Below are positions 1 through 64,000 of a stretch of DNA of 64,000 nt, in pieces; positions within the stretch are counted from its first letter, which is position 1, and every line of letters begins with the position of its first letter. A program made the position numbers and the translations under genes. The stretch is taken from assembly GCF_007752535.1 (NCBI RefSeq), contig NZ_CP036426.1, positions 2,852,001 to 2,916,000 of the forward strand, in the 5' to 3' direction. The notes under the pieces are model-generated. The model had not been told where the DNA came from. It searched no databases and saw nothing but the letters and a program-made list of their open reading frames with translations. Source of the DNA: Tautonia plasticadhaerens (GTDB taxonomy: Bacteria > Planctomycetota > Planctomycetia > Isosphaerales > Isosphaeraceae).

Positions 1-192
1 CAGCGAGCGCACCGGGCCGCCGCTCATCGCCTGGGCGAGGTTCTCGATGCTGCGACGCTCGCCGCCGTGGAGCAGGCCCTGGACGAAGCGGCGCGCGTGG
101 ACCTGATTCTCGTCGCGGCCGAAGAGGGGTGCGAAGCGGTCGAGGAAGCGGTCGAGTTCGGGCTTGAGGGCCAGGAGCTGCTGTTCGTCCAC
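1..192 (-). CDS. IS701-family transposase, N-terminal part (cut by window start)
   Basis: Read on the minus strand from a GTG at 192, 64 codons run open to the window edge. The product starts VDEQQLLALKPELDRFLDRF and continues through FGRDENQVHARRFVQGLLHG and the motif ERRSIENLAQAM. This is the usual N-terminus of IS701-type DDE transposases, where the protein recognises the element ends. A GAGG ribosome site lies just upstream and an in-frame stop sits at 223-225, which supports this start. The catalytic core lies outside the window, so activity cannot be judged. It is a different protein from the IS701 transposase at 13967-15238. Confidence 0.75.
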   Translation of the reverse strand, partial: MDEQQLLALKPELDRFLDRFAPLFGRDENQVHARRFVQGLLHGGERRSIENLAQAMSGGPVRSL

Positions 193-388
193 GAGCGATC
201 GCCTCGGGAGGTCCGATGGGACTCACGAATGATCGCTCGTGTACCCGAAGCCATTGCGGCGTAGAAGAGAGGACCGACCTGCGCTGTAGTACTAGTTACT
301 GGTGCGAAATAGGCACGTTTCCTGGCCTCTGGTACGCTGATGGCATACCCGGGAACCGCACCAACCGGACCGCTGGAACATCGGAGCC

Positions 389-1786
389 ATGCTCGGGAAT
401 CGATATTCCCGGACCGACCTGTTCGCCTTGGTCCCCCAGCTCGACCTCCGCTTCGAGCCGCAGCTGGAGCAGCTCGACCGCCTGCTCGACGACGACGAGC
501 TGTTCGACCGGGTCCGCGACGACCTGGCGCGCCGCCACCCCAAGACCCGCTCCCGCGGCCGGCCCTCCACCCCGGTCGAGGTCATCCTCCGGATGCTGGT
601 GGTCATGCGGCTCTACGGCTGGAGCTACGCCCAGGCCGAGTACTTCGTCAACGACAGCCTCGTGCTCCGGCAGTTCTGCCGGGCCTACCTCGAGAAGGTC
701 CCCGACGACACCGCGCTGATCCGCTGGGCCAGCACGATCGGCCCCGAGACGCTGCAGGCGCTCAACGACCGGGTCGTCCAGCTGGCCCGCGGCCTGAAGG
801 TGACCCGCGGCCGCAAGCTCCGGGTCGACACCACGGCGGTGGAGACCGACATCCACTTCCCCACCGACAGCGGCCTGCCGGGCGATGGCGTGCGGGTCGT
901 CTCGCGGCTGCTGCGGCGGGCCAAGGCGGCCCTGGGCGAGGCGGCCGCCGGGCTGGGCGAGGCGTTCCGCAGCCGGGTCCGCACCGTCCGCACGCTGTCC
1001 CAGCAGCTGCACCGCCTCGCCCGCCGCAAGGGGGATCAGGGCCGCGCGGCGATGAAGGCGGCCTACGGCCGGCTCATCGCCACGGCGAGGCGCACCGGCG
1101 CCCAGGGCAAGCGGGTGCTGAAGGCCCTGCGGGGGCGGGCCGACGAACCGGCGACGCGGCGGCTCGCCGCCCGGCTCGAGGAGGTCCTGCCGCGGCTGAG
1201 CCAGGGGATCCGGCAGGCCGAGCGACGGGTGCTCGAGGGGGAGTCGGTGCCGGCCGGCGAGAAGCTGCTCTCGCTCTTCGAGCCGCACACGCAGGTGATC
1301 CCCCGGTTCAAGGCCGGCAAGGCGGTCGAGTTCGGCCGCAAGCTGCGGCTCGACGAGGTCGAGGGCGGGCTGATCAGCGGCTACGCCATCCTGGAGCGGG
1401 GCGGCGGCCAGGACCAGCCGCACCTGCCCGACAGCCTGGCCAACCACCGGCGGCAGTTCGGCCGGCCGCCGGACCTGCTGGCCGGCGACCGGGGGCTGGA
1501 GTCGGCCGAGAACGAGCGGCTGGCCCGAGAGGCGGGGGTCAGGCACGTGGCGTTGCCGCACGTCGGCAAGGCGCCGCCGGGGCGTCGGGCGGAGGAGCGG
1601 GGCCGGCGATTCAAGCGGGCCTATCGGTTCCGGGCGGGGATCGAGGGGCGGATCCACGTGCTGCGGCGGGATTATGGGTTGAAGCGTTGCCGGTACCGCG
1701 GCGAGCGGGGCTTCGGCCGCTGGGCCGGCTGGGGGATCCTGGCCCACAACCTGGCGAAGGTCGCGGACGCGGGGGCGAGCAGGTAA
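389..1786 (+). CDS. ISNCY-family DDE transposase
   Basis: This 465-aa protein has the hallmarks of the ISNCY-type transposases I recognise. The motif VDTTAVETDIHFPTDS is near residue 148, and DGVRVVSRLLRRAK and a basic helical linker follow. The later catalytic stretch DLLAGDRGLESAENERLARE is near residue 370, and the C-terminus contains FRAGIEGRIHVLRRDYGL. The Asp residues in VDTT and GDRG and the Glu in the terminal IEGR region fit a DDE triad. A GGAG ribosome site precedes the ATG. The reading frame is intact and fills the element, so the enzyme may be functional, but the right end of the element is disrupted by IS630, which should impair its own movement. Confidence 0.85.
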   Translation: MLGNRYSRTDLFALVPQLDLRFEPQLEQLDRLLDDDELFDRVRDDLARRHPKTRSRGRPSTPVEVILRMLVVMRLYGWSYAQAEYFVNDSLVLRQFCRAYLEKVPDDTALIRWASTIGPETLQALNDRVVQLARGLKVTRGRKLRVDTTAVETDIHFPTDSGLPGDGVRVVSRLLRRAKAALGEAAAGLGEAFRSRVRTVRTLSQQLHRLARRKGDQGRAAMKAAYGRLIATARRTGAQGKRVLKALRGRADEPATRRLAARLEEVLPRLSQGIRQAERRVLEGESVPAGEKLLSLFEPHTQVIPRFKAGKAVEFGRKLRLDEVEGGLISGYAILERGGGQDQPHLPDSLANHRRQFGRPPDLLAGDRGLESAENERLAREAGVRHVALPHVGKAPPGRRAEERGRRFKRAYRFRAGIEGRIHVLRRDYGLKRCRYRGERGFGRWAGWGILAHNLAKVADAGASR

Positions 1787-1888
1787 GCCGGGCAAGGCGG
1801 CGGGGAAACCGTCCGATCCGACCGGGGTCGCGTCGCGGGGCACACGGAGATCCAGCGACCAACACACATAATTTCGCACCAGTAACTA

Positions 1889-3113
1889 GTGAAGCGTCAC
1901 TCGCTGATTTTCGGGTAAAATGACCCCCCTTGTCCGGCCGCATCGTGGCTCGCCGGGGGGGTTGCCATGGCAAAGAAGTACGTCCTGAAGCTGACGGCCG
2001 AAGAGCGGGCCGAGCTGGCTCGCCTGGTCCGCAAGGGCAACATCGCCGGCTGGAAGGTGCAGCGGGCTCAGGCCCTGCTCAAGTGCGACCAGGGGCCCGA
2101 CGGGCCGGCCTGGCCCGACGCGAAGATCGCCGAGGCGTTCGGCGTCACGACCCGCAGCCTGGAGTCGTGGCGCAAGCGGGCCGTCGAGCACGGGCCGATG
2201 GCGCTGCTGCAGCGCAGGCCGCGGACCCCGTCGGCGGTCCCCAAACTCGGCGGCGAGAACGAGGCGCGGTTGACGGCCCTGGCCTGCTCGCAGCCGCCCA
2301 GGGGCCTGGCCCGCTGGTCGCTCCGGCTGCTGGCCGAGCGCCTGGTGGAGTTGGAGGTCGTCGCGGCGGTCTCGCACGAGACCGTCCGCCGCTCTTTGAA
2401 AAAAGCGCGCTGAAGCCGTGGCTCAGGCGGATGTGGTGCATCCCGCCGGAGCAGGACGCGGCCTTCGTCTGCCAGATGGAGCAGGTCCTGGAGGCCTACC
2501 GGCGCCCGTATGATCCGAGGCGCCCCGTCGTCTGCATGGACGAACAGCCCAAGCAGCTGATCGCCGAGGCGCGGCGGCCATCGCCGGCGGCGCCCGGACG
2601 CCCGGCCCGGGTCGACTACGAGTATGTCCGCGAGGGGACCTGCACGGTGTGGATGTTCGTCGAGCCGCTGGCCGGCTGGCGCGACGTGCGCGTGACCGAG
2701 GCGAAGACGGCCGTGGACTGGGCCCACCGGGTGCAGCGGCTGGTGGACGACCCGCGCCACGCCGAGGCCGAGCGGATCACGCTGGTCTGCGACAACCTCG
2801 TGACCCATTCGCTGGCGTCGCTGTACAAGGCGTTCGAGCCGGCCGAGGCCTTGCGGTTGGCGCGGCGACTGGAGCTGGTGCACACGCCGAAGCACGGCAG
2901 CTGGCTGAACGTCGCCGAGATCGAGCTGTCGGTGTTGACGCGGCAGTGCCTGGACCGGCGCATCGCGGTGCAGGACGAGGTGGCCGGGGAGGCCGGCGCC
3001 TGGGGCGAGCGCCGGAACGCCAAACAGGTGGGCGTCGAGTGGCACTTCACCACCGAGGACGCCCGGATCAAGCTGAGGCACCTCTACCCGAAGATTAACG
3101 AGTGACGCTTCAC
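1889..3113 (+). mobile_element. IS630-family element, type A, copy 1
   Basis: The element is 1225 bp long, with imperfect inverted repeats that begin GTGAAGCGTCACTCG. A TA dinucleotide flanks it on both sides (1887-1888 and 3114-3115), the target duplication typical of IS630/Tc1-mariner elements. An inverted copy of the same length, with identical predicted proteins, lies at 43770-44994. This copy landed in the right terminal repeat of the ISNCY element, so it arrived later. Confidence 0.92.
1967..3105 (+). CDS. IS630-family transposase, two frames joined by -1 frameshift
   Basis: The first frame (1967-2413) starts MAKKYVLKLTAEERAEL and holds the helix-turn-helix part, with IAEAFGVTTRSLESWRKRA near residue 50. 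It stops just after a slippery run, TTGAAAAAAGCG, with six A at 2399-2404. Slipping back one base joins it to the second frame, which carries the DDE catalytic domain: VVCMDEQPKQL, ITLVCDNLVTHS and HTPKHGSWLNVAEIELSVL supply the Asp, Asp and Glu. The joined product is about 378 aa. The same layout and slippery site occur in the type B IS630 copies here, so the break is a programmed frameshift rather than damage. Confidence 0.9.
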
Positions 3114-3121
3114 TAGTACTA

Positions 3122-3273
3122 AACGGCCCGGAGCCGAAGAGACCCAGGATCGCCGCCAGGATCAGGGCCGCCATGACGGCCCAGGCGACCCGCTGGACGA
3201 CGACCATGTGCCGCTGGAAGCGCTGGTCGGTGTGGATCTGGAGCCGGCCGATCGCGCGCCGGGGCTCGGCCAT
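3122..3273 (-). pseudogene. Truncated membrane protein, N-terminal fragment
   Basis: The minus-strand frame starts at 3273 (MAEPRRAIGRLQIHTDQRFQ) after a purine-rich GGGGGGGTGAGACG leader. One hydrophobic helix follows, VAWAVMAALILAAILGLFGS, and the frame runs straight into the end of the ISNCY element at 3121. About 50 codons remain. The rest should lie to the left of 287 if the insertion were simple, but that side holds the upstream region of an IS701 transposase, so the downstream part appears lost or moved. I do not recognise the family; the helix suggests a small inner-membrane protein. Confidence 0.5.
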
Positions 3274-3538
3274 CGTCTCACCCCCCCTCCGGTCCGGGTC
3301 GCCGGGCGGGCGATCATGCCCGTTGCCCCGCGGCCCGGCAGATGCACGCCCGAGGTGCGAGTCCCGTTCCAAAGGCGCCGGGCCCTCGGCAATCGGCTCG
3401 GGACCGTCCCCGACCGCGACGCGGCCAGGAGATCGAGGCGATGAAGGTCCGATTCGATGAGGCGAGCTGGAGGAGTACCTCCAGGTCGCCCAGATCTGCG
3501 GGGGCACGGCCAACGACCTCTACAGCTTCGCCAAGGGG

Positions 3539-3769
3539 GTGGCCCAGCGGACGGTGGCCAGCCTGGGGACCGAGCGCGATGTCTCGGAGGAGGAGGCCGA
3601 GCACGTGCTGAACATCCTGCTGTCCCTGCGCGACACCACGGCCGACGCCGCCCTCGGCTATTCCCGGGCCCTGCAGCGGATCGACGCAATGGTCGACCGG
3701 GTCGAGCCGGCGACCGGCAAGGCCGTCTCCAGGCAGCGGCGGTCGCGGCCCAGGACGCCTCGGGTCTGA
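3539..3769 (+). CDS. Small hypothetical helical protein
   Basis: The open frame runs from a stop at 3458-3460 to 3769. The only standard start is GTG at 3539, giving 76 aa, but the frame upstream of it (ELEEYLQVAQICGGTANDLY) looks like real protein. An ATG with a short coding-like stretch at 3441 (MKVRFDE) lies in another frame, so a one-base change may have split the N-terminus. The body is rich in acidic and helical segments (SEEEAEHVLNILLSLRDTTA) and ends with a basic tail. It lies upstream of the TolC gene. Function unknown. Confidence 0.4.
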   Translation: MAQRTVASLGTERDVSEEEAEHVLNILLSLRDTTADAALGYSRALQRIDAMVDRVEPATGKAVSRQRRSRPRTPRV

Positions 3770-3927
3770 TCGAGCCCGGGGCGTCGCGGGTGCGCGAGGC
3801 CGGGTCGGTTTGGTTGGAGGAGGAACGTGAATATTCCGATAGAACGGTTGATCCGCCTGGGATGATCGAGGCGGTCGTGCCGTCGCCCCGGCCCCACGGC
3901 CAATCGCCGACCTCGGAGGCTCGTGGG

Positions 3928-5502
3928 ATGGGACGTCCGAGACGCCTGGCAGTGATGGCCGTCGCGGCCCTCGGCCTGCTGCTCGTCGCCGACGCGCGGA
4001 CGGCCCGGGCCCAGCGGTCGCTGCTCGACGAGCTGATCCTCATCGCCACCCGGGGGACCGAGCGGGGCGTCTCCGTCGGGCACGAGCGACAGTGGCTCGA
4101 CCCGCCCCCCCCCCACGCCCGGCAATACGAGCGGCCGGTGCCCGAGGAGCGGATGCAGCTGGAGGCCCGCGAGGTGCCGCTTCCCCGCGAGGGCGTGGCG
4201 CCTGTCCCGGGCGGGCCGACGGGGCGGCCCCCGGGCTCCTCCGGCGGTGGGTCGACGATCGTGGCGTCCTCCCGCCGGCTGATGGTCCCCGAGGGCCCGG
4301 AGGACGAGGGGCCGCCCGACGGCCTGACGCTCGACGCGGCGATCGACCAGGTCGTCCGGGCCAGCCTGGAGCTGCACACCAAGTCCTTCGAGATCCCGAT
4401 CGCCGAGGCCGACGCCCTGCAGGCCCGGCTGCCCAAGAACCCCTGGCTCTTCGGGGTCGCCCAGGGCGTCCCCTACGGCAACTACCGCGAAGGCAAGCCC
4501 GGCGAGATCCAGTACGGCACCACGATCGTCGTGCCCGTCGACCTGACCGGGAAGTACCGCGCCCAGGGCGCCGCCGGCGACCAGGCGGTCGCCGTGGTCC
4601 GGGCCCAGTTCCGCGACGCGGTCCGCCGCGAGGTCGACGAGCTGTACCATCGCTGGGTCGAGGTGCTCCGCGCCCGGGAGGCGGCCCGCTTCGCCCGGGC
4701 GACCGTCGCGCACCTCGACCGGACGATCGCCGAGGCCCGCGACAAGGCCCCGGAGCAGCTCGATGCCCTGGAGATCGAGCGGGACCTGGCCTCCTACCAG
4801 GCCGGGCAGGAGGACGACCACATGAAGGCGGCCCTCCGCGACCTGGCGGAGACGCTGAGCCTGCCGCCCGAGGCGGCCGAGCACCTCCGGATCCGCGACC
4901 TGCTGCGCCGCCGCGTCGACCTGCCGGACGACGCCGCGCTCATGGCCCTGGCCCTGGAGCAACGCCCGGACCTGGTCGCGCTGCGCGAGGACGTCGGGCG
5001 GGCCCGGCTCGACGTACGGGTGGCCAAAGCCCGCGCCATCCCCGACATGTGGGTCCTCGGCACGCCGTTCCAGTACCGCCAGCACCCGATCGAGGGCGAG
5101 CGGGACTCGGTGGCCTGGGGCGGCGGCCTGCTGGCGACCATCCCCATCATCGACCGCAACCAGGGGAACGTCCGGCATGCCGAGCTGACCGTCGGCAAGA
5201 CCATGGGCGAGCTGCGGACGATCGAGCGCCGCGTGGCCGCCGAGGTGGGCCTCGCCGCCGAGGAGGTGCGGACCACCGGCACGGACCTCGACCAGCTGGA
5301 GGGCCGGATCCTGCCGCTGATCGGCCACTATCGCCGGCAAATCCATGAGAAGTACCTCGTCGGTCAGGTCGACGACGAGGCGTATGCCGATGCCCTCAAG
5401 CGGGCCCACACCGCGGCCTCGAAGTACCACGAGACGCTCGTCCGCCATCGACGGGCCCTGCTGCGGCTGAATACGGCCCTCGGCTGTCGCTTCGCGCCCT
5501 GA
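3928..5502 (+). CDS. TolC-family outer-membrane protein (paralogue 1)
   Basis: The start at 3928 has a GGAGG box 9 bases upstream and gives a clean signal peptide (AVMAALGLLL-type core, cleavage near ARA-Q at residue 28). A low-complexity proline-rich region is followed from about residue 125 by DGLTLDAAIDQVVRASLELH, the usual opening of TolC/CusC-type efflux channels. Two structural repeats of long helices follow, with FGVAQGVPYGNYREGKPGE in the first and IPIIDRNQGNVRHAELTVGK in the second. At 524 aa the length fits a trimeric outer-membrane channel of a type I or RND export system. No periplasmic adaptor or pump gene is adjacent. The paralogue at 5538-7040 follows after 35 bp, so the two are probably co-transcribed. 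Confidence 0.8.
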   Translation: MGRPRRLAVMAVAALGLLLVADARTARAQRSLLDELILIATRGTERGVSVGHERQWLDPPPPHARQYERPVPEERMQLEAREVPLPREGVAPVPGGPTGRPPGSSGGGSTIVASSRRLMVPEGPEDEGPPDGLTLDAAIDQVVRASLELHTKSFEIPIAEADALQARLPKNPWLFGVAQGVPYGNYREGKPGEIQYGTTIVVPVDLTGKYRAQGAAGDQAVAVVRAQFRDAVRREVDELYHRWVEVLRAREAARFARATVAHLDRTIAEARDKAPEQLDALEIERDLASYQAGQEDDHMKAALRDLAETLSLPPEAAEHLRIRDLLRRRVDLPDDAALMALALEQRPDLVALREDVGRARLDVRVAKARAIPDMWVLGTPFQYRQHPIEGERDSVAWGGGLLATIPIIDRNQGNVRHAELTVGKTMGELRTIERRVAAEVGLAAEEVRTTGTDLDQLEGRILPLIGHYRRQIHEKYLVGQVDDEAYADALKRAHTAASKYHETLVRHRRALLRLNTALGCRFAP

Positions 5503-5537
5503 CCGCCGAGCCCGCAATCCCCCGGAGGGTTCCCGCC

Positions 5538-7040
5538 ATGGATGGACGCCGGTCGACGGCGCATGCCGCGCTCGCCGTGCTCCTCGTCGCGGCCCTCTCG
5601 GGCCCTGCGGCGGCCCAAGGGCCGCCCATCCCCGCGCCGGTCCTGCCCGCGCGGGTCGGCCCGCCCTCCTCGGACGCCGGGGCGACGATCCCCGCGCCGA
5701 TCGTGGTTCGGGTCGGGCGGCCGGGACACGGGCCCGGTGGGCCTCCTGCGCTCCCCCCGGCGCTGCCCCCCGACGCGGTCCTCGGCGACACCGGGCCGAG
5801 CCTGTCGCCCCTGGTCGTGATCCCTGACGGGCCCGAGGACGAGGGGCCGCCCGACGGCCTCTCGCTGGAGGCCGCCGTCGCGACCCTCCTACGCCGCAGC
5901 CCGCTGCTGCAGGCCCGGGCCTTCGAGATCCCGATCGCCCGGGCCAATGCCCTGCAAAATGGCCTGCCGAAGAACCCGTTCATCTTCCTCGGAGTCGAGG
6001 GCATCCCCTACGGCAACTACCGCGAGGGCAAGCCCGGCGAGATCGCCTACGACTTCACGCTGGTCAAGCCGTTCAGCATCACGGGGATCCCCCGGAAGCA
6101 CGGCCGGGCCGGCCTGCAGGGGGTGCGGGTCATCGAGGCCCGCTACCGGGAGGAGGTCCTCCTGGAGGTCGAGTGGCTGCACCACCTCTGGGTCGAGGTG
6201 CTCCGGGCCCGGGAGACCGGCCGCTTCGCCCGCGCGACGGTCGAGGCGCTAAAACGGACGCTGGCCGAGGCCCGCGACCGCCGGCGCCCCGAGGACCTCG
6301 ACGCGCTGGAGGTCGAGCACGCGCTGATCTCCTTCATGGCCGAGGAGGAGCGGGCGCGGCTGCGGGCGGCGTACACGTCGCTGGCCGAGGCGCTGGGCCT
6401 GCCGCCCGAGGCGGCCGAGGGCCTGGCGATCCGCGACCGGCTGCACCGCCGCGCCGATCCGCCGCCCGACGGGGGCCTCATCGGCATGGCCCTGGAGCAT
6501 CGCCCCGACCTGTCGCGGCTTCGGCAGGAAATCCACCACGCCGAGCTGGAGGTGGACGTCGCCCGGGCCGCGGGGGTCCCGGAGATCTACCCCCTGTTCG
6601 CGCCGTCGGACTACGCGCAGCACCCGGTCGAGGGCGAGCGCGGCTCCTGGAGCTGGTCCTCGGGGGCGTTGGTGCCGCTGCCGATCCTCAACCGCAACCA
6701 GGGGGACGTCCGGCACGCGCAGCTCAATGTTGCCCAGCTTCGGGCGGAGCTGGAGCTGATGCAGCGTCGCGTGGTCACGGAGGTCCGCAACGCCGTCGAG
6801 GAGGTCCGCGGCTCGGGCAGGGACCTCGACCTGCTGGAGCGGCAGATCATCCCCCGGGTCCGGCAATACCAGGCCCGGGCCCGCGACCGCTACCTCGCCG
6901 GCGAGATCGACGACGAGGCGTACCTCGCGCACCTCCAGGAATATCAGGAGGTGGCGATGGAATACCGGGATGCCCTCGTCCGCCACCGTCGCGCGACCCT
7001 GCGGCTCAACACGGAGGTCGGCTGCCCGGTCCTGCCCTGA
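5538..7040 (+). CDS. TolC-family outer-membrane protein (paralogue 2)
   Basis: This 500-aa protein has a signal peptide (HAALAVLLVAALSGPAAAQ) and a GGAGGG ribosome site. From residue 95 it closely parallels the previous gene: PDGPEDEGPPDGLSLEAAV, GIPYGNYREGKPGEIAYDF, then LPILNRNQGDVRHAQLNVAQ and EIDDEAYLAHLQEYQEVAME. The two genes clearly arose by duplication, yet differ throughout, so the event is old. The product should be an outer-membrane channel subunit. Both proteins keep a proline-rich spacer between signal peptide and barrel/helix region, unusual for TolC. A hairpin at 7042-7063 directly follows the stop. Confidence 0.8.
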   Translation: MDGRRSTAHAALAVLLVAALSGPAAAQGPPIPAPVLPARVGPPSSDAGATIPAPIVVRVGRPGHGPGGPPALPPALPPDAVLGDTGPSLSPLVVIPDGPEDEGPPDGLSLEAAVATLLRRSPLLQARAFEIPIARANALQNGLPKNPFIFLGVEGIPYGNYREGKPGEIAYDFTLVKPFSITGIPRKHGRAGLQGVRVIEARYREEVLLEVEWLHHLWVEVLRARETGRFARATVEALKRTLAEARDRRRPEDLDALEVEHALISFMAEEERARLRAAYTSLAEALGLPPEAAEGLAIRDRLHRRADPPPDGGLIGMALEHRPDLSRLRQEIHHAELEVDVARAAGVPEIYPLFAPSDYAQHPVEGERGSWSWSSGALVPLPILNRNQGDVRHAQLNVAQLRAELELMQRRVVTEVRNAVEEVRGSGRDLDLLERQIIPRVRQYQARARDRYLAGEIDDEAYLAHLQEYQEVAMEYRDALVRHRRATLRLNTEVGCPVLP

Positions 7041-7041
7041 C

Positions 7042-7063
7042 CCGGCCCGACGGGGCGGGCCGG
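7042..7063. terminator. Hairpin between convergent genes
   Basis: An 8-bp perfect stem (CCGGCCCG with CGGGCCGG) with a short loop sits between the stop of the second TolC gene and the end of the convergent outer-membrane gene. There is no T-tract, so it is only a likely bidirectional terminator. Confidence 0.45.
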
Positions 7064-7065
7064 CT

Positions 7066-8249
7066 TCAGAAGCTCCGGGTCAGCGAGAACTGGAGCTGGT
7101 AGTCGAAGGGCTGCGGGCCGGCGACCGGGACGAGGACGCCGCCCAGCACCCCCAGTTGCCCTTCTCGCCGAGGCCGAACCGGAAGCCGGGCTGGAGGTAG
7201 ACGTCGTCGATTGAGCCGGCGTTGCCCGCCACGTCGGAGAGGACGTCGGCCGTGAGGTGGACGACCAGGTCCTTGAGCGCCGCCTCCTTGCCGGTCACGT
7301 AGCGGCCGACCGAGAGCTGGTTGACGAGGACCGTCGTGCCCGAGGAGGGGGCGGTCAGGATGTTGATCGAGGTCCCGCCGCGGGCGACCCACTTCGGCGC
7401 GAAGTTCCACCAGAACTCCAGGGCGGGGGTGACGTAGTTGATCCCCGATCCGTTCTCGAAGTTGCCGGTCGGGATGCGCTCGCCGACGGCCGCCACCAGG
7501 CTGAAGTCGCGCCGCTCGACCAGGTGGAGGCGGGCCTGCACGCCCGTGTCGCCCCAGTTGCCGCGATAGCCGGAGTCGGGGCCGATCCGGTTCGAGGTGA
7601 TGAACGCCGTGCCGAAGAGCACCTCCATCCGGGCGCTCAGCGGGAGCAGCACCACGGTGTAGCCGGCGTACTGGTTGCCGGGGACGGTGGACGGCTTGAC
7701 CGGGAAGAAGGGGAAGCTGGGGTTGAGGAACAGCGCCCGGCTCTCGGAGAGGTTGTTGGTGTAGAAGAAGCCGGTGTCGACGAACCGGCCGAAGGTGCCG
7801 GCGGGTGTGCCGATCCAGTTCTGCTTGGGGGCGCCGTTGGTGCCGGGGGGTGCCTTGGCGAAGGGCGTGTCCCAGCCCTCGGTGAAGAAGGTGTGCAGCG
7901 AGAGCGGGCTCCAGCACTCCTCCGGGGCGGGGCCACAGATCGACTCGGCGATGACCCCCAGCGGGCCCATCACCACGCGGGGCGGGCTGGAGACCAGGGC
8001 GGGCGGCGGCCCCGCTCCCGTCGGGCCGCCGGCCTGCTGGTAGCCGGCGGCCTCCACGAGATCGAGCAGGGACGAATGGCCCTGCGGTTGGGAGGACATC
8101 CCGACGTCCCGGCCTCCCGCCGGCGACTGGGCGTCGGCCGTCGTGCCCCACGCGACCATCGCGGCCAGGCCGAGGACGACGGCCAACCCGGCCCCGGCAT
8201 TCGGCCTCGACCGGCGTGCGATCCGGTCCATGGCGAAGGACGTGTCCAT
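7066..8249 (-). pseudogene. Outer-membrane transporter-like protein, frameshifted near its C-terminus
   Basis: The start at 8249 has GGAGGAG upstream and leads to a signal sequence ending TADAQ. The mature part has FVDTGFFYTNNLSESRALF, ERIPTGNFENGSGINYVTP and ALEFWWNFAPKWVARGGTSI, like the MetA-pathway/transporter family of outer-membrane beta-barrels. The frame breaks at a run of five C (7149-7153 on the plus strand). One more base would give GNWGVLGGVLVPVAGPQPFD and an end in LTRSF, the terminal Phe typical of barrel proteins; without it the C-terminus is a Ser/Arg-rich nonsense tail. It could be a recent mutation or a homopolymer assembly error. Full length would be about 394 aa. Confidence 0.7.
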
Positions 8250-8369
8250 GAACTCCTCCTCGACGTTCGCCCATCCTGGGCATGGATCGACCCGGCCCGG
8301 CCCGGCCGTCGGGGAGAAGATCGGCCCCGGGCGGGCCGGAAATCATGGAAACGCGAGGATATGAGCGAA

Positions 8370-8400
8370 GAGGGCCGCCGCGACGTGCCCGGCGGCCCTC
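8370..8400 (-). terminator. Strong hairpin downstream of the HPP gene
   Basis: Ten paired bases (GAGGGCCGCC with GGCGGCCCTC) enclose an 11-nt loop, 10 bases after the end of the minus-strand operon at 8410. On the minus strand TTCGCTC follows rather than a T run. Position and stability fit transcription termination for the molybdoenzyme-formamidase-HPP operon. Confidence 0.5.
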
Positions 8401-8409
8401 CTCCTCGGA

Positions 8410-8994
8410 TCATCCCACAAGGTCGCCCGCGGCCGGGCCCTGGCCGCGGGAATCCGGGGCCGGGAAGATCGAGCGGCGGAGCCACCGGACGCCCTCGCCG
8501 AGCACGGCGAGGATGAGCACCCCGGCGGCGACCGTGCCGGCGGTCGTCCAGGTCGGCGGGAAGCCGCCGAGGGCGACCAGCAGCATGGTGGCCGCCGCGG
8601 GCGGGTGCGAGGCCCGCAGCAGGCCCAGCCCGAGCATCGTCAGCACGGTCGCCAGCGTCGCCGCCCCGACGCGGATCGGCACCAGCTCCCTGGTGGCCAG
8701 CACGCCCGGGGCGTCGGACGCCCCGAGCAGCAGGACCGCGACCACGCCGGCCGCCAGGCCGACGAGATGCCCGACGACCGTGTTGTAGGACCGCGCCGAC
8801 TTGTCCCCCGGCTTCTCGGCCTGGAGGAAGGCCGACGGCCCGAGGCTGGGGAACAGCCACGGCTGGCCTGCCGCCACGCCGATCAGCCCGATGGCCGCCA
8901 GCAGCGAGCCGACCGCCAGCGGGGCCCAGATCAGGTCGGGGACCGCCACGCCCGGCCGGCGGCCGCCGGCCCCCCCTTGCCCGTTGGTGCTCAT
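8410..8994 (-). CDS. HPP-family integral membrane protein
   Basis: The protein has 194 aa with four to five hydrophobic segments and the family signature ASHPPAAATMLLVALGG near residue 135. It also has the conserved early part QPWLFPSLGPSAFLQ near residue 45, and SARSYNTVVGHLVGLAAG. HPP proteins sit in the inner membrane; some members have been linked to nitrite transport, which would suit the nitrate-reductase-like gene upstream, although that link is an inference here. Its ATG overlaps the stop of the formamidase gene (ATGA), so the two are translationally coupled. Confidence 0.85.
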   Translation of the reverse strand: MSTNGQGGAGGRRPGVAVPDLIWAPLAVGSLLAAIGLIGVAAGQPWLFPSLGPSAFLQAEKPGDKSARSYNTVVGHLVGLAAGVVAVLLLGASDAPGVLATRELVPIRVGAATLATVLTMLGLGLLRASHPPAAATMLLVALGGFPPTWTTAGTVAAGVLILAVLGEGVRWLRRSIFPAPDSRGQGPAAGDLVG

Positions 8995-10298
8995 CGCTCG
9001 CCCCCGGCCCCGGGCAGGATGTCCCGATCGAAGATCGCCGTCGGCAGCTCGACGGTCAGGAAGGCGTTGGGGATGTCGACGATCCCCGCCACCCGGCCGA
9101 CGATCGGCGCCGCCCCCAGCAGCAGGTACGCCTGCTGCGGCGAGTCGTCCAGCACCGTCGTCAGGTAGCGGATCGCCGAGAGGCAGGCGTTGCGGTAGGC
9201 GACGTTGGCGTCGAGGTAGGTCTGCGTCCCGTCCTCCTTCACCGACAGCCCGCTGAAGCAGAGGTAGTCGGAATGGTGCGGCTCCAGCGGGCTGCGGGCG
9301 ATCATCGGGGTCGTCTGCTGATAGAGCGCCATGCCCCCCTTGATCAGGTCGACGCCCAGGTGGATCCAGCCGGCCATCTCGATGGCGCCGCAGAAGGTGA
9401 TCTCGCCGTCGCCCTGCGAGAAGTGCAGGTCGCCGACCGACAGGTTACCGCCCTCGACGTGCACCGGCAGGTAGATCCGGGCGCCCCGGGTCAGGTTCTT
9501 CATGTCGATGTTGCCGCCGCTCTCGCGCGGGGGCACGGTGCGGGCGCACTCGCGGGCGATGCGGTCGCGGGCGTTGCCCGAGGCGGTGCCGGCCAGGGCG
9601 TAGTCGGGGCTGGGCGGGTAGGCCAGCGGCGGGACGCGGTCCGGGTCCGTGTCGATCAACGCCCTCTCGCGGGCGTTCCAGGTGTCGAGGAGCTTCGGCG
9701 GGGGGGCCGTCACTAGCTGGCCCGGGTGCGAGAGGCCGGCGAACTTCACGCCCGGCAGGTGCCGCGAGGTGGCGTAGACGCCGTAGAAGTCCCAGACGGC
9801 CTTGTGGGCGTCGGGGAAGTGGTCGGTCAGGAAGCCACCGCCGTTGGTCTTGGGGAAAATGCCGGTGTAGCCCCAGCCGCGCATCGGGCCGATGTCGAGG
9901 ACGTCGACCACGAGCAGGTCGCCCGGCTCGGCGCCCTTGATGCGGAAGGGCCCGCTGAGCATGTGGACGGCGTGCAGGTCGGCGTGGGCGTCGTCCTCGG
10001 CGCTGTCGTTGTTGCCGACCTGGTTGTCGGTCCACTCCTGGCACTCGACGCGGAACTCGTCGCCCGGGGCGACCTCGACGACGGCCGGGATGTCGGGGTG
10101 CAGGCGGTTGTGGCCGGGGATGGGCTGCTCGGCCATCTTCCGGTCGGGGTCGACGTGGAAGAGGGTCCGCACGCCGAGGTCGTGGGCCGGGTGGCCGTGG
10201 CCGAGGTCGGGCGGGGCCCCCTGGGCGGCCCCGGCGGGCACGGCCCCCAGGCCGGCGGCGCCGAGCAGGTCGCGTCGGTTCATGGCCGGTTCACTCAT
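8991..10298 (-). CDS. Formamidase / acetamidase-formamidase family enzyme
   Basis: The start at 10298 (MSEPAMNRRDLLGAAG) is preceded by AGGAAG. The N-terminus looks like a Tat-type or simple export segment (NRRDLLGAAGLGAVPAGAA), unusual because formamidases are normally cytoplasmic. The 435-aa body matches the FmdA/AmdA family: GDEFRVECQEWTDNQ, HMLSGPFRIKGAEPGDLLVV, GGFLTDHFPDA, VKFAGLSHPGQLVTAPP, NLSVGDLHFSQGDGEITFCG and IEMAGWIHLGVDLIKGG. The reaction expected is hydrolysis of formamide to formate and ammonia. It is the middle gene of a three-gene operon, between a molybdoenzyme and an HPP membrane protein, so a nitrogen-scavenging role is plausible. Substrate is not provable from sequence. 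Confidence 0.85.
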   Translation of the reverse strand: MSEPAMNRRDLLGAAGLGAVPAGAAQGAPPDLGHGHPAHDLGVRTLFHVDPDRKMAEQPIPGHNRLHPDIPAVVEVAPGDEFRVECQEWTDNQVGNNDSAEDDAHADLHAVHMLSGPFRIKGAEPGDLLVVDVLDIGPMRGWGYTGIFPKTNGGGFLTDHFPDAHKAVWDFYGVYATSRHLPGVKFAGLSHPGQLVTAPPPKLLDTWNARERALIDTDPDRVPPLAYPPSPDYALAGTASGNARDRIARECARTVPPRESGGNIDMKNLTRGARIYLPVHVEGGNLSVGDLHFSQGDGEITFCGAIEMAGWIHLGVDLIKGGMALYQQTTPMIARSPLEPHHSDYLCFSGLSVKEDGTQTYLDANVAYRNACLSAIRYLTTVLDDSPQQAYLLLGAAPIVGRVAGIVDIPNAFLTVELPTAIFDRDILPGAGGER

Positions 10299-10342
10299 CG
10301 AGTCTTCCTCCGCTCGGGCCCGGCCGGGCCGTTGAGTCCGGG

Positions 10343-13216
10343 TCACGACGGGACGATCAGCGCCTGGGGCGCCACCTGGTCGATCCGCGTCCGCAGCCAG
10401 GCGATCTGACGGTCGTTCTGGGCGCCGCAGCGGCCGCAGATGGCCTTCAGCTCCTCGTCGCGCAGGCCGAGCGACACCTGGCGGAGCACCTCCCAGGAGA
10501 CGTGCGACTCATTGGCCAGCAGCCAGAGGTCGTGCAGGTCGCGCAGCAGGCCCAGGCCGCCGCTGCGGTCGCCGCGGAAGAGGGCGTCGGCCAGCCGCCG
10601 GGGCTCGGCCTCGCGACGGGAGGAGTAGCGTTCGACCACCGGGCCGAGCGCCTCGACGTGTGAGCGCGACCACGACGCCAGGAGGTCGCAGAGGGTCTTC
10701 ATGCCCGGCTCGATGTCGTGCCGGCCGCCGACCCGCTCGAACGCCTCGGCCAGCGCCTCCTCGCTGGTGAGGACCATGCCAATGTAATCGCCGAGCTTGC
10801 GGTCGCTCGGGGCCGCCTTCGACCCCGAGCCGGGCGTCGGCACGGCCGAGGCGACCGCCCCGGCGACCGAACGCACCACGCCGACGGCCGCCCCGGCGGC
10901 GTCCTTCGCCTTGTCGAGCGTGCCGACCTTGCTGAGCCGCGCGGCGGCATACTTGAAGTGCGGCTGCTTGCTGGCCGGGTCCCAGGTCGGCAGGGTCAGC
11001 TCATTGGCGGCCGTCGGCCGGTCGGGGCTGTTCAGCGCGCCGTAGTGGAAGGGCAGGAACAGGTGATCGGGCAGGATGTCGCCGAGCTGGGCGGGGGCCC
11101 GGACCGTGCCGCGTCGCGTCTCGACCTCGACCAGGTCCCCCTCGGCGATGCCCAGGCGGGCGGCGTCCCCGGCGTTCATCTGGACGAAGGCGTCGGGGGC
11201 GGCGTCGTGCAGGGCCTTCGACCGGCCGGTCTTGGTCCGGGTGTGGAAGTGGTAGACGACGCGGCCGGTGGTGAGCATCATCGGGTAGTCGACGTCGGGC
11301 ACCTCGGGCGGGGGTTGGTACGCGGCCGCCTTCAGGATCGCCCGGCCCTTCGGGTCGCGGGAGCGGTACTCCTGCTCGGTGTAGGCGGCGCCGGTGACGA
11401 GGTCGTGGCCGAACGAGCCGCAATAGTCCGGGTCGGTGCCGAAGGTGTGGTCGGCGTAGAGCCGCGGGGCGCCCTCGGGATGCTCCTCGGTGACGGGCCA
11501 TCGGATGCCCGAGCTGTCCCTGAGCGTCTCGTAGGAGACGCCGCTGTAGTCGCACGGCCGGCCCTTCGAGCATGCGCGCCAGGCGTCGAAGGCGCCTTCG
11601 GGGTCGGACCACTTGATGAGCGGTTTGCCGTCCTGGTCGCGGAAGTCCATCCGGCGGGCGAAGTCGAGGAAGATGTCGAGATCCGACCTCGCCTCGCCCG
11701 GCGGCTCGACGGCCTTGAGCGACAGGTGCACGGTGCGGTCGGTGTTGGTGAACGCGCCTGTCTTCTCGCCCCAGAGGGCCGCCGGCAGGACCACGTCGGC
11801 GTACCGGGTCGTCTCGGTGGGGAAGGCGTCCTGGACGACGAGGAACAGGCCCTCCTTCCCCAGGATCTCGCGGATCCGCGGCAGGTCGGGCATCGAGACG
11901 GCCGGGTTGGTGGCGATGACCCAGAGGAAGGAGATGGAGCCCTGCTCGGCGTAGCGGAAGATCTGCATCGCGTGCGTCGGCGGTGCCCAGTGGGGGATGG
12001 TGTCGATGTGGACGTTCCAGAGCCGGGCCAGCTCGGCGATGTGCTCGACGTTGCCCCAGTTGCGGAAGCCGGGCATCTCGCCGTCGGCGCCGCACTCCCG
12101 GGTGTTCTGGGCGGTCGGCTGGCCATTCATCTGCAGCACGCCGCAGCCGGGCTTGCCGATCATCCCGCGGATCAGCTGCATGTTGTTCACCTGCACGGCC
12201 GCGGCGCTGGCCTGGTTGGACTGGTAGAAGCCCTGCAAGACGCCCGACATCAGCCGCTCGGCCGTGCCGAGCACGTCGGCCGCCCGCCTCAGCGTGTCGG
12301 CCGGGATGCCGGTGATCTGCTCGACCCGATCCGGCGTGTCGGGCTCGACACCCTCGCGGAGCTGGTCGAAGCCCATGGTGTGCCGGTCGATGAAGTCGCG
12401 GTCGATGTGGCCGGCCTCGATGATCAGCCGGATCAGCCCGTTCATCACCGCGACGTTGGTGCCCACGCGAGGGGCGAGGTGGACGGTGGCGTGCCGGGCC
12501 GTCTCGGTGACGCGGGGGTCGATGACCACCAGCTTCGGCGGCTCGGGGCCGGCGAGGCGGTCGAGCAGCCGCATCCAGAGGACCGTCTGCTGCGAGGCGG
12601 CGTTGTGCCCGGCCAGCAGGATCGTGTCGGCCTGGTCGTAGTCCTCGTAGGAGGAGGGCTGGCCGTCGACGCCGAAGCTCTCGAGCAGGGCGCGGGCGGC
12701 GGTGGCGGTGCAGAGCCGGGTGTTGCCGTCCATGTGCGGGGTGCCCAGGCCGGCCTTGCCGAGCACCGCCAGCGTGTAGTACTCCTCCAGGAAGAGCTGG
12801 CCGGTGCTGTAGATGCCGATGCCGCCGGCCGTCTGCCGTTCGATCGTCCGGCGGGCGTTCTCGACGATCAGGCCCATCGCCTCGTCCCAGCTCGCCTCGA
12901 CGAGCTCGCCGTCGCGGCGGACCTGGGGCCGAGTGAGGCGGTCGGGGGCGTTGTTGGCCACCCAGCCGTTGAGCCCCTTGGGGCCGAGCCGGCCGCGGTT
13001 GACGTGGTCCTCGGCCCGGCCGCGGACGCCGACGATGCGGCCGCCCGTGACGCCGATGTCCAGGCCGCAGCCGTTGGAGCAGAGCACGCAGCAGGACTGG
13101 ACCCAGCGCTCGGCCTCGTCGTCGGAGCGCTCGTCGAGCCGCTCGGGCCACCGGCGGGGGCCGACGTAGGGGGCACGCGGGCCCCAGATGTTCTGGATGC
13201 TGTCCCGGGTCTGCAT
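10343..13216 (-). CDS. Molybdopterin oxidoreductase, assimilatory nitrate-reductase-like
   Basis: The 957-aa protein starts at 13216 (MQTRDSIQNIWGPRAPYVGP). An N-terminal CCVLCSNGC cluster motif is followed by GRLGPKGLNGW, where related enzymes have Cys in place of the Gly after GRL, so only three classical iron-sulfur ligands (plus one extra adjacent Cys) are seen. The molybdenum ligand Cys fits DGNTRLCTATAARALLESFG near residue 150. QPTAQNTRECGADGEMPGFR, VIATNPAVSMPDLPRIREIL and LTTGRVVYHFHTRTKTGRSK follow the NasA/NarB pattern. About 150 C-terminal residues form an extra helical domain with CGRCG. Substrate could be nitrate or possibly formate, given the formamidase downstream. First gene of the operon. 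Confidence 0.8.
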   Translation of the reverse strand: MQTRDSIQNIWGPRAPYVGPRRWPERLDERSDDEAERWVQSCCVLCSNGCGLDIGVTGGRIVGVRGRAEDHVNRGRLGPKGLNGWVANNAPDRLTRPQVRRDGELVEASWDEAMGLIVENARRTIERQTAGGIGIYSTGQLFLEEYYTLAVLGKAGLGTPHMDGNTRLCTATAARALLESFGVDGQPSSYEDYDQADTILLAGHNAASQQTVLWMRLLDRLAGPEPPKLVVIDPRVTETARHATVHLAPRVGTNVAVMNGLIRLIIEAGHIDRDFIDRHTMGFDQLREGVEPDTPDRVEQITGIPADTLRRAADVLGTAERLMSGVLQGFYQSNQASAAAVQVNNMQLIRGMIGKPGCGVLQMNGQPTAQNTRECGADGEMPGFRNWGNVEHIAELARLWNVHIDTIPHWAPPTHAMQIFRYAEQGSISFLWVIATNPAVSMPDLPRIREILGKEGLFLVVQDAFPTETTRYADVVLPAALWGEKTGAFTNTDRTVHLSLKAVEPPGEARSDLDIFLDFARRMDFRDQDGKPLIKWSDPEGAFDAWRACSKGRPCDYSGVSYETLRDSSGIRWPVTEEHPEGAPRLYADHTFGTDPDYCGSFGHDLVTGAAYTEQEYRSRDPKGRAILKAAAYQPPPEVPDVDYPMMLTTGRVVYHFHTRTKTGRSKALHDAAPDAFVQMNAGDAARLGIAEGDLVEVETRRGTVRAPAQLGDILPDHLFLPFHYGALNSPDRPTAANELTLPTWDPASKQPHFKYAAARLSKVGTLDKAKDAAGAAVGVVRSVAGAVASAVPTPGSGSKAAPSDRKLGDYIGMVLTSEEALAEAFERVGGRHDIEPGMKTLCDLLASWSRSHVEALGPVVERYSSRREAEPRRLADALFRGDRSGGLGLLRDLHDLWLLANESHVSWEVLRQVSLGLRDEELKAICGRCGAQNDRQIAWLRTRIDQVAPQALIVPS

Positions 13217-13848
13217 GGGGGTCCCTCCGGGGTCGGGCCGCGTTTGGGCTCGCCGCGGGCCCACCGCCGCGAGCCGGCCGACGGCACAACTCGATCACCT
13301 CGGCCGAGGTGCAGCAATTTCCCGGCCATGGTCGCCAGAAACCTCGCCCGTCCCGGGGACGAGCCGATCGAGTCCCATTCCCTCGCCGCAGGGAAGTCAT
13401 GGACCGCCGGCCGCTCACCGCGGTGCGTTTCTGCCCCCAACCACGCAGACGCTCCCAAGGCCCAAGTGGATCCGACGTGGCCGATGAGACGGAAAACCCG
13501 GGAATTCCGGCCTCAAATCGAATTTAATAAGAAATTTGAATATTTCTGATTTATAAATATATTAGTAATTCAAACACGATGACGCACCATCAGCCCTTCA
13601 GCCACGACTCCTGCACGCGCGAACAGAATCCGGCAATCGGTCCAAGAAGTATTTCGCCTGCGATCCGGCCATCAGATTTCCGAAGGTTTAATTGACAGCT
13701 TGAGCCGACTCCCCTTTCGACCCTTCGGGTGAACCCACCGGCCAATCTCGTGTCGACCCTTGCGAAGCCACCCGATCCCGTCTCGCTAACCACCTTAGAT
13801 TGAAATGTACAGGTTGGGCCCGCAAGCCGAGGTTCTAGAGGCGCCTAA
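13217..13848. other. Intergenic region with AT-rich patch
   Basis: No convincing gene. Positions about 13515-13580 are strikingly AT-rich against the surrounding high-GC sequence, and include GAAATTTGAATATTTC, a short dyad. It lies about 300 bp upstream of the molybdoenzyme start, so it may contain the operon promoter or be foreign DNA. Confidence 0.5.
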
Positions 13849-15292
13849 TGCTACTCCGTTAGCTTCGATCTACCGTGGGCGAGCCAGGGCCGACAGTACG
13901 CGCAGTCGTGTCGGCTGACCGGGGCCAGCAGACGCTGCAAGGCACGGCGGACCGCCGGCAGCGTGATCACCGGACCTCGGCCTCCCCCTTTTTCCCCGGC
14001 CGGGATCGCCCCCGACGGGTTCGGTGTTGCTCCAGGGTGAGGAAGCCGAAGGCCAGCATCACCAGGCAGGCGTGGTGGTGGAAGCCCCGCCACGACCGCC
14101 CCTCGTGGTGGTCCAAGCCGAGTTCCTCCTTCATCTGCTGGTAGCCGAGCTCCACCGGCCAGCGGCTCCGCCACAACCGGACCGCACGCAGCCGGCTCGT
14201 GTCCGCCGGCAGGTTGCTGAAGGCATACTTGAGCTTCCCATCGGCCTGCTCTTCGATCAGCAGCCAGATCGGCTCGGCCATGGCGCACTGCCCCGTCGCC
14301 CACCCCTGGCCCGGCCAAACCCGCAGCCAGGCGAAGCGGCCCCACATCGGCCCCTTGGTCCCCTCCCGCCAGGTGACCTTCCGCCGCGGCGTCCGCGCCG
14401 CCAGCTCCTTCAGGCTCACCGGCCGGGGCGAGCCCTCGGCCAGCCGGGGCCGCTTCTGCGGGCGGCCGCCGGTGGCGGCGGCCGGGGCGACCCACCGCGG
14501 TTGCTCGGTGAAGACGACCATCTCGTCGGTGACGCCGACGATGTAGTGCAGCCCACGTGCGGCCAGGCCGTCGCGGGACGGCCCCGAGACGCCGTAGCCG
14601 CTGTCGGCCACCACCAGCCCGCCCGGCAGCCCCTCCGCGCGGACCCGGTCGAGCAACTCCAGCGCGATCTGCCCCTTGGTCAACGGCCGACGCTGGTCCT
14701 CGGGCACCCCGGCCTTGTCCAGCCGCGGCTCGTCGCCCAGCCAGCTCTCCGGGAGGTAGAGCCGCATGTCGAGCGGATAGTGGCCCTTCGGGCTGACGTA
14801 ATGGACCGAGACGGCGCACTGGCAGTTGGCCTTCTTGCCCAGCACCCCGCAGTACTGACGCTGCACGCCGACGGAGCGCGTTCCCTGCTTGGGGAAGGTG
14901 GTGTCGTCGATCGCGAAGATGCCGGCCGGGTCGGCGAAGTCCGCCGCCATCGTGGCCCAGTAGCGCTTCGGGACCGCCTGTTCGTCCCAGGTGCTCTGGC
15001 CGAGGAACTGCTGCAGGGCCTGGTCGGGGTCGGAGACCTCCAGCCCCGCCGGCGGGGGGACCCGGGCGGCCATCGGCTCGGCGCTCTTGCGGTCGCCGTC
15101 CTGGATCAGGCCGCGGAGGTAGACGCCGCACCAGGCGGCCTGGCGCGGGCGGTTGAAGTCGTCGCGGAAGCCGGCGGCGTAGGCGGCGAGACGGTCGAGC
15201 ACGTCGGGGGCGAGTTCGGGAGTGTAGGTCCGGTTCATACCTCCTGTACGAACCGGCCCGGTCGATCGTTCGTAAGAGCTAACGGAGTAGCA
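13849..15292 (-). mobile_element. IS701-family insertion sequence, complete
   Basis: The element is 1444 bp, bounded by 16-bp perfect inverted repeats TGCTACTCCGTTAGCT (13849-13864 and 15277-15292). A 4-bp duplication, CTAA, lies at 13845-13848 and 15293-15296 and fits the YTAR target rule of IS701. One transposase gene fills it. Ends and gene are intact, so it could still be active. Confidence 0.93.
13967..15238 (-). CDS. IS701-family transposase
   Basis: The 423-aa DDE transposase starts MNRTYTPELAPDVLDRLAAY. The first catalytic Asp is in GIFAIDDTTFPKQGTRSVGV (about residue 110) and the second in LVVADSGYGVSGPSRDGLAA. The Glu region is in WPVELGYQQMKEELGLDHHE with the following WRGFHHHACLVMLAFGFL. 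The order and spacing are those of IS701-family enzymes. It is intact, fills an element with matched ends and target duplication, and lies 70 bp from the right end. Sequence differs from the partial IS701 protein at 1-192, so two IS701 lineages are present. Confidence 0.93.
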   Translation of the reverse strand: MNRTYTPELAPDVLDRLAAYAAGFRDDFNRPRQAAWCGVYLRGLIQDGDRKSAEPMAARVPPPAGLEVSDPDQALQQFLGQSTWDEQAVPKRYWATMAADFADPAGIFAIDDTTFPKQGTRSVGVQRQYCGVLGKKANCQCAVSVHYVSPKGHYPLDMRLYLPESWLGDEPRLDKAGVPEDQRRPLTKGQIALELLDRVRAEGLPGGLVVADSGYGVSGPSRDGLAARGLHYIVGVTDEMVVFTEQPRWVAPAAATGGRPQKRPRLAEGSPRPVSLKELAARTPRRKVTWREGTKGPMWGRFAWLRVWPGQGWATGQCAMAEPIWLLIEEQADGKLKYAFSNLPADTSRLRAVRLWRSRWPVELGYQQMKEELGLDHHEGRSWRGFHHHACLVMLAFGFLTLEQHRTRRGRSRPGKKGEAEVR

Positions 15293-15376
15293 CTAAGTGG
15301 TGCATCCGGCAAGAGGACTGACGCCCGCGGTCTGACGTAGGAGGGGTGTGGCCTTCGCGCGAAGGGAGGTGCACCC

Positions 15377-16140
15377 ATGACCCTCACCCAAGTCACGCCC
15401 CGCGAACTGACCCCCGAGGGACGTCAGGCCCTCCAACAGCTTGCGTCCTCTCGGACCGCCCAGGCCCGCCTCGTCGAGCGGGCCCGGATCCTCCTGGCCA
15501 TCGCCGACGCAAGGCGACCCAGCCAGGTCGCCGAGGGCCTGGGCGTCTCCCGGCCGACGGTCTACACCTGGAGCCATCGCTTCGATGACCGCGGGCTCCA
15601 CGGGTTGGAGGACCAGCCCCGGGCCGGGCGCCCACCGACCTATACGGCCGAGCGACGCGCCGAGGTGATCGCCGCGGCGTCGACCGACCCGAGGAGCCTG
15701 GGCCTGCCTCTCGCGTGCCGGGCGCCCGATCGCCTGCAAGCCTACCTCAACGAGCAGAGGGGCATCCCGATCCGGCGCAGCCGCATCGACGAGCTCCTCC
15801 TGGCCGAGGGCCTGCGTTGGCGCCATCAGGGGGCCTGGTTCGGCGAGCGGGTCGATCCCGCCTTCGCCGAAAAACGGGGATCATCGAACGGCTCCACACG
15901 CCGCCGCCGCCGGGCTCCGTCGTCGTCTGCCCCGACGAGATGGGGCCGGAGAGCGCCAAGAGCTTCCCGGGCCAGCGACTCGTCCGGGCCGAACCCCGGG
16001 CGGGGGCCGAAGGACAAGCCCGAGCGGCCGAACGAGCCCGGCAGGAGGTCGACTACGGCCGCCGCGGCGAGGGGTACATCTTCGGCGCGTTCCGCCCGGC
16101 CACCGGCGAGGCGATGACCCGCCCGTACCCGAGCCGGAGT
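15377..16140 (+). pseudogene. Broken IS630-like transposase
   Basis: The first part, MTLTQVTPRELTPEGRQALQ, is a helix-turn-helix transposase N-terminus with PSQVAEGLGVSRPTVYTWSH. The segment LQAYLNEQRGIPIRRSRIDE and GERVDPAFAEKRG continues in the same frame to about 15880, where coding shifts to another frame (IIERLHTPPPPGSVVVCPDE, GYIFGAFRPATGEAMTRPYP). After PSRSAASRADF the IS630 similarity stops and a recombinase tail begins. A frameshift and a lost 3' end make it inactive. A good GGGAGG box precedes the ATG at 15377. Confidence 0.7.
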
Positions 16141-16149
16141 GCGGCGAGC

Positions 16150-16500
16150 CGGGCCGACTTCCTCGCCCGGCACAGCACCATCACGCTGACGATGGACCGC
16201 TATACGCACGTCGACCAGGGCGACGTGGCTGGTGCCCTCAGCCGGGTCTCGCTCTTCGCTCCCCAGAAACCCTCCGCGGAGGAGCTGGGGACCCCTTCCG
16301 TCCCGAGATTGGACGGATCAGTACCCCCTTCCGCTTGCACTGGCGCTTGCACAGAACTTGCACAAACGCCTGTCCCGTCCTGTCCCGAGTTTTCGCCCGA
16401 TGGCACGGACGGGACGGCGGACGGAGACGAAGGAGAGTGCCACAAAGCAAAGGGGGACAAGGAGATTGGCACCCCTTGTCCCTCTTTGACGCCGGTTGAC
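16150..16500 (+). pseudogene. Tyrosine-recombinase (integrase) C-terminal remnant
   Basis: The frame carries LARHSTITLTMDRYTHVD, the final box of tyrosine recombinases with the His and the catalytic Tyr, and then a long Pro/Ser/Thr-rich tail that reads into the tRNA-Ser fragment at 16502. The intact integrase at 51947 has the same arrangement: its C-terminal tail also reads antisense through tRNA-Ser. The N-terminal and core parts are missing, replaced by a broken IS630 transposase. It is most simply the leftover integrase of an older element inserted at the same tRNA site. Confidence 0.65.
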
Positions 16501-16501
16501 A

Positions 16502-16562
16502 AGCGGAGGGGGAGGGATTCGAACCCCCGGAGCCGTTGCCGGCTCAGCGGTTTTCAAGACCG
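16502..16562 (-). repeat. tRNA-Ser 3'-half fragment, candidate left attachment site
   Basis: These 61 bases match 53272-53332 with two mismatches, at 16533 and 16542. They cover the tRNA-Ser 3' end, T arm, variable arm and anticodon loop (TTGAAAA, anticodon UGA), on the minus strand. Sequence diverges immediately beyond the anticodon stem, so no complete tRNA is made. Such 3'-half duplications are the normal scar of integration into a tRNA gene. Confidence 0.8.
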
Positions 16563-16766
16563 ATGGCGGGATGCCGCAAGCAACCCAAAGTCAACGGTTT
16601 ACGGCTTGCCCCGGATCCGGTTGCCCCTCATTTGCCCCACGACATCCGTAGGACTTCTCCGGACCTGGCCGAAGTCGTTGACGCCTGGCCCGAGCTGCCC
16701 GAGGCGATCCGGGCCGGCATCCTTGCGATGGTCCGAACCTCCTCGGGTGGACGGGGGGAGCGATGA
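16563..16766 (+). CDS. Small hypothetical protein next to the attachment site
   Basis: A 67-aa frame starts at the first ATG after the tRNA fragment. Its second half, SPDLAEVVDAWPELPEAIRA and GILAMVRTS, is protein-like and resembles a short conserved segment I associate with planctomycete mobile regions. Its stop overlaps the ATG of the following HTH gene (ATGA). Function unknown; it may be the in-frame end of an older gene interrupted by integration. Confidence 0.45.
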   Translation: MAGCRKQPKVNGLRLAPDPVAPHLPHDIRRTSPDLAEVVDAWPELPEAIRAGILAMVRTSSGGRGER

Positions 16767-17194
16767 GCCGCTCAAGGACGCCCGACCCCGAGGCCATCCG
16801 AGCCCTCCTCGAAGCCCTCCGGGCGGGGAGCTTCCCCGGGCCCGCCTGCCGGGCCGCCGGGATCAGCCGGAGCACCCTTCGCCGATGGCTGGAACGGGGA
16901 CGCACGAAGGACGGGCACGACGCCCCCTATCGGGCCTTCCGGCGAGACTACCGGGCCGCGATCGCCTCGGCCGCGATCGCGGCGTTGGACTCGATCCGCC
17001 GCGCCGGGTCCGAGGGAATCCCCGGCTTCTGGCAGGCCAGTGCCTGGCTCCTGGAGCGTCGGTTCCCGGCCCGATGGCGGAGGAAGGACCGGGCGCCGGA
17101 CCCGTCGCCACCGAAGCCCCACTCGCAGATGACCGACGCGGAGCTTGACGCCTACTGCCATCGTCTCGGCCTGCTCGACGAGCCGCGTCGGTGA
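16763..17194 (+). CDS. HTH protein, terminase-small-subunit-like
   Basis: The 143-aa protein has a GGGGGGAG ribosome site. A helix-turn-helix lies at about residues 20-50 (GPACRAAGISRSTLRRWLER), followed by a basic helical middle with WQASAWLLERRFPARWRRKD and an acidic C-terminal helix, MTDAELDAYCHRLGL. This build (HTH, then an ERRFP-W basic segment) is seen in phage terminase small subunits and related HTH proteins. Two more genes of this general type follow, at 17226 and 17667. No large terminase is present, so a packaging role is inference; simple DNA binding or regulation is possible. Confidence 0.55.
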   Translation: MSRSRTPDPEAIRALLEALRAGSFPGPACRAAGISRSTLRRWLERGRTKDGHDAPYRAFRRDYRAAIASAAIAALDSIRRAGSEGIPGFWQASAWLLERRFPARWRRKDRAPDPSPPKPHSQMTDAELDAYCHRLGLLDEPRR

Positions 17195-17225
17195 ACCCTT
17201 CTCCCCTCGATGGTGAGCCCGACAC

Positions 17226-17654
17226 ATGCCACGCCCCACCAAGTTCACCCCCGAGATCGGCGAGTCGGTCCTCCGCCATCTCGCCTCGGGCCGCTCCCGA
17301 CGGGAGACGGTCGAGGCCCTGGGGATCGGTCGTCGGACCCTTCAGGACTGGCTCCGCCGGGGACGGGCCGGGGAGCCCGGCCTCGCGGCCTGGGCCGAGC
17401 GGGTCGATCGGGTGGCGACCCTGATGCACCGGCAGCGGGTCCGGGCGACCTGGGATCGCCTCGAGGCCGAGTCGAAGGAGCGCTGGATGCGGTTCAAGCG
17501 GGCCCGGGAGGAGTACTGGATGGAGCGGCTCGGGCCGCTCGAGTTCTGGAGCCGTCGGCTGGCGTGGCTGGCCGAGCGAGGGCGGTGGGAGGCGTACCGA
17601 CGGACACTCGAGCGGCTCAGGACCGAGGGTTTCCGCACCGACTGCACACCATAA
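17226..17654 (+). CDS. HTH protein, terminase-small-subunit-like (second)
   Basis: The 142-aa protein begins MPRPTKFTPEIGESVLRHLA, a typical opening of TerS-like HTH proteins. The recognition helix region is RRETVEALGIGRRTLQDWLR at about residues 24-43. The rest is a long basic, Trp-rich helical region (RWMRFKRAREEYWMERLGPL). It lies 31 bp after the first HTH gene and 12 bp before the third, so the three were probably one operon. It shares the N-terminal plan with its neighbours but not the C-terminal half. Confidence 0.55.
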   Translation: MPRPTKFTPEIGESVLRHLASGRSRRETVEALGIGRRTLQDWLRRGRAGEPGLAAWAERVDRVATLMHRQRVRATWDRLEAESKERWMRFKRAREEYWMERLGPLEFWSRRLAWLAERGRWEAYRRTLERLRTEGFRTDCTP

Positions 17655-17701
17655 GAAAAGGAACCAATGGGAAATCAAGGTGGCCGCCCCAACCTCTACA
17701 C

Positions 17702-19228
17702 GGGTGGGCGTCTCGAAAGTAGGTGGGAAATCCCGTACAACAGGGGTGGCTGATGGGATCGACGGATTTCACCCACAACCTCGCACGGACATCCCGCCAT
17801 GCGCACCCCCGATTCGGGCCTGACCCCGGAGCAGGCCGCCGACGCCGAGCGGATCTACCAGGCCCTCCACGCCGCCTCCGAGGAGGACCATTGGCGGATC
17901 GCCCAGCTCCTCGCCTCGCGGGGCGACGACCGACTCTTCGGGCAGACCGAGCACGAGGTCCGCGACCTCGTCCACAAGACCGGGGCCAAGGCGATTCAGG
18001 CCGCCCTCGACGGGCGGAAAAAGGGGGGTACCGGGGGTCGAGCGTGAGCTGCCCGACCTGCCTCGAGCCGGCCAAGTTCATGGGCCACCGTCCCCGCCGG
18101 GTGGTCAGCCTGCTCGGGGCGGTACGGGTCACCCGGGCGTACTACCACTGCCCCCACTGCCACGGCGGCTTCGCCCCCGGCGACGCCGTGATGCGGGTGC
18201 CCGAGGCGGCGCTGACCCCGGCGGCCTACGAGGTCGCCTGCCTGGCCGGGGCGCTCTCGGCGTTCGCCGAGGCGGCCGAGGTGACCTTGCCGAAGATGGC
18301 CGGGCTGCGCCTGGCCGAGTCGACGGTCGAGCGGGCCGCCGAGGCGGCCGGGGCCGAGGTCGGCCGGCGGCTGGCCGCCGGGGAGGTCTTCGGCGGGGCC
18401 CGCGCCTGGCACTGGCACAAGGACGCCGAGGGCAAGACCTGCGCGTACGTGGCGGCGGACGCGACCGGGGTCGGGCAGCAGGGCGAGGGCGGGTCGTCGG
18501 CCGAGGGGCGGATGGCCACCGTGGCGATGGTCTACAACCCGGTCCCCGAGGTGTCCGCCCGCCGGGCGCGGCCCGACGGCCCGCCGCCCCGGTTCCGGGC
18601 CCGCTACGTGGCGGGGCTGTGCGGCGTGGCCCCCCTGGGCGAGCCGCTCCGGCGGCAGGCGGCGCAGGTGGGGATGGACCGGGCCGAGCGGTGGATCGCG
18701 CTGACCGACGGGGGCAGCGGGCTGGAGGGCTGGGCGCGTGCCAACTTCGGGAGGGTCGAGGCGGTGATCCTCGACTTCTACCACGCCGCCGAATACCTGG
18801 GGGGCCTGGCCCGCGCCCTGTTCCCGGGCGACGACGAAGCGCGGGAGGGCTGGCTGGGCGACTGGTGCCACCGGCTGAAATACGAGGGCGGCCCGACCGT
18901 ACTCGAGGCGTTGCGAGGCCTGGAGGTGCGCGGCCACGCGGCGAAGGAAGCACGAGCGGAGGTGGTGCGGTACTTCACCAACCAGGCGCACCGCATGGAC
19001 TACCCGGGCTACGTGGCCAAGGGTTGGGCGATCGGCTCGGGGCCGGTGGAGGCGGCGTGCAAGACGGTCATCGGGCAGCGGATGAAGGGCTCGGGGATGA
19101 GGTGGGGCGCCGACGGGGCCGACGCCCTGAGCCACTTGCGGGCGTTGTTCAAGAGCGGAGATCGGCAGTGGGACGCCTTCTGGTGCCCCACACCGAACTG
19201 ATTCCACCTACAAACGAGACGCCCTCCC
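17702..19228 (+). mobile_element. ISKra4-family insertion sequence
   Basis: A 1527-bp element whose ends are imperfect inverted repeats built on GGGNGGGCGTCTCG then GTAGGTGG. It is flanked by a 9-bp direct duplication CCTCTACAC (17693-17701 and 19229-19237). It disrupts the HTH gene at 17667. A decayed relative is at 53599-55108. Confidence 0.9.
17799..19201 (+). CDS. ISKra4-family transposase, two frames joined by -1 frameshift
   Basis: The first frame (17799-18047, 82 aa, MRTPDSGLTPEQAADAERIY) ends after a run of five A and six G (18018-18028). Slipping back one base leads into the second frame, which has a zinc-binding start (VSCPTCLEPAKFMGH, YYHCPHCHGGFAPGD). The DDE core follows: AYVAADATGVGQQGEG, then EAVILDFYHAAEYLGGLARA and IGSGPVEAACKTVIGQRMKG, which carries the Glu. 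The end is GSGMRWGADGADALSHLRAL. A frameshift at this position is known for ISKra4 relatives, so the gene is probably functional. The catalytic pieces are all present. Confidence 0.88.
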
Positions 19229-19475
19229 CCTCTACACCCCGAGTCGGCTGGTCGCCCTCTTCCGGGGGATCGCCGATGGCCTCTCCCGGGACTGGGCGGC
19301 GGAGGAGGCCGGCATCAGCAAGCGGACCCTGCAACGCTGGATCAAGGCCGGCCGCGCCGGCGATCCTCGCTATGCCGAGCTGGCCGAGGCGGTCGCGACG
19401 GCCGAGCGGCTGGCCGGCTGGGGTCGGGAGATCGCCCCGACCTTCAGGGAGCTGTTCCGACGCCGGGTGATCTGA

Positions 19476-19949
19476 CGCCGCCATCCCGCCTGAAACCGAG
19501 GGAGAACGGAATGGCGGGTGCCAGGACCGGGGGCGTCGGGGTTCCGGCGCCAGCCATTCCACAGAACTGCAAAGGAATAGGAGGGCGCCGGTGCCAGAAC
19601 GGGGGGCCCGAAGGGGACCGATTTCGGGGGGTGGTTCTGGCGTCGCGTTTCGCTGAGAGCAGCGGAATGAACAGGGGGGATCGGTGCCGAAACCGATCCG
19701 GACGAGGACGCCCCGAGCCGACGGGGTTTGTGTCGCCCTCTCTGGAGGGCCGGGCGTTATGATCACCGGGGGAGCGGGTCCACGGCCTGCAATGACCGTT
19801 TGTTCAGAGTTGCGACTTCTGCCCAACAAGACGCACCGACCAGGAGAACCTGAACGCCTCCCGGTCGATGCGTACGGGACCGTTCCCGGGCGCGGCCCGG
19901 ATCGCTCGTACGCCCCATCGGCGGGAGCCGATCGGCCGGGACCGGCGGA
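19476..19949. other. Intergenic, no gene seen
   Basis: About 470 bases without a convincing coding frame. Possible frames here have no recognisable motif and no ribosome site. No repeat or hairpin stands out. Confidence 0.5.
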
Positions 19950-21815
19950 TCAGGAGCGGATCAAGCCGACGCCCGATGGATCCCGGGGATTGGCTTGACT
20001 GCTGCCCTCCTCGTCGTCGCGGAGCGACCGGAGCTCGTCCAGGAGTTCCCGGATCGTGGACTCGAGCTGCCGGATGCGACGATCACGCTCGTCGCGATCG
20101 GGTTGAGGGCCGGCCTGTTCCTGATCGACCTGCCGCATCCGGGCCTCGGCCTGCTGGAGGACCTTGCGGTCCGCCTCGAGCTGCGCATCGTCGATGTACC
20201 CGAGCTCATGCATCCGCTCCGCGGAGCGGACCCGTTCCCGGGCTAATTCGAGGGCCTGAGCCGCCGCGGCCTCGGGGTTGGCGGTGGGACCGGTTGAGCC
20301 TTCTCGAGGAGCCGCGTCGACGCCCTTGAGGGACTCTGTGGCGCGCCTGGCCTCCAGCGTCTCGCCGAGCTTCTCCATCTGCTTGGCGAACTCGGAGTCG
20401 GGGCCGAACTTCGACTCCATCTGCTTGGCGAACTCGGAGTCGGGGCCGAACTTCGACTCCATCTCCCTGCCTAGGGCCTCCATCTTCTTCTCGAACTCGG
20501 GGCCGAACTTCGACTCCATCTCCTTGCCGAGGGCCTCCATCTGCTTGGCGAGCGCCTCCAGCTCCTTGGCCTTGTCCGCCTGCGCCGCTCGGGAAGTCTC
20601 ACCGTCGTCCTGCACGGCGGCCTCATGCGGGTCAAGCGTCGCGAGGAGGACCGGAGCAGCCCGGGGTTCGTCGAGCGTCGAGGCCGGGCCGGCGGAGGTC
20701 CACGAGGGCAACGACAGCACCGCGAGCAGGCCCGCTCCCAGCAGGGTGACGCGGGACGGGCGGCAAGCGACTCGTTCTCGCAGGATCATCGTCAGTCTCC
20801 TCTCGAAGAAGCGGCCCGCGCCACCGATGCCCAACGAGGGCGCCGGCGGCCCGGACGGGCGGCGGGATAGGGATTCACCGATCTGGAAGAGGACCTCGGC
20901 GTACGAGACGCGGTCCCCGGGCAAGGCCCAGACGACCCAGGCGTCGCAGGCCAGCTCGGCCTCGGCGTCGAGCCGACGCCGGACCAGCCAATACAGCGGG
21001 CTCCACCACCAGAGCCAGCCGGCGGCCAGCCCGAGCCGGGCGACCCAGTGGTCACCCCGTCGCAGGTGGGCCAGCTCGTGGGCGAGGATCCCGCGCCAGC
21101 GCCCCGCGTCGAGCGATTCGACGAGGTCCGCCGGGAGGAGGAGCCTGGGGCGGCCCAGGCACCAGATCATCGGGGGCCCGAGTCGGGGGACGACGCACAG
21201 CTCGGGCACGCGGACGCCGATCCGCTCGGCGAGGCGAGCGGCCTCGACCTCGAGCCATTCGGGGGCGGGGATGGCCCGGCGGAGGTGTCGGCGAAAGCGG
21301 AGGATCCGGGCCATCTGGACGGCCGCGACTACGGCCGAGGCGGCGAGCCAGGCGGCCACCACGCTCCTCCGGATTCCTCCCCTATCGGACAGCCCCGGCC
21401 GGGATCCGTCGGACGTCGAGGTGCGGGGGGATCGGGCATCAGCGTCCACGGACGCCACCCCGGGAGCCCGGGCACCACCGACGGTCACGACCGGCGTCCG
21501 ACCCGACCGGGTCGCGATCGGCTCCGGGCCGGCTCCCGGGCCCGGCCCGGGGGGTGACCCCGGCGCGGAGGCTTCCAGGACATCGAACTCCGAGGGGGCG
21601 AACGACAGGCGCGACTCAATGTTGAGCCCGCCCCGGGCCGGCGGAGCGAGCGACCACGGCCAGTTCACCGGTGGCGGGATCACGAGCTTGAGCAAGGCCA
21701 CGAGCCAGAAGACGTGCCTCGCGGCGGGGGAGAGCCGATCGCTCCGTCCGGCTAAGATCGCCACCGCGGCCAGCCCCGCCACGACCATCGTCGTCTCGGC
21801 GAACCACCACACCAT
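19950..21815 (-). CDS. BlaR1/MecR1-type M56 metallopeptidase with coiled-coil tail
   Basis: Start at 21815 (MVWWFAETTMVVAGLAAVAI) after a GGGAGG box. The 621-aa product has N-terminal membrane helices, then the M56 zinc-protease part with ILAHELAHLRRGDHW (HExxH) and, downstream, RLDAEAELACDAWVV. A last helix (LLGAGLLAVLSLPSW) precedes a periplasmic or cytoplasmic charged tail. That tail is a long coiled coil made partly of near-identical repeats (20376-20459). The BlaI-like repressor gene is 58 bp upstream. The pair would work by signal-driven cleavage of the repressor; there is no penicillin-binding sensor domain, so the signal is unlikely to be a beta-lactam. Confidence 0.85.
   Translation of the reverse strand: MVWWFAETTMVVAGLAAVAILAGRSDRLSPAARHVFWLVALLKLVIPPPVNWPWSLAPPARGGLNIESRLSFAPSEFDVLEASAPGSPPGPGPGAGPEPIATRSGRTPVVTVGGARAPGVASVDADARSPRTSTSDGSRPGLSDRGGIRRSVVAAWLAASAVVAAVQMARILRFRRHLRRAIPAPEWLEVEAARLAERIGVRVPELCVVPRLGPPMIWCLGRPRLLLPADLVESLDAGRWRGILAHELAHLRRGDHWVARLGLAAGWLWWWSPLYWLVRRRLDAEAELACDAWVVWALPGDRVSYAEVLFQIGESLSRRPSGPPAPSLGIGGAGRFFERRLTMILRERVACRPSRVTLLGAGLLAVLSLPSWTSAGPASTLDEPRAAPVLLATLDPHEAAVQDDGETSRAAQADKAKELEALAKQMEALGKEMESKFGPEFEKKMEALGREMESKFGPDSEFAKQMESKFGPDSEFAKQMEKLGETLEARRATESLKGVDAAPREGSTGPTANPEAAAAQALELARERVRSAERMHELGYIDDAQLEADRKVLQQAEARMRQVDQEQAGPQPDRDERDRRIRQLESTIRELLDELRSLRDDEEGSSQANPRDPSGVGLIRS
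20376..20459 (-). repeat. Two exact 42-bp tandem repeats inside the M56 gene
   Basis: The 42-bp unit encodes ESKFGPDSEFAKQM and is exactly duplicated in tandem. Weaker copies (MEALGREMESKFGP, MEALGKEMESKFGP) flank it. Exact DNA identity implies a recent expansion, and unit number may vary between strains without breaking the frame. Confidence 0.85.
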
Positions 21816-21873
21816 GGTCTTGCCTCCCGTCCCGGGCGATGCGGCCCGGATGCCCGGCCGCGCCACCCGACAT

Positions 21874-22290
21874 TTAGCCTCCGGATTGACCCGGTCGCTT
21901 GGCCGGGCGAGACCGGCCACGCTGCTCGTCGATCAGCTGCCGGAACCGCGCCAACTCCTCGGGGGAGAACCGGTGGGATTGCACCAGCGTCAGGACCAGG
22001 GGCGCGGCCCGGCCATCGCAGAGCTCATCGGCGGCTGCCTTGAGCCGCTCGCCGAGCAGGTCGTCGCGCGTCAGGGCCGCCCGGTAGACGTGGGGGACCG
22101 CCGACGGGTCGACGGCGACGGCCCGCTTGGCCTGGAGCCGTTGCAGGAGGGTCGCCACCGTGGTGTAGGCCCAGCGTCGCCCCCGGCCCTGGAGCGTCGA
22201 GTTGATCTGCCGGACCGTCGCCGGCCCGTGGTCCCAGAGTGCCTTGAGGACCTCCAGCTCCGCGTCGCTCAGGTTGGGCCGATTCGCCAT
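21874..22290 (-). CDS. BlaI/MecI/CopY-family transcriptional repressor
   Basis: A 138-aa winged-helix repressor: MANRPNLSDAELEVLKALWD opens the family domain, WAYTTVATLLQRLQAKRAVA is the recognition region, and VYRAALTRDDLLGERLKAAA leads into the dimerisation helices. BlaI proteins bind dyads upstream of their own operon as dimers and are cut by the cognate M56 protease. That protease is encoded next (21815-19950). Dyads fitting an operator lie at 22345-22374. Pairs of this type are common in planctomycetes and mostly of unknown signal. Confidence 0.9.
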   Translation of the reverse strand: MANRPNLSDAELEVLKALWDHGPATVRQINSTLQGRGRRWAYTTVATLLQRLQAKRAVAVDPSAVPHVYRAALTRDDLLGERLKAAADELCDGRAAPLVLTLVQSHRFSPEELARFRQLIDEQRGRSRPAKRPGQSGG

Positions 22291-22344
22291 GGTCGCTCCG
22301 ATCTCCCCGTCGTCGCCGCGCCTCGGGCGGACCATCGACATGGT

Positions 22345-22374
22345 GTAGAGGCAAGATCTACTACATCGCGTAGA
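22345..22374. promoter_or_regulatory. Putative BlaI-type operator
   Basis: Three half sites, GTAGA (22345-22349), TCTAC (22357-22361) and GTAGA (22370-22374), form two overlapping dyads that include TACTACA, close to the TACA/TGTA core of BlaI/MecI operators. It lies 55 bp upstream of the repressor ATG, so autoregulation is likely. Confidence 0.6.
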
Positions 22375-22782
22375 TGGCGCCAAGGGGCTGACCCATTTTT
22401 CCGGGGAGGTGACGCCCGTCCGATCGGCGGCCCGGCAGCCCGGAGGAGGCGACCGATCACTCTTGAGTCCGGATCGCACGGAGGTACGAGCAATCCCACA
22501 GGATCGGTCGACGGAGGTCGGCGTTTCGAGCGGGCCGCCGATGAGGCGTCGGTTCGAGGTCCGTCCGCGAGCGCGCCGGGCAGCGAGGCGGGAGACCGGG
22601 CAGGGCGTCTTCCGGCTCAGACAGGGCCAGGTGAGCATGTCGCCATCTGCCCCAATTGACGCACCTGAAAGAGTTCTCACGAAGCCGGGATCGCAAGCCT
22701 GACGTTCTTGACGTCCAGCAAACCACGTGGTGATGCAGTCTGCTCGACGGCGATGGCCGTTCGCCTCGTGGGCGTACGTGTT
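22375..22782. other. Intergenic, no gene seen
   Basis: About 400 bases between the repressor promoter and the end of the WD40 gene. No supported frame, RNA or repeat is visible. Confidence 0.5.
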
Positions 22783-25032
22783 TCAGGGCAAGTCGGTTCC
22801 CGGTGCCCGGAGATTCAGGGCGGACTCGAGCCGGTCCGGGCGGTTGAGATGCGGGCCCAGGGATTCGGGGGGCAGCAGCTCATCGCCGACGCGCCACGAG
22901 AGGAGGCGACCGACGCCGGGCGAACCGTCGTAGTAGCCGTCCGGGTGATAGGCCAGCCATTCCTCATCGACCGTGTCGCCGCGACGCTCGGGGAACGCGA
23001 AGAGCGTGACCAGGTGCCGCCCGGACGCGACCTCCCAGGCGTTCGTCGTCCCGTAGCTGCCGCCGCTGACCACGAGCCGGCCGTCAGCCGAGAAGGCGAG
23101 CGACTGGGTCCGCTTGAGATGCCCGTACAGCTGACGGAGCGGCTCTCCCGTCCGAGCGTCCCAGAGCCGGACCGTCTTGCCGCCCGTGGCCAGGATGGCG
23201 CCGTCGGGCGACAGGGCCATCGGCCGTCCCGAGACGGCGGGGTCCGAGAACGTGCGCCGCAATTCGCCCGTCCGGACGTCCCAGAGGCGCACCGGCTCGG
23301 CGAAGTTCTGGTTCACGCCGGCCGTGCACGTCGCGAGCGTCGACCCGTCCCGGCTGATCGCGACGCAGGTCATCGGCCGGTCTCCCGTGATGGCCCCGGC
23401 CTGCGAGGCCTCGGGCCGGAAGCTGCGGACGCGACGGCCCGAGCGGACCTCCCAGAGGTGGGTGGTCCCGTCGCCGGCGCCGCAGGCGAGGGCCGTGCCA
23501 TCGGCCGAGAAGGCGAGCGAGGTCGCACCCCTGGTGTGACCCGACAAGGTCCGCGAGACGGTGCCCGTCCGGGGGTCGCGGAGCTGGATCAGGCCGTCGG
23601 CGTCGGCGCCGGCGAGCGTCGCCCCGTCGGGTGCGAAGGCGACCGCGAGCACCTCGGCCGCGTGGTCCCCCGCAGACCAGGCGTGCTCCCCAGTCGCGAC
23701 ATCCCAGACGCGGACGACGCCCTTGCCATCGGGGCTCCCGCCGCCGGCGGCGACGCGATGGCCGTCCGGTGCGAGGGCCACCGCCATGATCTGATCGGCC
23801 GGGGCGCCCAGCCGTCGGATCAGTCGCCCCTTCCTCGCGTCCCACAGCCGGACCGCCCCCGGACCGATCCCCTCTGCCCCCGCCTCGCGCACGCCCAAGG
23901 CGAAGCGGCCGTCGCTGCTGCCCGTGGCCAACAGCGCGCCGTCCTCCGTGAGCACGACCGAATTGACCTGCTCGAAGGCACCGGGCGTGTGCCACTGCTC
24001 TCGGCCGGTCGCGAGGCTGGTACGCTTGATCGTATGGTCGTGGCTCCCGCTGATAATCGCGTCGCCGTCGGGAGCGAAGGCGACGGACGTGACGCCGTGA
24101 TGGTGGCTCGTCACGACCCGGCCCGGGACCTCGGACGCGAGGTCGTACAGCCGCACCTCCGCCCCGATCCCGCAGGCGAGGGACGTGCCGTCGGGCGCGA
24201 AGGCCAGGGACAGGAACCGCCCCGACTCGGCCTCGGCGCGCTTGAGATCGCCGGAGGCGGCATCCCAGAGCCGCCACTCGCATCGCTCCGTCCCCCTCCA
24301 GGCCGGTCGGGGCCAATCGTGGCCGCGGTGGAAGGACCAGTCGCAGCTCCCGCTGGCGAGAGTCGTCCCATCCGGCGAGAAGGCCACGGTGCAGACCCAG
24401 TCGCGATGGCCAGTGAGGGTCCGACCGAGCTGTCCGGTCCTCATGTCCCAGAGCCGCACCGTCTTGTCGCCGCCGCAGGCGAGGGTGGCGCCGTCGGGCG
24501 AGAAGGCGAGGGTGGTGGCCCGGAAGGGCTGGTCCGCGAGCCGGTGCCGGAGGTTCCCCGTCGCGAGGTCCCACACGAGGATTTGCCGGTCCGTCCCGGT
24601 CGAGGCGAGCATCGTCCCGTCGGGCGAGAAGGTGCAGGCGTCCGTCTCCCACTCGGTGTGCCCGGTGAGCGTGCGCAGGCGACGGCCCGTCTGCACGTCG
24701 TAGATCCCGACCAGCTTGTCCATGTGGAAGCCCCCCGCCGCCAGGCTCCGCCCGTCGGGAGAGAAGCTGACCGAGCGATCGCCGACCTCGCCGATCGCCC
24801 GCAGTAGGACGCCGGTCTTCGCATCGTAGAGGCGGACCCCACCCTCGTTGGCGGCGCCGGCGACGATCGAACCGTCGGGCGAGACGGCCACCGAATTCAC
24901 CCCTGCCGCGGGCGGTGTCTGGAGGACGAGCTTCGGCGTTGGCGGTTCCTCCGGCGAGCCGCCGGTGAGGGCGATCAGGCCGAGGGCGATCAGGCCGAGG
25001 GCGAGGGCCGGTCGAGCGATCCCGGATCGCAT
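22783..25032 (-). CDS. Secreted WD40-repeat protein
   Basis: A 749-aa protein with an N-terminal signal sequence (ALALGLIALGLIALTGG) and no lipobox Cys. The remainder is a string of WD40 blades, each with a VAFSPDGTTLASG-like strand and a VRLWDARTGE-like end; at least twelve can be counted, enough for two propellers. The C-terminal 90 residues (FAFPERRGDTVDEEWLAYHP, DGYYDGSPGVGRLLSWRVGD) are the non-propeller tail common in planctomycete WD40 proteins. The leader AGGAGTGAACAC before the ATG is nearly the same as that of the FG-GAP gene. It is the last gene of the sigma-kinase operon; a binding or scaffolding role is inferred. Confidence 0.85.
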   Translation of the reverse strand: MRSGIARPALALGLIALGLIALTGGSPEEPPTPKLVLQTPPAAGVNSVAVSPDGSIVAGAANEGGVRLYDAKTGVLLRAIGEVGDRSVSFSPDGRSLAAGGFHMDKLVGIYDVQTGRRLRTLTGHTEWETDACTFSPDGTMLASTGTDRQILVWDLATGNLRHRLADQPFRATTLAFSPDGATLACGGDKTVRLWDMRTGQLGRTLTGHRDWVCTVAFSPDGTTLASGSCDWSFHRGHDWPRPAWRGTERCEWRLWDAASGDLKRAEAESGRFLSLAFAPDGTSLACGIGAEVRLYDLASEVPGRVVTSHHHGVTSVAFAPDGDAIISGSHDHTIKRTSLATGREQWHTPGAFEQVNSVVLTEDGALLATGSSDGRFALGVREAGAEGIGPGAVRLWDARKGRLIRRLGAPADQIMAVALAPDGHRVAAGGGSPDGKGVVRVWDVATGEHAWSAGDHAAEVLAVAFAPDGATLAGADADGLIQLRDPRTGTVSRTLSGHTRGATSLAFSADGTALACGAGDGTTHLWEVRSGRRVRSFRPEASQAGAITGDRPMTCVAISRDGSTLATCTAGVNQNFAEPVRLWDVRTGELRRTFSDPAVSGRPMALSPDGAILATGGKTVRLWDARTGEPLRQLYGHLKRTQSLAFSADGRLVVSGGSYGTTNAWEVASGRHLVTLFAFPERRGDTVDEEWLAYHPDGYYDGSPGVGRLLSWRVGDELLPPESLGPHLNRPDRLESALNLRAPGTDLP

Positions 25033-25113
25033 GTGTTCACTCCTTATCCCTGGGCATCAACATGGTGGGTCGGACGATCGTTCACGTCGATGGGCCTCGG
25101 GAGGCGGCGCCCC

Positions 25114-26349
25114 TCAAGTCCCGAAGAGGATTTCCACTCGCTCCTCCTCGACGCACCGTGTCGCGATGTCGGGCTTTCCGTCGCCGTTGAAATCGGCCAC
25201 CGCCAGCCGCCAGGCACCCTTCCCGGTCCGATAGGGAGACCCGTCGGCCGGCCGGAAGCCGCCCCTCCCGTCGCCCTCGAACACGCGGATGGCCTCGTCA
25301 CCGGCGACGACCAGGTCGGCGTTGCCGTCGCGGTCCATGTCGGCGATCTCCACGCCCCAGGCGCCATGACCGAGCTGGAGTGGCGAGCCGGGTGCGGGAG
25401 AGAGCACGCCGTGACCATCGTTGATCAGGATGGTCAGCGCGGCCCCGCCCTCGGAGTGAGTCGCCACGACGTCCGGCCGGCGATCGTCGTCCAGGTCGCC
25501 CGCCGCGACGTACCAGATGCCGGCATCGCAGGTAAGAGGCGATCCTGGCGCCGGGGCCAATTCGCCTCGGCCGTTGCCCAGCAGGATCTGGAGTGTTTCG
25601 AGGTCGGGGCCGCTATTGGGGACGAGGACGTCCGCACATCCGTCACCGTTGATGTCGGTCGCCGCGATGGGGTAGGGACTCCGGCCGCACGGGAACGGGG
25701 ACTGGGGCGCTCGGGCGAATCGACCATGGCCGTCGCCCAGGAGCAGGGACACGTCGCCGTCGGCGTTATTGGCGGTCACGATGTCCGGGTGCCCATCGCC
25801 GTCCGCGTCGGCGATTGCGAGCCCGTGAGTGTGCGGCTGCTCCCCGATGCGCGCGATGAACGGCGAGCCGGGAGCGGCCCGGAACCGACCGTCTCCGACG
25901 CCGAGCAGGACGGTCACGGCGTAGCTGTCGTGATCGGCCAGGACAACGTCCAACCGACCATCATGGTTGACGTCCTCAACCGCAATCTCGCTGGCCTTCC
26001 CCGGCAGATCCGCGGTGATGTCCGGCTCTCTTCGCCAGGGACGGTGGGCGCTGCCGAGGAAGACATTCAACGTCGTCCCGGTGCACAACACCAAGTCGGC
26101 GCAGCGATCGCCGTCGACGTCGCCGGCGGCGAGGGTACCGTCGGGGGCGGGAAGCGGTGAGCCCGGCGCCGGGGCGAGCAGCGTGTGAGGCTCCGATCTC
26201 GGGACTGCGGATCCGCACTTCTCGTCTGGCCCCGTTCGCGTTACCAGCGTCGAGACCGAGCCGATGTCGGAGCCGGGATGGGCCGGAGCGGTGGCCCCGA
26301 ACACGATCAGGCCGAGGGCCAGCAGCGGCGATAGGCACCTTGTATGCAT
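25114..26349 (-). CDS. Secreted FG-GAP/VCBS repeat protein
   Basis: A 411-aa protein with signal peptide (LSPLLALGLIVFGATAPAHP) followed by about seven FG-GAP-type blades. They contain calcium-binding-like loops such as DVDGDRCADLV, DVNHDGRLDVV, DADGDGHPDIV, DINGDGCADVL, DMDRDGNADLV and DFNGDGKPDIA, each followed by LLGDGHGRF-like turns. This is the integrin-like beta-propeller common in planctomycete surface proteins. It begins 4 bp after the kinase stop and has an AGGAGTGAA ribosome site, so it is co-transcribed with the kinase. Binding partner unknown. Confidence 0.87.
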   Translation of the reverse strand: MHTRCLSPLLALGLIVFGATAPAHPGSDIGSVSTLVTRTGPDEKCGSAVPRSEPHTLLAPAPGSPLPAPDGTLAAGDVDGDRCADLVLCTGTTLNVFLGSAHRPWRREPDITADLPGKASEIAVEDVNHDGRLDVVLADHDSYAVTVLLGVGDGRFRAAPGSPFIARIGEQPHTHGLAIADADGDGHPDIVTANNADGDVSLLLGDGHGRFARAPQSPFPCGRSPYPIAATDINGDGCADVLVPNSGPDLETLQILLGNGRGELAPAPGSPLTCDAGIWYVAAGDLDDDRRPDVVATHSEGGAALTILINDGHGVLSPAPGSPLQLGHGAWGVEIADMDRDGNADLVVAGDEAIRVFEGDGRGGFRPADGSPYRTGKGAWRLAVADFNGDGKPDIATRCVEEERVEILFGT

Positions 26350-26353
26350 GGGT

Positions 26354-27967
26354 TCACTCCTGATGCTGGCGGGGCAGGTATGGTGAATCTGGTGCTCTCT
26401 CTCGCAGCGAGGCGCGGTATTGGCGGGAGCGCACGCGCACGCGCTGCTCCTCTCTCCTCAGCTCATCGAGGAGCCGGACGATGTCCTTTCGAGAGTCTTC
26501 GTCGATGGCACCGGCGCCGACGATCTCGGCGGTCCGCCGCACCTGGACCAGCGCCCCCTCCCAGGGGCCGAGCTGGTCGGGAGGGATGCGCCGGGACTGG
26601 TCGCGGAACCAGTCCGCCTTCCGGAAGAGCGCGGCCACCTCGGCGACCGCCTGCTCGGCGCGGGCCCGGCGCACGTGCTCGGCGATGATCGCGAAGGTGA
26701 CGGCGGCCAAGATGGCGGCGCCGAGCGCCGAAGCGAGCACGGTCGTCCGTCGCCTCGCCTTGCGCTCGGCGGCGGCGGCGGCCCGGGCCTCGGCCGCGGC
26801 GACTTCGGCGGCCCGGGCTCGGTCGCCGACCGACGCCAGGAAGGCCGAGACCTCGCGTGCCAGCACTCCCGAGTGGCGGGGCCGGACGGCTCGCGAGGCA
26901 TTGAGGCAGCGCTTGGCGAGCCGGATCAGCTCGCCATCGGCGCCGCTCGCATCGAGGCAAGCCCGGGCTTCGTCGAGGAGACCGACCGCTGCGTCCTCGA
27001 GGATCCGGGAACGGTCCCCGACGTAGGGCGGCTGCCCGGTCAGGATCTCGCAGAGGATGGCCCCGAGGGCGAAGACGTCGGCCTGCTCGTCGAGGCGGTC
27101 GACTTCGCCCCGCGCCTGCTCCGGGCTCATGTACGACGGGGTGCCGATGATCGCCCCCGAGTGCGAGGGCGAGCTTCCCCCGGCCGTGCGCACGGTCGTC
27201 ACCTGCGGCTCGGCGGCCTCCGGCGTTTGTCCTGGGACACCCTCCTTCGCCCCGCCCTGTCGGAGGACCTTCGAGAGGCCCCAATCGACCACCTGCACCT
27301 CGCCGAAGGCGCCGACCATGATGTTCGACGGCTTCAGGTCGCGGTGGATGACTCCCCGAGCGTGTGCATAAGCCACGGCCTGGCAGACTTGCTCGAAGAT
27401 GGCGAGGAACCGACCGAGGTCGTGGGGGGGGGCAGGCCGCTCCTCCAGCAGGGCGGCCAAGGTCCTTCCCTTGACCAGCCGCATCGCGAAGTAAGGTCGC
27501 AGGTCGGCATCGAGCCCCAGCTCGTACACCGGGAGGATGCCGGGGTGCTGGAGCTGCCCGGCGATCTGGGCCTCTGCGATGAACCGCTGGATCATCGCCG
27601 GGTTTCGCGAGTGACCCGGATGGAGTACCTTCAGGGCGACGTCGCGGCCGAGGTCGGGGTCGCGTCCCTTGAGGACGATCCCCATCCCCCCTCGGGCGAT
27701 CTCACCGAGGACCTGGTAGCGTCCCTGTCCGACGCAATCCAGGGCTTCCTCCCCGGGCCCGATCACCGGCAACGCCGCGTCCGGCTCGTCGCGCAACAAG
27801 ACGCGCGATGTGACGCCGGTGGAATCTCGGACGGCCTCCAACACGCCGCCCCACGCCCCTCCTGCGGCTGTCGATGGGGGCCCGAAGGCCGCCCGCAGCG
27901 CCGCATCGAAGCGGGCATCGGGTCCGTCGGCCACGGGCATTCGATCGGCATCGGCAGGGTCGTTCAT
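26354..27967 (-). CDS. Ser/Thr protein kinase with one transmembrane helix
   Basis: The 537-aa protein has an 80-residue N-terminal region, then a Hanks-type kinase domain (about 83-345). The glycine loop is [16 protein letters not shown], the ATP lysine is in [12 protein letters not shown] and the catalytic loop is [15 protein letters not shown]. The metal-binding motif is DWG instead of DFG, as often in planctomycetes, and the P+1 region is [14 protein letters not shown] transmembrane helix ([20 protein letters not shown]) near residue 400 is followed by a helical region outside the membrane. It sits between an ECF sigma gene upstream and FG-GAP/WD40 genes downstream, pointing to a signalling operon. 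Confidence 0.92.
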
Positions 27968-28108
27968 GGCGCCTGGCCCTCGCGGATCTCCGGCCCGCTA
28001 CTCCGGGTTCACCGACCGGCCCGTTTTCGCGCAGGAATTCTCGAGGGACGGCGAGGAATACCCCCAGACGGCTCGGCTCCGCGCCGGGGTCGCGAGCCGG
28101 AGACGAGG

Positions 28109-28798
28109 TTATTCGAGCAGGGAGAGGAGTTGCTCGCATTCGCGATCGACATCCTCCGGCGATCCGGGATGGTGGGACGCGATCACCTCCCACAGCGCCG
28201 ACCGGAACTCCTGGCGTGCCCGAGCAAACTCGTGGTGGAGGTATGCGGCGTCGAGGCCCCAGAGCCTGGCGATCTCCCGGATCGGCAGCCCTTCGTGGAA
28301 TCGGAGCCTGAGCAACTCGACGCGACGCCGGGCCGCCTCGCCGCGTCGTGCCGCCAGCACCGACTGCCGCTCGGCGGCCTCGCGCACGACCACCTTGGCC
28401 CAGGCGCGGTCGAAGACCCGTGAGAGCGTCTCCTCACCACCCGGGATGCCCTCGAGGTCGATGCCCTGCGCCGGCTCGCGGGCGAGCTGCCGGGCCCGCC
28501 TCGCCTCGGCCCGCAGCGCGACGTGGCGCACGGCGCCATAGAGGAACGCCCGGAATCCCCCGGGTCGATCGGCCCGCGCCCGTTCGAGCAGGCCGCCCTC
28601 CCTCAGGCACTCGACGAAGACGTCCTGGACGGTGTCGTCCAGGTCCTGGAGTCGCTCCGATCCCCGCCAGCGCGCCGCCAGGTAGGTGCGGACCACGGGG
28701 GCGTACCTGGCCGCGAACTCGGCGCGGGCCACGTCGCTCCCCGCGGCAGCCTCATGGAGGATCGTCCAGCAGGTGGAATCGCGAGTCCCCATGCGCAT
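28109..28798 (-). CDS. ECF-family RNA polymerase sigma factor
   Basis: The start at 28798 (MRMGTRDSTCWTILHEAAAG) has AGGGG just upstream. Sigma region 2 is seen in LQDLDDTVQDVFVECLREGG and FRAFLYGAVRHVALRAEARR. Region 4 is in RRVELLRLRFHEGLPIREIA, RLWGLDAAYLHHEFARARQE. The protein (229 aa) has the length of ECF factors. No classic anti-sigma gene follows; instead the next gene is a Ser/Thr kinase, the ECF-STK pairing known in planctomycetes, where the kinase is thought to control sigma activity. It heads an operon with kinase, FG-GAP and WD40 genes. Confidence 0.9.
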   Translation of the reverse strand: MRMGTRDSTCWTILHEAAAGSDVARAEFAARYAPVVRTYLAARWRGSERLQDLDDTVQDVFVECLREGGLLERARADRPGGFRAFLYGAVRHVALRAEARRARQLAREPAQGIDLEGIPGGEETLSRVFDRAWAKVVVREAAERQSVLAARRGEAARRRVELLRLRFHEGLPIREIARLWGLDAAYLHHEFARARQEFRSALWEVIASHHPGSPEDVDRECEQLLSLLE

Positions 28799-29426
28799 CC
28801 CCTGACGTGGTGCAAGTGGTCGGGCGCGGGGGGCCCGGCGAAATGCGGCGTCGCGGCGGACTGTCCGGGTCGGTCGACGATCGATCCTCGGCAATCGTAC
28901 AGGAACCTGCTCCCGGTAACATCCGAGCCGGTTCACGATGGCTGGATCGCTGGACCAGTACGGCGTGGAGGTGACACCGACCAACTCGCGACCCGGGCCG
29001 GCGGAGCGCGGTGCGTCGCCCGGATCTGCTCGGTCAGTCGCCCGTGCGACCTGGTGAATGAGGCCAGGAGTCACGCGCCGGAGTTCGAGCCGCGTCTTCC
29101 GCCCCAATTGACGCAGCCGGTCCGCGCTGTGTCACGGCTTTCGAACGGCTCAGCCTACTAGAAACGCTGCGGAAGACCAGCCCCGGTGCCGGGGGCTCTA
29201 CGCATCGACGACCGCTGGATCACGCATCGGCGGCACCTTCCGAGATCGAAGGAGCAGGGGCCACTCCTCACGTTCCTGGACAGATGGCCACAAGAGAAGC
29301 GTTGCGTTGGTCCTCGTCCGACTATAATCGAACAACCCTGCCATGCGGCATGCCCGATAGAGCTCGGAGTGGTGCAACGACGATCGGTGTAGGGCAATTT
29401 GGACGGGTGGTGTTCGGAGACGTTCA
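28799..29426. other. Intergenic, upstream of the sigma operon
   Basis: About 630 bases with no supported gene. It should contain the promoters of the sigma operon (minus strand) and of the gene at 29427 (plus strand). No clear -35/-10 or repeat could be assigned. Confidence 0.45.
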
Positions 29427-30194
29427 ATGCCCTGGAAACGACGCGGAGGCCGGTCCTACTTCTACGAGAGCCGTCGGGAGGGCCGGCGAGTCCGTTCGGT
29501 CTATGTCGGCTCGGGCTGGCGGGCCGAGCTGGTGACCGATCGACTTGCAGAGCATCGGGAAGCCCGCCAGGCGGATCGGAGGCATCATCGAGCCCGGCGA
29601 GCGTCCGAGGCAACCAAGGAGCGGGCATTCGACGACCTGTTTACCCTGTCCCGAGACATGGCCGAGTGGGCCCTCCGATCGGCCGGCTTCCACCGGCCCA
29701 ACCGGGGCCCCTGGCGACGGAGGAGACGACCCATGAGCGAGACGATTCCCGAGCCGGCCCGGCCGACCCCGCCGCCGGTCGAGCCCCTGGAGCTGCGTCG
29801 GATGATGGAGCGGGCGATGCTCGATCGCGTCGTCTCGGCGACGGGCGAGAACGAGTCCGAGGAGGCCCGGCAGACGGCCCGGACGCTCAAGGCCGACCTC
29901 CTGGCGTTCGCCGGCGAGCTGGCCGGGCCGGAGCCGACGCCGCTCGTCCGATCCCTGGCCTTCACCGCGGCGGTGGCCTACCTCGATTGGATGCACGCCG
30001 GGTTCTCCGAGCGGGAGAGCATCCAGCGGGAGCGGGCCATCGAGCGGGCCGAACGGCGGTTCCAGCGGGCCGCGAAGACGCTCCATGCCGTCCAACGCCA
30101 CCGTCCCGAGTCGTTCATGGCCGTGCAGATCAACGTGGGTACGGGGGCCGGGGAGACGCCAATGGCTTCAGGCCCCTGCGTCCCGGCCGGCTGA
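29427..30194 (+). CDS. Conserved hypothetical protein of planctomycete type
   Basis: The 255-aa protein starts MPWKRRGGRSYFYESRREGR, a very basic segment with RSVYVGSGWRAELVTDRLAE, resembling DNA- or RNA-binding N-termini I have seen in planctomycete mobile regions. The middle is Arg/Trp-rich (FHRPNRGPWRRRRRP). From about residue 110 a second, helical part runs (VEPLELRRMMERAMLDRVVS, SLAFTAAVAYLDWMHAGFSE, RAAKTLHAVQRHRPESFMAV). An internal ATG at 29733 (MSETIPEPARP) with a GGAGACGACCC leader could start this second part separately. No catalytic motif seen; function unknown. Confidence 0.6.
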   Translation: MPWKRRGGRSYFYESRREGRRVRSVYVGSGWRAELVTDRLAEHREARQADRRHHRARRASEATKERAFDDLFTLSRDMAEWALRSAGFHRPNRGPWRRRRRPMSETIPEPARPTPPPVEPLELRRMMERAMLDRVVSATGENESEEARQTARTLKADLLAFAGELAGPEPTPLVRSLAFTAAVAYLDWMHAGFSERESIQRERAIERAERRFQRAAKTLHAVQRHRPESFMAVQINVGTGAGETPMASGPCVPAG

Positions 30195-30275
30195 TGGGAC
30201 GGGATCGATTAGGATAAGACACCCCGGCCGACCGAGGGGGCCGATCGGGGAGATGTCCGGGGGGAACCGACGTGC

Positions 30276-30650
30276 TCAGAAGGGCGGGGAAACGGTCTCG
30301 GACTCTGGGCCGACCGGGAGGGGCGAGGGGCAATCGAGCGCGGCCCGCTCGGCCGCGCCGCACGTATTGCAGGCCGCCTCGGCGACGTGATCCGGGCCGG
30401 GCATGTCGTACTCGATCAAAACTCGGCCGCATGAGCAGACGAGGCGGCCGGCGGGCCCCTCGCCCGGGTCGTCGCACTCGGGAGACGAGGGGCCGGGCGT
30501 CCATCGGACCTCATCGGTCCAGGCCGGCCAGGTCGAGGCAGGGGAGCGTCGGGGGTGGGGCGTCGGGTCGGGATGCTCATGCCGTCGATACTCCGGGAAG
30601 GGCGGGAAGCGGACGAGGTCGGGGGCCCGATGCCCCCGGCCTCGGGCGTC
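30276..30650 (-). CDS. Small zinc-ribbon-like protein, start unclear
   Basis: The minus-strand frame between the stop of the gene at 30651 and 30276 encodes RFPPFPEYRRHEHPDPTPHP, VRWTPGPSSPECDDPGEGPA, then a likely zinc ribbon, RLVCSCGRVLIEYDMPGPDH and ACNTCGAAERAALDCPS. The CxC and CxxC pairs and the even composition look like real protein. No ATG, GTG or TTG occurs before the ribbon. Either an unusual start, a small frameshift near the N-terminus (an ATG in another frame at about 30580), or coupling to the gene just upstream must be assumed. Confidence 0.4.
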   Translation of the reverse strand, partial: DARGRGHRAPDLVRFPPFPEYRRHEHPDPTPHPRRSPASTWPAWTDEVRWTPGPSSPECDDPGEGPAGRLVCSCGRVLIEYDMPGPDHVAEAACNTCGAAERAALDCPSPLPVGPESETVSPPF

Positions 30651-30902
30651 TCAGAGGTAGCCGAGCGACTCGACGCGGTAATCGGCCTCCGCATCGTTCG
30701 CAGCCCGCTCCCAGAGGATCGAGGCGGTGTCGGTGTCCAGGGCGTGGAAGTCGCCCCCCTGAGAGGCGTGCCAGGCCGCATCGGCGGCCGAGTAGCCGAC
30801 GCGGCGGAGGGGGTTGCCGTAGGCGTCGGTCGGCCGGGAGAGGCGGAGGCCGAATCGACGGTTGGACTTGGCGGGGCGGGTCGAATCGAAGAGGATGGTC
30901 AT
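30651..30902 (-). CDS. Small conserved hypothetical protein
   Basis: 83 aa, MTILFDSTRPAKSNRRFGLR then LSRPTDAYGNPLRRVGYSAA, DAAWHASQGGDFHALDTDTA, SILWERAANDAEADYRVESL. A G-rich ribosome-site-like stretch precedes the ATG. The composition is that of a genuine soluble protein with no known motif. Its stop is directly followed in frame by the zinc-ribbon coding segment, so the two may be read together. Function unknown. Confidence 0.55.
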   Translation of the reverse strand: MTILFDSTRPAKSNRRFGLRLSRPTDAYGNPLRRVGYSAADAAWHASQGGDFHALDTDTASILWERAANDAEADYRVESLGYL

Positions 30903-31036
30903 GGGTGGGCCCCCCCAGAAGCCTTGCCCTCGGGGGTCGGGTGAGTACGTGTCCGTCCTGTAGACCGCATCTTCATTATTGATCGACTCGGCCCGATGAT
31001 TGAGTCATCGCTCTCCGCGTTCTTGGAGTCACCGCG

Positions 31037-31444
31037 ATGGCCAAGTCTTCCTCAACGTCCAAGGCCGACTACTGGACCGGGATCATCCGGGAGTATCGAC
31101 GGAGCGGCCTGACCCAGGGCCGATTCTGCCAGGAGCATGGCGTCGCGTATCATAGCCTCCGCTGGTGGCTCGGCCGGCTCAGGGCGGAGGGGGCCTCTGT
31201 CTCCCCGAGCCGGCGCAAGCCCAGGGCATCCGCGCCGAAGCCTCGTGAGCCTGGGGGACCGTGCTTCCTGCCCGTGCGCGTCATCGAGGCCGAAGCCGAC
31301 CGCCGATCCCACGAACCATCCGACGGCGCCGCATCGCCGATCCAGATCCTCCTGACCGGCGGGCGACGCATCGCCGTGGGGGCCGACTTCGACCCGGACA
31401 TCCTCCGCCGCGTCGTCGCCACCCTGGAGGCCCCGGGATGCTGA
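31037..31444 (+). CDS. tnpA: IS66 accessory protein TnpA
   Basis: The 135-aa protein starts MAKSSSTSKADYWTGIIREY and has the family N-terminal helix-turn-helix-like part with SGLTQGRFCQEHGVAYHSLR followed by WWLGRLRAEG. It ends with PIQILLTGGRRIAVGADFDP and DILRRVVATLEAPGC, the usual IS66 TnpA tail. Its stop overlaps the start of tnpB. Required for transposition in the family together with TnpB and TnpC; here it is intact but the element is not. Confidence 0.85.
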   Translation: MAKSSSTSKADYWTGIIREYRRSGLTQGRFCQEHGVAYHSLRWWLGRLRAEGASVSPSRRKPRASAPKPREPGGPCFLPVRVIEAEADRRSHEPSDGAASPIQILLTGGRRIAVGADFDPDILRRVVATLEAPGC

Positions 31445-31800
31445 GCTGGCCGCCCTCCGTCCGCATCTTCCTCGCCGCTCGGCCGGCGGACATGAGGCGC
31501 GGGTTCGACGGCCTGGCTCGCATGACGACCGAGGTGATCCGCCAGGACCCGCTCTCCGGCGCCCTGTTCGTCTTCCGCAATCGCAGGGGGGACAGGCTGG
31601 AGGTCCTGTACTGGGCCGGCGACGGGTACGCCCTCTGGTCTCGGCGGCTGGAGCGGGGGACGTTCCGGTTCCCGGCCTGCGACGGCGACGCCGCCGAGAT
31701 CCGCGGGGCGGACCTGGCCATGATCCTCGACGGGGTGGACCTTGCCTCGGTCCGACGCCGGCCACGCGACGCCCTCCCCACGGCCTCCACCACGCCCTGA
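31438..31800 (+). CDS. tnpB: IS66 accessory protein TnpB
   Basis: 120 aa with the very conserved IS66 Orf2 sequence: VRIFLAARPADMRRGFDGLA, then SGALFVFRNRRGDRLEVLYW, and DGYALWSRRLERGTFRFP. The ATG at 31438 overlaps the end of tnpA. The frame is intact. Confidence 0.9.
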   Translation: MLSWPPSVRIFLAARPADMRRGFDGLARMTTEVIRQDPLSGALFVFRNRRGDRLEVLYWAGDGYALWSRRLERGTFRFPACDGDAAEIRGADLAMILDGVDLASVRRRPRDALPTASTTP

Positions 31801-31852
31801 TCGACGGCCCGAGGCCCTTGCGCCCGGCATCTGTAGCGGTCAGAATTGGGCC

Positions 31853-34375
31853 ATGGAGACCGCGGCTCTGCCCGAAGACCTGGCCACCTGCCACGGCATG
31901 ATCCGCCAGCTCGCGGACAGCCTGCGGGCCGCCCGTCGGCAAGTCGAGCAGCTCGGCCACCGCCTCGACCTCCTGCTCCGCCGGATGTATGGCCCGCGAT
32001 CCGAGCGGGTCGATCCGGGCCAGCTGCTCCTCTTCGCCGAGCCGGCGGAGCCACCTCTCGCCCCGTCCCCCGAGGCGCCATCGGAGGCATCGCCGCCATC
32101 GCGTGCCCGCCCGGTGAGGGGCCACGGCCGCCGACCGTAGCCGGCCGACCTGCCCCGCGAGCGGCGCGTCCACGACTGAGCGGTGCGCAAAGAAGATCAA
32201 GTTTCCTCGATCTTCAATCCGTCTTGGGCGTAGAAGGCTCGGACCAGATGTGGCTTCTGGCGTAGGTGACCGACGACGAGGTGGAACTCCTGGTCTTCGT
32301 CCCACGGGCTCAGGTCGGGGGCGTACCCCGGCAACTCCTCCAGTCAAAGCTTGCCGTGCGCGCCCGCTACGAAGCATTGGCCTCGACACGGCGGTGGATC
32401 GGCGATCCGTCCCAGATCACCAGCAGTCGCTCCCCCGCGACGCGCAGCAGGTGCACGCGGAGCTCGATGCTGTGCTAGCCGTTGTGCGACTCCTGCCTCG
32501 CCAGGGTGTAGACCTTGCCCTCGGGCGTCATCACGCCCATGACGGACAGGTGGTCGCGCGTCACCTTCTCGCGGAGCACCGGCGTCGGCCCCTCGGGGGC
32601 GTAGGTCCGGACCACCCCCGGCAGCAGGTAGAACCCCGCCTCGTCCACGAGGACCGGCACCCGACGCTCGCTCCGCGCCTGCCGTCGCAGTGCCGACCAG
32701 TCCTTGTCCCATCAGCGGCGGATGGCCTCCTCGTCCCGCTGGATCGCCCGCCGGACCGGCACCTGGGGCGTCCAGCCCAACTCAGGGGGCAACCGACCGA
32801 CGTGGGCCTTGTGGTAGCAGACGCCGAACTCCTCCTCGATGACCCGGGCGATGCGGCGGCGGGTTCAGACCTGGCCGCGGAAGCCGTAGGCCTCCGGCCC
32901 GTGCCAGAGGAATCCGGGGATCAGCCGCTTCTGGGCCTCCGAGAGCTTGGGCGGGTGGACGGGCACGGGGTGGGCGAGCAGCGCAGCTCGGCCACCGTGA
33001 CGGGCGCGTGCGAGCCAGCGGCTGATGGTCTCTTCGGAGGCGTCCTGGGCCTCGGCGATGACGCCAGGCCTGTTGTTTCAGGTCCTGCACCCGCAACCTC
33101 CGCCACTCGCGCCAATCATCACCTGATTCTTCCAGCCGGAAAACTTGACCGCCTTTGCGCACCGCTCAGGAGGTCCCGCCCGATCAGCGGGCCTGCCCCG
33201 GATGCGGCCACGACCGGGTGCCGATCGGCGAGGAGACGAGCGAGCAGCTCGACTACCGCCCGGCCTCGCTCTTCGTCGTCGAGCACGTCCGGTTCAAGGT
33301 CGCCTGCCGCCATTGCCAGGGGCATGTCGCCGTGGCGGCCAAGCCTCCCCAGCCGATCGAGAAGGGGCTGCCGGGGCCGGGCCTGCTCGCGCAGGTGATC
33401 ACGAGCAAGTACGCCGACCACCTCCCGCTCTACCGGCAGGAGGGCATCTTCGCCCAACACGGGGTCGAGCAGTCGCGCAAGACGATGTGCGGCTGGATGG
33501 CCCGGGCGGCCTGGCTGCTGGAGCCGATCTGGAAGGCGATGAGGGCCGAGGTGCTCAGGTCGCGGGTGATCCAGACCGACGACACCACCGTGCCGGTGCT
33601 CGATCGACGCCTGGATCGGGCCCGCACCGCCCGGCTCTGGGTCTATCTCGGCGATCGCGAGCATCCCTATGCCCTCTACGACTACACGGCCGACCGGAGC
33701 CGCGACGGGCCGGAGCGGTTCCTGGGCGACTACCGCGGCTATCTCCAGGCCGATGCCTACAGCGGATACGACCGGATCTACTCTCGTGGCGTGGTCGAGG
33801 TGGGCTGCTGGGCCCACGCGCGCCGCAAGTTCTTCGACGCTCGCACGAGCGACCCAGAGCGGGCGCACGAGGCCCTGGCGCGGATCCGACTGCTCTACGA
33901 GGTGGAGGCCGCGGGCAAGGGCCGGGACGAGGCCGGGCTGCTCGCCCTGCGGCGGGAGCGGTCCGTCCCGCTGCTGGACCGGCTCGGCACCTGGCTGGAG
34001 GAACAGGCCCGGCGGGTGCTCCCGAAGAGCCCGATCGGCGGCGCGATCGGCTACGCCCGGTCGAACTGGGCGGCATTGAACCGTTTCACCGAGGCCGGAT
34101 TCCTGTCGATCGACAACAACGCGAGCGAGCGGGCCGTGAAGCCGGTCGCCATCGGCCGCAAGAACTGGCTGTTCGCCGGGAGCGAGGGCGGCGGGAGGAC
34201 GGCGGCGATCCTGTTCAGCCTCGCCTCGACGTGCAAGGCCCTGATGATCGACCCCTTCGCCTACCTCCGCGACGTGCTGGATCGGGTCTGCACCCACCCG
34301 GCCCGCCGGGTCGCGGAATTGCTGCCCGATCGCTGGCGGACCCACCACTCCATTCCGGGATCAACCCCGGCGTGA
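31853..34375 (+). pseudogene. tnpC: IS66 transposase TnpC, split and frameshifted
   Basis: The N-terminal part (METAALPEDLATCHGMIRQL, the coiled helical region, RRMYGPRSERVDPGQLLLFA) stops at 32140 through a one-base shift; PADLPRERRVHD continues in another frame to 32176. There another IS is inserted. Coding resumes at about 33165 with QEVPPDQRACPGCGHDRVPI, the zinc-binding segment, then the DDE domain: RVIQTDDTTVPVLDRRLDRA, YLQADAYSGYDRIY and SIDNNASERAVKPVAIGRKN carry the Asp, Asp and Glu. It ends at 34375. All catalytic parts survive but cannot be made as one protein. Confidence 0.85.
32177..33168 (-). mobile_element. Decayed IS630-type element inside tnpC
   Basis: Ends are a perfect 16-bp inverted repeat TGAGCGGTGCGCAAAG (32177-32192, 33153-33168). 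On the minus strand, fragments of an IS630-type transposase are readable in several frames: QDASEETISRWLARAR, PVLVDEAGFYLLPGVVRTYA, LSVMGVMTPEGKVYTLARQE, LLVIWDGSPIHRR and ELPGYAPDLSPWDE. They are broken by stops (for example near 32870, 32715 and 32475), so the element is dead. It is a third, distinct IS630 lineage in the window. Confidence 0.75.
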
Positions 34376-34446
34376 TGGCCGTGGCCGCCATCGAGCGAGC
34401 CGATCGGAAAACCTCAGAAAATATCCTTGACCACCTCGCGTTCCAT

Positions 34447-34466
34447 TGTATTATTGGATTAATACA
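34447..34466. promoter_or_regulatory. Operator-like dyad upstream of the GntR-ABC operon
   Basis: TGTATTATTGGATTAATACA is a perfect 7-bp inverted repeat with a 6-bp spacer, AT-rich in a GC-rich setting, 33 bp before the GntR-family ATG. It is a strong candidate for autoregulatory binding by that YtrA-like repressor. Confidence 0.7.
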
Positions 34467-34499
34467 GGAAATCAACAGGGTGGGTGGCGTCAGCCTTCG

Positions 34500-34895
34500 A
34501 TGGACATCCGAATCTCGGCAAGCGACGGCATCCCCATCTACCAGCAGATCGTCAACCAGGTGAAGTATCTGGTGGCCTCCGGCCGGCTCACCCCGGGCGA
34601 GGAGCTGCCCCCGATCCGAGCCCTGGCCGAGCGGTTGGTCATCAATCCGAACACCGTCGCGCGGGCCTACCGTGAGCTCGAGGTCGCCGGGGTGGTGGTC
34701 AAGCGGGGCACCACCGGCACGTTCGTCTCCGCGTCCGGTTCTCCACTGGCCCACCGCGAGCGGGTCCGCATCCTCTCCGAGCGGGTCGACGCCCTGCTCG
34801 CCGAGGCCCGCCAGCTCGGCTTCGACACCGACGCGTTGTTCGACTTGATCCGCCGGCGCGAACGGGCGCTGCAACCACGCCCCGAGGAGTCCTGA
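34500..34895 (+). CDS. GntR-family (YtrA-like) transcriptional regulator
   Basis: The start at 34500 gives 131 aa opening MDIRISASDGIPIYQQIVNQ, the hallmark of YtrA-subfamily GntR regulators. The winged helix is LTPGEELPPIRALAERLVIN, PNTVARAYRELEVAGVVVKR, GTTGTFVS. The short C-terminal dimerisation part (RVRILSERVDALLAEARQLG) lacks an effector-binding domain, as in YtrA proteins. Such regulators repress ABC-transporter operons, exactly the genes that follow at 34900 and 35827. The dyad at 34447-34466 is the probable binding site. The stop is 4 bp before the next ATG. Confidence 0.9.
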   Translation: MDIRISASDGIPIYQQIVNQVKYLVASGRLTPGEELPPIRALAERLVINPNTVARAYRELEVAGVVVKRGTTGTFVSASGSPLAHRERVRILSERVDALLAEARQLGFDTDALFDLIRRRERALQPRPEES

Positions 34896-34899
34896 TGCC

Positions 34900-35823
34900 A
34901 TGGCCGCTCCCGCCTGCACGACCGCCCCGGTGATCGCCGTCGACGGCCTGACCCGTCGCTTCGGCCCCAGGGTCGCCTTGGACGGCGTGACCCTCCGGGT
35001 CCCCCGCGGCGAGGTGTTCGGGCTCGTCGGCGCCAACGGGGCGGGGAAGACGACGCTCATCCGGCACGTCCTTGGCGTGCTGAAGGCCGGCGTCGGCTCG
35101 GTGCGCGTCTTCGGCCGCGACCCGGTGGCCGACCCGGTCGGGGTCCTCTCCCGCATCGGCTACCTGTCCGAGGAGAACGACTTGCCCGGGTGGATGCGGG
35201 TCGACGAGTTGATCCGCTACACCCGCTCCTTCTACCCCGGCTGGGATGACGCCTACGCCGAGGAGTTGCGGCGAGCCTTCGAGCTGGCCCCCGCGGCCCG
35301 GATCGGTCACCTCTCTAAGGGCCAGCGGGCACGGGCCGGGCTCCTGATCGCGCTGGCCCACCGCCCCGAGCTGATCGTGCTCGACGAGCCGTCGTCGGGG
35401 CTGGACCCGGTCGTCCGCCGCGACATCCTGGGGGCGATCATCCGGGCCATCGCCGAGGAGGGGAGGACCGCGCTGTTCTCGTCCCACCTGCTCGACGAGG
35501 TGGAGCGGGTGGCGGACCGCGTGGCCATGATCGACGGCGGGCGGGTCATCTTCAGCTCCGACCTGGACGACGTGAAGCAGAACCACCGCAGCCTGACGCT
35601 CCGGTTCGCGGAGGCCCGCACCCGGCCGCCTGCCCTGGCTGGCGTGCTCACCTGGGCGGGGACGGGCCACGAGTGGACGGCGGTGTACGCGGGCCGGCCC
35701 GGGGGGCTCGCGTCGGCGGCCTCGGAGTGCGGGGCCCGCATCGTCGGGGAGCGGACCCCGTCGCTGGATGAGATCTTCTTCGCCCGGGTCGGGGCCGCCT
35801 GCGTCGCGACCGAGGAGGGTTGA
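34900..35823 (+). CDS. ABC transporter ATP-binding protein
   Basis: A 307-aa ATPase. Walker A is GLVGANGAGKTTLIRHVLG near residue 47, the signature motif is HLSKGQRARAGLLIALA, Walker B is LIVLDEPSSGLDPVVRRDIL and the switch His is in TALFSSHLLDEVERVADRVA. A C-terminal domain of about 70 residues ends SLDEIFFARVGA, as in exporters of the CcmA/YtrB type. GAGGAG precedes the start. It lies in an operon with the GntR regulator and the permease at 35827, so it should energise that permease. Substrate unknown; cell-envelope stress or antibiotic export are typical for this operon form. Confidence 0.92.
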   Translation: MAAPACTTAPVIAVDGLTRRFGPRVALDGVTLRVPRGEVFGLVGANGAGKTTLIRHVLGVLKAGVGSVRVFGRDPVADPVGVLSRIGYLSEENDLPGWMRVDELIRYTRSFYPGWDDAYAEELRRAFELAPAARIGHLSKGQRARAGLLIALAHRPELIVLDEPSSGLDPVVRRDILGAIIRAIAEEGRTALFSSHLLDEVERVADRVAMIDGGRVIFSSDLDDVKQNHRSLTLRFAEARTRPPALAGVLTWAGTGHEWTAVYAGRPGGLASAASECGARIVGERTPSLDEIFFARVGAACVATEEG

Positions 35824-35826
35824 GCC

Positions 35827-37467
35827 GTGCTGTCTCCCGCGTTGGCGATCGGCTGGGAGTTGTGGGCCCGCAACCGCCGGGGGATCGCCGCGGTCGCCGC
35901 CGGGCTGATCGCGGCCGGCCTCACCGGCGCGCTGCTCCCGACCGGGACGGCGGAGGAAGCCGTCGTCGTCCTGAGCTCCGTGTTCCTCCCCGTCGCGATC
36001 GTCTTCCTCCTCTCGGCCGTGAGCCATTGCGAGTTCCGCGAGGGCCGCCTCCGGCTCGGCTTCCCGGCGCGGATGCTCACCCTGCCCATGCGGACCGGCG
36101 CCCTGGTCGCGTGGCCCATGCTCTACGGGGTTGGGGCCCTGACGCTCCTGTGGGTCGCGATGGCCGTGCTGGTCTGGATCCCGGCGGGGGTCGAGCCGTT
36201 ATGGTGGCTGGTCCCGCTGCTCGCCGTCGCGCTCGTCTGGTTCCAGGCGATCTGCTGGGCCGTGCCGGGGCCGCCCCTGGCCCGGGTCCTCGCGGCGTGC
36301 GTGGTCCTGCCGGCCTTGAAATTCGCGCTCGAGATGATCGCGACGTACATCGTCATGGTCGTGAACCACGAGCCCCGGGTGGACCACTCGACCCTGGTCC
36401 CGGCGCGCCCGGTCATCGTGACGATCTTCGCCGCCTGCTTCCTCCCGCTGGCCTACGCCGTGGCCGTGGTCGGGGTGTCCCTCACCCGCCGCGGGACGGT
36501 CAGTGGCTGGACGCCGACCTGGCACCGAGCCGGACGCGTGCCGGCGCGGGGCCGGCCGCCGTTTCGCTCGGCCGCCCGGGCCCAGCTCTGGTTCGAGTGG
36601 CGGCGAAAGGGGGCCATCCTGCCCCTGTTCCCGCTTTGCTCCCTTCTCTTCCTCGCGGTCGTGGTCGCCCCGTTCGTGGGGGCGAGGGAGCTCGTCCAGG
36701 GGGTCGTCGGGATGGTCGTCCTCGTGCTGGCCGTGGCCTTCGCGGTGGGGTACGGGTTCGGCAAGACCAGCTTCTGGGCGAGCGACCTCCATCTCTCGGC
36801 GTTCCACGGCACCCGGCCCCTCGGCAGCGGATCTCTGGCGTCCGCCAAGCTCGGGGCGGCCGCCCTGAGCGCCCTGGCCACGACCACGCTGGTCGTCCTC
36901 GGGGTGCCGCTCTGGCTGTGGCTCCTCGGGAGGTCGGATGAGGTGGCGCGGTGGCTCGCGCCATGGCTTCAGGGCTTCGACGGGCCGAGCTTCGTGTTCG
37001 CGGCCGTGCTCGGGGGCATCGGCCTGTTCACCCTGACCTGGGGGCAACTCGTCGGCGGGCTGGTGCCCTCCCTCACCGGCCGCGCGTGGGTCGTCAACGG
37101 GGTGGTCGCCACGTACCTGGCCCTGGCCACCGGCCTCGGCCTGGTCGCGCGATACGTCGGCCGCCACCCGGACGCCCTGGGGCCCACCGTAGAGGTGCTC
37201 TCGTGGTCGTGCTGGTCGCTGATCGGAGTGAAGCTGTTCGCGGCCGTGTGCGTACTCCGGGCGTCACGCCGCCGCGGGCTGCTGTCCCGCCGAGCGATGG
37301 CGACGAGCCTCGGCGTTTGGTCCGCGGGCGTCGGCGGCCTGCTGGTCATCACCTACGGGCTCCTCACCTCGGGTGTCAGGCCCCTGGCGATTTCAGCCGT
37401 GCTGCTCGTCCCTCTGGTGCGCCTCGTGGGCGCCCCGATGGCCCTGGCCTGGAACCGGCACCGCTGA
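35827..37467 (+). CDS. ABC transporter permease
   Basis: A 546-aa membrane protein starting GTG, 3 bp after the ATPase stop, with GAGGAGGG upstream. About twelve hydrophobic segments are visible in two halves, split by a polar region near residue 240 (RRGTVSGWTPTWHRAGRVPA, ARAQLWFEWRRKG). No extracellular solute-binding domain is seen. It is longer than usual single ABC-2 permeases (about 250-400 aa) and looks like two permease units fused, which would explain why only one permease gene is present. Together with 34900 it would form a complete exporter. Confidence 0.8.
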   Translation: MLSPALAIGWELWARNRRGIAAVAAGLIAAGLTGALLPTGTAEEAVVVLSSVFLPVAIVFLLSAVSHCEFREGRLRLGFPARMLTLPMRTGALVAWPMLYGVGALTLLWVAMAVLVWIPAGVEPLWWLVPLLAVALVWFQAICWAVPGPPLARVLAACVVLPALKFALEMIATYIVMVVNHEPRVDHSTLVPARPVIVTIFAACFLPLAYAVAVVGVSLTRRGTVSGWTPTWHRAGRVPARGRPPFRSAARAQLWFEWRRKGAILPLFPLCSLLFLAVVVAPFVGARELVQGVVGMVVLVLAVAFAVGYGFGKTSFWASDLHLSAFHGTRPLGSGSLASAKLGAAALSALATTTLVVLGVPLWLWLLGRSDEVARWLAPWLQGFDGPSFVFAAVLGGIGLFTLTWGQLVGGLVPSLTGRAWVVNGVVATYLALATGLGLVARYVGRHPDALGPTVEVLSWSCWSLIGVKLFAAVCVLRASRRRGLLSRRAMATSLGVWSAGVGGLLVITYGLLTSGVRPLAISAVLLVPLVRLVGAPMALAWNRHR

Positions 37468-37744
37468 GCACTTCTTCACCGCGACAGAGTCCCATCTGAC
37501 CCACGAGCCCGCTGATGGGCTCCGAGATAATCGCCCGGTACTGCGGTGGGGAACCCGGCCGTCTGCGGGGGTGTGCCTTACGCATAAGACCCAGCTATCG
37601 GATCCATCATCGATGGGCAGGCCCTGTGCCGGGCTGGACGCCAAGAATGGGTTTCACCGGACGCTCACGTGAGTACCAGTCACCTGGCCCCCTCTCGTTT
37701 GCGGGTTCGCCCATTGCTCGTCCGTCTGCACAGAGTATAATCAA

Positions 37745-37776
37745 GTGGCCACACAATTTCAATATTAGTGGCCACA
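37745..37776. promoter_or_regulatory. Paired palindromes upstream of small DNA-binding gene
   Basis: GTGGCCACA occurs at 37745-37753 and 37768-37776, 23 bp apart in an AT-rich stretch; its core GTGGCCAC is palindromic. The pair is 19 bp upstream of the ATG at 37795, where a repressor of that gene could bind. Confidence 0.5.
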
Positions 37777-37794
37777 AAAAATGGGGCGGTTCCG

Positions 37795-37998
37795 ATGGAC
37801 GAGGCGAAGCGAGGCCGGGGCCGGCCCCCGGCGGAGAACCCGCGATCGAAGTTCGTGAAGATCCGGGCGCGGCCCGAGTGGGCGGACTGGCTCCGCGACA
37901 TCGCCGAACAGTCCGGCCGGGACGCGGCCGACATCATCGGGGAGGCCCTCGAATCGTGGGCGAAGCGGAAGAAGCTGCCCGCGCCTCCGGAGCGGTAA
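37795..37998 (+). CDS. Small ribbon-helix-helix-like protein
   Basis: From ATG 37795 the protein has 67 aa: a basic AT-hook-like start (AKRGRGRPPAENPRSKFVKI) and then an RHH-like part, KIRARPEWADWLRDIAEQSG, RDAADIIGEALESWAKRKK. A longer form from GTG 37768 would start inside a repeated palindrome and lacks a ribosome site, so the ATG is preferred. Small proteins of this kind often serve as antitoxins or autoregulators; no toxin gene adjoins it. It faces the restriction gene hsdR, whose stop is 26 bp away. Confidence 0.6.
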   Translation: MDEAKRGRGRPPAENPRSKFVKIRARPEWADWLRDIAEQSGRDAADIIGEALESWAKRKKLPAPPER

Positions 37999-38164
37999 GC
38001 CGGATCAACCCGGAGGATCCGCTCCTAGACCTCTATCCCGCTCGCGGCATCCTTCCCACGCAACGACTCGTAGAGCCCGGCCGGGCCGAGGAGGATGTCC
38101 CTGATCCCGTTCTGCACGGCCTCCGAGCCCAACGCCTGCGTGCTCATCGAGGTGTGCGCCTCTA

Positions 38165-39385
38165 GTGGTCGGCCACTGACGACTTGAGGGATGGGCTGCA
38201 ATCGGTTCTCCTGGAGCCCTAACCGCTTCAGGAGCATCGACATGAAGAAGTACATCGTGACGCTCACCGCCGACGAACGCCAGGCCCTCCTCGATCTCAT
38301 CTCCGCCGGCAAGGCCTCCGCTCTGAAACTGGCCCATGCCCGCATCCTCCTCAAGGCTGATGCCGCCGAGGGCGGGCCCGCCTGGCCCGACGACCGCATC
38401 GCCGAGGCCGTCGAGGTCTCTGTCGCCACCATCGAGCGGGTCCGCCAGCGGTTCGTCGAGCAGGGCCTGGAGGCCGCCCTGGTCCGCAAGACGCAGGCCC
38501 GTCCCAGCCGCCAGCGGGCCCTCGACGGCCGGGCCGAGGCGAAGTTGATCGCCCTGGCCTGCTCGGAGCCCCCCGACGGCCGCAAGGCCTGGACGATGCG
38601 ATTGCTGGCCGACAAGCTCGTCGAGTTGGAGATCGTCCCCTCGATCTCCGACGAGACGGTGCGCCGCTCTTTGAAAAAAGCGAACTGAGGCCGCATCTGA
38701 AGCAGCAGTGGTGCATCCCGCCGGAGGCGAACGCCGAGTTCGTGGCGGCGATGGAGGACGTGCTGGAGGTCTACCACCGGCCCTACGACGAGACGCGACC
38801 GCTGGTCTGCCTCGACGAGGCGAGCAAGCAACTGATCGGCGAGACGGTCGTGCCGATCCCGGCAGCGCCAGGGCGGCTCGAGCGGTTCGATCACGAATAC
38901 GTCCGCAACGGGACGGCCAACCTGTTCATGGTGACGATGCCGCTGCTGGGGTGGCGTGCGGTCCACGTCACCGAGCGTCGGACGGCGTTGGACTTCGCCG
39001 AGGTGGTGCGTTGGCTGGTGGAGGAGGTGCACGAGGAGGCGGAGAAGGTCGTGCTGGTGATGGACAACCTGAACACGCACAAGATCGCCTCGCTGTACGA
39101 GGCGTTCCCGCCGGAGCGGGCCCGTCGGATCGCCGGGAAGTTGGAGATCCACCACACGCCGAAGCACGGGAGTTGGCTGAACATGGCGGAGATCGAGCTG
39201 TCGGTGCTGGCGAGGCAGTGCCTGGACCGGCGGATCGGGTCGAGCGAGGAACTGAAGCGGGAGGTCGCGGCGTGGGAGGAGGACCGCAACGAGCGGATGG
39301 TGGGCATTCGGTGGCAGTTCACCACGGCGGATGCCCGGATCAAACTGCACCGACTATACCCGGCAACTCAATAGCGGACGACCAC
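38165..39385 (+). mobile_element. IS630-family element, type B, copy 1 (in hsdR)
   Basis: 1221 bp with ends GTGGTCGGCCACT and, inverted, GTGGTCGTCCGCT. TA duplications are at 38163-38164 and 39386-39387. It has the same length and predicted proteins as the inverted copy at 42360-43580. Confidence 0.92.
38242..39374 (+). CDS. IS630-family transposase (type B), -1 frameshift
   Basis: The first frame (MKKYIVTLTADERQALLDLI, HTH in IAEAVEVSVATIERVRQRFV) ends just after the slippery TTGAAAAAAGCG (six A at 38674-38679). The second frame has WCIPPEANAEFVAAMEDVLE and the DDE domain: LVCLDEASKQLIGETVVPIP, VVLVMDNLNTHKIASLYEAF and HTPKHGSWLNMAEIELSVLA. The fused product is about 377 aa. It is related to the type A transposase, sharing plan and slippery site, but clearly divergent in sequence. 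Confidence 0.9.
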
Positions 39386-42359
39386 TAGCGCGTCGATGAT
39401 CGCGTTCATGATCTCGGACTTCAGGTCGGGCGAATTGGCGAACTGCTCCTTGGTGTTGTGGGTCGCCTGCTGCCTGAGCTTCTCGGATTCCAGCAGCTTG
39501 CCCATGATGACGTTGTTGACGTAGACCAGCTTGTCCTGGTCAGTCAGTTCCCCCTCGAACAGTTCATTCACACGCTGGATGATCTCGTTCAGCAGCGCCT
39601 TCTGCTTCTCCTGGACGCTCCCGCCGCCCGCCTCCGTCATCGGTTGGAGCTTGGGCGTGTCGCCGCCGCCGAGGGTCATCGACTGCTTGCCCTGGTTCTT
39701 CAGGCTGTGATGGGTCAGCACGACACTGGGCGATGTTGTACGGGTGGAGCCGCACCCACCGCATGATCCCCTTCAAGGCCGCGCTGCGCTCGACCTCCGT
39801 GTCCTCCACGTCCTTGCCGTCGTGCGCGAGCCGAAAGGCCAGCTTGTACGTTGTGTAGTTCTGGAGCACGTCGAGGATGAACTTCTCCTCGATCGCCTGC
39901 CGCATCGAGTAGACGTGGAAGGGAGCGGGGAGGTTGTCCGGGCCGGCGGGCTGGCTCGGGTCGGGCCGAGTGCCGAATAGCTCCATCGTCTTCGGCTTCG
40001 GCGTGGCGGTGAACGCGACGTAGGTGATCCCCGTGTCCTCGGCCCTCGCCGTCATCTCGGCGGCGAGGATGTCCTCGGCATCGACCTCGCCGCCGTCGTT
40101 CAGGTCCTTGAGTTCCTCGCCGGACAGCACGGCCTTCAACTTCGCCGCCGCCTCTCCGGTCTGCGAGCTATGCGCCTCGTCGGCGATCACCGCGAACCGC
40201 TTGCCCTGGGTCGCCGCAAGCTCTCGGACTGCCCTGATCGCGTAGGGGAAGGTCTGGATCGTGCACACGACGATCTTCTTGGAGCCCGAGAGGGCCGCCG
40301 CGAGTTCGCCGCTCTTGCTGCCCCCCTCGCCCTTGATCGTCGCCACGACCCCTTGCGTCCGCTCGAAGTCGAAGATCGCCTCCTGCAACTGCGTGTCGAT
40401 CACGTTCCGGTCGAAGACGACGAGGACCGTGTCGAACAGCTTCGCCTGCTCCTGATTGTGCATGTCGGCCAGGAAGTGGGCCGACCAGGCGATCGAGTTC
40501 GTCTTCCCCGACCCGGCCGAGTGCTGGATCAGGTACGTGCCGCCCGGCCCCCGCTCCCGCACGGCGGCTTGAAGTTTTCGCGTGGAGTCGAGCTGGTGGA
40601 ACCGGGGGAAGATGTACCGCTCGATCTGCTTATTCTTGTCCCGCTTCGCCACGAGGTAGCGGCCGAGGATTTCGAGCCAGCCATGCCGCTCCCAGATGCG
40701 CTCCCAGAGGTAGGCGGTGCGGTGCCCGCCCGTCGGATTGACGGGGTTGCCGGCCCCGCCGCCGTCGCCCTGGTTGAACGGCAGGAAGACGGTGCTCGGG
40801 CCGTCGAGCCGCGTCGTCATCTGGACTTCGCGGCTGCTGACGGCGAAGTGGACGAGGGCCCCGTTGGGGAACGAGAGCAGCGGCTCGGGGGCCTGGCCCT
40901 TCGGCCGGGGATGGCGGTCGAAGCGATACTGGTCGATGGCGTCAATGATGCCCTGGGTGAAGTCGGTCTTCAACTCGGCCGTCGCCACCGGCACGCCGTT
41001 CAGGAACAAAACGAGATCGATGCTGTTCTCGTTTTGGGTCGAATACCGGACCTGGCGGACGACCCGGAGGCGGTTCGCCTCGTACCGGGCGAGGATGTCG
41101 GGATTGATCGCGAGGGCGGGCTTGAACTGGACGAGCGGCAGTTTCTCGCGGAGGCCCAGCATCTCGATCCCTTGCCGGAGCACATCGAGCGTGCCCCGCT
41201 GGTCAATCTGGTCGCGGAGCCGGGCAAGCAGTGTTTCGGCCGCCTTCGATCCGTGGTTCTTTTCGAGGGCGCCCCAGGCGTTAGGCTGGGTGAGCGTAAC
41301 CCAGGCCAGCACGTCCTCGGGGTACAGGACCCGCGTCCGGTCATATTTCGCCGCGTCGCCGTCCTCATGGAGCCAGCCGTTGGCAGCGAGGTGGTCGCAG
41401 ATTTCGGCCTCGAAGTTGACCTCGTGATGCAGGCTCATGCGGCCTCCGACTCGGCCAGCCCGCGCACGTCAATCTTGCCGGTGACGGCGGCGGAGATGAG
41501 GGCGGTTCGACGCTCTAGAAGAAGGTCGATTGCCCTTTGACCTTCTGAGCAAAGCGAGTCGAGACGAGCGAGTTCATTATCTAAATGCGAGAGCAAGAAC
41601 TTTTGTTCCGGCAAAGGAGGATAACAAACGGGCATTTTTGATAGTCTTGAAATATAAATATGCTTAATTGTAGTACCTCCTGCATCAAATAGCATTCGCT
41701 CTTGGTAGATCCCGCCAAGGAGACAGGTCGCCATAAACCGGGGAAGAATCAATTCTGGCTTGGGATTGAGCTTTGCAACCGACTGGTTTATACAGCATTC
41801 TCGCCCATCGTGGACAGCGACCCTGCCGAGTGTTCCATCCTTCGTTATCAGGACATCCCCCTCTTTAGGTCGGCTCTTGTCTGTGAGGTCGTTTCGATAA
41901 GCTTCGTAACTTGTCTTGCGGGCAGTTTCGTACTTGACTCGGCCGTAATCCACATCATTCGCGGTCAGCAGATACGGACCCTCCTCGGTAGTAGGCATCG
42001 GGTTCGTGAACCCATAGGTGACTTGTTCGCACAAGTGAGAGACTGGCGTCACGCTCCAATGTGCTGGCACGTCGCCGAGCCACTCGATGCCGGAGGGCTT
42101 CATGGGGGCGTGTGGGTTCAGGCCCTTGGTGACGGCGTGGGAGATGACGGCCTGGCGTTTTTCCTTCAGCAGTTCAATCAGCCGCCTCTGCTCCCCCACC
42201 AGCGCGTCAATCTTCGCCATCTCTTGGCAGAGAAACGCGGAGATCAAGACTTGCTCGGGCATTGGGGGTAAGGCGAGTTTCCTCGTCGCCATGACCGATA
42301 ATGGAATACGCGAACGAGTCGAACCTGAAGACAAAAACCCACCATCAAAGGTGGAACTA

Positions 42360-43580
42360 GTGGTCGTCCGCTATTGAGTTGCCGGGTATAGTCGGTGCAG
42401 TTTGATCCGGGCATCCGCCGTGGTGAACTGCCACCGAATGCCCACCATCCGCTCGTTGCGGTCCTCCTCCCACGCCGCGACCTCCCGCTTCAGTTCCTCG
42501 CTCGACCCGATCCGCCGGTCCAGGCACTGCCTCGCCAGCACCGACAGCTCGATCTCCGCCATGTTCAGCCAACTCCCGTGCTTCGGCGTGTGGTGGATCT
42601 CCAACTTCCCGGCGATCCGACGGGCCCGCTCCGGCGGGAACGCCTCGTACAGCGAGGCGATCTTGTGCGTGTTCAGGTTGTCCATCACCAGCACGACCTT
42701 CTCCGCCTCCTCGTGCACCTCCTCCACCAGCCAACGCACCACCTCGGCGAAGTCCAACGCCGTCCGACGCTCGGTGACGTGGACCGCACGCCACCCCAGC
42801 AGCGGCATCGTCACCATGAACAGGTTGGCCGTCCCGTTGCGGACGTATTCGTGATCGAACCGCTCGAGCCGCCCTGGCGCTGCCGGGATCGGCACGACCG
42901 TCTCGCCGATCAGTTGCTTGCTCGCCTCGTCGAGGCAGACCAGCGGTCGCGTCTCGTCGTAGGGCCGGTGGTAGACCTCCAGCACGTCCTCCATCGCCGC
43001 CACGAACTCGGCGTTCGCCTCCGGCGGGATGCACCACTGCTGCTTCAGATGCGGCCTCAGTTCGCTTTTTTCAAAGAGCGGCGCACCGTCTCGTCGGAGA
43101 TCGAGGGGACGATCTCCAACTCGACGAGCTTGTCGGCCAGCAATCGCATCGTCCAGGCCTTGCGGCCGTCGGGGGGCTCCGAGCAGGCCAGGGCGATCAA
43201 CTTCGCCTCGGCCCGGCCGTCGAGGGCCCGCTGGCGGCTGGGACGGGCCTGCGTCTTGCGGACCAGGGCGGCCTCCAGGCCCTGCTCGACGAACCGCTGG
43301 CGGACCCGCTCGATGGTGGCGACAGAGACCTCGACGGCCTCGGCGATGCGGTCGTCGGGCCAGGCGGGCCCGCCCTCGGCGGCATCAGCCTTGAGGAGGA
43401 TGCGGGCATGGGCCAGTTTCAGAGCGGAGGCCTTGCCGGCGGAGATGAGATCGAGGAGGGCCTGGCGTTCGTCGGCGGTGAGCGTCACGATGTACTTCTT
43501 CATGTCGATGCTCCTGAAGCGGTTAGGGCTCCAGGAGAACCGATTGCAGCCCATCCCTCAAGTCGTCAGTGGCCGACCAC
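42360..43580 (-). mobile_element. IS630-family element, type B, copy 2 (in hsdS)
   Basis: Inverted copy of 38165-39385, also 1221 bp. TA duplications at 42358-42359 and 43581-43582. It splits the hsdS central region; excision restores the frame. Confidence 0.92.
42371..43503 (-). CDS. IS630-family transposase (type B), -1 frameshift, second copy
   Basis: Same protein as at 38242-39374 in both frames, on the opposite strand; slippery run at 43066-43071. No difference in the predicted residues was seen, so one copy came from the other recently. All DDE residues are present. Confidence 0.9.
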
Positions 43581-43769
43581 TAGCCGTTAATTGCTGAGCG
43601 ACGAACTCGGGCAGCGCTTTCGACACGTCCAATCGAAATCGAAAACAATCGGCCTTCACCATTGCCGGCTCAATCCCGGGTGGTGCAACACATGCCCTGC
43701 CAACTGTGTTTCTTTCATCGCCAAGACCAGCAATGAGCACATCGCCACGGCAAATGTCATGGCCGGCTA

Positions 43770-44994
43770 GTGAAGCGTCACTCGTTAATCTTCGGGTAGA
43801 GGTGCCTCAGCTTGATCCGGGCGTCCTCGGTGGTGAAGTGCCACTCGACGCCCACCTGTTTGGCGTTCCGGCGCTCGCCCCAGGCGCCGGCCTCCCCGGC
43901 CACCTCGTCCTGCACCGCGATGCGCCGGTCCAGGCACTGCCGCGTCAACACCGACAGCTCGATCTCGGCGACGTTCAGCCAGCTGCCGTGCTTCGGCGTG
44001 TGCACCAGCTCCAGTCGCCGCGCCAACCGCAAGGCCTCGGCCGGCTCGAACGCCTTGTACAGCGACGCCAGCGAATGGGTCACGAGGTTGTCGCAGACCA
44101 GCGTGATCCGCTCGGCCTCGGCGTGGCGCGGGTCGTCCACCAGCCGCTGCACCCGGTGGGCCCAGTCCACGGCCGTCTTCGCCTCGGTCACGCGCACGTC
44201 GCGCCAGCCGGCCAGCGGCTCGACGAACATCCACACCGTGCAGGTCCCCTCGCGGACATACTCGTAGTCGACCCGGGCCGGGCGTCCGGGCGCCGCCGGC
44301 GATGGCCGCCGCGCCTCGGCGATCAGCTGCTTGGGCTGTTCGTCCATGCAGACGACGGGGCGCCTCGGATCATACGGGCGCCGGTAGGCCTCCAGGACCT
44401 GCTCCATCTGGCAGACGAAGGCCGCGTCCTGCTCCGGCGGGATGCACCACATCCGCCTGAGCCACGGCTTCAGCGCGCTTTTTTCAAAGAGCGGCGGACG
44501 GTCTCGTGCGAGACCGCCGCGACGACCTCCAACTCCACCAGGCGCTCGGCCAGCAGCCGGAGCGACCAGCGGGCCAGGCCCCTGGGCGGCTGCGAGCAGG
44601 CCAGGGCCGTCAACCGCGCCTCGTTCTCGCCGCCGAGTTTGGGGACCGCCGACGGGGTCCGCGGCCTGCGCTGCAGCAGCGCCATCGGCCCGTGCTCGAC
44701 GGCCCGCTTGCGCCACGACTCCAGGCTGCGGGTCGTGACGCCGAACGCCTCGGCGATCTTCGCGTCGGGCCAGGCCGGCCCGTCGGGCCCCTGGTCGCAC
44801 TTGAGCAGGGCCTGAGCCCGCTGCACCTTCCAGCCGGCGATGTTGCCCTTGCGGACCAGGCGAGCCAGCTCGGCCCGCTCTTCGGCCGTCAGCTTCAGGA
44901 CGTACTTCTTTGCCATGGCAACCCCCCCGGCGAGCCACGATGCGGCCGGACAAGGGGGGTCATTTTACCCGAAAATCAGCGAGTGACGCTTCAC
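43770..44994 (-). mobile_element. IS630-family element, type A, copy 2 (in hsdS)
   Basis: Inverted copy of 1889-3113, also 1225 bp. TA duplications at 43768-43769 and 44995-44996. It splits hsdS after YYREEL; removal restores the reading frame. Confidence 0.92.
43778..44916 (-). CDS. IS630-family transposase (type A), -1 frameshift, second copy
   Basis: Same protein as at 1967-3105 in both frames; the slippery run is at 44479-44484. DDE residues are in VVCMDEQPKQL, LVCDNLVTHS and LNVAEIELSVL. Identity with the other copy indicates recent transposition. Confidence 0.9.
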
Positions 44995-45244
44995 TAGTTC
45001 TTCTCGGTAGTATGTCTCGTCGATGAAAGCCGTGTCAGACCCATCAAATCCATTTGCCCTAATATTCTGGAGCCGAACTACTCTCACGCCTGTATCGGTG
45101 TAATGTTCCGACTTGAGGCCCGATCCAAACGGCCCGTCACATTTGTCAATTGTGATTTTCCGAGTGCTGTTACTGTCCAATCTCGGGGGACCAATCCCAG
45201 CCATTCCACCCCGCTATCCTTGTACGTCCCGTACCTCGGAAAAC

Positions 45245-46997
45245 TCATCTCGACAGTCCCCCGATCATCTCAAGAATCCGGTCGGTGACGCCCTTCAACT
45301 CCGCGTCAATCTCGGCCAGGTCGCGGGGCGGTTTGAACACGTAGAAATGCCGGTTGAACGGGATCTCGTAGCCCACCTTCGTCTTGTCGTGGTCGATCCA
45401 CGCATCGGGCGTATGCGGCAGCACTTCCCGCTTGAAGTACGTCTCCACGTCCTCGCCGAGCGGCACGTTCTCGGTGTCGCGGAGGCTGGAATCGGGCTGG
45501 GGCTTGCCCTTCGCCTTGCCTCGGGTGCCGAGCACGACCTTCCCCTTCTCGTCCCGCAGGGGGTGTTCCACCGTGATCGTGCGGTAGCCGAAGTCCTCGT
45601 TCCTGAAGATGCGGCTGATCGGCACGCCGTCGCAGTTGACTTCCCGGCACTCGCCAAATAGCCGCGTGATCTCCTCGATGTGCTCAGGGCTCAGCTCCTT
45701 GCGCTTGCTGCCCAGGCTCTTGCGCATCTTCCGCCAGTATCCGCTGGCGTCGATCAGTTGCACCTTGCCCTTCCTCGGCGTCGGCTTGCGATTGCTGACA
45801 ATCCAAACGTAGGTGCTGATGCCCGTGTTGTAGAACATGTGGATCGGGAGCGCGACGATGGATTCGAGCAGGTCGTTCTCTAGCACGTAGCGGCGGATCT
45901 CGCTCTCGCCCGACCCCGCCCCGCCCCGCCCCGCCCGTGAACAGCGGTGACCCGTTCAGGACGATGCCGAACCGGCTGCCCCCGTCGACGGCGGGCCGCA
46001 TCTTCGAGATCAGGTGCAACAGGAACAGCAACGAGCCGTCACTCACCCGGGGCAGGCCCGGCCCGAACCGCCCGTTGAAGCCCTGCTGCTCGGCCTCCCG
46101 GCGGACCTCCTTCTCGATCTTCTTCCACTCCACGCCGAACGGGGGGTTGGACAGCATGTAGTCGAACTGCTTCCCCGGCAGGCCGTCGTTCGACAGCGCG
46201 TTGCCGAAGATGATGTTGGCGATGTCCTGCCCCTTGATCAGCATGTCGGCCTTGCAGATCGCGTACGACTCGGGGTTCAACTCCTGCCCGTACATCACCA
46301 GACGGGCTTCCTCGTTCATGCTCGCCAGGTGCTCGTCGGCCACCGATAACATGCCGCCCGTTCCCGCCGTGGGGTCGTAGAGCGACCGGACGACGCCCGG
46401 CTTGCGAAGGGCGTCGTCGTCCTCGATGAAGATCAGGTCGACCATGAGCCGGATGACTTCGCGCGGGGTGAAGTGCTCCCCGGCGGTTTCGTTCGAGAGT
46501 TCGGCGAACTTGCGGATCAGTTCCTCGAACACCGCCCCCATCTGGGCGTTGCTGACGACCTCGGGATGCAGGTCGATGGTCGCGAACTTCTCGGTGATCA
46601 GGTACAGCAGCTTCGCCTTCGCCAGCCGGTCGACCTGCGTGTGAAAGTCGAAGCTCTCGAAGATGTCCCGCACGGCCTGCGAGAACGCCTGGATGTAGGC
46701 GAACAGGTTCTCCCGAATGTGGTCCTGGTCGCCGACCAGCTTCTTCATGTCCAGGGGCGACGTGTTGAAGAAATGCTGGCCCGACTTCCGCAGCAGGAAC
46801 GGCTCCGGGTTCAGCCCGGCCTTCTCCCTGGCCTCCCGCTCGGCCAGCACGGCGGCCTTGGTCTTCTCCAGCACGCAGTCGAGCCGCCGCAGCACGGTGA
46901 ATGGCAGGATCACCTTGCCGTACTCGGACTGCTTGTAGTCTCCCCGCAGCAGGTCGGCCACTGACCAGATGAACGAAGACAGGTTCGGGTCATTCAT
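45245..46997 (-). pseudogene. hsdM: Type I DNA methyltransferase M subunit, frame broken at a pentanucleotide repeat
   Basis: From ATG 46997 ([20 protein letters not shown]) the N-terminal helical domain and the methylase core are intact: SAM-binding [17 protein letters not shown] and the catalytic NPPF motif in [15 protein letters not shown]. In-frame coding ends at the (CGGGG)4 tract (45916-45938), where [12 protein letters not shown] should continue [20 protein letters not shown]. Two repeat units would keep the frame; four shift it. The rest, [20 protein letters not shown] to EMIGGLSR, is undamaged in the other frame (45245-45935). Total about 580 aa when joined. Product methylates adenine in the HsdS-defined site. 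Confidence 0.88.
45916..45938 (-). repeat. CCCCG pentanucleotide repeat in hsdM
   Basis: Four CCCCG units plus CCC on the plus strand (CGGGG on the coding strand). The reading frame of hsdM switches here. Loss of two units or gain of one would restore the frame, so slippage could turn the gene on and off. Confidence 0.8.
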
Positions 46998-47256
46998 CGG
47001 CGGTTTTCTTCCGATCCTCGGACGGGCAACTCCAATGGCCGGGACATCTTAGCACGAGCCGGACCGCGCCGACAGCGTGCCCATGACCCTCGCCTGGCAC
47101 GCTCGCAATGACGGCCGTGCCCATCGCGTCCAGGAGTTGCTCGATGCCCTCGTCTCGCTCGGTCAGGCCCGAGGACTCGAAGGCGGTTGACTTGTCATCT
47201 TCTGATTCCTGCCTTGTCGGCGGAAACCTCCGGATCGTCAATCTGGATTCGCCCAC
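46990..47256 (-). CDS. Possible small protein ahead of hsdM
   Basis: An 88-aa frame from a GTG overlaps the hsdM start (ATGAATGA). It contains [20 protein letters not shown] and ends [16 protein letters not shown]. There is no motif and no clear ribosome site. It may simply be a chance frame in the leader of the restriction operon; the overlap with hsdM is the only argument for coding. Confidence 0.2.
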
Positions 47257-47395
47257 GCGATTAGGCGGGGTATACTGAAGAACACGGGTTGGTTCGATCG
47301 GTTGGCCGCCGATCGGCCGGGAAAGCGGCCCGGCGCGTCAGTCCCGTCCCCTACCGGGCCCGACCGCCGGGTCGGCCCGTCCGTAGGGGAAGACC

Positions 47396-48832
47396 ATGCT
47401 CGACGAAGACACTTCCACCGGGCCAACCGGCCCGAGGCCCGAGGACGCGCCGGCGCCGATCGTCTACAGCACGACCGGGAAGGCAAGCGGCCCAAACCAT
47501 ACCTTCGATCCCTCCGGGGCGAAGTGCTATGAATCGCCGAACCTCCGATGGATTGGGCCGCACGTCTACCGAGAACGCCTGTATGCCATCGACGGGCGAT
47601 GGATCGCGGTTCGGTGGCGCCCCTCTCGGCCGAAGGAACGCGGGAATCCCGGAGGCCGACCAGCCGGGGTTGGCGTGGCCCTGTCGCTCGACGAGGCCGC
47701 GAAGTGGTTCGCCGATCACGGTCTCGATCCCCCCGGCCTCCTCGTCAACCAGTTGGCCGCTCCCCGGGAGCCCCAGGGCGACCCGACGGGGGGGGCCACC
47801 ATCGCGCGTGCAGCCCTCCCCCTGCTCAAGGCGGTGCTCGCCCAACTGGAGAACAACCCGGACGACCCCTATGCCGCCTCGGCCCTCGATGGACTCGCCG
47901 GGGAGATCGGAAAGGCCCTCGATCGGTGGATCGGCCGATCGCACGGCGGTGATCCCGGGTCGAACGTCGGGATCGCGTTCAACGCGCTGTGGCGACTGAA
48001 CGATGCTCTGGCGACTCGCGATCCGGCCAAGATTGGACCGGCCGCCGATGCCCTTAAAAGGGCCCTCCGCCTGCTCCCAGAAACGCCCCCGGGGGCGAGC
48101 GGCCCGATGCCCGGGGCCGCTCCTCGGAGTCGCGCCGACGTTCCCATCCCCGAGTGGCGTCGGCCGATCCGCGGGTTGACCCCGCACGCAAGGCAGACGT
48201 TGGCCGGCTGGCTTCGCACGCGGAAACGGCTTGGGCTCTATGAGGCGGGGGCCATCCTGGAAGAACTCGACAGGTTGGAGCGGTTCGATTCCGACTGGTA
48301 TCGGGAACAGGCCCGGATTCAATTCCGCCTGCTCGACGCGATCCCGGGGGCAGATCGGGTTTTTCGCCGCTACTTCGACCTGGCTACGTTCAGCAGTGCC
48401 GGTCGACCGACGCCGGAGTTCATCCGGAGCCTGATCGACGAACTGATCGCTCGTGGGGAATCGCCGGATTGGATCCGACGTACGCCGCTCGCGGTGGCTC
48501 TGGATCGGCTGGAGTTAATCCGGGATCAGGCCGGGGGCCGCTCTCTTGACGCCCCGAGACAGGAAACCGAGCCGTCCCCCGAGGATCGCTTGGAGTTGGA
48601 GCTTCGCCGCAGGGGTAAGGGGAGTCCTATTGCAGCAACACTGGTGGGCTACATGAAAGGGAAGGAGTGCGCTCTCCCCTCCGATGTCGGCGACGAGGTT
48701 CATGACGATCGAGATGCTAGCGACAAGACGATCCGGGGGAACCTCAATCGCGTCAACGAAGTCGCGGAGGAACTCGGCTTGTCCCTGCGCTATCGACTGA
48801 AGGGGGGCCGGGTCTGGAAGGAAAGGGGGTGA
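47396..48832 (+). CDS. Unknown 478-aa protein of the integrative module
   Basis: The protein begins MLDEDTSTGPTGPRPEDAPA with a GGGGAAG ribosome site. The first 100 residues contain WIGPHVYRERLYAIDGRWIA and VALSLDEAAKWFADHGLDPP; a helical middle part has AIARAALPLLKAVLAQLENN-like and YEAGAILEELDRLERFDSDW segments. The last 70 residues (GKGSPIAATLVGYMKGKECA, DASDKTIRGNLNRVNEVAEE, LGLSLRYRLKGGRVWKE) look like a winged helix. A TATACT box lies at 47270-47275. It precedes iteron-like repeats and the AlpA-like, primase and integrase genes, so a replication-initiation or control role is conceivable but unproven. No known family recognised. Confidence 0.55.
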   Translation: MLDEDTSTGPTGPRPEDAPAPIVYSTTGKASGPNHTFDPSGAKCYESPNLRWIGPHVYRERLYAIDGRWIAVRWRPSRPKERGNPGGRPAGVGVALSLDEAAKWFADHGLDPPGLLVNQLAAPREPQGDPTGGATIARAALPLLKAVLAQLENNPDDPYAASALDGLAGEIGKALDRWIGRSHGGDPGSNVGIAFNALWRLNDALATRDPAKIGPAADALKRALRLLPETPPGASGPMPGAAPRSRADVPIPEWRRPIRGLTPHARQTLAGWLRTRKRLGLYEAGAILEELDRLERFDSDWYREQARIQFRLLDAIPGADRVFRRYFDLATFSSAGRPTPEFIRSLIDELIARGESPDWIRRTPLAVALDRLELIRDQAGGRSLDAPRQETEPSPEDRLELELRRRGKGSPIAATLVGYMKGKECALPSDVGDEVHDDRDASDKTIRGNLNRVNEVAEELGLSLRYRLKGGRVWKERG

Positions 48833-48838
48833 TTGGTC

Positions 48839-48882
48839 GATGCATCCAAGATGTATCCGAGATGCATCCGAGACGCATCCGG
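48839..48882 (+). repeat. Four tandem 11-bp iteron-like repeats
   Basis: GATGCATCCAA, GATGTATCCGA, GATGCATCCGA and GACGCATCCGG follow without gaps, one turn of helix each. The location between the unknown 478-aa gene (stop 48832) and the genes for a small protein, AlpA-like factor and primase is what one expects of an initiator-binding origin or an operator. Confidence 0.75.
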
Positions 48883-48933
48883 TCGCGCTCATGATTCGCT
48901 CGGGCGGGGAAAGAACCGCCTGGGAGATCCACC

Positions 48934-49143
48934 ATGAGCGAATCCGACCGCGACTTGATCCCGCCGCCGCCCCTGGTCCGGGCGAAGCTGGCACGGGCCG
49001 TTAGGGAGGCCCGACGGCTACGGTCATTGCTCCGCCTCTCCGAGAAGGCCGAGCTCGACCGCCAGTTCTGCGATGAGCTGATCCACGCCACGAAGTCCCA
49101 CGAGGGCCGCCGTATAGTCGATGGCCGGGGGGTGGCCAGATGA
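48934..49143 (+). CDS. Small hypothetical protein
   Basis: 69 aa, MSESDRDLIPPPPLVRAKLA then RAVREARRLRSLLRLSEKAE and FCDELIHATKSHEGRRIVDG. It looks like an alpha-helical protein with a basic centre. A GGGAGATCCACC leader precedes the ATG, and the stop overlaps the next gene start (ATGA), so it belongs to the same operon as the AlpA-like and primase genes. Function unknown. Confidence 0.5.
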   Translation: MSESDRDLIPPPPLVRAKLARAVREARRLRSLLRLSEKAELDRQFCDELIHATKSHEGRRIVDGRGVAR

Positions 49144-49499
49144 ACTGCCCGACCCGAACGCCCTCGCCTGAGGCCGCTGCAAGCCCCGAGTCGTCCGAGC
49201 CTGCCGAACTGCCCCCCGGCATCGGCCAATTGGCCGAGATGCTGGCCGCCTCGCTGGACCGGATCGCGGCCCGGATGCTGGCCGCCGAGATGGCCGCCGC
49301 TGGCATCGAGCCGCTGGTCGGGATCGACGAATGGGCCGCAACCCTGGCCTGTTCTCGACGCGAAGTCGAGCGAATGCGATCGGCCAGGAAGCTGCCCCCG
49401 CCGGACTTGTCGATCGGCCGGTCACCCCGGTGGAAGGCCGCCACGCTCCGGACCTGGATCGACGAGCAATCACGGGCCTCGGGCCGGGGGGGACGATGA
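49140..49499 (+). CDS. AlpA/excisionase-like DNA-binding protein
   Basis: 119 aa. After a Pro/Ser-rich start come a helix (IGQLAEMLAASLDRIAARML) and a MerR-type winged helix-turn-helix, LVGIDEWAATLACSRREVER, MRSARKLPPPDLSIGRSPRW, KAATLRTWIDEQSRA. This is the pattern of AlpA/Xis-like factors that direct excision or regulate integrases. Its stop overlaps the primase start (ATGATGA), and the integrase lies 2.4 kb downstream. Excisionase function is inferred. Confidence 0.65.
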   Translation: MNCPTRTPSPEAAASPESSEPAELPPGIGQLAEMLAASLDRIAARMLAAEMAAAGIEPLVGIDEWAATLACSRREVERMRSARKLPPPDLSIGRSPRWKAATLRTWIDEQSRASGRGGR

Positions 49500-51259
49500 T
49501 GAGTCCCCATCGTGACCCGACCGAACGCCTCGTGGCCCGGCTCGAGTCCCTGGGGTTCGACCCTCGCCCGACCGGTTCCGACTCGTGGGAGAGCCGATGC
49601 CCGGCCCACGACGGGGACCGACGGAACCTGTCCGTCTCGAGGGGCGACGACGGCCGGGCACTGGTCCGATGCCACGCCCACGGTTGCCCCGCCGGGGATA
49701 TCGTGGCCGCGCTCGACCTGGACCTGAGCGATCTGTTCACACCCCGGGACGATCGCTCCACCCCCACGAGGCCCCGGGCCAACGGCAAGGCCCGAGCCGA
49801 CCGGAAGGCCCACCCGACCCCCGAGGCCGCCATCGGGGGAACCGCCCTCAAGCTGGGCAGCCCGACGGCCCATTGGGCCTATCACGAGGCCGACGGGACC
49901 GAGGCCGCCCGGGTCTATCGGTTCGACCCGGCGGGCGAGCGGAAGCAGTTCCGGCCCGTCCATCTGACCGCCGAGGGCTGGGTGATGGGCGACCCGCCCG
50001 GACTCTGGCCGCTCAATCACCTGTGCAACCTGGCCGACTCTGACCGGGTCTACGTCGTCGAAGGTGAGAAGGCTTGCGACCTGGCCCGGAACCTCGGGGC
50101 GACCGCCACGACAACGGCCCACGGCTCGAAGTCGGCCCACAAGAGCACCTGGAACCCCTTGGCCGGGCGGGATGTCGTCATCCTGCCCGACGCCGATCCC
50201 GAGGGGGAGGATTACGCCCAAGCCGTCATCGCGGAGCTGGCGAAGCTATCCCCGAGGCCCACGGTCCGGGTCGTCCGCCTGGACGACCTCTGGCGGACGG
50301 ATGCCGAGATCACCAAGGGGGCCGACATCGCGGAATGGCTTCAGGACGGTGTCCCCGAAGGCTGGGAACCCGAGCAATGCCGGGAGGAGTTGGATCGAGT
50401 GGCGGACCTGGCCCCCATGCTGGACCTCCCCCCCCCGCCCCCGGCCGAACCCCGGGACGCTCCCGAGCCGCCCGTCGGCCCGGCCTGGCCCGATCCGCTC
50501 GAAGCCCCCGAGCTTGATGGCTTGGCCGGGGAGCTCGTCCGGGCCATCGAGCCCCACACCGAGGCGGACCCGGTGGCCATCCTCGGGCAACTGCTCATCG
50601 GGTTCGGCAACTTGATCGGCCGTTCCGCGTTCTTCGCCGTGGAGGCCGACCGGCATTACGGCAATGAGTTCCTCGCCCTCGTGGGGGAGACCGCCAAGGG
50701 CCGCAAGGGGACCAGTTGGAGCCATGCCCGGCGCCTGCTGGACGCCGCCGATCCGGCCTGGACCGCGGATCGGGTGATGACCGGGCTGAGCACCGGGGAA
50801 GGCCTGATCCACGCCGTTCGGGATCCGGTGATGAAGCGAGAGCCTATCAAGGACGGCCCGTCGAAACGCATCATCGGCTATCAGGAGGTCGAAGTCGACC
50901 CGGGCGAGACGGACAAGCGGATCTTGTGCATCGAGCCCGAGCTTGGAGGGACGCTCCGGGTAGCGACCCGGGACGGGAACAATTTGTCGGCCCTCGTGCG
51001 CCAGGCCTGGGACTCGGGCGAACTGCGGACCCTGACCCGGAACAACCCGCTCAAAGCGACCGGCGCCCATGTCTCGATCGTCGGACATATCACCCGCGAT
51101 GAGCTGGCCACGCTGCTGACCCGGACCGACGCCGCGAACGGCTTCGCCAATCGGTTCCTGTGGCTCTGCGTCCGCCGGTCCAAGCTGCTCCCGTTCGGCG
51201 GGTCGATCGGCGACGTGGATTTCGCCCCTTTGGTGCGACGGCTCACCGAGGCCGCCTAA
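49496..51259 (+). CDS. Zinc-finger/TOPRIM primase-helicase, N-terminal part before an in-frame stop
   Basis: Starts MMSPHRDPTERLVARLESLG. A primase zinc finger with CPAHDGDRRNLSVSRGD and RCHAHGCPAGDI lies at residues 34-68. A TOPRIM-like part follows, RVYVVEGEKACDLARNLGAT and DVVILPDADPEGEDYAQAV (Glu and DxD). From about residue 320 comes a DUF3987-type ATPase-like region (YGNEFLALVGETAKGRKGTS as P-loop-like, CIEPELGGTLRVATRDGNNL). A TAA at 51257-51259 stops the frame at 587 codons, but the same frame continues to 51748. Such proteins replicate plasmids, phages and satellites. Confidence 0.75.
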   Translation: MMSPHRDPTERLVARLESLGFDPRPTGSDSWESRCPAHDGDRRNLSVSRGDDGRALVRCHAHGCPAGDIVAALDLDLSDLFTPRDDRSTPTRPRANGKARADRKAHPTPEAAIGGTALKLGSPTAHWAYHEADGTEAARVYRFDPAGERKQFRPVHLTAEGWVMGDPPGLWPLNHLCNLADSDRVYVVEGEKACDLARNLGATATTTAHGSKSAHKSTWNPLAGRDVVILPDADPEGEDYAQAVIAELAKLSPRPTVRVVRLDDLWRTDAEITKGADIAEWLQDGVPEGWEPEQCREELDRVADLAPMLDLPPPPPAEPRDAPEPPVGPAWPDPLEAPELDGLAGELVRAIEPHTEADPVAILGQLLIGFGNLIGRSAFFAVEADRHYGNEFLALVGETAKGRKGTSWSHARRLLDAADPAWTADRVMTGLSTGEGLIHAVRDPVMKREPIKDGPSKRIIGYQEVEVDPGETDKRILCIEPELGGTLRVATRDGNNLSALVRQAWDSGELRTLTRNNPLKATGAHVSIVGHITRDELATLLTRTDAANGFANRFLWLCVRRSKLLPFGGSIGDVDFAPLVRRLTEAA

Positions 51260-51280
51260 GTTGCCCGGACCCGAGGCCGG

Positions 51281-51748
51281 ATGACCCGGGACGCCGCCGC
51301 CGATGAGCTGTGGGCCGCCTCCTATCCCGAGTTGTCCGGGGGGCGGCCCGGCCTCCTCGGCGCCGTCACGTCGCGGGCCGAGGCCCACGCGATGCGCCTG
51401 GCCATGCTCTATGCCCTGATCGACGGATGCCCGATGATCCATGCCGATCATCTCCAATCCGCTCTGGCCCTCTGGCGGTACGCCGAACGGAGCGCCGCCC
51501 ACATCTTCGGAGACGCCCTGGGCGACCCGGACGCCGACGCCTTGCTCGAGGCCCTCCGCGCCTCGATGCCCGAGGGGCTGACCCGGACCGAGATCCGGGA
51601 AGGTGTCTTCCAGAAGAACAAGTCGTCGCAGCGGATCGCGGGGACCCTCCGGGTGCTGACCGCTGCCAACCTGGCCTTCTGCCGGATGGAGCCAACAGCG
51701 GGACGATCGGCGGAGCGTTGGTTTGCAGGTAGGGAACCTACGCCATAA
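51281..51748 (+). pseudogene. C-terminal part of the primase-helicase, after the stop
   Basis: In the same frame as the gene before it, VARTRGRMTRDAAADELWAA and GLLGAVTSRAEAHAMRLAML continue the helicase-like C-terminal domain. The all-helical end follows (DADALLEALRASMPEGLTRT, IREGVFQKNKSSQRIAGTLR). The stop at 51257 is the only obstacle. An ATG at 51281 could allow the part to be made on its own. Either a nonsense mutation or natural splitting; I favour mutation because homologues I know are single proteins. Confidence 0.65.
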
Positions 51749-51816
51749 ACGCGGTAGACGCGATATCTCGCCCTCGGTGCTGACACCTTAATGCGTCTAT
51801 GGCGTCTATGGCGTAG
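51738..51816. repeat. Inverted and tandem repeats upstream of the integrase
   Basis: CTACGCCATA (51738-51747) has a perfect inverted partner TATGGCGTAG (51807-51816). Directly before the latter, GCGTCTATG is repeated twice in tandem (51793-51810), and GTAGACGC lies inside the first arm. The cluster sits 130 bp before the integrase ATG: candidate arm-type or excisionase sites, or a regulatory stem. Confidence 0.6.
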
Positions 51817-51946
51817 CTGAATCGACCGGAAACCCCTTGCCTCGGTCCCGATATTTCGACCCACACCGAGCCGACAGATTGCGCCCCGGGCCGACTGTAT
51901 GCGACAATCCGACCAAGCCGACCGATCACCTGGAGGGGGATGACCG

Positions 51947-53371
51947 ATGGCCGACCTGAGGAAGCGTGGGAAGAACTGGTACTACCGATTCACCGACGCC
52001 GACGGGCGACGGGTGGAGCGGAAGGGTTGCCCCGATCGTCGGGCGACCGAGGAGATGGCCCGAGCGGCGGAGTCGGACGCCGCCCGGCAACGGGCCGGGC
52101 TGATCGACCCCAAGGCCGACGCCTTCCGGCGCCACGAGGCGCGACTCCTGGCCGATCACCTGGACGACTGGCGGGCCGACCAGTTGGCTCGGGGTGTGAC
52201 CCCCAAGCAAGCGAACCAGAACCGCAACCGGACCGGGCGGGTGATCGAGTTGGCCAGGGCGGAGCGGCTGTCCGATCTGACGCCCTCGGGGGTGCAAGCC
52301 GCCCTCGGGGCGGTCCGTGCGGAAGGAAAGGCCCTCCGGTCGGTCCATCACTACACCCGGGCGATCAAGGGATTCTCGCGCTGGCTCTGGCGCGATGGCC
52401 GGACGCGGGATGACGCCCTGGCCCACATTGCGCCACCTAAGAACCCCGATTCCGACCGCCGGCGCCGACGCCGGACCCTCTCCCCCGAGGAAGCCGCTCG
52501 ACTGATCGGGGCCGCCGAATCCGGGCCGGTCGTTTTCAAGCTGCCCGGCCCGGATCGGGCGATGCTCTATCGGCTGGCCCTCGGGACCGGGTTCCGGGCC
52601 GAAGAACTGGCATCCCTGACCCCGGAGAGCTTCCGACTCTCCGAAGCCCCTCCGGTGGTCGTCTGCGCGGCCGCCTACTCCAAGCGCCGCCGGGAAGATG
52701 TCCAGCCGATCCGGCCCGACCTGGCCGCCATCCTGGCCCCCTGGCGTGCATCCAAGTCCCCCTGCAAGCCACTATGGTCGATCAAGAGCGATCACACCGC
52801 CGCGATGATCCGGCGCGACCTGGCCGCCGCCGAGATTGCCTACGAAACCGATTCGGGGGTGGCCGACTTCCACGCCCTCCGCCACACCTACGTCACCATG
52901 CTTGCCAAGTCGAGCGCCCCGGTGAAGGTGGTGCAATCGTTGGCCCGGCACTCGACTCCGACGCTCACCCTCGGGACCTATGCCCACATCGGCCTGGCCG
53001 ACCAGTCGGCAACCCAGGACGCCCTGCCCCCGATCCGGCCCGAGTCACCCACGAACGAATCGGCCCGAGCAACGGGGACCGACGGACCTAGAAGCGATCG
53101 CTTTGCCCCATATTTGCCCCATACAGGGGACGGATTGGGTCGGTCCAGGTCGGATGGTGGCGATTCGGAAGCGATGAAAGCGGGTTCCGATGTGGCTCTG
53201 GCGATGAGTCGTAACCCCGTTGATTTCCAGGGAGTTGACGCTTTGAGTCGGACCCAGTCGGACCCTGTCGGAGCGGAGGGGGAGGGATTCGAACCCCCGG
53301 AGACGTTGCCGCCTCAGCGGTTTTCAAGACCGCCGCAATCGACCACTCTGCCACCCCTCCGAATTGCGTAA
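51947..53371 (+). CDS. int: Tyrosine-family site-specific integrase
   Basis: 474 aa with a TGGAGGGGG ribosome site. An N-terminal arm-binding part (LRKRGKNWYYRFTDADGRRV) and core-binding domain are followed by the catalytic domain: Arg in LALGTGFRAEELASLTPESF, Lys in AAAYSKRRREDVQPI, HALRHTYVTMLAKSSAP, His in VQSLARHSTPTLTLGTYAHI with the Tyr at GTY. All key residues are present. The last 40 residues (GEGFEPPETLPPQRFSRPPQ) are read antisense through tRNA-Ser at 53274-53360, so the gene end overlaps its own attachment site. It is probably responsible for the island spanning 16.5-53.3 kb. Confidence 0.93.
   Translation: MADLRKRGKNWYYRFTDADGRRVERKGCPDRRATEEMARAAESDAARQRAGLIDPKADAFRRHEARLLADHLDDWRADQLARGVTPKQANQNRNRTGRVIELARAERLSDLTPSGVQAALGAVRAEGKALRSVHHYTRAIKGFSRWLWRDGRTRDDALAHIAPPKNPDSDRRRRRRTLSPEEAARLIGAAESGPVVFKLPGPDRAMLYRLALGTGFRAEELASLTPESFRLSEAPPVVVCAAAYSKRRREDVQPIRPDLAAILAPWRASKSPCKPLWSIKSDHTAAMIRRDLAAAEIAYETDSGVADFHALRHTYVTMLAKSSAPVKVVQSLARHSTPTLTLGTYAHIGLADQSATQDALPPIRPESPTNESARATGTDGPRSDRFAPYLPHTGDGLGRSRSDGGDSEAMKAGSDVALAMSRNPVDFQGVDALSRTQSDPVGAEGEGFEPPETLPPQRFSRPPQSTTLPPLRIA
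53272..53332 (-). repeat. Right attachment repeat within tRNA-Ser
   Basis: 61 bp repeated at 16502-16562 with two mismatches in the variable arm. It covers the 3' half of the tRNA, from the anticodon loop to the discriminator base. Confidence 0.8.
53274..53360 (-). tRNA. tRNA-Ser(UGA)
   Basis: 87 nt with a 7-bp acceptor stem (GGAGGGG with CCCCTCC, discriminator G), anticodon loop TTGAAAA giving UGA, a long class II variable arm (GAGGC with GTCTC, one G:U pair) and the T-loop GTTCGAATC. No CCA is encoded. It is complete and also serves as integration site for the neighbouring integrase. Confidence 0.95.
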
Positions 53372-53598
53372 GCCTATTTTTTGCTTGACTTTGGCGATCC
53401 TGTTCTGCAAACCTCCCGCTTGCGTGATCTTCATTACCTTCTAATCAGCGATTTGGTCTTCTAGATCCGGGTAACTGATCGCCATCGAAGGGTAACCGGG
53501 AAGCGATCGCCTGAACTGAAGGACAAGCGAGTCAAGGGGTATCATACTACGTCGCCCGGCATCGTGGCACCATCGAATATCTCGGGAGGGTGGATCGG

Positions 53599-55108
53599 GG
53601 GTGAGCGTCTCGAAAGTCGGTGGAAAATCGCGTACAACGGGGGCCGCTGATGGGTCCGTCCTGATTTCGTCGTCATTTGCCCATCGAGGCCCCCGCATGT
53701 CTCTCCCCGAACTGCCCCCCGAGCAAGCCGCCGAAGCCGAGCGCATCTACCAGGCCTTGCGGGCGGCCGGCGATGCCGAGCTGCGCCGGATCGCCCATCC
53801 GCTCGCCTCCAAACCCGACGGCCAACTCCTGGGCGAGACCGAGTTCGAGGTCCGCGACCGGGTGCATCGGATCGGGGCCAAGGCCATCGAGACCGCCCTG
53901 AACGGGCGCAAAGGGGGGGGGACCGGGGCTCCAGCCTCAGCCGCCCGGCCTGCCGCGGCCCGAGCAAGTCCCAGGGCCGCCGCGACAAGGCCTTCATCAG
54001 CCTGATGGGCCCGATTACCCTGGCCGGGCGGGCCTACCACACCTGCCCGGCCCGCCGGACCGGGCACATCCCCATCGACGCCGAGCTGGGGTTGGCCGCC
54101 GGCACGCTGACGCCGGGGGCCGAGGAGATCACGACGTGGGCCGGCACCGTCGGCAGCTTCGCCGAGGCGGCCGAGAAGCCGCTGCCGCGGATGGCCGGCC
54201 TGCGGCTGGCCGAGTCGACCGTCGAGCGGACGACCGAGGCGGCCGGCGAGCGGCTCAGCGGGCTGTGGGCCGCGGGGCACGCCCTCGGCCCGGCCGCCGA
54301 CTGGCGGTGGAACCGCGATGCGCGGGGGCGGGCCGTCGGCTACGTCAGCGTCGATGCCGCCGGGCTCGGCATGCCGGGCGACCGCGGCGCCAAGGCCGAC
54401 GGCCGCATGGCCTCCGTCGGCAAGGTCTTCAACCCCCGCGCCGCGCCGTCCGAGGCGGCCCCGAAGGGGCATCCGCCCGCGGCCCGCTACCAGGCCGGGT
54501 TGATGGGCCTCGACGAGTTGGGCGCGCGGATGCGGCGGCAGGCGGCCCAGGTGGGCCTGGACCGGGCCGAGCGGTGGGTGGCGTTGACCGGCGGCGGGGC
54601 GGGGCGGGACGGCTTCATGGACGTGTCCTTCCCGCGCGCCGTGCGCGTCCCGGACTTCGACCACGCCGCCGAGCACCTCGGCGACCTGGCCAAGGCGTAC
54701 TGCGGCGGGGATGCGGAGGCCGCCGGCACGCTGACGGGGCGGTGGAGCCATCGGATGAAGCACGAGGGCGGCGGTGCGATCCCGGCGACGCTGGAGGCAT
54801 TGGACCTGGGCGGCCGATCGGCCGCGGCCCGCGAGGGGCATCGGCAGGTGAGCGGGTACATCCGGAACAACCTGCACCGGATGGACTACCCGCGGTACCG
54901 GGCCGCGGGCTGGCAGATCGGCTCGGGTCACATCGAGGCGGCCTGCAAGACGGTAAGCGGAGCGGGATGCGTTGGGGCGGCGACGGGGCGGATGCGGTGT
55001 GCCAGCTGCGGGCGTTGTACGAAGGTGAGCCCGGCCAATGGGATGCCTTCTGGTACCGATCCATCAACCGACACACCAACCGTCTACCGACGAAGAAGAC
55101 GCTCACCC
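53599..55108 (+). mobile_element. Decayed ISKra4-family element
   Basis: Left end GGGTGAGCGTCTCGAAAG and right end (inverted) GGGTGAGCGTCTTC match the ISKra4 ends at 17702-19228. No target duplication is visible, and the transposase is broken, so it is an old copy. It lies 240 bp outside the tRNA-Ser end of the island. Confidence 0.8.
53697..55069 (+). pseudogene. ISKra4-type transposase, broken
   Basis: The first frame MSLPELPPEQAAEAERIYQA has the same slippery AAAGGGGGGGG-like tract as the intact relative. The zinc-binding start is damaged (only SLMGPITLAGRAYHTCPARR recognisable). The catalytic core runs GYVSVDAAGLGMPGDRGAKA, RVPDFDHAAEHLGDLAKAYC and IGSGHIEAACKTV. Then the GQRMKG segment is deleted and the frame shifts before GMRWGGDGADAVCQLRALYE. 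Several Asp and Cys positions have changed. Inactive. Confidence 0.8.
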
Positions 55109-55542
55109 ACCGGGGTCGAATGGCGAGCAAGGCACTGGATCCCGATCGACCTCGGCCCGGGCTTCCCGCTCCGGCGTCGATCACGTCGTGCCCCAGGCCC
55201 TCGAGGTGCCGGTCCACCAGCCCCTCGCCCCCCGACCCTCGAGTGGGGCTCGCCCGCGCGCATTGCCCTGAAAGAGGGTTCTGGCCTGCGCCCCGGCGAA
55301 CTCGTGAGCCACGTTCAGCCACGCGCCCGCCCCCGAGGGAGGACGGGCCGATCGAGCCGAGCACGCCCGAGGTCGCCCGGGAGGGCCGGTGGGCGACCGG
55401 ACCCGAGAGCACCGCCCCCCGACGCCGCCCCGCCCCGGCGTGCCGCCGCATCCGACGAGGACCTGCCCGATGGTGATTCCCCAGGCCGCGATTCGCCCCC
55501 CGATGGACCAGAGCCCGACCGATCCCGGACGATCGGCGTGCG
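55109..55542. other. Intergenic, no gene seen
   Basis: No supported frame or repeat. It may include the lost 5' end of the secreted-protein gene that follows. Confidence 0.4.
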
Positions 55543-58500
55543 AGCCGACGAGGCAGGGCCTCGGTCGAGTGCCTGGAGCCTCGTACGCTCCTGGACGCGG
55601 CGACCGGACCGGTCATCAGCGAGTTCCTCGCCTCCAACGACGCGGGCCTGCTCGACCTGGACAGCGACGCCTCGGACTGGATCGAGGTCCACAACCCGAC
55701 CGCCTCGGTTGTCGAACTGGCCGGCTGGGCGCTGACCGACGACGCCGATGAGCCGGGCAAGTGGGAGTTCCCGGGCGTCACGCTGCCGCCGGGCGGATTC
55801 CTCGTCGTGTTCGCCTCGGACAAGGACCGGGCCGAGCCGGGCGGCGAGCTGCACACCAACTTCGGGATCGGGGCCGGGGGGGGAGTACCTGGGCCTCGTC
55901 CGGGCCGACGGCACCGTGGCCCACGAATATGCCCCGGAGTTCCCGCCGCAGGAGGCGGACGTCTCCTTCGGGGTCCCCTTCGACGGCGCGTCACCGGATC
56001 CGTCGTCGATGGGCCTTTATTTCATCGACCCGACCCCCGGCGCGCCCAACTCGGGGGGCGACGCCAGCGTGCTGGAGCCGGTCTCCTTCAGCGTGCCGCA
56101 CGGGTTCTATCAGTCGCCGATCTCGGTCGGGCTGGGTTCCCCCACCCCCGGCGCCACGATCCGATACACCCTCGACGGCAGCGAGTCGACCGTCGACCAC
56201 GGCGAGATCTACACCGGCCCCCTCGCCGTCACCCGGACCACGATCCTCAGGGCCGGCGCGTTCAAGCCGGGCCGGGCCGCCCCGCCGACGGTCGCACAGA
56301 CCTACATCTTCCTCGATGACGCGTCGCGGCAGTCCCCCCAGGGCCAGGCCCCCCGGGCTGGCCGACGACCTGGGGCGACCACGTGGTCGACCTCGGGATG
56401 GACCCCGCCATCGTGGATCACCCCGAGTTCGGCGGCGAGGCGCTGGAGGCCGCGCTCCGCTCCATCCCGACGATCTCGCTGACCACCGACCTGGCGCACC
56501 TGTTCGACCCCGCTACCGGCATCTACGCCAACTCCTTGCAGGGCGGCCGGGATTGGGAGCGACCGGCTTCGGTCGAGCTGATCAACCCCGACGGCGCTCC
56601 CGGCTTCCAGGCGGGGGCGGGCGTGCGCATCCGGGGATCTTCCAGCGCCGTCCCGACGAACCCGAAGCACTCCTTCCGCCTCTTCTTCCGGGACGGATAC
56701 GGGGCCCCGTCCCTGGACTTCCCGCTCTTCGGCGACGAGGGCGTCGACTCGTTCGAGAAGCTGGACCTGCGGACGGCCCAGAGCCTCTCGTGGAGCTTCA
56801 CCGGCGACCCGGGCAGCAACTTCGTGGCCGAGGTCTTCGCCCGCGACACGATGCGGGATCTGGGACAGCCCTACACCCGCAGCCGCCATTATCACCTCTA
56901 CCTCAACGGCCATTACTGGGGCCTCTACCAGAGCGAGGAGCGCCCGAGCAGGGAGTTCGCCGAGTCCTATTTCGGCGGCGACGAGGACGACTACGACGTC
57001 GTCAAGGTCGAGTCGGGCCTATACACCATCGAGGCCACCGACGGCGACCTCGGGGCCTGGCGGCAGCTCTGGCAGGCCACGACCGCCCCCGGCGGCCTCT
57101 CCACGCTCGAGGCCTACTACCGGGTCCAGGGCAAGGATCCCGACGGCTCCGACAACCCGGCTCGCGAGGTCCTGCTCGACGTCGACAACCTGATCGACTA
57201 CATGGCCACGAATCTCTATATCGGGAACCTCGACGGGCCGATCGGCGGCGACCCGTCGACCGGCCTCTTCATCAACAACTTCTACGCGATCCGGAACCGA
57301 GCCCCCGACGCCCGCCAGGGGTTCCAGTTCATCATGCGCGATGCCGAGTGGTCGCTCCTGGATCACAACGTGGACCGCAACGGCCCCTACGAGGTCGGGT
57401 CGGATTTCCCGAGGTTCAACCCGCAGTACCTGCACCAGCAACTCCTGGCGAACCTTGCCTATCGCGAGCAGTTCGCCGCACGAGTCCGGCGGTACGTCTC
57501 CCCGGGGGGGCCGCTCACCCCCGAGGAGTCGATCGCCCGGTTCCGGGCCCGGGCCGCCGAGATCGACGCGGCGGTCCTCGCCGAGTCGGCCCGGTGGGGT
57601 GACGCCCAGCGGCCCGACGCCCCGCTGACCCGGGCCGACTGGCTGGCCGCCGTGGATCGGGTCACCTCGCAGTTCTTCCCCCGGCGGACGGGCGTGTTCG
57701 TCGACCAGCTCCGCGATCGCGGCATCCTCCCGCCGGATCCGTCCGTGGTCGACCCGGCGGCCCGCCCCGTCCCCGGCGATTACGACGCCGACGACGTCGC
57801 CGACCTGGCCCTCTTCCGGAGGGGAACGGCCCGGGGATCCTTCCTGGCCTCGACCCCGGGCGGCGAGCTGTCCCGGGATCTGGGAGGCCCGGGGGACATC
57901 CCCATCACCGGCGACTTCGACGGCGACGACGTCGCCGACTTCGCCGTCTTCCGCCCGGACAGCCCGCAGATGCCCGGCGCCTCCGAGTGGTTCATCTCCG
58001 GCTCGAGCAACCGGGGATCGCACCCTCCTCTTCGGCGGCTCGGGCCTCGACCTGCCGGCCGCGGCCGACTACACCGGCGACGGCATCACCGACTTCGCCG
58101 TCTTCCGGCCGATCAGCGACCTGGTCCCCGGCGCCGCCCAGTGGTTCATCCTGCCGAGCGAGGGCGGCTCGGCCTTCAGCGTCACCTTCGGCGGCGCCGG
58201 CGGCCTGGACCAGCCGGCCCCCGCCGACTACGACGGCGACGGCCGGGCCGACCTCGCCGCCTTCCGGCCGATCAGCGACCTGGTCCCCGGCGCCGCCCAG
58301 TGGTTCATCCTGCCGAGCGGCCCGAACGACGCCACCTTCAGCGGCCGGGTCGGCGGCTATGCCCTCCCGTTCGGCCAGGCCGGCGTCGACCGCCCCGTGC
58401 CGGCCGACTACGACGGCGACGGCCGGGCCGTCGTCGCCGCCTACCGGCCGACGACCTCCGAGTGGTTCATCCTCCGATCGACCGCGGGCGCCTTCTCCAC

Positions 58501-59014
58501 GACCTTCGGCATCCCGGGCGACGTGCCGGCGCCGGCCGACTACACCGGCGGCGGTGCCGCCGACCTGGCCGTCTTCCGCCCCTCGGACGCCGTCTGGAGC
58601 GTCCGGCCCCTCGACGGCCCCGCCGCGATCGACACCCCGTTCGGCGCCCCCGGTGACGTGCCGACCCTCGCGCCGCTGTCCGATCGGGATCCCCGGCCCG
58701 GCCCGATCGTCGCGGCCTCCGACCCGGCCTCCCCGGCCGGATCGGCCGCCGCCTCCCGATTCGCCGGCGCCCCACTCGGCCTCGGCCGGCAGGCCGCCGA
58801 CTCCTCGCCCACCGGCATCGTCCGCCCGGTCGGACCCCCGGGGAGAGCCGCCGCGGTCGCCGAGGCCGAGCGAGTCCGCCGCGTCCCGTCCGGGGATGAC
58901 CGTCCGGGGAGGGTCCGCGGCCCGTGGCCGGGTGCATCGATCCGCCCGGCCGCCGTCCTCCGCTCCCGGCTCGCCGGCACGAGGCTCCGCCGAGACGCCC
59001 TCGGCGGCTGCTGA
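55543..59014 (+). pseudogene. Lamin-tail/CotH-type secreted protein, broken by three frameshifts
   Basis: The N-terminal part shows RRGRASVECLEPRTLLDAAT, the planctomycete LEPRTLL secretion-associated motif, without a start codon. It continues PVISEFLASNDAGLLDLDSD, ASDWIEVHNP as a lamin-tail domain, then a chitobiase-like segment (PGATIRYTLDGSESTVDHGE). The CotH kinase-like part has GVRIRGSSSAVPTNPKHSFR, KLDLRTAQSLSWSFTGDP, YHLYLNGHYWGLYQSEERPS and FQFIMRDAEWSLLDHNVDRN. An FG-GAP-like tail follows (ADYDGDGRADLAAFRP), with an exact 59-bp direct repeat at 58102-58160 and 58261-58319. Frames change at G8 (55876-55883, seven expected), C6 (56349-56354, seven expected) and AACCGGGG (58009-58016, one base extra). 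Assembly errors are possible. Confidence 0.75.
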
Positions 59015-59538
59015 ACCCGACCCCACGCCCGCCCTGCCGGTCGATCCCCCCGGGGGCCTCGGGGGGATTACCGGCCGGGCAACCTGCGCCCGGATTCGCC
59101 GGGCCCGGCCGCGGGAAGCTCGTCGAGACGCTGCACCTTCCGGGGCGGGGGACGCACCGCTGAACCGACGGTCATGGCAGGCCGTGGACCCGCCCCCCCG
59201 GTGCTCTCGACGCCCGGCCCTCCGGCCTGGTGTCCGCCCCGTCCCGCCCCCCCGTATGGGGCAACTCCGGGGCGAAGAGAACGATGACGGGGCCGCGGCG
59301 CGGACCGGCCACGTGCATCGGGGCGGACGACGCACCCGCCGATGAGCGGTCGGGGACGAACGCAGCGGCGAGGCCCCGGTCCCCGGGCGATGCCGAGGCC
59401 CTCCCCCCCCGGCTCGAGGGCCTCGGCATCCCATCGCGGCCGGGGGAGGCGTCTCGTAAGATGAGCGTGCGGCCCCGGTGAGAGGGGCCATCCCTCTCCG
59501 GTTCGCCGTGCGTACGGTCCTGCCCTCGGGAAGTTGTC
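59015..59538. other. Intergenic, no gene seen
   Basis: About 520 bases without a convincing frame, presumably with the carbonic anhydrase promoter. No repeat or hairpin was assigned. Confidence 0.45.
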
Positions 59539-60477
59539 ATGATCGACTACGTCTTCCGGTACGACCCCTCGCAGCCCGGCGTCAAGCGCACGCCGGCCAA
59601 CGCGGAGGAGGCGCGGCAGCTCCTGATCGAGGGCAACCGCGTCTTCTCCCAATGGATGGCGACGTGCCGTCGCGGCGACTCCCCCACGGGGGACTCCCAG
59701 TACGTCGTCCCCAGCAGCGGCCTGGATCCCTCGACCTTGAGCCCGACCGGCGGGTATCCGGTGCAGAAGCCGTTCGCGGTCGTCCTCGGCTGCTCCGACG
59801 CCCGAGTCCCGACCGAGATGCTCTTCGGCCAGGGCTTCAACGACCTCTTCGTCATCCGGGTGGCGGGGAACGTGATGGGCAACGAGGTCCAGGGGAGCAT
59901 CGACTTCTCGACCGTGGCCCTGAGGGACAGCGTCCGCGTCCTGGTCGTGCTCGGCCACACCAACTGCGGCGCCGTCAAGGGGGCGGTCGAGGCGTATCTC
60001 GAGCCGCAGAAATTCTGGTCGCGGGCCAACTCGCCGTACTTGAGGCAGATCTTCCAGGAAATCTTCGTGGCCGTCCGCGAGTCGGACAACGCCCTCCGGG
60101 CCGCCTGGGGCCCGGAAGCCCCGGCGCAGCCGAGATACCGGGAGACCCTCAACGACATGGCGGTCTGCCTCAACGCCGCCCACACGGCCTTCTCCCTCCG
60201 CCAGCAGGTCGAGGCGGCGGGGATCTGGGACATCGAGGTGCTCTTCGGGGCCTACGACGTCTGTACCTATCAGGTCTGCATGCCGATCCACCCGGACGAG
60301 GACCTGGACGCCCAGAAACCCGAGCTGGTCAACCTCGCCCACGCCCCCACGCACCCCCGGGAGTTCGCGGCGCTCGCCGCCCGGCTGGCCACCACGCTCC
60401 GCCGGCCCGGCGCCCCCGCGTCCGAGTCCGCGTCGGTGGAGACGTCGGCGGAGGCGGGCGGCGACTCGGATCAATGA
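59539..60477 (+). CDS. Beta-class carbonic anhydrase
   Basis: 312 aa. The zinc ligands are visible: CSDARVP (Cys, with the Asp-Arg pair) near residue 84, and VVLGHTNCGAVKGAVEAYLE (His and Cys) near residue 145. Between them is LFVIRVAGNVMGNEVQGSID, typical of the family. The C-terminal part, IEVLFGAYDVCTYQVCMPIH, ends with a low-complexity tail. The enzyme interconverts CO2 and bicarbonate, probably in the cytoplasm since no signal peptide is seen. It faces the dabA-dabB operon, whose product takes up inorganic carbon, so the two may cooperate. It is longer than typical members (about 200-230 aa), with insertions at residues 45-70 and 165-200. Confidence 0.9.
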   Translation: MIDYVFRYDPSQPGVKRTPANAEEARQLLIEGNRVFSQWMATCRRGDSPTGDSQYVVPSSGLDPSTLSPTGGYPVQKPFAVVLGCSDARVPTEMLFGQGFNDLFVIRVAGNVMGNEVQGSIDFSTVALRDSVRVLVVLGHTNCGAVKGAVEAYLEPQKFWSRANSPYLRQIFQEIFVAVRESDNALRAAWGPEAPAQPRYRETLNDMAVCLNAAHTAFSLRQQVEAAGIWDIEVLFGAYDVCTYQVCMPIHPDEDLDAQKPELVNLAHAPTHPREFAALAARLATTLRRPGAPASESASVETSAEAGGDSDQ

Positions 60478-60480
60478 CCG

Positions 60481-60497
60481 GTGACCTCTCGGGTCAC
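60481..60497. terminator. Hairpin between convergent carbonic anhydrase and NuoM-like genes
   Basis: GTGACC and GGTCAC pair around a 5-nt loop, 3 bp after the carbonic anhydrase stop and over the stop of the NuoM-like gene. No T-tract follows; weak evidence. Confidence 0.3.
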
Positions 60498-62041
60498 GGC
60501 CGGCCGGGCGATTCCCCCGCCCTCCGGCCGTCCCGCCCTGGCCGCACGGGGGCCCCGGCGGCGTGGGGCCCGGCCGACGGCCGAGGTCGACGACCGGGGC
60601 GATCGGCGGCCGGTGCTGTGGGATCGCGCGGCGGGGGCGTCGAGGTGCCGAGGAGCCGCCCGGCCCGCTCCTCGGCGAGGCCGACGGCGGCGCGATAGCG
60701 GCTCGAGACGCCGGGCTGCGGGAACAGGCCGCCGCCCAGGATCAGGGCGGTCAGGATGAGGACGGCGACCCGCTCCGGGAGGCGGATCCGCAGGTCGATC
60801 GTGGCCTCTCGGGGCCTCCCGGTGAAGATGCGGAAGTAGGCATGCATCACCGCCAGGCCGTTGAGGGCGGCCACGACCACCACGCCCGCCCCCGCCAGGG
60901 GCATGGCCCGGGTCGCCCCCTCGACGAGCAGCTCCAGGCCGACGAACCCGGCCGTCCCGGGGAATCCGATGCCCGCCAGGCCGGTCAGCAAGAACAGGGC
61001 GGCCAGCAGCGGGACGTGGGCGTCCAGGCCGTGGAAGTCCGCCAGCGAGACGCGCCCCACGCGCGACTCGACGCAGCGCAACGCCAGGCCGAAGCCCGTC
61101 AGGGATAGCGCCACCGAGGGCCACAGGCTCAGCGCCCCCGTCAGGCCGACCGGGGTGGCGGTCTCGAGCCCGACCAGCACGAGCGACGAGTGGCTGAGGA
61201 ACAGGTAGCAGAAGAAGCGGCGGGCCTCCCGCTGCACCAGCGCCATGCCCGCGGCGTAGAGCGCCGTGAAGAGCGAGGCCGCGGAGATGGCCTGCAAGAT
61301 CCAGGGGGGGGCGACCGGCAGCACCAGCCGGGTCACCCCATAGGCCCCCACCATCGGCGTGACGGTCAGCAGGGCGGTCCCGAAGGTGGCGTGCTCGAAC
61401 AGGTCGGTCATCCAGCAGTGGACGGGGACGATCCCGTCCCTGAGCAGGACGGCGGAGGTCAGCAGCGAGACGGCCAGCACCGAGTATCCCGGGGCCCCCC
61501 CCCGGTCGGCGATCAGGGCCTGCCCCAGGCAGAGCAGCGCGACGAAGACGGCCATGTGGGCCGCGTAGACCCGCGTCGGCCTGCGTCGCGCCCGAAGCTC
61601 CAGGAAGGGCGGCACCGTCCCGGCGGCCAGCAGGGCGACGATCCCCCAGGGGTGCTTGCAGGCCAGCGTCGCCAGCAGGACCGCCTCGGTGGCCAGGGAC
61701 CGGGCAAAGGAGAACTCGCGGACCTTGGTCCGCAGGGTCGCCAGGTTGGTCAGGAAGCAGATCAGGGCGGACATCGGCAGCAGCGGCGCGCTCAACGCGT
61801 CGAGGACCAGCAGGTCCTCGGGGAGCAGGCGTGCCAGCGGGGCCCAGCCGTCCCGGGCCTCCGAGGTGCCCAGGATCCCGAAGTCGAGCCACGCCGCGAC
61901 GGCGCAGGCCAGGGCCAGGCCGGACGCGACGAGGCCCAGACGCCTCGCGGAATCCGGGTCCTTCGTCAACCCGACCCGGATCGCCCCGAGCGCGGGGACC
62001 AGGACGCAGAGCCCCAGCCAGGGCAGGTGCAACTCGGGCAT
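60494..62041 (-). CDS. NuoM/MrpD-like proton-conducting membrane subunit
   Basis: 515 aa, start at 62041 overlapping the stop of the NuoL-like gene (TGATG). About twelve to fourteen membrane segments. The proton-channel-type core is [60 protein letters not shown] and [20 protein letters not shown]. This is the antiporter-like fold shared by NuoL/M/N and Mrp subunits. Typical DAB loci have only DabA and one such subunit (DabB), so this gene is an additional one, as in some extended operons. The C-terminal 60 residues are Pro/Arg-rich and polar. Confidence 0.8.
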
Positions 62042-63429
62042 CACGGCTCCTCGCCGATCGGAGCGGAGGGGGAGACCGAATCCGACTCGCGGGACGCGGT
62101 TCCGGCCAGCAGGTCGGTCCAGCGGCGTTCCATCCGGTCGCACCAGCCGAAGGCGAGCACGAAGGGCCGGACGACGAACCGGTCCAGCGCCGCGTCGAAC
62201 TGGCCCCGGTCGAAGCCCACGCGATAGAGGCCCCGGCGGACCCGTTCGGGGAACCGATGCGCCGCGGGGCCGTGCTCGACGCGGAGGTGCCCGCCGACGG
62301 CGTCCTCGAGCAGGTGATAGTCGTGGAGCAGCGAGGGCGCCCGGAGCAGCTGGAGCGTCCGCAGGCAGGCGTGGCCGATGATGTGGACCAGCGGGATGTA
62401 CCGCAGGCCCAGGCCGATCTCGGCCGTGATGATGCCGACCTGCGTCAGGGAGGCATAGGCCAGGGCCCCCTTGGCGTCGGCCTGGACGCGGCCGGCGACC
62501 GCCGCGAACAAGGCCGTGCCCAGGCCGATCGCCACCACCGCGGCGCACAGCCAGGCCGAGCGATCGAGGATCGGGCTGACGCGGAGCAGCAGGAAGGCGC
62601 CCAGGTGCACCGAGAGCGCCCCGTAGAAGACCGCGCTCGACGGCGTGGGCCCCTCCATCGCCCTCGGCAACCATCCCGAGAACGGGATGAGGGCCGACTT
62701 ACCGGCGGCCGCGACCAGCAGCAGCGTCCCCACGCCCAGGGCCTGGCCGGGGGTGAGGGCCGCCTCCCCCCCCGGCCACGGCCCCGCCCCCATCAGCCCC
62801 TCGAAGTCGCCCTCCCCCGAGACGTGGTGCAGGGCGACGGCCGCGAGCAGGAAGGCGGCGTCGGAGATCCGGTACACCGACCACACCCGCTGGGCGTTGA
62901 GCACCGGCGCCGCCCGCTCGTGGAAGAACGCCACGAGCAGGGCCGAGGAGAGCCCGACCAGCTCCCAGCCGAGGAACAGCGTCTCGATCGTCCCGGCCAG
63001 CGAGGCGACGACCATCCCGAGCAGGAAGACGGCGAAGCAGCGGAAGAACCGGCCGTACCCGGGCTCGCGGTGCAGGTAGCGGTCGGCGAAGGCCCCAATC
63101 GTCCCCACGAGGACGAACGTGAGTAGGGCGAAGGGGACCGAGAGCCGGTCGAAGACGAACTTCAGGTGGAAGTGGAAGCGTTCCTGCGGGATCGCCACCC
63201 AGTCTCCCAGCTCGATGGGCACGAACCGGGAGCCCGAGGCGAGCATCAGGGCGAGCACCCCCAGGGCCGAGCCGAGCCCGAAGACGACGCACGAGCCGGT
63301 CCAGCGGGCCGTCGCGCCCTCGCCCAGCGGCCGGCCCAGCAGGGGGGCGGTCCCCAGGACCGCCAGCAGCAACGCCGGGGACGCGATGACGCAGGTGCCG
63401 AGGACGGCGTAGATCGCCTCGATAGTCAT
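62041..63429 (-). CDS. dabB: NuoL-like subunit of the DAB inorganic-carbon transporter
   Basis: 462 aa, ATG at 63429 overlapping the dabA stop (ATGA). The conserved antiporter region is [40 protein letters not shown], then [40 protein letters not shown] and [20 protein letters not shown]. The protein is shorter than NuoL (about 600 aa) and ends with a polar tail. DabB proteins couple cation movement to DabA. The pairing with a DUF2309/DabA gene directly upstream identifies it better than the sequence alone. Confidence 0.85.
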
Positions 63430-64000
63430 CGGGCGGCCCCCTCGGGGATCGGGTCGTGATCCCCCGCCTCGGGGGAGATGGTGGCGAACCCCAGGTGGCC
63501 CCGTCGGCCCCGGGACCACGCCGCGGAGGACGGGGCGACGGGCAGGTCGGCGTCCCCCGGCCGGTACGGCTCGAAGCCGCCGTCCCGGAAGACGTGGACG
63601 GCCGGGGAGGCGGGGTCGAGCGTCGCCAGCTGCACCCAGCCGTTGCGCACCAGGCGGCCGATCGGCCCCTCCCCGCCCAGGATGGCCATGAGGATCTCCG
63701 GCGTGGTCTCGACGACGAACAGGATCCGCATCGGCTCGTGGATCTCGACCATCTGCCAGGGGAGCCCGGGCCGCAGGTCGCTGGCCGCCCCGTCCATCAC
63801 GCCCAGGAGCGAGGTGATGTTGTGGGGCAGCTTGGTCCCGCAGCCATACCCCGAGGGATCGACGGACGAGAAGAAGTATTCGAGGTTGATCCCGGCGCAG
63901 ACCGGGATGACGGCCCCCAGCAGCGCCGCCAGGGTCGACCCCTCGGCGTCGTCCCGGGTCGGGTCGTACGAGGCGAGGAACGCCCGACGGTCGAGGAACA
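63426..64000 (-). CDS. dabA: DabA (DUF2309) inorganic-carbon uptake subunit, C-terminal part (cut by window end)
   Basis: The open frame from the window edge reads [98 protein letters not shown]. This is the well-conserved C-terminal end of DabA/UPF0753 proteins. The N-terminal zinc-binding catalytic part lies outside. DabA resembles carbonic anhydrases and, with DabB, converts incoming CO2 to bicarbonate using the ion gradient. It is the first gene here of an operon with two NDH-like membrane subunits. Confidence 0.88.

Follow-up and report, generated by a model that had tools for sequence, protein, structure and literature searches.

Phage-inducible chromosomal minimalist islands (PICMI) are described in the available text of PMC10803314 as small integrative elements with 4-nt gene overlaps, variable cargo and a fis integration site, and their gene criteria are an integrase (PF00589), an AlpA-type regulator (PF05930 or the HTH_17 family PF12728) and a DUF3987 primase (PF13148; also DUF5906). 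PICI/SaPI elements and gram-negative PICIs, as set out in the accessible part of PMC6092414, measure about 12-15 kb and carry an integrase at one end, a divergent repressor pair, a replication module, accessory genes and sometimes terS. PICIs are further characterised by the absence of phage structural genes and by att sites that prophages never use, and like PICMI they are mobilised and packaged by helper phages. In the archaeal suicidal (SSV-type) integrases, attP lies within the integrase gene, and integration disrupts that gene by splitting the N-terminal portion off from the catalytic domain; a 2021 review, in its available part, calls such self-disrupting integrases exclusively archaeal (PMC8371274). 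In mycobacteriophage BPs, integration shortens a protein at its C-terminus; there attP lies in the coding region of the repressor, and a degradation tag is removed (PMC4557955, accessible part).

We compared these systems with a locus in a 64,000-nt stretch of the Tautonia plasticadhaerens chromosome (NZ_CP036426.1, positions 2,852,001 to 2,916,000), referred to as the window. A preliminary description had proposed that positions 47396-51748 hold a compact set next to the integrase at a tRNA-Ser gene, comprising a gene for a 478-aa protein, iterons, genes for 69-aa and 119-aa proteins and a primase-helicase. This set was borne out with four 11-bp iterons, as were the gene positions after the codons had been rechecked (Table 1). 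The accompanying proposal of a single operon was supported for the 69-aa, 119-aa and primase genes, which overlap by 4 nt (ATGA) at both junctions, but not for the 478-aa gene, separated from the 69-aa gene by a 101-nt gap containing the iterons, nor for the integrase gene (int), which lies about 200 nt from the primase frame.

Table 1. Features of the integrative element in the window (window coordinates)
Feature	Position	Strand	Remarks
att repeat, left copy	16502..16562	+	59/61 bases identical to right copy
P'-arm-like repeat ATTTGCCCCA	16630..16639	+	arm-like repeat at left end
Detached conserved C-terminal integrase tail with stop codon	16656..16766	+	left end of element
Terminase-small-subunit-like protein 1	16763..17194	+	phrog_4102 1.4e-24; Pfam HTH matches sub-threshold only
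Terminase-small-subunit-like protein 2 (HTH)	17226..17654	+	phrog_1482/4102 ~1e-4; HTH_28 over cut-off
Decayed type I restriction-modification cargo	39564..46997	-	interrupted by IS630-type insertions
478-aa protein	47396..48832	+	variable N-terminus; C-terminal ~85-aa winged-helix domain common to element family
Iterons, four 11-bp direct repeats	48839..48881		TRF: 3.9 copies of 11-bp unit
69-aa protein (C69)	48934..49143	+	motif LIPxPPxxRxxL..RE..xLRxLxRL
119-aa HTH_17/excisionase-like protein (AlpA/Xis type)	49140..49499	+	Pfam, PHROGs and fold matches
Primase-helicase, N-terminal part (zinc finger/Toprim/DUF3987-like)	49496..51259	+	ended by in-frame TAA
Primase-helicase frame after TAA	51260..51748	+	open continuation
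Tyrosine integrase, integrated-state form, 474 aa, tRNA-coded end	51947..53371	+	PF00589 9.2e-14; phrog_1 1.1e-38
P-arm-like repeats TTTGCCCCATA x2, inside int	53102..53123	+	arm-like repeats
att repeat, right copy	53272..53332	+	within int and within tRNA-Ser(TGA) 53273-53360 (-)

Pfam and PHROGs gave no match for the 478-aa protein or for the 69-aa protein; the winged-helix domain of the former was modelled by AlphaFold with a pLDDT of 89. The 119-aa protein matched phrog_66 and phrog_597, HTH_17 (PF12728) at 2.3e-4 and 21.8 bits, which is below the Pfam cut-off of 27, and Xis-like folds at weak E-values. Structure matches were weak in general, with no Foldseek match at E <=0.001. The primase matched the phrog_6088 DNA primase (1.2e-22) and DUF3987 (PF13148; 42.1 bits, over the cut-off, with one TAA inside the match), and its DUF3987 counterparts in relatives reached 1.5e-61 (G041) and 1.3e-60 (G002). 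Its listed ORF starts at 49331, and the ATGA overlap makes 49496 the likely start. The TAA at 51257-51259 corresponds to a sense codon in all four aligned homologues, and the frame is open again behind it. The window copy of the element looks decayed, and it may be inactive because of this TAA and the broken restriction genes, among which the specificity subunit was recognised at 1.2e-90 and the names hsdM and hsdR were assigned from sequence alone.

The 11-bp periodicity of the iterons was the top autocorrelation lag in the 66 nt tested in the window and was reached by none of 2000 shuffles. Period-11 iterons recurred between the 478-domain and 69-aa genes, with phase and place kept, in all nine loci compared. 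A hairpin ahead of the 69-aa start is not claimed, since 25% of mononucleotide shuffles reached its energy in the window; the corresponding fraction was at most 3.7% in six of the nine loci.

The att repeats span 16502-53332, so that the extent first given for the element was far too short, and a plain IS-bounded island could be rejected for the region because these repeats are tRNA halves. Neither the length of 36.8 kb (16.5-53.3 kb) nor the layout of attP relative to int had figured in the preliminary description. Arm-like repeats flank the att core on both sides, and the catalytic motifs and tyrosine of the integrated int gene all lie upstream of att. When the ends of the element were joined, the int frame ran through the arms and core into the conserved tail of the opposite end. 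This circle reading stayed in phase for all 18 elements whose int is near-complete (P 2.6e-9), or 20 of 21 when broken int genes were counted, with the fragmentary int of L142 out of frame. The tail frame held no stop in any of the 18, whereas the other two frames held stops in 15 and 16 of them, and the open frame of the tail extends back into the att core. Across 40 tails, mismatch by codon position was 0.33/0.23/0.55 (controls were flat near 0.7), a pattern indicating that the tail is under purifying selection. A natural circle was found in L217, a circular viral contig of 9.1 kb in which an unbroken 539-aa int includes the tail in one frame, and L287 has one continuous int-tail frame with the catalytic half of int. 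Judged by sequence, the whole predicted attP (P-arm, tRNA-derived core and P'-arm) lies inside the integrase gene, and integration cuts the tail off the integrase (Int), a loss that may alter it.

The tail was present in 33/45 Isosphaeraceae genomes and in 74/392 sampled Planctomycetota genomes. The C-terminal domain of the 478-aa protein was narrower in distribution, occurring in 9/45 Isosphaeraceae genomes, all nine with a 69-aa gene 108-152 bp away, and in 2/392 of the phylum sample (13 candidates scored per genome, in phylum searches that scored 13-19), both Isosphaeraceae. One 478-domain place (G030:C5) lacks a 69-aa match, one genome (G014) has a 69-aa match and no 478-domain match, and another (G005) has the split integrase and no 478/69 set. 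Outside Isosphaeraceae, only weak hits to the 69-aa profile were obtained, in G365, G075 and G384 (E 3e-4 to 9e-4). The set recurred near tRNA-Ser, Cys, Leu, Phe, His, Pro and Arg genes, and seven elements, 7.5-36.8 kb long (relatives 7.5-19 kb, several about 15 kb), had tRNA-half repeats at both ends. This recurrence at different tRNA genes supports the earlier proposal of an integrative-element module, perhaps a planctomycete-specific satellite or plasmid-like element, and the module genes were not scattered in relatives. The order 478-69-HTH-replication was kept in the seven elements while the replication genes were swapped, and cargo included restriction systems and terminase-small-subunit-like genes.

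The earlier statement that no named family has this arrangement stands for the 478/69/iteron part and fails for the general plan, since the combination of int, an HTH_17-type protein and DUF3987 corresponds to the PICMI gene criteria, with the window's HTH_17 match falling below its cut-off. The 4-nt overlaps and variable cargo are further likenesses to the PICMI of PMC10803314 (available text); the differences are integration at tRNA genes rather than next to fis, both in the family and at the window att, the 478/69/iteron set, the varying replication slot, attP inside int, and the lack of a known helper. With the PICIs of PMC6092414 (accessible part) the elements share a conserved order of integrase, regulator and replication module, int at one end, accessory genes and in some cases terS, and several relatives share the size; they differ in that no divergent repressor pair was identified and some relatives carry a capsid gene, and the window element exceeds the PICI size range. 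Both attP within int and disruption of the gene recall the SSV-type integrases, but here, in bacteria, integration leaves the catalytic domain intact and removes only a C-terminal tail (compare PMC8371274, available part). Unlike in BPs (PMC4557955, accessible part), it is the integrase itself that is cut.

Among 20 of 103 phage records listed, the primase reached at most 32.4% identity, with no alignment covering more than half of the query; its best plasmid match was Singulisphaera pSINAC02 (46.6% over 47% of the query), whose annotation, judged by names only, lists no integrase. In IMG/VR, no match to C69 was confirmed and none to the window integrase was found, and the window tail, as a single query, matched no phage or plasmid record. 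The literature searched contained no planctomycete phage satellites or PICI-type satellites, and the available parts of PMC6764341, PMC11448139, PMC13107129 and PMC8115907 describe no bacterial tyrosine integrase whose gene contains attP.

With a probability of roughly 0.75, we take the module to be the core for replication and control in an integrative element that targets tRNA genes and belongs to an Isosphaeraceae family that probably lives, or once lived, as phage satellites. For a satellite, 36.8 kb is large, and phrog_4102 also matches in 5/14 control genomes; both points count against this reading, as do the possibly inactive window copy, the weak structure matches, the out-of-frame L142 and the irregular cases G030:C5, G014 and G005. 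No phage structural genes were seen in the window module (part of the cargo proteins scanned), and the ORFs of the compact elements showed no obvious relaxase or conjugation genes. In the organism's own genome the only TerL-like match is degenerate (2 TGA), so that a helper prophage is not apparent. A competing but more tentative view, to which we give clearly less than an even chance, is that ordinary temperate phages gave rise to the elements by deletion, with TerS, capsid and the like as leftovers. The integrase design does occur in true phages, since the same tail is found on two IMG/VR contigs that encode TerL, one of them together with a portal, and G029 carries TerS and capsid genes with no TerL among the proteins scanned. 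Against this stand the gene order kept in seven elements of very different size despite exchanged replication genes, and the closed circle of L217, in which a scan of seven proteins showed capsid and TerS but neither TerL nor portal. That the iterons are a partition site such as parC or tubC, instead of an operator or origin, appears improbable: the four or five phased 11-bp repeats next to a gene for a winged-helix protein resemble such sites, but no ORF of the compact elements stood out as a partner ATPase or GTPase.

As to the integrase, the tail could in principle be a separate small gene at the element end. In the integrated state of the window it does occupy its own open frame directly before the first TerS-like gene, whose ATG overlaps the tail stop (ATGA); the phase and openness in 18/18 elements, the continuous frames in L217 and L287 and the open reach into the att core nevertheless make this very improbable. 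Rather unlikely, if less so, is a neutral overlap, in which the tail is dispensable and Int performs equally well in its integrated and circular forms. Overlap of attP with the very end of int occurs in some bacterial phages, where it is short, and after integration the entire catalytic domain is encoded upstream of att; selection on the tail, its spread across the phylum and its in-frame position argue otherwise. We see the chances as evenly balanced that Planctomycetota phages and satellites share phylum-wide self-splitting tyrosine integrases, in which the state of the DNA switches Int between two forms.

Under the satellite reading, the 478-aa winged-helix protein or the Xis-like 119-aa protein would most likely bind the helically phased iterons and control either an origin or the operon of the 69-aa, 119-aa and primase genes. 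Excision would involve the 119-aa protein as an AlpA/Xis-type factor, the primase-helicase would copy the excised circle, and the terminase-like proteins may steer the DNA into packaging by a helper. The circle would encode full-length Int with its conserved tail; integration would leave the tail at the opposite end of the element and give the remaining Int a tRNA-coded end. If the state of the DNA does switch Int, the full-length protein would exist only in the circular form, and the two forms might be, for example, an integration-competent or unstable Int versus one that is locked or, with Xis, excision-only. Full Int could then also be provided in trans by a newly arriving circle, and recombination might let elements exchange their tails.

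Taken together, these data provide sequence evidence for a C-terminally self-splitting integrase in bacteria, drawn from one phylum, many elements and one closed circle, and offer a testable way in which a mobile element could register its own integration state. The detached tail may serve as a marker for finding planctomycete phages and satellites, and the compact elements might be developed into genetic tools, of which this phylum has few.

The genes named in the preliminary description of this region proved to be real and correctly placed (see table), with ATGA overlaps joining the 69-aa, 119-aa and primase-helicase-like genes. The primase frame meets a TAA at 51257-51259 and is then open again up to 51748, while all four aligned homologues carry a sense codon at this position and the frame read through the TAA matches DUF3987 above the cut-off (42.1 bits). 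This stop in an otherwise continuous DUF3987-matching frame indicates that the window copy is probably decaying. A primase related to that of the window is also present on the Singulisphaera acidiphila plasmid pSINAC02 (L094, NC_019894.1, 24436-26625).

Window features and elements with the 478-aa/69-aa gene set in compared planctomycete genomes (G-numbers)
Feature	Window position	tRNA	Length	Remarks
478-aa gene	47396-48832			ORF
Iterons, four 11-bp repeats	48839-48881			TRF; start <10 bp past 478-aa gene
69-aa gene	48934-49143			ORF
119-aa gene	49140-49499			HTH_17 match below threshold
Primase-helicase-like gene	starts 49496			
Tyrosine integrase (int)	51947-53371			PF00589, 9.2e-14; runs through tRNA-Ser(TGA)
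tRNA-Ser(TGA)	53273-53360			minus strand
Window element		tRNA-Ser	36.8 kb	tRNA-half repeats; cargo: type I restriction genes, broken
G041 element		tRNA-Cys	7.5 kb	tRNA-half repeats
G002 element		tRNA-Leu	8.4 kb	tRNA-half repeats
G027 element		tRNA-Ser	15 kb	tRNA-half repeats; cargo: type IIG restriction gene
G032 element		tRNA-Phe	14.6 kb	tRNA-half repeats; cargo: type III restriction genes, SoFic
G029 element		tRNA-Pro	16.6 kb	tRNA-half repeats; cargo: type II methylase, REase-like ATPase
G009 element		tRNA-His	19 kb	tRNA-half repeats

The window element lies between att repeats: 22 bp of its tRNA-Ser recur exactly at 16505, and the complete repeat spans 61 bp, of which 59 are identical. In total, seven elements carrying the 478-aa/69-aa set are bounded by such tRNA-half repeats; for an eighth locus (G030, tRNA-Arg) a second repeat copy was not found in the stretches searched. 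Outside the left att copy in the window, the stretch at about 16160-16290 looks like a leftover C-terminal end of a different integrase, a hint of an earlier tandem element.

At the far end of the elements a peptide (~DLAevvdAWpxLPEAiRaGIlAMVra; referred to as the tail) is conserved, its frame being open back into the att core, and upon joining the element ends in silico, int continued through the core into this peptide. Tails entered this junction test only if a matching repeat and the int gene lay in their stretch, and the test comprised 18 elements with a near-complete int (11 from Isosphaeraceae and 7 from other planctomycetes). The phase from int to tail was kept in 18/18 joined elements (binomial P 2.6e-9) and the tail frame was stop-free in all of them, with stops occurring in 15 and 16 for the other two frames. 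The open reading requires a crossover 3′ of a one-base repeat difference in G008 (L143), and one before a base difference creating a stop in the integrated copy in G002. In three further elements int is broken; of these, L144 and L230 are in frame and L142 is out of frame. Across 40 distinct tails, mismatch at codon positions 1, 2 and 3 was 0.33, 0.23 and 0.55, and it was flat at ~0.7 in control stretches after (40) and before (36) the tail; judged from sequence, the tail is coding.

Short repeats were present inside the coding sequence on both sides of the core, mostly near –150/+60 for one tRNA orientation and near –80/+145 for the other. Lambda-type arm sites are likewise repeats laid out on both sides of a core, and by this analogy a complete attP seems to be nested in int. 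The sequences show the DNA layout, from which we infer two forms of Int: the circle would make the full-length protein, and the integrated state would make one with a tRNA-coded end. The tail might serve in subunit contact, arm binding or turnover.

An uninterrupted int was found in IMG/VR contig L217 (IMGVR_UViG_3300035133_000029; 9200 bp), which a 99-bp direct terminal repeat identifies as a 9101-bp circle. Its int is a single 539-aa frame containing, in order, an arm repeat at –143, an apparent tRNA-like core, an arm repeat at +112, the tail and the stop. Further genes encode an excisionase-like HTH protein, an HK97 capsid protein (2e-40), a terminase small subunit (TerS; 4e-30) and a DnaB-like helicase, with neither a large subunit (TerL) nor a portal among the seven proteins scanned. 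A second unbroken reading, containing the catalytic half of int, is carried by a Phycisphaerales contig (L287), the one open frame spanning tail and integrase domain among 91 tails in 83 further loci; the 74 tails in the compared genome stretches yielded none.

The tail profile matched at 96 places in 33 of the 45 sampled Isosphaeraceae genomes (E up to 0.01), and in 74/392 genomes and 65/267 genera of the phylum (E up to 1e-4). Scanning genome records of 84,980 species confirmed 162 tail places, the best 80 of which comprised 78 planctomycetes by title, one Latescibacterota MAG and one other bacterium. The 400 bp upstream of the tail contained a whole tRNA in 15/58 and 11/64 loci, and the downstream side in 0/58 and 0/64; the count of 64 omits loci with <450 nt on a side. 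Two IMG/VR contigs (L215 and L216), which are probable planctomycete phages, carry the tail, a ParB/methyltransferase fusion and TerL, with L216 also carrying a portal; true phages therefore use the same split-integrase design. In the G005 element, a second tail directly past the integrase end (L048, 13512-13601) marks another tandem element.

Within the 45 family genomes (the order-level sample being equally 45), the full 478-aa protein as lone query matched in 7, six of these over the last ~85 residues only. An alignment of this C-terminal domain matched at 10 places in 9/45 genomes, and the 69-aa protein in 10/45. The 69-aa gene lay 108-152 bp from the domain in 9/9 domain-bearing genomes; the tenth domain place (G030:C5) had no 69-aa match, and G014 had a 69-aa match and no domain match. 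With few candidates scored per genome, the domain occurred in 2/392 phylum genomes, both Isosphaeraceae, and the 69-aa profile in 5/392, two of them Isosphaeraceae. The window, G041, G002, G027, G009 and G032 share one gene order: 478-like, 69-like, HTH, replication gene(s), int. In G029 and G030 int is at the opposite end, adjoining the tRNA, and the G022 locus ends early at a contig end. The module genes form a family rather than a chance cluster. While the surrounding order stays, the replication slot varies between elements: DUF3987 and CHC2 primase in G041, Prim-Pol and DUF3987 in G002, AAA_25 and CHC2 in G027, and Toprim and DUF3987-like in the window.

Past the 478-like stop codon, autocorrelation peaked at lag 11 in 9/9 loci, a value reached by a share of 0 to 0.0065 of 2000 shuffles. 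Because the phase and place of the iterons are kept while their box sequence varies between elements, a co-evolving DNA-binding protein is suggested. Candidate binders are the winged helix at the C-terminus of the 478-aa protein (AlphaFold pLDDT 89; top Foldseek match the SaeR DNA-binding domain, E 0.046) and the 119-aa protein, whose predicted model weakly resembles (E 0.1 and above) RdfS, GIsul2, Pukovnik Xis and BldC, the last reportedly binding direct repeats cooperatively.

The restriction cargo was typed from seven proteins scanned. In the window, the type I genes are flanked by two inverted IS630-type copies, 38191-39374 (+) and 42371-43554 (–), identical at 1184/1184 bases, and 5.4 copies of CCCGC (45909-45936) lie at the break of the hsdM-like frame (ORFs 45684-46997 and 45245-45886); this methylase could be phase-variable or simply decayed. 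TerS-like genes occur in 4/7 bounded elements, the other three having been scanned in part: the window (two), G032, G009 and G029, the last with an HK97 capsid gene alongside. In the Tautonia plasticadhaerens genome, a strong phrog_4102 match lies 15-33 bp past 4/6 tails, and the sole TerL-like match is degenerate. As the phrog_4102 profile also matches 5/14 control genomes and the window's two TerS-like genes match HTH families only in Pfam, their identity as terminase is likely, not proven. The tail stop codon overlaps the first TerS-like start (ATGA, 16763-16766), and int and this gene could thus be translationally coupled in the circle. Large genes of the G009 element (L040, 16931-19611; L087, 67-2661) look by eye like phage tail or structural genes; those scanned had no Pfam or PHROGs match.

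Compared with the phage satellites called PICMI, as described in PMC10803314, the element plan has the integrase and DUF3987, with the HTH_17 match below the cut-off, but lacks the fis integration site. We file these Isosphaeraceae elements as PICMI/PICI-like integrative elements distinguished by self-splitting integrases and by a 478/69/iteron module of their own. In mycobacteriophage BPs, attP lies within the repressor gene (PMC4557955); the elements described here show a bacterial, C-terminal split that affects the integrase itself.
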